IMG/VR virus record: IMGVR_UViG_3300043436_001211 | Location: 1 to 23,318 of that record | DNA from: a virus | DNA length: 23,318 bases | Reading direction: 5' to 3' (one strand) | Shown here: in pieces, positions 1-23,318 of the stretch | Numbering within the stretch: position 1 is the first letter of the stretch | How the letters are laid out: the number at the start of each line of letters is the position of its first letter | Translations under genes and position numbers: made by a program | The notes under the pieces: model-generated | What the model was told of the DNA's origin: nothing | Databases searched by the model: none | Seen by the model: the letters and a program-made list of their open reading frames with translations, nothing else

Positions 1-1
1 A

Positions 2-508
2 GCTATGATTATTCGAGCGCGCGACGCTTTGACAAATGGTACATTCTTTAATGAGTTTGTTCCAGTACCGAAAGGATTATCTGAATCAATAGCATCGTCA
101 GAAACAGACGAAGCATTGATAAAGTCAAACATCGACAAGTTTGGTTACGCATCCTGGTATGATTTTTGCGTAAATGAATGGGGAACGAAATGGGATACGG
201 AATGCCATAGCGTCGATATCTATGAAGAGCATCCTGACACACTCGAGGCAGTATTTGATACAGCATGGGCACCACCTGTTCCGTTTTATGAAAAGCTAGA
301 ACGTATGGGTTTTCAGGTTGAGGCAAAATACTATGAGTCCGGTATGTGCTTTGCTGGAATGTATTCTAATGGTTCAGACGATTACTACGAACTCGGCACA
401 ATGTCAGCAGAAGATGTCGAGCGCACTATTCCCGAAGAGCTAGATGCCGAGTTTGGCATCAGCGATAATATGTATCAGTATGAAAAGGATAACAATGAAG
501 ACGTTTGA
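2..508 (+). CDS. YubB/Api92-type ferredoxin-fold protein, 5' truncated by window edge
   Basis: The reading frame is open from the first base, so the true start is probably upstream; the first visible ATG is at 5. The visible part is about 168 residues. It has the pattern of the YubB/Api92 ferredoxin-like domain family (older name DUF1281): a WYDFCVNEWGTKWD stretch, then FDTAWAPPVPFYEKL, then an alternating strand with YYESGMCFAGMY. The family is found on plasmids and phages, and its molecular function is unknown. Full-length members begin with a short Asn-Trp-Cys-rich N-terminus, which is not seen here, consistent with truncation. The tail is acidic. The end overlaps the next gene by 14 bases. 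Family assignment is from remembered motif pattern, not a search. Confidence 0.75.
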   Translation, partial: AMIIRARDALTNGTFFNEFVPVPKGLSESIASSETDEALIKSNIDKFGYASWYDFCVNEWGTKWDTECHSVDIYEEHPDTLEAVFDTAWAPPVPFYEKLERMGFQVEAKYYESGMCFAGMYSNGSDDYYELGTMSAEDVERTIPEELDAEFGISDNMYQYEKDNNEDV

Positions 509-722
509 CACATTTGAACAAGTAGAAGACATGGGCGCTTGCATGAAGCGACCTATTGTAGTACATGCTAAAAAGATTGATGAGGACTTTCGTGTGAATA
601 CACTCGAAGGAAATTACAAGCAAGGCAAAGCTGGTGACTATTTGATGCGAGGAGTAGATGGAGAATTATACATCTGCGATGGTCCGATATTTGATAGAAC
701 CTATGATTTTGTAAGTGCTTAA
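495..722 (+). CDS. Small conserved phage protein with GDYL motif
   Basis: This 75-residue protein begins MKTFDTFEQVEDM and carries the pattern KAGDYLMRGVDGELYICDGPIFDRTYDF. Small phage proteins with a (P/A)GDYL...GE.Y.....IF..TY signature are common, but I know of no established function. The start at 495 is preferred over the in-frame ATG at 444 because an AAGGA ribosome binding site lies at 484-489 at good spacing and the overlap with the upstream gene is then only 14 bases. Lysine and aspartate are spread evenly and there is no membrane segment. The gene is probably co-transcribed with its neighbours, as no promoter is visible between them. Confidence 0.75.
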   Translation: MKTFDTFEQVEDMGACMKRPIVVHAKKIDEDFRVNTLEGNYKQGKAGDYLMRGVDGELYICDGPIFDRTYDFVSA

Positions 723-742
723 TATTTAAGCAACGAGGATAT

Positions 743-1054
743 ATGGAAAAAGTAATTAGAGACGGCAGAGTTGCTGTACTGGTATCGCCGGGTTTCGGTG
801 CAGGTTGGTCTACTTGGAATAGAGATGTGCCAGAATTGCTATTTGACCCAGCTATTGTTCAAATGGTTGGCGATGGTACAAGACCTGATACAATTGAATT
901 ATATTGCGAGGCCAAGTATCCCAATCAGTATTTTGGTGGAGCTAGCGATCTGACGGTAGTGTGGGTACCAGTCGGTACAGAATTTATAATAGATGAATAT
1001 GATGGTGCAGAATCTATCATATTCAAAGACCAAGAAAAATGGATAACAGCATGA
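743..1054 (+). CDS. Conserved phage protein of unknown function (SPGFGAGWSTWN motif)
   Basis: The 103-residue product has the N-terminal pattern VAVLVSPGFGAGWSTWN, then LLFDPAIVQMV, then VVWVPVGTEFIIDEYDG. This arrangement recurs in small proteins of many tailed phages that infect proteobacteria, always without a known role. It looks like a compact soluble beta-rich protein. A GAGGAT ribosome binding site sits just before the ATG. The stop codon overlaps the next start in an ATGA arrangement, which suggests translational coupling. A reading frame in the +1 phase at 771-953 is a shadow. Confidence 0.75.
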   Translation: MEKVIRDGRVAVLVSPGFGAGWSTWNRDVPELLFDPAIVQMVGDGTRPDTIELYCEAKYPNQYFGGASDLTVVWVPVGTEFIIDEYDGAESIIFKDQEKWITA

Positions 1055-1320
1055 ATGAGAATATAAGAAAAATAATGGAAAAGGCTGACATGCCTATGTG
1101 GCAAGATGAGCCATGGGGACCTGGGCCAGGACATGTGGACTGGCAAGGAGTTGACAGTAAATGCTTTGAAGTCTTTTTGCATCACTTGATTAATGAAGCG
1201 GTAGGCGTCGTTGCCAATGCCAGCACATCATCTGCATTCACGACATTTGATCAGGCGGTTGTTGTATCTGCACTGGCTAATGCACGCAAAGATATCAAGA
1301 ATCACTTCGGTGTCAAGTAG
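1051..1320 (+). CDS. Small phage protein of unknown function
   Basis: An 89-residue soluble protein beginning MNENIRKIMEKADMPMW and ending DIKNHFGVK. I do not recognise a family with confidence. The middle part, with ALA/SER-rich HHLINEAVGVVANASTSSAF, looks helical. The start at 1051 gives an ATGA overlap with the preceding gene; an in-frame ATG at 1039 would add four residues but lacks a better ribosome binding site. The gene is followed by a hairpin at 1351-1377, so it is probably the last gene of its transcription unit. Confidence 0.6.
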   Translation: MNENIRKIMEKADMPMWQDEPWGPGPGHVDWQGVDSKCFEVFLHHLINEAVGVVANASTSSAFTTFDQAVVVSALANARKDIKNHFGVK

Positions 1321-1350
1321 TGCATTTTAACATCTTTCAAGTGTTTTGTC

Positions 1351-1377
1351 AATACCCCAGAAGTCTGAAGGGTTATT
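1351..1377 (+). terminator. Hairpin between operon end and promoter
   Basis: AATA.CCC at 1351-1358 pairs with GGG.TATT at 1370-1377 with one mismatch. An alternative inner stem, CAGA/TCTG, lies at 1358-1367. No T-tract follows, so termination is uncertain. The same hairpin-then-promoter layout recurs at 1715-1742 and 4089-4118. Confidence 0.4.
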
Positions 1378-1379
1378 GC

Positions 1380-1408
1380 TTGTGCTTTTAGCCCGAATGT
1401 GCTATAAT
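1380..1408 (+). promoter_or_regulatory. Sigma70 promoter for the GIY-YIG gene
   Basis: The -35 box is TTGTGC (1380-1385), the spacer is 17 bp and the -10 box is TATAAT (1403-1408). The flanks GCTTG and AATGTGC before the boxes match the phage's other promoters. Expected transcription start is at about 1415, the A of the gene's ATG, so the transcript may be leaderless. Confidence 0.8.
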
Positions 1409-1414
1409 TAGGGC

Positions 1415-1717
1415 ATGAGAAAGAAAAGATCAGACAGACGCCATATCGTTTACATGCTACAAAATGTAGCAACCGGAGATTTCTACATCGGAATTACTCA
1501 GGGTTTTCGCAAGCAGGACCTCAAAATCCGCGTACAAAAGCACATTAGACGGGCATTGACTGAGCACAAGTCCTGGACGCTATGCGACGCTATCAGGTCC
1601 TACGGGGTCTCAGCATTTGTTGCACAAGAACTTGCCATCGTCAGAGGCAAAGCTCCAGCTCACGCTTTAGAACGCCAGTTAATTGGTGAGTACTCACCAA
1701 CATTGAACTCGCAGTAA
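1415..1717 (+). CDS. Stand-alone GIY-YIG nuclease-domain protein
   Basis: The 100-residue product is essentially a single GIY-YIG domain. Visible motifs are IVYML (residues 11-15, GIY position), YIG (24-26), RVQKH (39-43, carrying the catalytic Arg), the metal-binding Glu in HALERQLI (Glu86) and an Asn near the end (Asn98, SPTLN). Such proteins cleave DNA with one metal ion; short free-standing phage forms may be homing-type or DNA-repair nucleases, but its target is unknown. No partner DNA-binding domain is present. The ATG coincides with the expected transcription start of the promoter at 1380-1408 and no Shine-Dalgarno is possible upstream, so translation may be leaderless. The next in-frame ATG (1454) would cut into the domain. 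Confidence 0.85.
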   Translation: MRKKRSDRRHIVYMLQNVATGDFYIGITQGFRKQDLKIRVQKHIRRALTEHKSWTLCDAIRSYGVSAFVAQELAIVRGKAPAHALERQLIGEYSPTLNSQ

Positions 1718-1737
1718 CCCTAGTTTCCAAAGGGTTA
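1715..1737 (+). terminator. Hairpin after the GIY-YIG gene
   Basis: A perfect 7-bp stem: TAACCCT at 1715-1721 pairs with AGGGTTA at 1731-1737, with a 9-nt loop. It includes the stop codon of the gene before and lies directly against the next -35 box. There is only a short T-rich tail, so it may be a weak terminator or a transcript-end stabiliser. Confidence 0.5.
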
Positions 1738-1741
1738 TTGC

Positions 1742-1770
1742 TTGACAAGTTGTCCAAAATGTGCTATAAT
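1742..1770 (+). promoter_or_regulatory. Consensus sigma70 promoter
   Basis: TTGACA (1742-1747), 17-bp spacer, TATAAT (1765-1770). The spacer AGTTGTCCAAAATGTGC is shared exactly with the promoter at 3621-3649 and almost exactly with those at 4118 and 5128. Confidence 0.92.
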
Positions 1771-1794
1771 TAAAGCATGAAAAAGGAAAACAAA

Positions 1795-1977
1795 ATGACA
1801 GTATACATTTTACAAGCACAGGGTCTGGGTGATAACGAATTTGCATTTTACAACACTGGCGTTTATAGCACACTGGAATTTGCACAAAATGCAGAACAGA
1901 ATCTTATTCGTGAGTCGCATGACGACGGGCTTACTGATATCGCAACTAACATAGAAATGCTGGAATTGGATTGCTAA
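1795..1977 (+). CDS. Small unknown phage protein behind a strong promoter
   Basis: A 60-residue protein starting MTVYILQAQGLGDNEF, with a FYNTGVYSTLEFAQNAEQNL centre and an acidic end. No family recognised. An in-frame ATG at 1777 would add six residues (MKKENK), but that ATG lies at the expected transcription start and the codons between are the ribosome binding site AAAGGAAA; the identical six residues precede the gene at 3674, which has an unrelated product. I therefore take 1795 as the start and regard the shared prefix as 5' UTR. Strong promoter plus strong ribosome site suggest high early expression. Confidence 0.65.
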   Translation: MTVYILQAQGLGDNEFAFYNTGVYSTLEFAQNAEQNLIRESHDDGLTDIATNIEMLELDC

Positions 1978-1978
1978 A

Positions 1979-2272
1979 ATGAGAGACGATAGAAAAGATT
2001 ACGTAGTTAAAGAGACCTGGCAAGATGGTTCTGAGACTTATTTTATTTCCAGAGAGCATCAGCCAGAAGATGCCATTCACAGAGTGAACGTACGCTGGGA
2101 TTCTATGGCACACGTATTCGGAGCACACGGCACCGTTATTACAAGACCAACAGCATTTGAGATATATAACGCAACAGTAGAAGATATGCCTCATTACTGG
2201 CACCCAGCATCAAGCATCAGTTCGCTTGTGAAACGTGTTTATCTTTTAGACGAAATGGAACATTATGGTTAA
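1979..2272 (+). CDS. Unknown phage protein
   Basis: A 97-residue soluble protein, beginning MRDDRKDYVVKETWQDGSE and ending VYLLDEMEHYG. It has no membrane segment and no motif I can place. It lies one base after the preceding stop and overlaps the following start by eight bases, so it belongs to the 1742 promoter unit. Reliance is on coding density and tight linkage only. Confidence 0.6.
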   Translation: MRDDRKDYVVKETWQDGSETYFISREHQPEDAIHRVNVRWDSMAHVFGAHGTVITRPTAFEIYNATVEDMPHYWHPASSISSLVKRVYLLDEMEHYG

Positions 2273-2486
2273 TAATATAGTTGTACCAGAATTTGGAATG
2301 TTCACCGAAGAAGGTGATTACGAAGTATATCGCATTGTCGATTTAGCTTTAAGAGCGAATCTAACCTGGAATCAGGTAAAAGGATTATTAGAGCAATTGG
2401 CTACGGATCTGGGTCACGAAGAAGCCACAGATACAGTAGTTCGCGAACGAGTTTGGGAATATCTATTTTATGAAAGCAGACCATAA
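2265..2486 (+). CDS. Unknown small phage protein
   Basis: A 73-residue acidic protein beginning MVNNIVVPEFGMFTEEGD. The middle (IVDLALRANLTWNQVKGLLE) resembles a helix-rich segment. No family recognised. The ATG overlaps the upstream gene by eight bases. The stop at 2484-2486 is one base before the next start. Confidence 0.6.
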   Translation: MVNNIVVPEFGMFTEEGDYEVYRIVDLALRANLTWNQVKGLLEQLATDLGHEEATDTVVRERVWEYLFYESRP

Positions 2487-2487
2487 T

Positions 2488-2658
2488 ATGAGTAAATACG
2501 AATTTTTAGAAATGTTAAACGACGAATATCCGCCAGTCAATCTAGCTGGTATTGAATACAGTTTTGGATATGCTCTGAAAGAATTAGATCCAATTCGACT
2601 CGACGTAATGTACAATGATTATTGCTCAATGCTGGAAGAGGAAGAATATGAATCTTGA
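2488..2658 (+). CDS. Small acidic phage protein
   Basis: A 56-residue protein, MSKYEFLEMLNDEYPP onwards, with ALKELDPIRLDVMYNDYCSM and a glutamate-rich end. The pattern of a short helix, an ALKELDP segment and a D/Y-rich end recurs in small phage proteins of unknown role. The start at 2488 is chosen over ATG 2470, which would lie inside the preceding gene without a ribosome binding site; this is not certain. Its end overlaps the next gene by 11 bases. Confidence 0.55.
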   Translation: MSKYEFLEMLNDEYPPVNLAGIEYSFGYALKELDPIRLDVMYNDYCSMLEEEEYES

Positions 2659-2827
2659 TAATCTGATCGACGAATACGTCACAATATTAGATCGAGATCC
2701 CTTAGATCATTCGGAATCAACTGATGTTATTCTGCAAGAGTTCGCGAATAAAGTAATTGAACTCACTCGTCACGATCTTGGTCAAAGTAATTATTACAAA
2801 AAGCAACACAGTCTCTGGATAGATTAA
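2648..2827 (+). CDS. Small unknown phage protein
   Basis: A 59-residue protein beginning MNLDNLIDEYVTILDRDP. Predicted mostly helical and acidic, no family recognised. The start at 2648 has the ribosome binding site AGAGGAAG inside the end of the previous gene. The longer frame from 2615 adds 11 residues without such a site and is rejected. Confidence 0.6.
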   Translation: MNLDNLIDEYVTILDRDPLDHSESTDVILQEFANKVIELTRHDLGQSNYYKKQHSLWID

Positions 2828-2828
2828 A

Positions 2829-2948
2829 ATGATATTCTACGTTATTGCTATAATCTTTTCAGCATACGCAATATCCACGAACGATGTTTACTATTTGGCT
2901 TTGTCATTAATCGCATGTGCTATAGCAATTATTGTGGAACGAGACTGA
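2829..2948 (+). CDS. Tiny membrane protein (39 aa)
   Basis: The frame encodes 39 residues with two hydrophobic stretches: MIFYVIAIIFSAYAIS and YYLALSLIACAIAIIV, separated by a short polar TNDV. It ends VERD. This looks like a helical hairpin in the inner membrane. It begins one base after the previous stop, and its stop overlaps the next ATG (TGATG). Coding status is inferred from perfect packing between neighbours and its membrane-type composition. Function unknown; small phage membrane proteins often act in host takeover or exclusion, which is only a general possibility here. Confidence 0.6.
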   Translation: MIFYVIAIIFSAYAISTNDVYYLALSLIACAIAIIVERD

Positions 2949-3028
2949 TGCCAGAATTAGCATTCGTTGTATTAATGATACTGATAATAGCAATCGTACT
3001 AAACGATAAAGGTCCACCATATGATTAA
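2948..3028 (+). CDS. Micro membrane protein (26 aa)
   Basis: A 26-residue frame, MPELAFVVLMILIIAIVLND plus six more residues ending PYD. It is a single membrane helix with a short C-terminal tail. It overlaps the gene before by one base and the gene after by eight. The hydrophobic pattern and both overlaps support translation, but such a short frame could arise by chance. Confidence 0.5.
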   Translation: MPELAFVVLMILIIAIVLNDKGPPYD

Positions 3029-3395
3029 AAGAAAATTCGTAGTAGCGGGTAATATGAAAGAATATTATGCATTTCTTGATAAGCATAAAGATGATATTAA
3101 CGTAATTTATCTATATGTCAACAGCACGAGAGATCTAAAAGGAATGCGGAATATAGAAGGATATTTTACTGGTACTTATAACGAGAGATCTGATATAGAA
3201 ACGATTAAAGAAGTAATAAGAATGAGCAAGAATAAAACTAATAATGAATATACTGCAGAACCAGTACGAGCATTAGATAATAATCACGTAATAGATTATA
3301 GATGGAAAGCATTGGAAACGACCGTAGATAATGCACATGATCTTCAGCAATTGGCAGATAATAGCATGATAGATAGCATGAGAAATCGAGATTAG
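3021..3395 (+). CDS. Conserved phage protein, unknown function
   Basis: A 124-residue protein. The N-terminal half has the pattern FVVAGNMKEYYAFL, then VIYLYVNSTRDLKGM, then GYFTGTYNERSDIETI. Phage proteins with a similar order (a V.AGN start, a strand with VYV, a GT(W/Y).ER.DI.EI block) are common, with no known role. The C-terminal half is polar, Asn- and Asp-rich, and probably flexible. It is the last gene before the 260-bp intergenic region at 3396-3655. Confidence 0.65.
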   Translation: MIKRKFVVAGNMKEYYAFLDKHKDDINVIYLYVNSTRDLKGMRNIEGYFTGTYNERSDIETIKEVIRMSKNKTNNEYTAEPVRALDNNHVIDYRWKALETTVDNAHDLQQLADNSMIDSMRNRD

Positions 3396-3620
3396 TAGAT
3401 AATACTGTGGATAACCTGTGGATAAATCGAAGAATAATCGAGCCTATATAGAAATGCTATATAAAGCTATTAAAGCATGAATCAGATCAGATCAGATAAT
3501 ACTTTATATTAAAGGAATTATTATATTTTGATTATCTTTTTATTTGTCTTGCATTATAACATCTTTTTCAAATCCTGTCAACCGAAGACCATACGACCCT
3601 TGTGGAAAAAAGGTTTTTGC
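3396..3620. other. Putative replication origin or DnaA-binding region
   Basis: No gene is present. TGTGGATAA occurs at 3406-3414 and 3417-3425; each is the exact complement of the strong DnaA box TTATCCACA. They are in the same orientation, 11 bp apart. A third, TGTGGAAAA at 3601-3609 (complement TTTTCCACA), also fits the consensus TTWTNCACA. Between them are a TATATAG/CTATATA inverted repeat (3445-3463), three tandem ATCAG units with GATC sites (3481-3495) and a very AT-rich stretch (about 3496-3570). This is the arrangement of a DnaA-dependent origin with an unwinding element. A DnaA-titration or regulatory site is the alternative. Confidence 0.55.
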
Positions 3621-3649
3621 TTGACAAGTTGTCCAAAATGTGCTATAAT
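3621..3649 (+). promoter_or_regulatory. Consensus sigma70 promoter
   Basis: TTGACA (3621-3626), 17-bp spacer, TATAAT (3644-3649). Identical to the promoter at 1742-1770 through the spacer and nearly so into the 5' UTR. It lies 11 bp after the third DnaA-like box. Confidence 0.92.
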
Positions 3650-3673
3650 TGAAGCATGAAAAAGGAAAACAAA

Positions 3674-3862
3674 ATGCAAAAAGAAATTACCGTAAAAGTC
3701 GAGCTAAATGCTCAACAAATCGCCCTTCTGCTTCAGATTCTAGACGAACAAATCTCAATCGGAAATATGGTATCTTCAGATAATGCTTTAGCTTTCGGAG
3801 TCTTAGAAATTCTAGAAACAGCTGAAAATACAGCTTACTCACATCTTCATTATTTTTCTTAA
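3674..3862 (+). CDS. Small helical unknown protein
   Basis: A 62-residue protein, MQKEITVKVELNAQQIALLL and so on, that looks like one strand followed by two helices and resembles short phage regulatory or antirepressor-type proteins only in size. No family recognised. The start is placed at 3674 behind AAAGGAAA; the ATG at 3656 coincides with the expected transcription start and its MKKENK extension is the copied 5' UTR also present before 1795. Confidence 0.65.
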   Translation: MQKEITVKVELNAQQIALLLQILDEQISIGNMVSSDNALAFGVLEILETAENTAYSHLHYFS

Positions 3863-3874
3863 TAAGGAACCATT

Positions 3875-4078
3875 ATGTCTATTCAATACGGTACATTATC
3901 AGAATTCGATATCATTGCTAAATATACAAAAGAATCAGGTTTAGGAACCGATTTAATTGCTGGTCTAAAATCAATAAAAGAAAATTGGGATGACCTAGAC
4001 GAGGATATTACAGACGCCTATGACGAAGTCGTTTATCAATTATCTATATTCACCAAGGAAGCTGAGTATCTTGTCTAA
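3875..4078 (+). CDS. Small acidic unknown protein
   Basis: A 67-residue acidic protein starting MSIQYGTLSEFDIIAKY, with a DDLDEDITDAYDEV segment rich in acidic residues. Strong negative charge is common among phage early inhibitors and DNA mimics, but this is only a composition remark. AAGGAA at 3864-3869 gives a good ribosome binding site. It is co-transcribed with 3674 and followed by the hairpin at 4089-4115. Confidence 0.65.
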   Translation: MSIQYGTLSEFDIIAKYTKESGLGTDLIAGLKSIKENWDDLDEDITDAYDEVVYQLSIFTKEAEYLV

Positions 4079-4088
4079 TTAAGAAATC

Positions 4089-4115
4089 AATACCCCTTCA
4101 GAGATCTGGGGTATT
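4089..4115 (+). terminator. Perfect 8-bp hairpin before a promoter
   Basis: AATACCCC (4089-4096) pairs fully with GGGGTATT (4108-4115); the 11-nt loop has its own CAGA/TCTG complement. It abuts the -35 box at 4118. There is no long T-tract, so it may be a weak terminator or a 3'-end protecting hairpin. Confidence 0.5.
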
Positions 4116-4117
4116 GC

Positions 4118-4146
4118 TTGACAAGTTATCCAAAATGTGCTATAAT
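4118..4146 (+). promoter_or_regulatory. Consensus sigma70 promoter
   Basis: TTGACA (4118-4123), 17-bp spacer, TATAAT (4141-4146). The spacer differs by one base from those at 1742 and 3621. It drives a long leader before the gene at 4274. Confidence 0.92.
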
Positions 4147-4152
4147 AGAGTC

Positions 4153-4273
4153 ATAGTAAGTAAAAAGGTTGTTGAAGTAAAGAGCATTTAAGCCCGCTTG
4201 AGGAACAGCGGTAAAGCCCCAGAGCACTAGGGCACTTAGATGGGGCAACGAGTAATCTATATAAGGACCTAGT
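4153..4273 (+). ncRNA. Structured 5' leader (about 120 nt), type unknown
   Basis: All other promoters here sit within about 10-80 bases of their gene, but this leader is about 120 nt. It contains CCGCT/AGCGG (4194-4198 with 4207-4211, 8-nt loop) and GCCCCA/TGGGGC (4216-4221 with 4241-4246). The loop of the second stem carries a direct repeat GCACT. It has no usable reading frame and is more GC-rich than its surroundings. It may be a regulatory leader or a separate small RNA. It matches no riboswitch class that I can name. Confidence 0.35.
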
Positions 4274-4450
4274 ATGAAAATAGAAACAGCGATCAAGCAT
4301 TTGGAATCAGATGCAGATTTCTTGGGAATGGAGTTTTTCGACTTCGTGGCTTTTGTTAAAGCAAATCCCATGGCACAGACCGCCAAGACCATTGAGGCTT
4401 ATGCAGTATTCGCAATCGAAAGTAAAAAAGCATGGAACAAAGTAACATGA
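4274..4450 (+). CDS. Small unknown protein (58 aa)
   Basis: The frame encodes 58 residues, beginning MKIETAIKHLESDADFLGM and ending ESKKAWNKVT, amphipathic and helical with a FFDFVAFVKANP turn. No family recognised. AAGGACC at 4263-4269 is a good ribosome binding site for the ATG at 4274. Its stop overlaps the next ATG (ATGA at 4447). It lies behind the structured leader, which may control its translation. Confidence 0.65.
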   Translation: MKIETAIKHLESDADFLGMEFFDFVAFVKANPMAQTAKTIEAYAVFAIESKKAWNKVT

Positions 4451-4662
4451 ATAAAGATCTAAGAGAACTAGCACCAGTACCGAAAGAAGTCGCCCGCGAG
4501 ATGCAAGAAGATGCAGTCGCAAGGTTCCTAGCTGCCGGTGGTTCCGTTCAAGAACTCAAAGGCCGTAAGAACCCAAAGCCGGTTTCGGCCAAAGGCAAAT
4601 CAAACTCTGGCATGAAGCTCAGAGCGGATCCAACTGCCCGGTTCCCCTCAAAAAGCTATTGA
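4447..4662 (+). CDS. Small basic unknown protein
   Basis: A 71-residue protein beginning MNKDLRELAPVPKEVAREM, then an ARFLAAGGSVQEL turn, then a strongly basic, Pro/Lys/Arg-rich tail ending ARFPSKSY. The AxFLAxGG segment is common in small phage proteins of unknown function; the basic tail suggests nucleic-acid contact, but this is inference. The start at 4447 makes an ATGA overlap with the gene before; ATG 4432 is possible and would add five residues. Confidence 0.55.
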   Translation: MNKDLRELAPVPKEVAREMQEDAVARFLAAGGSVQELKGRKNPKPVSAKGKSNSGMKLRADPTARFPSKSY

Positions 4663-4687
4663 CAAGATTTCTACATGGTGTTATAAT
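4659..4687 (+). promoter_or_regulatory. Consensus sigma70 promoter
   Basis: TTGACA (4659-4664), 17-bp spacer, TATAAT (4682-4687). The -35 box overlaps the stop codon of the preceding gene. Confidence 0.9.
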
Positions 4688-4719
4688 ACTCTATGTAGCA
4701 ACACAGAAAGGTCTATATT

Positions 4720-4980
4720 ATGAGAATGTTAACTGAAGCTGAAAGCAATCTGATCAACAACACAGAATACACTGTAGATTGGTCTGATCAAATTGATACT
4801 GACGACACTTTGTCTGGAGCACAATGGGACTATGAGCGCGAACTCGAGCATCGCTTTGAAGTACTCGTTGCTGGCAAGTGGGATTCTCGAGATGATTTGG
4901 GTGGTCTCACAGTATTCTTCAAAGAGAATAAACTCGTGGCATTTTATGACTACGAACAGTATGCTGGCACTGTATTTTAA
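4720..4980 (+). CDS. Unknown acidic phage protein
   Basis: An 86-residue acidic protein, MRMLTEAESNLINNTEYTVD onwards, ending YDYEQYAGTVF. It is soluble with a likely beta-rich C-terminal half (LTVFFKENKLVAFYDYE). No family recognised. It has its own promoter (4659-4687), a GAAAGG ribosome binding site and its own terminator (5003-5056), so it is a single-gene unit. A second ATG at 4726 is possible. Confidence 0.7.
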   Translation: MRMLTEAESNLINNTEYTVDWSDQIDTDDTLSGAQWDYERELEHRFEVLVAGKWDSRDDLGGLTVFFKENKLVAFYDYEQYAGTVF

Positions 4981-5002
4981 TGTTTGCTGGCGCTAGAAAG
5001 TG

Positions 5003-5056
5003 AGAAAACGGCGTTATAAGTCTATGAAAACATTAGCTTTTTTACGCCGTTTTTCT
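5003..5056 (+). terminator. Intrinsic terminator
   Basis: AGAAAACGGCGT (5003-5014) pairs with ACGCCGTTTTTCT (5044-5056) with one bulged T. The loop is long (29 nt) and the 3' arm ends in a T-run. It closes the single-gene unit at 4720-4980. Confidence 0.75.
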
Positions 5057-5082
5057 AAAAACATGCTAAAAGATGCCGTCCG

Positions 5083-5099
5083 TAGGGGTAAATACCCTA
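5083..5099 (+). repeat. Short inverted repeat
   Basis: TAGGG (5083-5087) is complementary to CCCTA (5095-5099), with GTAAATA between. It resembles the ACCC/GGGT hairpins that precede other promoters here and lies 29 bp before the -35 box at 5128. Confidence 0.35.
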
Positions 5100-5127
5100 T
5101 TCCCGCGTATGGTCTTTGATAAAATGC

Positions 5128-5156
5128 TTGACAGGTTGTCCAAATTGTGCTATAAT
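5128..5156 (+). promoter_or_regulatory. Consensus sigma70 promoter
   Basis: TTGACA (5128-5133), 17-bp spacer, TATAAT (5151-5156). The spacer is two bases different from that at 1742. The downstream AGAGTCATA is shared with the promoter at 4118. Confidence 0.92.
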
Positions 5157-5192
5157 AGAGTCATATTAAGAAACAAACAACAGGAGTAGATT

Positions 5193-5426
5193 ATGACCGA
5201 TTCAGCAGCCCCAATGATCCCAGATCACATTACCGTAGCAGACATGATTGCGGCATTGTCGGCATTGCCCGCAGACGCTCGCTTGGTTGTGACCCACTCC
5301 GGATACTACTGTTACGACGACTTCGCAGACATCTTCACCCCACGGCCTGTAGATTCCAATGGATCCACCTGTGCAGACGGTGACGCTATAGCGTACGCTA
5401 TTGGTCACTCTCATCAGTCCTATTAA
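5193..5426 (+). CDS. Small unknown protein
   Basis: A 77-residue protein starting MTDSAAPMIPDHITVADMIA. The centre, ALSALPADARLVVTHSGYYC followed by DDFADIF, resembles small phage and bacterial proteins in which an L..LP.d..V.......yDD pattern recurs, but no function is known. AGGAG at 5180-5184 is a strong ribosome binding site. GC content is higher than its neighbours, suggesting separate acquisition. The opposite-strand frame here is a shadow. Confidence 0.7.
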   Translation: MTDSAAPMIPDHITVADMIAALSALPADARLVVTHSGYYCYDDFADIFTPRPVDSNGSTCADGDAIAYAIGHSHQSY

Positions 5427-5435
5427 CCACACGGG

Positions 5436-5464
5436 TTGACAGGGTATTCAAACGGTGTTATAAT
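5436..5464 (+). promoter_or_regulatory. Consensus sigma70 promoter
   Basis: TTGACA (5436-5441), 17-bp spacer, TATAAT (5459-5464), followed by GACATG at the expected start of transcription. Confidence 0.9.
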
Positions 5465-5488
5465 AAAGACATGAACAAAGGAACACAG

Positions 5489-5584
5489 ATGATTAAAGAG
5501 CTAGCGATAGAAGTATCCCAAGCAGCGCTGTTCGTAGCAGTTGCATTCGGTCCGTTTTTCTACTACATTTTGACAAAGGTTTAA
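5489..5584 (+). CDS. Micro membrane protein (31 aa)
   Basis: A 31-residue frame, MIKELAIEVSQAALFVAVAF then GPFFYYILTKV, forms one membrane helix. It follows a promoter and a clear ribosome binding site (AAAGGAA at 5476-5482) and ends one base before the next ATG, so it is the first gene of a three-gene unit. ATG 5471 would add six residues but coincides with the transcription start. Function unknown. Confidence 0.6.
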   Translation: MIKELAIEVSQAALFVAVAFGPFFYYILTKV

Positions 5585-5585
5585 G

Positions 5586-5882
5586 ATGACTATCAATTAC
5601 AAAGCAATGGGTGAGATGATTACAAGCAACGAAAAATACAAGCGTGAGATCGCAATGTACGGTATGACCACAGACCAGATTAAAGTGGAGTACATGGCCA
5701 TCGGTCGAATGACAGGCCTAGAGATGGTCGTTGCTGGCATTCTGTCAGATGTGCAAGAACTTACTGCGTACCAGCATGCGGCGGATATAAACAGCAAGGC
5801 TACAAAGGAACTTATTCGCCAGCAGTTAAACATCGCGAAATTTGTGTTATTTGAAATGATGGATCAAAAGGAAACAGCATGA
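5586..5882 (+). CDS. Unknown helical phage protein
   Basis: A 98-residue protein beginning MTINYKAMGEMITSNEKYK, rich in Met, Glu and Lys, predicted all-helical. No family recognised. It sits between a micro membrane protein and an HTH-like protein in one operon, and its stop overlaps the next start (ATGA at 5879). Confidence 0.7.
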   Translation: MTINYKAMGEMITSNEKYKREIAMYGMTTDQIKVEYMAIGRMTGLEMVVAGILSDVQELTAYQHAADINSKATKELIRQQLNIAKFVLFEMMDQKETA

Positions 5883-6064
5883 GCAATATGAAGAATCTAT
5901 ATCTAGAACTCGTAGAGTGCGTAGCAATGGGACTTAGCAACGAATCGATCGCTAAGATTACAGGTCTTCCCAAAGAGGCCGTAGCGGTTCTAGCTCACGA
6001 TATCGAGACAGAACAGATGGCGAACGATCTAGCCGAAGCGTACGGCGAATACTACGGCGCCTGA
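5879..6064 (+). CDS. Small helix-turn-helix-like protein
   Basis: A 61-residue protein. The segment GLSNESIAKITGLPKEAVAV (residues about 19-38) fits a helix-turn-helix of the sigma-4/LuxR type: a short helix, a Gly turn and a recognition helix. The protein may bind DNA as a small regulator, or it may be an adaptor; the fold call is from pattern only. AAAAGGAAA at 5868-5876 is its ribosome binding site, within the end of the preceding gene. It ends the early block. Confidence 0.6.
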   Translation: MSNMKNLYLELVECVAMGLSNESIAKITGLPKEAVAVLAHDIETEQMANDLAEAYGEYYGA

Positions 6065-6069
6065 GAACA

Positions 6070-6100
6070 GGGGTACCCTAAATTATAGATAGGGGTACCC
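6070..6100. repeat. Duplicated GGGGTACCC palindrome
   Basis: GGGGTACCC occurs at 6070-6078 and 6092-6100. Each contains the self-complementary GGGTACCC, and the two copies can pair with each other: GGGTACCCTA (6071-6080) with TAGGGGTACCC (6090-6100), one bulge. The hairpin lies right after the last gene of the early block. It has no T-tract, so it may be a protein site or a weak terminator. Confidence 0.45.
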
Positions 6101-6226
6101 GTTGCTAGATCAGGGGTTAAACAACCGCCACCTTATATTCGTGTTTACTCTATTCTCAAAATTCTCTCTCTAAAAAAATTTCCCAGAAAAAATTTGCCCC
6201 AAAAACTCCGTCTAAAAAACACTGCT

Positions 6227-6640
6227 ATGAAGACATTCGTTCAATCCCCTCTTAACTCCGCATTTGGTCCTGCACCCACATTACCCTCTATCAGACAAAC
6301 ACCCACCGCTAGCTGGCCCTCAGTAGATGCTGATGCCAAACCCGCTGTACGTCACCCAATTTTTAGAGCACCCCAACTCAACAAAGTCTACTTCACTAGA
6401 AAGATTCTCAAAGAGACCGTAAAACGCTATAACGCTAATACGTTACGGAATGAGATTGCCGAGGTATGGGAGATTCCTTTCTCTGTAGATGTAAATGAGC
6501 CTGTTACTGAACTTACACAAAGAATACAAGCTGTAATGACTGCTAAGAAGATATACAAACATTGGGATATCAATTTCAATACTTTTTTAATTATTGCTTC
6601 ACAAGTAACTGATACTGATGAATGGTCTACAAAGTACTAA
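6227..6640 (+). CDS. Unknown phage protein with Pro-rich N-terminus
   Basis: A 137-residue protein. Residues 1-50 are rich in Pro, Ala and Ser and probably disordered. The rest is a folded helical part with TRKILKETVKRYNANTLRNE and IQAVMTAKKIYKHWDI. No family recognised. The ATG at 6227 is taken as start; the frame is open upstream to a TTG at 6194, which is less likely. Neither has a clear ribosome binding site. The 5' region (6101-6226) is A/T-tract rich and contains no promoter I can support. Confidence 0.55.
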   Translation: MKTFVQSPLNSAFGPAPTLPSIRQTPTASWPSVDADAKPAVRHPIFRAPQLNKVYFTRKILKETVKRYNANTLRNEIAEVWEIPFSVDVNEPVTELTQRIQAVMTAKKIYKHWDINFNTFLIIASQVTDTDEWSTKY

Positions 6641-6641
6641 T

Positions 6642-6869
6642 ATGAAATTTAACGACGTCATTCAATGGCTGGGTGCAGTTGCTATTATAATAGGACACGT
6701 TGCCAATGCTATTGGACCTGATGCTTATCCCTGGAATATTGTTGCTTTTACACTAGGTACCGCTATGTTTCTAACATGGGCTATACGTGCGAGAAACAAT
6801 CCGCAGATGGTGGTAAATATTGTAGCAATCGTTACTTGTTTAATTGGTTTAGTTAATGCATGGAGATGA
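6642..6869 (+). CDS. Three-helix membrane protein
   Basis: A 75-residue protein with three hydrophobic segments: WLGAVAIIIGHVANAIG, NIVAFTLGTAMFLTWAI and VVNIVAIVTCLIGLVNAW. The pattern W(L/I)GA....GH..N..GP..YPWNI.AF..GT..FL.WA.R resembles small membrane proteins of phages and cyanophages and, more loosely, the half-transporter fold, but no transport activity should be assumed. The start at 6642 comes one base after the preceding stop; the frame from 6618 would add eight residues. Confidence 0.7.
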   Translation: MKFNDVIQWLGAVAIIIGHVANAIGPDAYPWNIVAFTLGTAMFLTWAIRARNNPQMVVNIVAIVTCLIGLVNAWR

Positions 6870-6870
6870 T

Positions 6871-7098
6871 ATGAAAAATTATGAACCAGACGATGGCGCT
6901 TTAACTCGCGATCAGATCGAACAAATCCGTGATCGAGTGCGACAACAGGATGAGATTGAATTGGTAGACTTTATTAGACTGGCCGTTCTAGAGGAACGCG
7001 AGGCGTGTGCAAAGTTATGTGATGACTTGGATAAGATGCGCGGATATTCTTATGCCGACAAATGCGCCGCCGCCATCAGAGCAAGAGGAAATAAATGA
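6871..7098 (+). CDS. Conserved small phage protein (EREACAK motif)
   Basis: A 75-residue, highly charged helical protein. The C-terminal segment EEREACAKLCDDLD then CAAAIRARG is a very common ending in tailed-phage proteins of unknown function. The start at 6871 is supported by GGAGAT at 6862-6867. It overlaps the next ATG by four bases. Confidence 0.75.
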   Translation: MKNYEPDDGALTRDQIEQIRDRVRQQDEIELVDFIRLAVLEEREACAKLCDDLDKMRGYSYADKCAAAIRARGNK

Positions 7099-7382
7099 AC
7101 GAAGATGATGTAAAACGAGAGGTTGAGTTTATGCTCAACAATCGTAAACAACAAAAACAATGGATGGAGAAAGAATTCGGGCAATGGGTATACTTTGATA
7201 CTGCGGATGGTAAGATTATTGGAGCAGTCTATACTGTCGGTACTAAAACAGGTATCTGGGGTGGTCGTGTATACTTGGAGAACAATATGGAAAAAACGCT
7301 TGGTCAGTTTATTGATTCCGATTGGGCCCGTAAGGGTGTAGAGCGATACTGGGAAATTGATGGACGTACTCTACTGGAGTAA
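7095..7382 (+). CDS. Unknown phage protein
   Basis: A 95-residue protein, MNEDDVKREVEFMLNNRKQQ onwards, then a beta-rich part (WVYFDTADGKIIGAVYTV, GGRVYLENN) and a FIDSDWARKGVERYWEIDG tail. I do not know the function. Coupled to the previous gene by ATGA. A +1-phase frame at 7123-7341 is a shadow. Confidence 0.7.
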   Translation: MNEDDVKREVEFMLNNRKQQKQWMEKEFGQWVYFDTADGKIIGAVYTVGTKTGIWGGRVYLENNMEKTLGQFIDSDWARKGVERYWEIDGRTLLE

Positions 7383-7385
7383 TTG

Positions 7386-7637
7386 ATGAACGATTTAAAA
7401 TTTACTACCGCAGGAAATTATATGGATACTAAATTTGAAGACCTGATGTATCGGTCGGGTCTAACTGCCTCTGGTTGTTGGGATCAGCTAGACGAGTATG
7501 ATCGTAAAGCTATTGAGAAATTTGGTGAGTTAATCGTTAGAGAATGTGTCGAGGTTGCTATAGATAATGGATGCGGAGATTTTGTAGATATCGAGCAATT
7601 ACTATTAGAACATTTCGAAGTTAGCCGTGATATTTGA
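7386..7637 (+). CDS. Conserved small phage protein
   Basis: An 83-residue acidic protein with FEDLMYRSGLTASGCWDQLD and IEKFGELIVRECVEVA. The (K/R)FaELIVREC segment is a recurring feature of small phage proteins of unknown role, also echoed in the gene at 7761. The first ATG is at 7386. It overlaps the membrane ORF that follows by 11 bases. Confidence 0.7.
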   Translation: MNDLKFTTAGNYMDTKFEDLMYRSGLTASGCWDQLDEYDRKAIEKFGELIVRECVEVAIDNGCGDFVDIEQLLLEHFEVSRDI

Positions 7638-7764
7638 CCTTATTATAAAACTATTGGGAACTGCGTTTATGACAGCAGTGTTATCCTTTTGGGGATTGAT
7701 ACTGATTGTTATTGTATATTGGATTATATACTGGATAATTAAACTTTGGAGTTACTTATTATGA
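7627..7764 (+). CDS. Tiny membrane protein with GTG start (45 aa)
   Basis: A 45-residue frame from GTG at 7627. It has hydrophobic segments FDLIIKLLGTAFMTAVL and WGLILIVIVYWIIYWII, then a short KLWSYLL end. The stop overlaps the next ATG (ATGA at 7761), and it fills an otherwise unexplained 123-bp gap. A GTG start and weak ribosome site make it less certain than its neighbours; an in-frame ATG at 7669 is an alternative start. Confidence 0.5.
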   Translation: MIFDLIIKLLGTAFMTAVLSFWGLILIVIVYWIIYWIIKLWSYLL

Positions 7765-7967
7765 ATGAAAAAATTAAAAATTACGCAAAGCAATCGGGGC
7801 TTGATGTATATGGTCTTGGCACAGACTATGCTAAATGGAACGATGTGCTGGAAAAATTTGCCGAGTTGATTATTGATGATGTATGTGACGATATGATGTC
7901 TCTCGAACCTATGTATCCCGCGAACATCGTTGCTTTGAAGATTCGACAAAAGTACGGAGTAAAATAA
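7761..7967 (+). CDS. Small conserved phage protein
   Basis: A 68-residue protein, MNEKIKNYAKQSGLDVYGL and so on, with VLEKFAELIIDDVCDDM, which repeats the KFaELI theme of the gene at 7386, so the two may be paralogues or share a fold. GGAG at 7748-7751 is the ribosome binding site. The stop overlaps the next start (TAATG). Confidence 0.7.
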   Translation: MNEKIKNYAKQSGLDVYGLGTDYAKWNDVLEKFAELIIDDVCDDMMSLEPMYPANIVALKIRQKYGVK

Positions 7968-8263
7968 TGAACAACTATCTGATACGCTTTAATACGAAAC
8001 ACAACGGCTCAAAATTAGTATGGCGAGTGTTTGAAAACGGCACAGAGAATCTGGTCGAGAATATCGACATACGTGTTCCGGTCTTTACCGAAACTTCTCG
8101 GGAAGCGGGTGAAACCAAATGGAATATCTCTTGTTCTGGCGAAATGCGGATTGTCGATGATGTAGCTTATATTAGAGACAGTTTTGTTGAGGATCGGAAT
8201 CTCGGGGCTCTAGATCTAGATCTAGATCAATATGATGATCCTGCTTGGCATGGTAAGCAGTAG
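7967..8263 (+). CDS. Conserved phage protein, unknown function
   Basis: A 98-residue, beta-rich protein, MNNYLIRFNTKHNGSKLVW onwards, with NIDIRVPVFTETS, KWNISCSGEM and DDVAYIRDSF. This order is widespread in tailed phages of proteobacteria, without assigned role. The C-terminal LDLDLD is encoded by three tandem TCTAGA units (8209-8226), a low-complexity expansion. Confidence 0.75.
   Translation: MNNYLIRFNTKHNGSKLVWRVFENGTENLVENIDIRVPVFTETSREAGETKWNISCSGEMRIVDDVAYIRDSFVEDRNLGALDLDLDQYDDPAWHGKQ
8209..8226. repeat. Tandem hexamer (TCTAGA)x3
   Basis: Three perfect tandem TCTAGA units inside the gene at 7967-8263, encoding LDLDLD. Each unit is itself a palindrome. Confidence 0.8.
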
Positions 8264-8302
8264 GATTTCGGCCGTTGAAAAAACCGGGAAATAGGGGAAC
8301 TT

Positions 8303-8467
8303 ATGAGTATCTTTAGACATATGTATTATGCGATTCGATATGGTAAATGGGAATGGGGATTTGACAACCATTCTGATAGATATCGTTTTGGCTTTAAACA
8401 TAGTTATTACGACGGTGACTGGGTTACGATCTGGTTTTTTAAATTTTATATTGCGGTAAACTACTAA
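8303..8467 (+). CDS. Aromatic-rich small protein (54 aa)
   Basis: A 54-residue frame with many Trp, Tyr and Phe residues: HMYYAIRYGKWEWGF, then YRFGFKHSYYDGDWVTIWFF. The composition suggests a small beta-sheet protein. A GGGGA ribosome binding site lies at 8294-8298, and the stop overlaps the next ATG by one base (TAATG), which strongly supports translation. No family recognised. Confidence 0.65.
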   Translation: MSIFRHMYYAIRYGKWEWGFDNHSDRYRFGFKHSYYDGDWVTIWFFKFYIAVNY

Positions 8468-8778
8468 TGAATATCTCACTTGATTACGATGACACTTATA
8501 CCAGAGACCGATATCTTTGGAACGGATTTATTAAACTTGCCAAAGCCTCTGGGCACAATGTATATTGTGTCACGATGCGATCCAATGCAGAGGGTGACGA
8601 AGTACGAAATCAATTGGGACCCATGGTTGATGGTATTATCTTTACTGCTCGCAAGGCCAAAAAAGAAGCATGCTATAAATTGGGAATACATATAGATGTG
8701 TGGATTGATGACATGCCCCTATTTGTCATTAAGGATGCACCGCCAGACCCATACTACGATGCCTCATTGGGAGATTGA
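8467..8778 (+). CDS. HAD-superfamily phosphatase
   Basis: A 103-residue HAD-fold protein. Motif I is LDYDDT (Asp6 nucleophile, Asp8), motif II is VTMR (Thr36), a conserved Lys lies in RKAKKEA (residues 62-68), and motif IV is VWIDDMP (Asp81, Asp82). All catalytic positions are present without a cap domain, giving a minimal magnesium-dependent phosphatase. Similar short phage enzymes may act on nucleotides or on DNA or sugar phosphates; the substrate cannot be told. Other frames overlapping it are shadows. Confidence 0.85.
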   Translation: MNISLDYDDTYTRDRYLWNGFIKLAKASGHNVYCVTMRSNAEGDEVRNQLGPMVDGIIFTARKAKKEACYKLGIHIDVWIDDMPLFVIKDAPPDPYYDASLGD

Positions 8779-8806
8779 TATATAACACATACTATGGAGA
8801 TTCAAT

Positions 8807-9058
8807 ATGTCAAAAGAAGAAGATCGTTTTAAACATTCTAAACGAATTTACCAAAAAGAGACCAAAATACATAAGCAAGAAGTTATTGCTAAAACATTTG
8901 GAATCCCTGTTAAAGAACCGCATAAATTTAATAAACACCATGCCATGGCTTGCGGAAATCCAAATTGTGTAATGTGCGCAAATCCCAGAAAAACATTTGG
9001 TGAGCTAACATACCAAGAACAAAAATTATATCAACATGACAAGGAAATTGAATTATGA
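8807..9058 (+). CDS. Small Cys-cluster (zinc-binding) phage protein
   Basis: An 83-residue basic protein. The segment HHAMACGNPNCVMCANPRKT has Cys at three positions (C49, C54, C57) with His residues before them, consistent with one zinc site. Proteins with CGNPxCxxCxNPRK are common in tailed phages, function unknown. The ribosome binding site is GGAG at 8795-8798. A competing frame at 8775-8972 lacks a ribosome site and is rejected. Confidence 0.75.
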   Translation: MSKEEDRFKHSKRIYQKETKIHKQEVIAKTFGIPVKEPHKFNKHHAMACGNPNCVMCANPRKTFGELTYQEQKLYQHDKEIEL

Positions 9059-9264
9059 GTACAACCTATGATATTGAAAAATACGGTCACGAAATGACGT
9101 CTCCGTATAATGATGGATACACTGCTTTCCATTACAAACAACAAATCATGCAAACTTTATGGGAATGTCAATATTGGTTGTCCAAATCTCCCACATTTGC
9201 CGGTGAAGATGAGTGGATTGCCGAAAATAAACCAAAAAAATTGGATAACCTCAGTACAATTTAA
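9055..9264 (+). CDS. Unknown small phage protein
   Basis: A 69-residue protein starting MSTTYDIEKYGHEMTSPYND, with aromatic residues in the centre (LWECQYWL). No family recognised. Coupled to the previous gene by ATGA. It ends just before the promoter-like region at 9254-9282. Confidence 0.65.
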   Translation: MSTTYDIEKYGHEMTSPYNDGYTAFHYKQQIMQTLWECQYWLSKSPTFAGEDEWIAENKPKKLDNLSTI

Positions 9265-9282
9265 ATAAAAAGATGTTATAAT
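9254..9282 (+). promoter_or_regulatory. Possible sigma70 promoter (good -10, poor -35)
   Basis: TATAAT at 9277-9282 is preceded by AAAAAGATGT, the same context as the promoters at 11052 and 15050, but the -35 position (9254-9259) is GTACAA, which matches poorly. The ATG of the next gene is 7 nt after the -10 box, as at the GIY-YIG gene. Confidence 0.5.
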
Positions 9283-9288
9283 AGTAAC

Positions 9289-9468
9289 ATGGAAGATAAA
9301 CAATCTATAAAAGAATTGTTAGAAGAAATCCATTTCGCACTCACTAAAGATAGAATTTTAGTACGTAAGAAATGGGTATGCAGACTACTAAGTCCCGATA
9401 ACTATAACCACCTAATTCCTAAATTGGAAAAAGCAATCGAACAACTTGAGAAAGAAAGTAAAAAATGA
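9289..9468 (+). CDS. Small helical protein (59 aa), possibly leaderless
   Basis: The 59-residue frame begins MEDKQSIKELLEEIHFALT and ends LEKAIEQLEKESKK; it is charged, helical and coiled-coil-like at its C-terminus. The stop overlaps the next start (ATGA at 9465). The ATG lies at the expected transcription start of the -10 at 9277, with no ribosome binding site, so translation would be leaderless if that promoter is used. Function unknown. Confidence 0.6.
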   Translation: MEDKQSIKELLEEIHFALTKDRILVRKKWVCRLLSPDNYNHLIPKLEKAIEQLEKESKK

Positions 9469-9932
9469 TGGAAGAAGACGACGAGCAATATACAGACTTT
9501 GATATTAATTACGACAATGTGATTGCCAGCAAAGAATGTTTATCTATGACACGTATTCTTGCTGCAGATTTGAAAGCCAACCCATATATGACGGTTGGGG
9601 ATTTTCTAATGAATATTTCCAAAAGTGATTTGGCAATTCTTAGTGATATCGTTGAACAACATATGGGGTTTGACGAAGACGATGAAGTGACCGACGAGCG
9701 AATGGCAGACTTTGTTCTTATGACAGAAATGCTTTCTCGTGCAGAAGGTTTAATATCTGAAGATGACGATGACCTAACACGAAAAATTAGTCAATTCATG
9801 ATAATGGTTACAATGGAGAACCTTTATCGAAAAGGACTGATTAAGTTGTACCATGAAAATATGTCATTTGGTAAAGATGTAGAACATAGAATTGTTGCAG
9901 AAAAAATTAAAGGTGCGGGGGATGAGGATTAA
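9465..9932 (+). CDS. Acidic unknown protein
   Basis: A 155-residue, very acidic protein (runs such as EEDDEQYTDFD and SEDDDDL), with a helical centre and a C-terminal helix KISQFMIMVTMENLYRKGL. No family recognised. An adjacent in-frame ATG at 9468 is an equal start. The end overlaps the phosphoesterase gene by 11 bases. Extreme acidity allows a DNA-mimic or an adaptor role, but nothing in the sequence decides this. Confidence 0.7.
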   Translation: MMEEDDEQYTDFDINYDNVIASKECLSMTRILAADLKANPYMTVGDFLMNISKSDLAILSDIVEQHMGFDEDDEVTDERMADFVLMTEMLSRAEGLISEDDDDLTRKISQFMIMVTMENLYRKGLIKLYHENMSFGKDVEHRIVAEKIKGAGDED

Positions 9933-10752
9933 TATAGCGTCTGATATTCATTTAGAATTCGGACCAATTGAAATTAAAAATACAGAGAGGGCAGATGTCC
10001 TTATTCTGTCTGGTGATATTTGTGTTGCGATTGATGTAATGCATAAAGATGATTTAGATAACAAGTCTAGAAAGATTCACGATTTCTTTGAAATGTGTTC
10101 TAAAGAATATAAAAATGTAATTTATATTGTTGGTAATCATGAACATTATAATGGCGACTTTCAACAAACAATTCCTCATCTAAAAAGATCCTTTGAGTAT
10201 TTGGATAATCTACATATTCTCGATAAAGAAATTGTTACTATCGAAGATGTTACATTTATCGGCGGAACCTTGTGGACTGATATGAATAAAGAAGATCCAT
10301 CAACCCTAATTAGTATTAGTGGTATGATGAATGACTTTATAAAAGTGTCTAATGGTAAATTAGATAATAATTCTAATAAACCATATTATCGTATTAGCAG
10401 ATTAAAACCTGACGATGTAGTAGTTGACCATAAAGAACTGTTGGAATATATTCGAACAATCGTTAAAGGTAAATCCGATCAAAAGTTTGTAGTTGTTGGT
10501 CATCATGCACCAAGCAAGTTATCTACAAAACCAAGATATCAAGATGATTATCTTATGAATGGTGCATATTCATCTGATCTATCAGAATTCATTTTAGATC
10601 ATCCGCAAATTAAAATGTGGACACACGGACACACGCATGATACTTTCGATTATCTTGTGGGTAGTACTAGAGTAGTTTGTAATCCGAGGGGATATGTTAA
10701 TTATGAGCAAAGAGCTGATGATTTTGATCCCAATATTATTTTTGAAGTTTAA
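9922..10752 (+). CDS. Calcineurin-like metallophosphoesterase
   Basis: The 276-residue protein carries the complete metal-binding set: SDIHLEF (Asp8, His10), LSGDI (Asp32), VGNHEH (Asn72, His73), VVGHHAP (His194) and THGHTHD (His235, His237). Phages use such enzymes as phosphodiesterases, phosphatases or DNA-processing nucleases; nothing here selects one. The start at 9922 places the first strand directly before DIH, as in the family; an upstream TTG at 9892 would add ten residues of no domain value. A +35-residue insertion between the core motifs (residues about 115-160) is family-typical variation. Confidence 0.9.
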   Translation: MRINIASDIHLEFGPIEIKNTERADVLILSGDICVAIDVMHKDDLDNKSRKIHDFFEMCSKEYKNVIYIVGNHEHYNGDFQQTIPHLKRSFEYLDNLHILDKEIVTIEDVTFIGGTLWTDMNKEDPSTLISISGMMNDFIKVSNGKLDNNSNKPYYRISRLKPDDVVVDHKELLEYIRTIVKGKSDQKFVVVGHHAPSKLSTKPRYQDDYLMNGAYSSDLSEFILDHPQIKMWTHGHTHDTFDYLVGSTRVVCNPRGYVNYEQRADDFDPNIIFEV

Positions 10753-10764
10753 GGAGTTTATATT

Positions 10765-11040
10765 ATGAGTAAAGTTGAGCAATATTCGCGTCCATGGGTA
10801 ACATTTAATCCAACCGATAAAACACACCGTGAAATTTTCCATACAGCATTAAAACATAATACGTGGGGAAAATCCCCTGTTCGGTTTTGGCTAGAAGGAG
10901 AAACATCTAGTTTAATGGATCAATGTACTCAAAAAATGGCCAGATATTATATGGAACAAGAATTTGGTAGAATCAAAGATAAAACGATTGCAGATGAAAT
11001 TAATGTTATTAATCAATATCGATATGTTTCTACAGCATAA
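10765..11040 (+). CDS. Unknown phage protein
   Basis: A 91-residue basic protein with SRPWVTFNPTDKTHREIFHT, SPVRFWLEG and MDQCTQKMARYYMEQEFG. No named family. AAGGAG at 10751-10756 is a strong ribosome binding site after the phosphoesterase stop, so the two are co-transcribed. It is the last gene before the promoter at 11052. Confidence 0.65.
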   Translation: MSKVEQYSRPWVTFNPTDKTHREIFHTALKHNTWGKSPVRFWLEGETSSLMDQCTQKMARYYMEQEFGRIKDKTIADEINVINQYRYVSTA

Positions 11041-11051
11041 TACCCTTACGG

Positions 11052-11080
11052 TTGACAGGGTTACTAAAAGATGTTATAAT
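11052..11080 (+). promoter_or_regulatory. Consensus sigma70 promoter
   Basis: TTGACA (11052-11057), 17-bp spacer, TATAAT (11075-11080). An ACCC/GGGT complement (11042-11045 with 11058-11061) overlaps it. Confidence 0.9.
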
Positions 11081-11100
11081 ATAGCATGAAAAGGAAAAAT

Positions 11101-11406
11101 ATGACAGATACCGAAAAATACACAGGAGCATGGTACGCCTCTGCTTCAGACCAAGAACGCGATATATTTAAAAGTTGGATCAAGAGTCATCTTGCAATGG
11201 GTGAAATGAAAATTAAATTTACCAAAAAAGATAACACGATTCGAGATATGCGTTGCACTCTCGGTGCAGGATATTTGCCTGTAACTGAAGAAAAAGAAAT
11301 TAAACGAAAAGAAAACACAGAAGTACTTGCAGTGTGGGATATGGATAAAGGTGCATGGCGTGCTATTCGATATGAAACAATCAAAGAAATCCGCTTCGAC
11401 ATTTAA
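11101..11406 (+). CDS. WYL_2 (DUF2693)-like small protein
   Basis: A 101-residue protein. The segment IKFTKKDNTIRDMRCTLG, then GYLPV, then VLAVWDMDKGAWRAIRYETI, matches the pattern of the Sm-like SH3-barrel family formerly called DUF2693 and now WYL_2, found in T4-like and other large phages. Members are proposed to bind nucleic acid or nucleotides; no activity is established. The start is placed at 11101 behind the AAAAGGAAAA ribosome site; ATG 11086 lies at the transcription start and is probably 5' UTR. Confidence 0.7.
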   Translation: MTDTEKYTGAWYASASDQERDIFKSWIKSHLAMGEMKIKFTKKDNTIRDMRCTLGAGYLPVTEEKEIKRKENTEVLAVWDMDKGAWRAIRYETIKEIRFDI

Positions 11407-11509
11407 GCCAACAAAATTGATTGAAAATAAACGCAAGTTTATTCCTGATCCGTTACTAAATAAACGTGATCTTAGAGAATTTAAAAAATTAGTAATTAAG
11501 GAAAAATAA
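11372..11509 (+). CDS. Small basic protein overlapping the preceding gene (45 aa)
   Basis: A 45-residue basic frame, MKQSKKSASTFKPTKLIENK and onwards, ending EFKKLVIKEK. It overlaps the previous gene by 35 bases in another frame, and its stop overlaps the next ATG by one base (TAATG). The 102 bases after 11407 have no other explanation. No family recognised; the longer frame from 11327 is unlikely. Confidence 0.5.
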   Translation: MKQSKKSASTFKPTKLIENKRKFIPDPLLNKRDLREFKKLVIKEK

Positions 11510-12597
11510 TGGCACGTGTATCACTTGACGCTGAACCTAGCATTGCTGTACTATCTCCAGAAGAAAATACTTATAATGTTCAATTGATGAGAATCATGAA
11601 CTGGTATTCTGCTGAGAAAGCAAAAGCTGACGCTCGCAAGTATATGCGAGAATATGTCAAAGCTAAAATGCCAAGTGAGTTGAACACATTTGACCAGGTT
11701 AAAGATGTAAACATTGTAAATACATATGGTTGGATTTCTCGTATTATTATGCGCAATGGTAAAATATCAGATAAGCATGTGACAAAACTTACAGGTTATC
11801 TAAAAGATACTTTGGCTTCTACGGTTTATATTCCAGAACCAGTACAACAAAAGGTTGTTGTATCTGCACCCAAGCCTTCAATCCAAGATGCAATGAAAGA
11901 AAAGATTTCAGAATACTTGGGTGAATTAGAAGGATCGTTTGATTCTGTAGTTAAGAATAAAGAAGACTTTTCGTTGTATAAAAATATGCAAGCGAATCAA
12001 ATTCCAAAACCTTATGTTGCTGATATTCAAGAATGGTCCAAGCGTAAACTTCGCGAATATATTCAAGTATATGAAGGCAAGGATTCTCAGATTGTAGAAG
12101 GTTATTCTAATATTACAAAACGAGACGTAAAAAGTATTGTAAAAATGCTTGCACAATTTATTGAAGATTGTGATAAATATTCAGAGTTCAAGAAAGCAAA
12201 TCGTAAACCCCGAGCAGTTAAGGCAAAGCCTGCGAGTGTTCAAGTTAAGAATCTCAAGTATAAAAAAGAAGATACGGAGATAGGCATTACATCTGTGGAT
12301 CCTGCAGAGATTATTGGCGCGCAACAAGTATGGGTGTTTAACAGTAAAACTCGTAAGTTGGCTCTGTATAAAACAGACTCGGCTATGGGTATTATTGTTA
12401 AAGGTTCTAGCTTTCAGAACTACGATCCAGAAATGGGTTGCCAAAAGACTTTGCGTAAACCTGCAGATCAACTTAAAGATTTGATGGGTGCTACAAAGGT
12501 ACAATTAAGAAAGTATATGGATAGTGTAAATTCTAAAGCATCGCCTGCAAATGGCAGAATGAATGCTGATACATTAATCCTTCGAGTTATTAAATAA
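11509..12597 (+). CDS. Large unknown phage protein
   Basis: A 362-residue, Lys-rich protein. The N-terminal two thirds are helical (NWYSAEKAKADARKYMREYV, KISDKHVTKLTGYLKDTL, SIVKMLAQFIEDCD). After a basic linker (KKANRKPRAVKAKPASVQVK) the C-terminal third is beta-rich with AQQVWVFNSKTRKLALYKTD and GSSFQNYDPEMGCQKTLRKP. Long proteins with this layout occur in T4-like and cyanophage-type genomes without an established role. The basic linker is compatible with nucleic-acid binding. Confidence 0.7.
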   Translation: MARVSLDAEPSIAVLSPEENTYNVQLMRIMNWYSAEKAKADARKYMREYVKAKMPSELNTFDQVKDVNIVNTYGWISRIIMRNGKISDKHVTKLTGYLKDTLASTVYIPEPVQQKVVVSAPKPSIQDAMKEKISEYLGELEGSFDSVVKNKEDFSLYKNMQANQIPKPYVADIQEWSKRKLREYIQVYEGKDSQIVEGYSNITKRDVKSIVKMLAQFIEDCDKYSEFKKANRKPRAVKAKPASVQVKNLKYKKEDTEIGITSVDPAEIIGAQQVWVFNSKTRKLALYKTDSAMGIIVKGSSFQNYDPEMGCQKTLRKPADQLKDLMGATKVQLRKYMDSVNSKASPANGRMNADTLILRVIK

Positions 12598-12605
12598 GGT
12601 TTCAA

Positions 12606-13514
12606 ATGGCGTTAAAAATATCATATTGCCAATTAATTAAGATTGTTCTTGCACAGATTGGCGGTAGTCCATTACAACAGGTTTATACCCAATTATCACA
12701 GGGCATGAAGCAAATATCTACACGAGGAATTATTCCTTCGGAGATTGCACAAATCAAAGCATTTATTGATCAGGTAACTACCACACTAAATGGAATATCG
12801 GGTGACGTAAATGCCATGCAACAAATGGCTAATCAGTTTTTCTACAATCCAGTAGGAACGGTTACTACAGAAACTATAACACAGATTAATTTGCGGCTTG
12901 CTCAAATTACACAAGATCTCGGTGCCGGCCCGGTAGTTATATCTGGTAATGAGACTGAATATGCATATTTAAATAGTTTAAAAACTGAAATGACAAATTT
13001 TAAAACTCATAGTGATAGATTGTCAGGCCAAGCTGATCCCGAAGATGGTAAACCATTTGGTGGGTGTACGCTTGCAGATTTGTTGGGAGATGGATGTAGT
13101 CCGGCAGGTGATGTACCAGATGTTGACCTTCAAGTTCTTGTAGATGGATTTAAATCTGGCGCTATTATTACCGGTGCAAAGAATGCACTGACTCAAGCAG
13201 TACTTGCTAATACTGGGGGTGCAGCATTAATTAGTGCGCTTGGAAATTTACAATCAACAGTTAATACTTTCAATACTACGGTGACTACCAAGATTAATAA
13301 ACTTGCAATTAAACGAGCGGTCGAATCTTACGTAAATTATGTTGTTTTTAACTTATTAACAGGATGTAGCAACACGTTATTAAATGCAACACTAATACCT
13401 TCAGTAAAAGAAGCTATAACCCCGTATGCTCAATATATACAGAAACAACAACTTGATGCGGCTTTGGATGGCGCAACCGGTCAACCGTTTACAAATACTA
13501 CACTCGCAACCTAA
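12606..13514 (+). CDS. Possible virion structural protein
   Basis: A 302-residue, Lys-poor protein, dominated by Thr, Asn, Gln and Ala. Long amphipathic stretches (LQQVYTQLSQGMKQIS, ALISALGNLQSTVNTFNTTV) suggest elongated helices, and the middle has a Cys- and Gly-rich loop (FGGCTLADLLGDGCSPAGD). This composition is typical of particle proteins such as tail or baseplate components, unlike its replication-type neighbours. I cannot name a family; the virion role is inference. No ribosome binding site beyond AAGG at 12597-12600. Confidence 0.6.
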   Translation: MALKISYCQLIKIVLAQIGGSPLQQVYTQLSQGMKQISTRGIIPSEIAQIKAFIDQVTTTLNGISGDVNAMQQMANQFFYNPVGTVTTETITQINLRLAQITQDLGAGPVVISGNETEYAYLNSLKTEMTNFKTHSDRLSGQADPEDGKPFGGCTLADLLGDGCSPAGDVPDVDLQVLVDGFKSGAIITGAKNALTQAVLANTGGAALISALGNLQSTVNTFNTTVTTKINKLAIKRAVESYVNYVVFNLLTGCSNTLLNATLIPSVKEAITPYAQYIQKQQLDAALDGATGQPFTNTTLAT

Positions 13515-13529
13515 ACAGAAAGATATATT

Positions 13530-14417
13530 ATGATTGTTGTTGATTACAGCCAAACGGCTATTTCAAATTTGATGGCAGAAATTGGCGGTAGAAAAGATAT
13601 TGAAATTCAAGTGCCACTATTGCGTCACATGATTTTAAATTCAATTCGAGGTTACAAACAAAAATTCGGAAAAGAATATGGGCAGTTGGTTATTGCCGTA
13701 GACAATAGAAATTATTGGAGGAGACAAGAATTCCAATATTACAAAGCTGGCCGCAAAAAAGCTCGTGAGGATTCTGGTCTAGATTGGAAAACAATCTTTG
13801 AGGCTCTTGATCTAATCAGAAATGAGATCGATAAGTTTTTCCCCTATAAGGTTGTTAACGTCGATGGCGCAGAAGCAGATGACGTTATTGCAGTTTTAGC
13901 AGAGTGGTCTCAGACAAATGATTTTGCCGGTGGTGGAGTATTTGAAGATGATCCTAAACCGTTTCTAATTGTTTCCGGTGATCATGATTTCATTCAACTT
14001 CAAAAGTTTAAGAATGTCAAACAATTTTCCCCGGTACAAAAGAAATATGTTAAACCTGAGATGTCACCTAAACAGTACATCTTTGAACATACAATTAAAG
14101 GCGATAAGGGGGACGGAGTACCTAACGTATTGTCAGCGGATGATAGTATTGTTGCAGGTGAACGACAAAAACCAATTACAACTAAAAAATTAGAAGTGTG
14201 GTATAAAGATGCAACTACCATGCCGCAGGATGATGAATTTAAAAATAGATTTGAGCGCAATCGCAAATTGGTTGACTTTACCTGCATCCCAGAAGAGATT
14301 AAAAATTCTATTATAAATAACTACACAGGTCAGCCTGATAAAAACAAGAGTATGCTTTTGAACTTTTTCATTGAGCATAAAATGAAGAATATGTTGGAAT
14401 TAATTGAGGAGTTCTGA
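13530..14417 (+). CDS. rnh: T4 RNase H-like 5'-3' exonuclease (FEN family)
   Basis: The 295-residue protein has the acidic metal-binding set of the 5'-nuclease superfamily: VVDYSQ (Asp5), VIAVDN (Asp58), AEADDVIAVLA (Glu115, Asp117, Asp118), SGDHDF (Asp151, Asp153) and GDKGDGVPN (Asp192, Asp195). Length agrees with T4 Rnh (305 residues). In T4 it removes RNA primers and flaps during lagging-strand synthesis before ligase seals the nick; the phage ligase lies 2.4 kb downstream. A TCTGG.. KxxGRKKAR basic patch (residues 71-79) is the expected DNA-binding region. Confidence 0.9.
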   Translation: MIVVDYSQTAISNLMAEIGGRKDIEIQVPLLRHMILNSIRGYKQKFGKEYGQLVIAVDNRNYWRRQEFQYYKAGRKKAREDSGLDWKTIFEALDLIRNEIDKFFPYKVVNVDGAEADDVIAVLAEWSQTNDFAGGGVFEDDPKPFLIVSGDHDFIQLQKFKNVKQFSPVQKKYVKPEMSPKQYIFEHTIKGDKGDGVPNVLSADDSIVAGERQKPITTKKLEVWYKDATTMPQDDEFKNRFERNRKLVDFTCIPEEIKNSIINNYTGQPDKNKSMLLNFFIEHKMKNMLELIEEF

Positions 14418-14929
14418 TGCGAACAACTATACCACAAATTTTCGAGGAAGTCGAAAAAACAAACGGCAAAGATAAAAAGATTGCTGTATTACGATCATAC
14501 CATAGCCCACAGCTTGAGGGTGTTCTACAAATCAATTTTAACTCAGATGTTAAATTAGATTTACCAGAGGGTGAGCCACCATTCAAGAAAGATGAGAAAA
14601 TTCCAATTGGATATTCTGAAACAAACTTGTATGCAGAATTTAGACGTATGTATATTTGGCTAGAACCAAATATTAACCTATCCAAAATTAAAAAAGAACA
14701 ACTGTTTGTTCAGATGCTTGAAGGTATTCATTGGACAGAGTCTGAAGTAATATGTTTAGCTAAAGATAAGGCTCTTGAAACTAGATATAAGACACTTACT
14801 GAAGATTTAGTTAGAGAAGCATTTCCGAATATTCTTCCTCCTGCTAAACCAAAAACTGTTGTGGATATTATCCCAGTTCTCAAGAAAGAATCAAAAGCAA
14901 AAAAAGCCGCAGTCTCTTTGAAAGATTGA
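14417..14929 (+). CDS. Conserved T4-like/cyanophage protein, possibly extended by frameshift
   Basis: A 170-residue protein. The pattern IFEEVEKTNGKDKKIAVLR, then DLPEGEPPFKKDE, then LYAEFRRMYIWLEPN, QLFVQMLEGIHWTESEVICL and a LTEDLVREAFPNILPP end resembles a family common in T4-like cyanophages (I believe DUF6433), with no known function. It overlaps the rnh stop by one base. Near its end, A-AAA-AAA at 14899-14905 is in the right phase for -1 slippage into the frame that continues to 15061 (see the entry at 14926). Confidence 0.75.
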   Translation: MRTTIPQIFEEVEKTNGKDKKIAVLRSYHSPQLEGVLQINFNSDVKLDLPEGEPPFKKDEKIPIGYSETNLYAEFRRMYIWLEPNINLSKIKKEQLFVQMLEGIHWTESEVICLAKDKALETRYKTLTEDLVREAFPNILPPAKPKTVVDIIPVLKKESKAKKAAVSLKD

Positions 14930-15063
14930 CTAGGTTCTTCAAACGAGACGAACCCGAACCAGTCGTAAGTAATTGGTTAGTTTCGGATGATATGCCAGAT
15001 GACCCAATGTATGACAGTAGAACGGTAAACCACCACAAATATCGAGCATTTGACAAATATTGA
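14926..15063 (+). CDS. Short frame: TTG-start gene or -1 frameshift extension (45 aa)
   Basis: From TTG at 14926, this frame encodes 45 residues beginning TRFFKRDEPEPVVSNW and ending YRAFDKY. Immediately upstream the same frame reads SRSLFERLTRFFKR, which looks like continuous protein, but no ATG or GTG is present. The frame starts in -1 phase from an A-AAA-AAA run at 14899-14905, and a hairpin (14911-14931) begins 5 nt after it. So either it is a small TTGA-coupled gene or a C-terminal extension of the previous product. No function recognised. Confidence 0.5.
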   Translation: MTRFFKRDEPEPVVSNWLVSDDMPDDPMYDSRTVNHHKYRAFDKY

Positions 15064-15078
15064 AAAAGATGTTATAAT
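15050..15078 (+). promoter_or_regulatory. Consensus sigma70 promoter
   Basis: TTGACA (15050-15055), 17-bp spacer, TATAAT (15073-15078). The -35 box is inside the end of the short frame before it. Confidence 0.88.
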
Positions 15079-15097
15079 ATAGTATGGGAGATTTAGT

Positions 15098-15493
15098 ATG
15101 ACAATGCACATCGTTGGACCCTGGTTATCTACAACCGGAAAAAAGAAATCAAAAGTTAAATTTAAAAGTGCAGACGCGGCACGTAATGCTCGAGATCTTG
15201 CACAGGAGTGGTCTTCTATGAAAAAGAAGTGGGGCGTTGAGATTGATGATACAAAACGCAAACGTGCAATGGCGGCCGAGATATATTCCCCTCCGGTATC
15301 TTCTAATCCCCGAGGCGTTACACATAAAAATATTCAAAGTTTAAATGATAAAATAACAGGTGCGGTTTCTAGCAAGCCAGCATCCGTGTATACTGGAACA
15401 AAGGTTCTAGGTATTGGTACAATGCACAAGTCTAATGCTGTCCCTATCTTTAGTGATGACGAGGCAAAAGAAATTTCTACAATGAGGCGATAA
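15098..15493 (+). CDS. Conserved phage protein (HIVGPWLSTTGKKK family)
   Basis: A 131-residue basic protein. It starts MHIVGPWLSTTGKKKSKVKF, then has a Lys/Ala-rich helical part (AARNARDLAQEWSSM, KWGVEIDDTKRKR) and an end with VYTGTKVLGIGTMHKSNAVP and KEISTMRR. The same beginning and end are found in hypothetical proteins of many unrelated tailed phages and prophages; no function is established. GGGAG at 15086-15090 is the ribosome binding site, which decides the start at 15098. Its stop overlaps the next ATG. Confidence 0.8.
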   Translation: MTMHIVGPWLSTTGKKKSKVKFKSADAARNARDLAQEWSSMKKKWGVEIDDTKRKRAMAAEIYSPPVSSNPRGVTHKNIQSLNDKITGAVSSKPASVYTGTKVLGIGTMHKSNAVPIFSDDEAKEISTMRR

Positions 15494-16266
15494 TGAAAAA
15501 AATAGTTTTAGTCACAGGCGGATTTGATCCTGTGCATTCTGGGCATATTGCATATTTTAAAGCAGCCAAAAAGTTAGGAGACTACTTGGTTGTAGGCGTA
15601 AACTCTGACGCATGGCTAACACGTAAGAAAGGCGCACCGTTTATGCCAGTATGGGAGCGGGTTGCTTTATTACAAGAATTTAAATGTATCGATCAGGTTG
15701 TATTCTTTGATGATAATGCAGATGCTGACGGAAGCGCCAAACACTTTATAAAAGAAACATTAGATATCTGGCCAGACTCTGAGGTTATCTTTGCTAATGG
15801 TGGGGATAGAACTGATAAGAATATTCCAGAAATGGATATACAAAATCCTCGTCTAAGTTTTGCGTTTGGCGTAGGTGGTGAAGATAAAAAGAATTCTAGC
15901 TCTTGGATTTTGCAAGAATGGAAAGCTCCTAAGACCTCGCGCGCGTGGGGATATTATCGTGTTCTACATGAACAAGGTAAAGATGTTAAAGTAAAAGAAT
16001 TAACGGTTGCTCCTGGCAAATGTTTAAGTATGCAACGACATAAAGATCGAAGCGAGCATTGGTTTGTATCAGAAGGAACCGCTACGGTTTATACGTTAAA
16101 TTGTAGCACAGATGTTGAACTAATTGGAACATTCAATAAATTTGAAAATCTCCATATTGGTAAAACAGAGTGGCATCAGCTTTGTAATGAAACTGAGTCA
16201 CCATTGAAGATTGTCGAAATCCAGTATGGCGACAATTGTATTGAAGATGATATTGAAAGGAAATAA
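15493..16266 (+). CDS. Cytidylyltransferase-cupin fusion (nucleotide-sugar enzyme)
   Basis: The 257-residue protein joins two domains. Residues 1-125 are a nucleotidyltransferase of the cytidylyltransferase fold: TGGFDPVHSGHI (HxGH, His15-His18), then NSDAWLTRKKG, then ANGGDRTDKN (101-110). Residues 145-257 are a type II mannose-6-phosphate isomerase cupin: SRAWGYYRVL, APGKCLSMQRHKDRSEHWFV (His183, Glu188, His189), HIGKTEWHQL (His228) and a VEIQYGDNCIEDDI end. The first domain would activate a sugar or polyol phosphate; the second would isomerise or bind a sugar phosphate. The real substrate is unknown. It could modify virion, DNA or host surface glycans. Confidence 0.85.
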   Translation: MKKIVLVTGGFDPVHSGHIAYFKAAKKLGDYLVVGVNSDAWLTRKKGAPFMPVWERVALLQEFKCIDQVVFFDDNADADGSAKHFIKETLDIWPDSEVIFANGGDRTDKNIPEMDIQNPRLSFAFGVGGEDKKNSSSWILQEWKAPKTSRAWGYYRVLHEQGKDVKVKELTVAPGKCLSMQRHKDRSEHWFVSEGTATVYTLNCSTDVELIGTFNKFENLHIGKTEWHQLCNETESPLKIVEIQYGDNCIEDDIERK

Positions 16267-16269
16267 ATT

Positions 16270-16542
16270 ATGGCAGGTATCCCATCCAGTCCAACGGATC
16301 GTAAAGCAATTCTTGATTGTATGAAAGAACTATCGGCGAGCATGACTCGTACTGAAGGTGAACGTGAGTTTCAGCGAGAAGCAATTAAAGAGTTATGTGA
16401 CAATCTAGAACTTAGCAAAAAGACATTTCGTCGTATGGCTAAGGTATATCACAAACAAAATTTTACCAAAGAAATTGAAGAACATGAAGAATTTGAAACA
16501 ATGTATGAGACCATTACAAATTCTACAAGAATGTCTGCATAA
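16270..16542 (+). CDS. dsbA: T4 DsbA-like small DNA-binding protein
   Basis: A 90-residue helical protein. The segment REAIKELCDNLELSKKTFRR then MAKVYHKQNFTKEIEE and a FETMYETI end match the pattern of T4 DsbA (89 residues), a double-stranded DNA-binding protein of late-promoter regions that lies near rnh in T4. The same neighbourhood (rnh at 13530) supports the call. AAAGGAAA at 16256-16263 is the ribosome binding site. The sequence match is remembered, not computed, so the symbol is tentative. Confidence 0.65.
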   Translation: MAGIPSSPTDRKAILDCMKELSASMTRTEGEREFQREAIKELCDNLELSKKTFRRMAKVYHKQNFTKEIEEHEEFETMYETITNSTRMSA

Positions 16543-16543
16543 T

Positions 16544-16732
16544 ATGAAAAACTTGTATATTTTAGAAGCTGAATGGCGAGACACTATTGGTCGTACTCGA
16601 AAACAAGATATTATTGGTGTTTATGATGATATCGAAAAATTAGAAAAAGCCAAACAAGCGGTTGAAGATACTCCTCATAAGTATACAAGTATTACTTACA
16701 AAATCAACACCGAAATGCGACCATTTGCTTAA
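16544..16732 (+). CDS. Unknown small phage protein
   Basis: A 62-residue protein, MKNLYILEAEWRDTIGRTRK and onwards, with IIGVYDDIEKLEKAKQAVED and a YTSITYKINTEM strand. It looks like a small alpha-beta fold. Small phage proteins with an I.GVYDD.E..E.AK segment are common, role unknown. The start at 16544 is one base after the preceding stop; the longer frame from 16475 is a read-back into that gene. Confidence 0.6.
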   Translation: MKNLYILEAEWRDTIGRTRKQDIIGVYDDIEKLEKAKQAVEDTPHKYTSITYKINTEMRPFA

Positions 16733-16751
16733 AAAATGAGCACTTTTATGC

Positions 16752-16780
16752 TTGACACTAATCGAAAAAGGTGTTATAAT
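16752..16780 (+). promoter_or_regulatory. Consensus sigma70 promoter for DNA ligase
   Basis: TTGACA (16752-16757), 17-bp spacer, TATAAT (16775-16780). Confidence 0.9.
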
Positions 16781-16803
16781 AAAGTATATGAAGAAAGGCT
16801 AAT

Positions 16804-18138
16804 ATGACAACGGTATATGATATTTTAGATCAACTTGCATCCGACAATTCTCGCTTGGCTAAAGAAGCTATTCTTACAACCAATAAGAATAATGCTGACC
16901 TACAAGAAGCGTTTCGAATTGCTCTAGATCCTCTTATCAGTTATTATATTCGCAAAATTCCAGCATACACCAAACAAGCCAAAGGCAAAAAATCTTTAAC
17001 TTGGGCAATGCAAGAACTACTTAATGAATTTGCAACCCGCAATTTTACGGGAAATGCAGCAATTGAACATCTAACCTTTGTATTGGAGTCAGTGAATGAA
17101 AAAGATGCCAGCGTTATTGAGCGTATCATCAAGCAAGACCTTCGTTGTGGAGTCAGTGAAGCGACCGCAAACAAAATCTGGCCCAAGCTTATCTCAACAT
17201 ACCCGGTTATGTTGGCTTCTGGATTCGACCAAAAGCTTGTCGACAAAATTAAATTCCCGGCATATTGCCAATTAAAATTAGATGGCATGCGTTTTAACGC
17301 AATCGTTCGTAATGGTACAGTAGAATACAGGAGCCGTAATGGTAAAGAACTTAATATTCCAAGTAAGCTATTTAGCGATGCTTTACTCAAATTGGCTTCT
17401 TATTACGGTGCCAATTATGTTTTTGATGGCGAGCTATTAGTTGTAGATTCTGCAGGAAAACCGCTTGATCGCAAAACCGGCAACGGCATCTTAAGTAAAG
17501 GTGTTAAGGGCACGATGTCAGAAACAGAAGCAAGTTCTGTTCGTGTAACATTGTGGGATGCTATTCCATATGATGATTTTAAAATTGGTAAATTTACCAC
17601 ACCGTATGTAGATAGATTTCAATTTTTAGTTAAACGCGTTATTAATCTAAAAACATCAAATAAAGCATTAGGTGCATTGATTGATTGTGTTTGGACTAAA
17701 GAAGTTGATAATCAATTTGAAGCACAAACGATTTTTGAGAAATTCTTAGCAGAAGGTCAAGAAGGTACTATTCTTAAATCTAAAACAAACATCTGGGAAG
17801 ATAAACGCTCTAAGGAGCAAATTAAATTCAAAGGTGAATTGGAATGTGATCTTGTTGTTGTTGATTGGGAAGAAGGTACAGGCAAAAATGTTGGTAGGTT
17901 AGGAGCATTGGTTTGTGAGTCATCTGACGGATTAATTCAAGTTAATGTAGGGTCAGGATATTCCGATGAACAACGTAAAGAATTTACCAAACAAGCTGTA
18001 CTTGGAAAAGTTGTAACTGTTAAATATAACGCACGCATTAAAGATCGCGGAGACGGCGTAGAACGTCTATTCTTGCCTACATTTATTGAAATGCGTGAAG
18101 ATAAAGATGTAGCAGATTCGAGCAAAAAAATAAAATGA
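16804..18138 (+). CDS. ATP-dependent DNA ligase
   Basis: The 444-residue enzyme has an N-terminal helical DNA-binding part (1-140), then the nucleotidyltransferase core: motif I CQLKLDGMRF (adenylated Lys158), Ia YRSRNGKEL, III YVFDGELLV (206-213), IIIa VTLWDAIP, IV QEGTILKSK (Glu320) and V EQIKFKGELE (Lys341, Lys343). A C-terminal OB-fold follows with VNVGSGYSDEQRKEFT. It seals nicks using ATP, as T4 gp30 (487 residues) does after Rnh removes primers. The AAGAAAGG ribosome site and own promoter allow strong expression. Opposite-strand frames of up to 148 residues here are shadows. Confidence 0.95.
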   Translation: MTTVYDILDQLASDNSRLAKEAILTTNKNNADLQEAFRIALDPLISYYIRKIPAYTKQAKGKKSLTWAMQELLNEFATRNFTGNAAIEHLTFVLESVNEKDASVIERIIKQDLRCGVSEATANKIWPKLISTYPVMLASGFDQKLVDKIKFPAYCQLKLDGMRFNAIVRNGTVEYRSRNGKELNIPSKLFSDALLKLASYYGANYVFDGELLVVDSAGKPLDRKTGNGILSKGVKGTMSETEASSVRVTLWDAIPYDDFKIGKFTTPYVDRFQFLVKRVINLKTSNKALGALIDCVWTKEVDNQFEAQTIFEKFLAEGQEGTILKSKTNIWEDKRSKEQIKFKGELECDLVVVDWEEGTGKNVGRLGALVCESSDGLIQVNVGSGYSDEQRKEFTKQAVLGKVVTVKYNARIKDRGDGVERLFLPTFIEMREDKDVADSSKKIK

Positions 18139-18383
18139 GTAAAATAACAAGTACGGAAATAAATAATACTCTATATAATAGAAAATATGGAATAATTGAA
18201 TATGATCGTAAACTTGAAAGATTTGAAAACGAAAAACTAAAAGAAGCTACGGAACAAGCACGACGCATTCTTGCAATTCAATTAATGAAAGAAATCGAAA
18301 AAATACGAGAGTATGAACGTATTAGACAAAAGAAACAATTCGAGATTCATCAAAGAGGTTCTAATATTGATACTTATACATGA
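18135..18383 (+). CDS. Charged coiled-coil small protein
   Basis: An 82-residue protein with a long, highly charged helix, KLERFENEKLKEATEQARRI, then LMKEIEKIREYERIRQKKQF. It looks like a coiled coil and has no recognised family. It is coupled to ligase by ATGA and to the following membrane ORF by ATGA. Confidence 0.65.
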   Translation: MSKITSTEINNTLYNRKYGIIEYDRKLERFENEKLKEATEQARRILAIQLMKEIEKIREYERIRQKKQFEIHQRGSNIDTYT

Positions 18384-18499
18384 AAAACTTTGACTTGTTC
18401 GGCAATTTGTTTTATAATAAAGATGACGCAATATTTTTATTTGTAGTAGTATTATTTGAGATTGCCTTTGTTGTTTTTGCCATATACTGTTTATTATGA
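18380..18499 (+). CDS. Tiny membrane protein (39 aa)
   Basis: A 39-residue frame, MKNFDLFGNLFYNKDDAIF then LFVVVLFEIAFVVFAIYCLL, with one strong membrane helix. It overlaps both neighbours by four bases in ATGA form, which is the clearest sign of a real gene. A sigma70 promoter (18390-18418) lies inside it and codes for LFYNK. Function unknown; N-terminus probably cytoplasmic or periplasmic, not decidable. Confidence 0.65.
   Translation: MKNFDLFGNLFYNKDDAIFLFVVVLFEIAFVVFAIYCLL
18390..18418 (+). promoter_or_regulatory. Sigma70 promoter inside the tiny membrane gene
   Basis: TTGACT (18390-18395), 17-bp spacer, TATAAT (18413-18418). It would drive the gene at 18496 and those after it. Confidence 0.75.
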
Positions 18500-19038
18500 A
18501 TATTTTTTATCTACACAATGACCCTAAAATTTGTGCCGAGCTACACAACGACAAACACGTCGTTAAAATGATACTTGAATATGCTCAACTTCTTTCTACT
18601 GCTCATCGTGTTCTTGATGGTGTTCAATCTGTGGGTGTCAGTAAAACTAATCGAAAACAAACCAGGTATGTTATTTCCGATGAGCGTGAATATACTTTGT
18701 ACCGTTCTACTCATACTAATCATCCTTCAGCGATTTGGGTAAGACAATCCTATGAAAATTATGAATGGCTATATAAGCTATTCATTGCAGTATTAGAAGA
18801 ATACACGTATCGATATGGTAGAACACACGCAACTGCTCGATTAGTAGATGCATTGTATAAGCCGCCTACTAATATTCCAAAAGGCGTAGGATTCACTGAA
18901 CCCACTCCGGCAATGCCAGATGAGTATAAGGTATCCGGTAATTCCGTCAGATCATATATAAATTATTACCTGGGTGCAAAGCAGCATCTAGCATCTTGGA
19001 AAAAACGACAAATACCTGAATGGTTTACATATGCCTAG
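18496..19038 (+). CDS. Conserved phage protein (HNDKHVVKMILEYAQLLSTAHR family)
   Basis: A 180-residue protein. It has the order MNIFYLHNDPKICAELHNDK, then HVVKMILEYAQLLSTAHRVL, then NHPSAIWVRQS, YEWLYKLFIAV, PTPAMPDEYKV and SYINYYLGAKQHLASWKKR. This order is highly conserved in many phages and some eukaryotic giant viruses; I know of no biochemical assignment, although conserved His, Asp, Lys and Glu in the first 40 residues look like an active site. I considered a pyrimidine-dimer glycosylase link but the sequence gives no clear support. It overlaps the next gene by eight bases. Confidence 0.75.
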   Translation: MNIFYLHNDPKICAELHNDKHVVKMILEYAQLLSTAHRVLDGVQSVGVSKTNRKQTRYVISDEREYTLYRSTHTNHPSAIWVRQSYENYEWLYKLFIAVLEEYTYRYGRTHATARLVDALYKPPTNIPKGVGFTEPTPAMPDEYKVSGNSVRSYINYYLGAKQHLASWKKRQIPEWFTYA

Positions 19039-19288
19039 TTATACATTAAAATGCAACGATTGTGAGACAGTATTCGACGTGCTATGTCGTTATGATGTTC
19101 GTCCAGAACAACAATGCCCATCCTGCAAATCAACAAATCACGAAAACATCATCACAGGTGCTCCTGCACTAGGTGACGCCGTTCGTCTCGGTATCACTCA
19201 ACCTGATGGTGGTTTTAAAGAAGTCTTGTCTAAGATACACTCTAATAATTATAAGAGTAACTTGGCAGACAAATTAAGTAGACGATAA
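19031..19288 (+). CDS. FmdB-type zinc-ribbon protein
   Basis: An 85-residue protein. MPSYTLKCNDC and then QCPSCKS provide two CxxC pairs (Cys8/11 and Cys29/32) that form a zinc ribbon of the FmdB regulatory family. The rest, GAPALGDAVRLGITQPDGGF then KIHSNNYKSNLADKLSRR, is a phage-type tail. The FmdB name reflects fold, not function. The start overlaps the gene before by eight bases. Confidence 0.8.
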   Translation: MPSYTLKCNDCETVFDVLCRYDVRPEQQCPSCKSTNHENIITGAPALGDAVRLGITQPDGGFKEVLSKIHSNNYKSNLADKLSRR

Positions 19289-19368
19289 AATGTTTCAATT
19301 CAATTTTTTACCTGAGGGGGCAATAGCACGGTAGGCTAATGTCCTTTCTTTTTCTTAAGAGGGTATAC

Positions 19369-20121
19369 ATGGCAAAGTCTAAAAATAATCTTCAATTGCA
19401 GCCAACTCATCCACCGCTCAATTTAGTTGTTAATAACAAACTAAAAATGAGATTAGATGATATGAAAACAATTGATCCATTGACAGACAACCAGCGGCGA
19501 GTCTTTGATGCATATGATAATTCTAAAATCATGTTGCTTCATGGGGTAGCCGGGACAGGAAAAACATTCATAGCGCTCTATCACGCATTGGAGGAAGTAT
19601 TAGATAAATCAAATCCATATCGACAAGTAATAATCGTTCGATCAGCTGTTCCTAGCAGAGAAATCGGACATCTACCGGGAGATGAAAAAGAAAAAACAGA
19701 AGTGTATACTGAACCGTACGTTGGCATTTGTGAAGACTTATTTGGTCGTAGCGATGCATATCAAAGACTGTCAGAACAAGGTGCAGTAAAGTTTTTAATT
19801 ACGTCGTTTGTCAGAGGCATTACTCTAGATGATTCTATTATCGTTGTAGATGAATGTCAGAATATGACGGATATGGAACTTAATTCAATTATGACTCGCG
19901 TAGGAGAGCGGTCAAAAATTATATTTTGCGGCGATTTTCGCCAAACGGATTTGTATAGAAAAACCGATATGTCTGGACTAAAAAAATTCATGGCAATTGC
20001 CGACCTTATGCCCTCTTTTAAGGTCTTCGAATTTGGTGTAGATGATATCGTTAGATCAAAACTTGTTAAGGAGTATATTCTTGCTAGATTAGACTACGAA
20101 AGTAGACACATCGTTCATTAA
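19369..20121 (+). CDS. phoH: PhoH-like ATPase
   Basis: The 250-residue protein has a P-loop GVAGTGKTFIAL (residues 59-70), a VRSAVPSREIGHLPGDEKEK segment typical of PhoH, and a Walker B IIVVDECQN (158-165), then a GDFRQTDL sensor (around 196-203). PhoH proteins are NTPases with suggested RNA helicase activity, frequent in marine and T4-like phages. The start at 19369 has AAGAGGG upstream; ATG 19339 adds ten residues without support. A clear terminator follows the gene. Confidence 0.9.
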   Translation: MAKSKNNLQLQPTHPPLNLVVNNKLKMRLDDMKTIDPLTDNQRRVFDAYDNSKIMLLHGVAGTGKTFIALYHALEEVLDKSNPYRQVIIVRSAVPSREIGHLPGDEKEKTEVYTEPYVGICEDLFGRSDAYQRLSEQGAVKFLITSFVRGITLDDSIIVVDECQNMTDMELNSIMTRVGERSKIIFCGDFRQTDLYRKTDMSGLKKFMAIADLMPSFKVFEFGVDDIVRSKLVKEYILARLDYESRHIVH

Positions 20122-20129
20122 TATAAATA

Positions 20130-20160
20130 AAAGAGTCGAGCTAATAATTCGACTCTTTTT
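20130..20160 (+). terminator. Intrinsic terminator after phoH
   Basis: GAGTCGA (20133-20139) pairs with TCGACTC (20149-20155), extended by AAA/TTT, with a 9-nt loop and a run of T. This is the best terminator in the window and separates the replication block from the lysis block. Confidence 0.92.
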
Positions 20161-20177
20161 CATCCAAGGAAACCAAA

Positions 20178-20480
20178 ATGAAAAAACTTCTAATTCTTAT
20201 TACTTTATTATTTTCAGCAACTGCATCAGCGCAATATATGCATTGGCAGTCTAGATACACCCCATATTATAGTGGGGGAGGTAGCGGATGGATTGCTCCT
20301 GTGATTATAGGAGGTGTAATTGGGTATAGTATTAATAGAGCACAACAACCCAATACAATTATAATTCAACAGTCGCAACCTAGTGTAACTGTAGAAAACA
20401 ATATGGAATGTTCTGCTTGGAGAGAAACACAACAACCTGATGGCACAATAAAACGAGAAAGAATTTGCTATCAACGATAA
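20178..20480 (+). CDS. Exported small protein with signal peptide
   Basis: A 100-residue precursor. Residues 1-18 (MKKLLILITLLFSATASA) form a typical Sec signal peptide, cleaved likely before Gln19. A Gly-rich hydrophobic segment follows (GWIAPVIIGGVIGYSI, about 37-52), then a polar tail with IIIQQSQPSVTVENN and a Cys pair in MECSAWRETQQPDG...ICYQR, which could form a disulfide in the periplasm. Phage proteins with this layout are common; a role in lysis or the cell envelope is inferred from location before endolysin. AAGGAAA is the ribosome binding site. Confidence 0.8.
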   Translation: MKKLLILITLLFSATASAQYMHWQSRYTPYYSGGGSGWIAPVIIGGVIGYSINRAQQPNTIIIQQSQPSVTVENNMECSAWRETQQPDGTIKRERICYQR

Positions 20481-20492
20481 AGGAAAATAAAA

Positions 20493-21131
20493 ATGTCTGA
20501 TGGATTTGATTTCGATTTTAATTTAGAAAAAGTACAGCATTTATTGCCAAGAGTTAAAAATCACCAAGAATGGTATGACTCTATGGTAGAAACATTGCCG
20601 CAATATGGTATTAACGATATCGCGCGCGTATCCGCATTTATTGCACAATGTGCTCATGAATCAGGCGGATTTGCAGTTATGCAAGAAAATCTAAACTATA
20701 GTGCAGATGGCCTACAAAAGATATTTGGTAAGTATTTCCCGAATCCTCAAATTGCAGCACAATATGCAAGACAACCTGAAAAGATTGCTAATAGAGTTTA
20801 TGCAAATAGAATGGGTAACGGGGATGAAGCAAGCGGAGAAGGTTGGAAGTTTAGAGGTCGCGGACTAATTCAATTGACAGGTAAACATAATTACACAAAA
20901 TGTTCCGAGGCATTTTTTGAAGACCACACCCTATTAGATAAACCCGATATTTTAGTTCAACCTTACTATGCTTTAAATTCAGCATGCTGGTTCTGGAATG
21001 CTAATAATTTAAATGTGCTTGCTGATGCGCAAGATATTAAAATGATGACAAAGAAAATCAATGGTGGATTTATTGGTCTTGAAGATAGACTTAAACACTA
21101 CAATCACGCAGTCGAAATATTACAGGAATAA
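20493..21131 (+). CDS. GH19 family endolysin (chitinase-like lysozyme)
   Basis: The 212-residue protein shows GH19 motifs: AQCAHESGGF (catalytic Glu56), QENLNYSADGL, KYFPNPQIAAQYARQPEKIA, VYANRMGNGD and the substrate-binding WKFRGRGLIQLTGKHNY (118-134). It cleaves the glycan strand of peptidoglycan at lysis. No signal peptide is visible, so release needs a holin or the membrane proteins nearby. Ribosome site AAAGGAAA. Confidence 0.93.
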   Translation: MSDGFDFDFNLEKVQHLLPRVKNHQEWYDSMVETLPQYGINDIARVSAFIAQCAHESGGFAVMQENLNYSADGLQKIFGKYFPNPQIAAQYARQPEKIANRVYANRMGNGDEASGEGWKFRGRGLIQLTGKHNYTKCSEAFFEDHTLLDKPDILVQPYYALNSACWFWNANNLNVLADAQDIKMMTKKINGGFIGLEDRLKHYNHAVEILQE

Positions 21132-21133
21132 GA

Positions 21134-21808
21134 ATGATCTATAATCATGTTAAGGTGAAAGAATTTGAGGAACTGGAACAAGTTACTCGAGAAGATGGAG
21201 TAAGATTTTACGCAACACCCAAAGGTAAAAAATATCCTTCGGTGACTACTGTTTTATCAGCGCATGGTAAACAAGGATTAATGGAATGGCGTAAAAGAGT
21301 AGGTGAAGAACAAGCAAATAAAATTTCAAGCGCTGCCGCAAGACGTGGCACTAAAATGCACTTGCATTGTGAAAATTATCTTAATAATGTCAATGTGCTA
21401 GATACAATTCCAGTATTTCAAAAAGAATTGTTTGAAAGTATTATCCCATATCTACATAAAATTAATAATGTTCATGTTCAAGAACAAAGATTATATTCTG
21501 ACCATTTAAGATTGGCAGGAACTGTAGATTGTGTTGCCGAATATGAAGGTCGCTTAGCAATCATAGATTATAAAACATCTAGCAGACGAAAAGCTAAAGA
21601 ACACATTCATAATTATTTTATGCAGTGTGCTGCATATGCAGTTATGTATGAAGAACGAACAGGTACACCTGTAAGCAAATTAGTTATTATTATGGCAGTC
21701 GAAGACGATGAACCTCAAGTATTTGTCGAAAAACGAGATAATTGGGTAACCAAATTATTGGAGTACAGAGATTTGTACGAAAAGGACAAACAACTTTTGA
21801 CTTCTTAA
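21134..21808 (+). CDS. RecB/MGME1-like PD-(D/E)XK exonuclease
   Basis: The 224-residue protein has the RecB-type nuclease pattern: YPSVTTVLSA, ARRGTKMHLHCENYL (His77), a Glu at 117, GTVDCVAEYEGRLAIIDYKTSS (Asp132, Asp145, Lys147) and a QCAAYAVMY Gln-Tyr helix. Such single-domain phage enzymes act on single-stranded DNA ends in recombination or genome processing, similar to mitochondrial MGME1. The start is two bases after the endolysin stop. The tmRNA promoter is inside its 3' end. Confidence 0.88.
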   Translation: MIYNHVKVKEFEELEQVTREDGVRFYATPKGKKYPSVTTVLSAHGKQGLMEWRKRVGEEQANKISSAAARRGTKMHLHCENYLNNVNVLDTIPVFQKELFESIIPYLHKINNVHVQEQRLYSDHLRLAGTVDCVAEYEGRLAIIDYKTSSRRKAKEHIHNYFMQCAAYAVMYEERTGTPVSKLVIIMAVEDDEPQVFVEKRDNWVTKLLEYRDLYEKDKQLLTS

Positions 21809-21825
21809 ACAAAAGGCATTATAAT
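21797..21825 (+). promoter_or_regulatory. Sigma70 promoter of the tmRNA
   Basis: TTGACT (21797-21802), 17-bp spacer, TATAAT (21820-21825). Expected transcription start near 21832. Confidence 0.85.
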
Positions 21826-21839
21826 AGAGTTATTGCTGT

Positions 21840-22037
21840 ATGAAGCAAAGAGAAACAGATTCTGGACGCGGGTGCGAATCCCGCCAGGTCCACCATAAAG
21901 ATTTACCGCCCGAACCGCAGAAGCCAAATTCTTGTTGCGGTAAAGGATGCGAGGGTTGTGTTTGGATTAGTTATTTTGAAGCACACAACCTTTGGAAAAG
22001 TCTTTATGATGGGCCTGAAATAGATTCGACAGGGTAA
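21840..22037 (+). CDS. Oxidored-like domain ORF nested in the tmRNA gene (65 aa)
   Basis: The frame runs through the whole permuted tmRNA junction. Residues 22-52 (LPPEPQKPNSCCGKGCEGC then VWISYFEAHNLW) match the Oxidored-like (PF09791-type) signature PPEPxKPxxCCGxGCxxCVWxxY, with four Cys. This part lies precisely in the 115-nt intervening segment (21896-22010). Residues 1-18 are encoded by acceptor-piece RNA, and the last eight by the 5' end of the coding piece. The only ATG, at 21840, is about 8 nt after the expected transcript start and has no ribosome site. The motif is too good for chance, but whether it is translated is uncertain. Confidence 0.5.
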   Translation: MKQRETDSGRGCESRQVHHKDLPPEPQKPNSCCGKGCEGCVWISYFEAHNLWKSLYDGPEIDSTG

Positions 22038-22094
22038 AGAGTACCAGAGTGGACAGCACATCAGAGTAGATGTTAAAACTAAAACAAAGTAAAC

Positions 22095-22127
22095 GCAAAC
22101 GACTCACAGTTCGCATTAGCAGCCTAA
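22095..22127 (+). other. tmRNA tag reading frame, ANDSQFALAA-stop
   Basis: GCA at 22095 is the resume codon, and the frame reads ANDSQFALAA then TAA. The ANDxxxALAA form is typical of proteobacterial tags and its LAA end is the signal for ClpXP and ClpAP. The sequence after the stop, with GCAG/CTGC around it, fits the usual P5 helix. Confidence 0.93.
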
Positions 22128-22210
22128 ACTCTGCTTAGGGTTTCGATAGGTTTCCTCGTAACAGAATAACCTATCATTTCACAAACACTCATACACACAA
22201 GGAGATTAAA

Positions 22211-22483
22211 ATGAGTAATATGACACCGTTCGAAATTAGATTAGAACTTTTAAAAATGGCCAAAGATATGCTTGGTGACGATTACTACGGTAAACGTGAA
22301 GTAATATCTAACGATTGGGCTACTAAGGTAGAGACAGCTAAACATGCTGGCCAAACACCTCCAGAGCATCCGGGCTATCCTGCCTACCCCTCAGAAACTG
22401 ATATTATTGCAAAGGCTCATGTATTGAATGGCTTTGTTTCTAACATTCCTCAAGATAATATAAAGACTATTAGTAAAAAGTAA
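22211..22483 (+). CDS. Conserved T4-like/cyanophage protein of unknown function
   Basis: A 90-residue protein. MTPFEIRLELLKMAKDML, then DYYGKREVISNDW, then PPEHPGYPAYPSETDIIAKA and LNGFVS form a pattern that is highly conserved among T4-like phages, including cyanophages; no role is known. AAGGAG at 22200-22205 is a strong ribosome site right after the tmRNA gene, so it may be read from the tmRNA promoter. The start may be the first or second Met (22211 or 22220). Confidence 0.75.
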   Translation: MSNMTPFEIRLELLKMAKDMLGDDYYGKREVISNDWATKVETAKHAGQTPPEHPGYPAYPSETDIIAKAHVLNGFVSNIPQDNIKTISKK

Positions 22484-22490
22484 TCTGAAG

Positions 22491-22512
22491 GCAGGGGGAG
22501 AAATCCCCTTGC
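22491..22512 (+). promoter_or_regulatory. Hairpin before the hydrolase gene
   Basis: GCAGGGGG (22491-22498) pairs with CCCCTTGC (22505-22512) with one G-U pair and a 6-nt loop. No T-tract follows. The only purine-rich ribosome-like site (GGGGGAG) is inside the stem, 20 bases before the ATG at 22521. Confidence 0.5.
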
Positions 22513-22520
22513 ATAGATAA

Positions 22521-23051
22521 ATGAAAACATATACACAAACATTTTTAGTAGCAGTATCTGCAGTATTGTTGGTATCAATACTAACACAAGTAACAACATC
22601 GAAATTACATAAGTTAAAACAATCGAACTTTGCAGATACTACTGCAACGGTTGCAGTTAGAGAACAGCAATTAGATTGTTTGGCAAAAAATATTTACCAC
22701 GAAGCAAGAAGTGAACCATTTGAGGGCAAGGTCGCTGTAGCGCAAGTTACAATGAACCGGGCCGCCAATGCAGGTTTCCCAAACGATATTTGCCGTGTGG
22801 TGTATCAAAAGAATGTGGTATATGAAAAAGTTATTTGTCAGTTTAGTTGGTACTGCGAGACAGCTACAAAAACAAAACCAATTCACCAATCCGCATATAA
22901 AGAATCTTATGAAGTAGCTAAGAAAGTCTTACTTGAAGGATTCCGATTAGCAGGATTAACTGACGCACTTTATTATCACGCAACATATGTTTCTCCTGGA
23001 TGGAAACGACAACAAATCGCACAAATTGGCAATCACATTTTTTACAAATAA
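22521..23051 (+). CDS. SleB-type cell wall hydrolase, membrane anchored
   Basis: The 176-residue protein has an N-terminal membrane anchor or signal (FLVAVSAVLLVSILTQV, 8-24), then a Hydrolase_2/SleB domain: LAKNIYHEARSEPFEGKVAV (catalytic-type Glu61), AQVTMNRAANAGFPNDICRV, QFSWYC, then AYKESYEVAKKVL, LYYHATYVSPGW and IGNHIFYK. SleB-family enzymes cut peptidoglycan as lytic transglycosylases. Phage use may be in lysis, as a second hydrolase beside the GH19 endolysin, or as a host-wall remodeller. Confidence 0.9.
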   Translation: MKTYTQTFLVAVSAVLLVSILTQVTTSKLHKLKQSNFADTTATVAVREQQLDCLAKNIYHEARSEPFEGKVAVAQVTMNRAANAGFPNDICRVVYQKNVVYEKVICQFSWYCETATKTKPIHQSAYKESYEVAKKVLLEGFRLAGLTDALYYHATYVSPGWKRQQIAQIGNHIFYK

Positions 23052-23054
23052 ATT

Positions 23055-23318
23055 ATGAAATACCCCACACTACAAGATGTTATTAACTATTGCAAAACAA
23101 CCTTAACGGTTGCTACTGCAGAAACAATTGCCTGGATCGGCATTGTACTTATTCATGCGGCAACTGTGCCTACAATGATTTCAATTATGTCTGGTCTATC
23201 AGATAAAATGCCGCCGGTTGATCTTATTCTATTCATTTGGGGCGGCCTATCAATGTTGTTTGTGCGAGCAGTAATCCTTAAAGATATTCTACACATAGTA
23301 ACTATTGGAGTTGGATTT
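23055..23318 (+). CDS. Membrane protein, 3' truncated by window edge
   Basis: At least 88 residues, MKYPTLQDVINYCKTTLTVA onwards, with hydrophobic segments ETIAWIGIVLIHAATVPTMI and VDLILFIWGGLSMLFVRAVI and a third starting at the edge. Multi-pass membrane proteins with a TAE..AWIG.VL.H....P..... pattern occur in cyanophage-like T4 relatives. No function known. It follows the hydrolase by three bases and could be part of the lysis set, which is inference. Confidence 0.7.
   Translation, partial: MKYPTLQDVINYCKTTLTVATAETIAWIGIVLIHAATVPTMISIMSGLSDKMPPVDLILFIWGGLSMLFVRAVILKDILHIVTIGVGF

Follow-up and report, generated by a model that had tools for sequence, protein, structure and literature searches.

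The permuted tmRNA and its coding spacer

The window, meaning the whole stretch of 23,318 nucleotides analysed here, is a 23-kb IMG/VR virus fragment with phage genes that include an exonuclease, PhoH, a ligase, and endolysins. ARAGORN calls a tmRNA of the permuted type (tmRNA*) at 21803–22218 with the tag ANDSQFALAA. The Rfam covariance model RF04321 matches positions 21834–22127 with 113.1 bits against a gathering cut-off of 47, and the beta_tmRNA model matches as well, with 103.6 bits; from this betaproteobacterial type of tmRNA, a betaproteobacterial host can be inferred as a hint. The criteria for a permuted tmRNA are met, since an acceptor piece with CCA lies upstream of a 5′ piece and a tag reading frame. 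The features of this locus, from promoter to tag, are on the plus strand. The acceptor (3′) piece, made up of a P2 strand, the T arm, the acceptor strand, and CCA, occupies 21834–21895. The 5′ piece extends from G1 at 22011 to 22180, the latter limit being approximate, and contains the tag reading frame with its stop (22095–22127). As CCA ends at 21895 and G1 is at 22011, the intervening segment (IVS, or spacer) spans 21896–22010 and measures 115 nt, in agreement with the permuted tmRNA, and the 115-nt segment between CCA and the 5′ G, initially read from the letters of the window. No intron family reached its gathering score in the Rfam search of the window for a group I intron, and the T arm is uninterrupted. 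Lysis-type genes are found on both sides of the block formed by the exonuclease and the tmRNA, at 20493–21131 and 22521–23051 (GH19-like endolysin; cell wall hydrolase).

The spacer is coding. An open reading frame of 65 codons (21840–22037) has its ATG in the acceptor piece, remains open across the acceptor piece, the IVS, and the beginning of the 5′ piece, and stops at a TAA in the 5′ piece. A profile search places the Oxidored-like domain (PF09791) at residues 22–54, corresponding to 21903–22001, with an E-value of 2.5e-10 and 40.3 bits against a curated cut-off of 24; the motif is CCGKGCEGCVW. No match to a PHROG family was obtained for this frame. The original prediction had placed an Oxidored-like gene in the IVS, with its N-terminus taken from the acceptor piece and its stop inside the tmRNA 5′ region, and had named a PF09791 profile search as a check. 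The open frame and the domain match bear this out, and the relatives described below share the arrangement. PF09791 has one solved relative, an oxidoreductase-like domain protein (PDB 7zm7 chain o). The function of the family is not established in the literature found, and neither is the molecular role of the phage protein.

Relatives of the nested gene

The same nested Oxidored-like frame is present in at least about fifty IMG/VR loci, at least 34 of which are distinct after removal of duplicates. The domain is in frame with the position of the acceptor ATG, without a stop, in all 34 distinct copies among the matches listed, and in the same set the acceptor codon is ATG in 33 copies and ACG in one (L178/L300). 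Relatives with stops or frameshifts next to a retained tmRNA, or a missing profile match, would have refuted the original prediction, and neither was encountered among these matches. The spacers are 115 or 109 nt long, a difference of two codons. In the nested loci that were scanned, RF04321 scores range from 98.8 to 126 bits, i.e., the tmRNA is intact. The CC-x-x-GC-x-x-C core is retained in most copies, with GC replaced by CY in L032/L033 and by AC in L017/L019. These counts represent related sequences and not independent events, the contigs are partial, and the IMG/VR totals are lower bounds.

Substitutions within the IVS are mostly synonymous. Pairwise comparisons give 1 nonsynonymous and 12 synonymous changes (L049 and L052), 3 and 15 (L031 and L052), and 3 and 11 (L049 and L031), and the pooled pN/pS is 0.28 at a dS near 1. 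Conservation at the level of codons, suggested beforehand as a check, is thus present in the IVS. The frame conservation and the synonymous bias of the nested gene are more than chance. These data bear on the idea that the frame is incidental, with the similarity among copies arising from RNA structure or recent descent and no protein being made. Both ends of the frame do overlap conserved tmRNA, a closing helix constrains the ends of the IVS, and one decayed relative demonstrates that the domain can be lost: L036 has a 58-nt IVS without the cysteine core and an ACG at the acceptor ATG, and its tmRNA is retained. Neither RNA structure nor recent descent fits the strong synonymous bias at a dS near 1, the PF09791 match, or the same coding signature in the separate nested families described below, and this already disfavoured idea can scarcely be maintained.

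Probable start of translation

A sigma-70-like promoter (TTGACT-17-TATAAT, 21797–21825, 11 of 12 consensus positions) precedes the tmRNA. Two such sites were found near the window tmRNA compared to 2.7 in shuffled sequences; since sites of this kind are expected by chance, the promoter is supported by its position and match quality alone. A promoter ending at 21825 would place the transcript start near 21832, with the ATG at 21840 about 8 nt into the message. There is no Shine-Dalgarno (SD) sequence ahead of this ATG, and the stop codon of the exonuclease gene is 31 nt upstream of it. Initiation at a nearly 5′-terminal AUG and re-initiation after the exonuclease stop are both possible.

The acceptor ATG is the likely start of the nested Oxidored-like gene, a reading taken from sequence, with translation itself inferred. 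Several other candidates were considered. A near-cognate or SD-driven start inside the IVS was rejected for lack of a consistent in-frame codon, and an upstream in-frame start in L178 (MQNDLKK...) was rejected because its frame overlaps another small gene. The acceptor ATG together with its open frame is too weak to serve as proof of the start, as the combination is seen in 9 of 10 unique acceptors with an Oxidored-like gene and in 31 of 67 without one. The domain could instead be translated from a non-AUG start, by coupling to or re-initiation from the upstream gene, or by frameshifting. The absence of an SD sequence and the nearby exonuclease stop are compatible with such routes, and L178/L300 fully retains the domain despite its ACG, a start that remains unexplained. 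Against them stand the in-frame, open ATG in nearly every distinct copy listed and the stretch from CCA to the domain, which has no ATG, GTG, or TTG in any of the 34 distinct copies among the matches listed and no consistent near-cognate codon. We regard a start other than the acceptor ATG as unlikely, and the acceptor ATG is kept as the preferred start.

Other genes in phage tmRNA spacers

Permuted tmRNAs were collected by IMG/VR pattern scans for the acceptor end and combined with earlier loci. At least 190 distinct permuted tmRNAs have both pieces; 24 of these contain an Oxidored-like gene, 93 contain another ORF with a Shine-Dalgarno sequence and a start codon shortly after CCA (SD-ORF), and 73 contain neither, a few of the last holding further ORFs that fail the SD-ORF criteria. 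The window ORF does not belong to the SD-ORF class, as the stretch from CCA to the domain lacks a start codon, and represents an acceptor-start subclass instead. The 93 nested SD-ORFs form at least 41 protein clusters. Their start codons are mostly 9–14 nt after CCA, and in 46 of the 93 the stop is the TGA of a TGAT preceding G1. Ten nested proteins were scanned for domains, and two gave matches above cut-off, a thioredoxin (75 bits) and a CxxCxxCC protein (26.6 bits); no domain match above cut-off was found for the others. The 268-nt IVS of L231 and L284 encodes a complete 84-residue thioredoxin (CGPC).

One of the scans had pre-selected an SD sequence after CCA, and frequencies were therefore drawn only from two unselected scans. 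In this unselected set of 91 tmRNAs there are 29 SD-ORFs and 6 Oxidored-like genes, and 27 of the 91 pass a strict criterion compared to 3.65 expected from dinucleotide shuffles. The pN/pS ratio is 0.12–0.67 in 13 nested families; two further pairs differ by one change each and the ratio is not useful. Small genes of many unrelated families use the IVS as a cargo site, and the window gene belongs to one of about 40 such families. Taken together, we consider it probable that the window carries a real protein gene within a spacer that is cut out of a working permuted tmRNA, as one case of this general cargo arrangement.

Some features were observed alongside this survey. Long nested genes in L103, L157, and L177 start after ATAAATA(C/T)TA(G/A)ATG, a sequence inside the spacer that resembles a T4-type late promoter and might yield nearly leaderless messages. 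For the tmRNAs of L010, L345, and L299, the tags predicted by ARAGORN are unusually long, at about 27 residues (e.g., ANVNKTVTVSGKNIKFSARSAKEALAV), and are either real or misread frames. A GOLLD RNA (160 bits) is located in L122 at 10928–11336 on the plus strand; the nested-ORF tmRNA of this 286-kb contig lies about 4 kb upstream of it.

The spacer-closing helix

In the predicted fold of the window, a helix closing the IVS extends the acceptor stem, with the 5′ strand of stem and helix at 21885–21904 and the 3′ strand at 21998–22017. Both strands are also protein-coding, CAGGTCCACCATAAAGATTT pairing with AAGTCTTTATGATGGGCCTG. Covariation could not be tested in the Oxidored-like closing helix as the strands are too uniform. 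Across the SD-ORFs, a permutation test was carried out with one representative from each of the 41 clusters; the summed energy is −323 for each spacer's own strand pairs compared to −200 (sd 11) when the partners are shuffled, and none of 5000 permutations matched it. The complementarity of the closing helix is maintained across unrelated nested genes.

This conservation is relevant to the suggestion that the gene is real and the tmRNA has become a non-functional carrier. By reasoning alone, tmRNA folding would suffer if a ribosome passed through the acceptor arm. A mere carrier would not be expected to keep the closing-helix complementarity across unrelated nested genes, or the covariance-model scores and tag frames that the nested loci retain, and we find this suggestion very unlikely.

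In SD-ORF spacers, the SD sequence sits in the 5′ strand of the closing helix. Its mean predicted probability of pairing with the 3′ tail of the spacer is 0.95 in the folded precursor. A pairing probability above 0.7 is reached for the SD sequence in 98% of 83 spacers, but in only 10% once the tail is left out to mimic nascent RNA. These folds contained the acceptor stem, a choice that favours closure. The folding models suggest an SD sequence that is mostly free in nascent RNA and buried in the precursor, from which a switch from messenger to tmRNA is inferred. That the same transcript may act as a messenger or as a tmRNA precursor, as originally proposed for the window, finds support only in the predicted folds of these sister cases and without translation data.

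The nested ORFs could also be translated from the excised IVS as a free mini-messenger and not from the nascent precursor. In the SD-ORF class the excised piece would span the SD leader to the stop, and about half of these ORFs end at the TGA before G1. The ends of the IVS are predicted to be still able to pair and so to hide the SD sequence after excision, and the Oxidored-like class, having no start inside the IVS, cannot work in this manner. Translation of the excised spacer thus seems improbable to us, and translation of the nascent precursor is the preferred reading.

Oxidored-like genes outside the spacer and possible gene capture

Alignment with the family identified at least 66 Oxidored-like loci, 49 of which were scored as nested. 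In 11 of the 66, the gene is directly upstream of the acceptor piece or its remnant, abutting or overlapping it (L035/L334, L341, L342, and L345–L352), and in L345–L347, L350, and L352 the C-terminus of the protein is read from the acceptor arm. The frame of L345 runs on through MKQREKCSGRGCESPQVHHKEY, the same acceptor frame that supplies the N-terminus of the nested copies. The locus in L336 ends at the contig end, yet it also reads on into a 5′ piece. No tmRNA was found within about 1.5 kb at five of the 66 loci (L343, L344, and L353–L355), and two of these five contigs have a permuted tmRNA elsewhere. Most non-nested copies have their own ATG where the domain begins (MYPxP, MHPxP), whereas this ATG is replaced in nested copies, e.g., ATG TAT CCA versus TTT TAT CCA.

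A possible route into the spacer is seen in L184 (9830–10300, plus strand), where two acceptor pieces flank a small gene (MYKVNF...) ahead of a single 5′ piece. A relative of this gene, 55% identical, is nested in the L162 spacer, and further relatives immediately precede the acceptor in L178, L036, L111, and L142. The arrangement in L184 is likely an intermediate of gene capture via acceptor duplication. Duplication of the acceptor followed by the loss of one copy would carry an upstream gene into the spacer, with the direction being inferred, and this model also fits the presence of Oxidored-like genes on either side of the acceptor.

Distribution in phages and cellular genomes

When 84,980 species genomes of bacteria and archaea were scanned for the pattern, three hits emerged. 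Only one of them combines a permuted tmRNA with a nested ORF; it comes from an Alteromonadales MAG contig, probably of phage origin. No nested gene was found in the cultured phages examined, which infect Stenotrophomonas, Xanthomonas, Alcaligenes, Caulobacter, and Pelagibacter (HTVC008M); their spacers are noncoding hairpins. A tblastn search for cultured phages with the Oxidored-like and nested families returned only generic thioredoxins among the matches listed. Within the genomes covered by these searches, coding spacers are a phage-specific feature of some uncultured phages.

Proposed mechanism and comparison with known systems

Permuted tmRNAs are generally processed into two pieces. Based on the promoter match, a single transcript would begin just upstream of the acceptor piece. 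Ribosomes may then translate the nested ORF on the nascent RNA, a step for which coding selection is observed and translation and its start are inferred. Initiation would occur in most phages at the SD sequence immediately after CCA, and for the Oxidored-like gene most likely at the acceptor AUG, giving the protein additional N-terminal residues that the tRNA-like arm encodes. After synthesis of the 3′ end of the IVS and of the 5′ piece, closure of the acceptor stem with its predicted extension would bury the initiation site. RNase P and the tRNA 3′-end nucleases would release the IVS and the two tmRNA pieces, in an order that is inferred. Duplication or recombination of the acceptor piece would bring new genes into the IVS, the arrangement being seen in L184 and the direction inferred. 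The full proposal, that the cargo is translated only while the RNA is nascent, that the closing helix is a one-way switch to tmRNA, and that genes are swapped by acceptor duplication, is tentative, and we would not put it at quite even odds. The evidence consists of sequence and predicted folds without expression data, and tmRNA charging and trans-translation are likewise inferred.

Dual-function bacterial RNAs such as SgrS/SgrT and RNAIII also combine coding and structural roles on one transcript. In the present case, by contrast, the structural role is that of a translation factor, and a single helix is predicted to make the two roles mutually exclusive. Compared to other PF09791 proteins, the window protein shares the CCxxGCxxCVW core, above the curated cut-off, but is phage-encoded, is 65 residues long, and takes its N-terminus from a tmRNA acceptor arm.

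Two-piece tmRNAs are found in phages that are mainly marine or aquatic (PMC9004378), and standard, intron, and permuted forms of tmRNA are described in the accessible part of PMC11915505. The window shares gene order, acceptor and tag features, and the RF04321 score with the permuted tmRNAs of Alphaproteobacteria, Betaproteobacteria, Cyanobacteria, and aquatic phages, as far as these are covered in PMC9004378 and the accessible part of PMC11915505, but differs in that its spacer is a conserved protein gene. The spacer contents mentioned in that part of PMC11915505 are a tRNA-Ala, reported as unique, and a repetitive element, with no protein gene among them. The intron form, with a group I intron in the T loop and in some cases a homing endonuclease gene (PMC11915505, same part), likewise has a protein gene within a removed segment of the tmRNA gene. 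In the window, however, the spacer lies between the two mature ends and not in the T loop, there is no group I intron, and spacer cargo in the recognised families is not endonuclease-like. The absence of any described case, noted at the outset, holds for the literature searched, in which no earlier account of a permuted tmRNA whose spacer encodes a protein was found, subscription papers being outside the scope.

Permuted tmRNA genes with a coding spacer form a new variant, for which a likewise new regulatory logic is proposed. If true, a permuted gene with a message as its discarded spacer would join the standard, intron, and permuted forms of the tmRNA gene. The pattern reveals dozens of small-protein genes in phages that gene prediction may overlook, given their overlap with an RNA gene. 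The arrangement offers a simple example, open to testing, of a single RNA that chooses whether to be translated or to assist translation, and spacer cargo is a possible reason why phages keep the permuted form.
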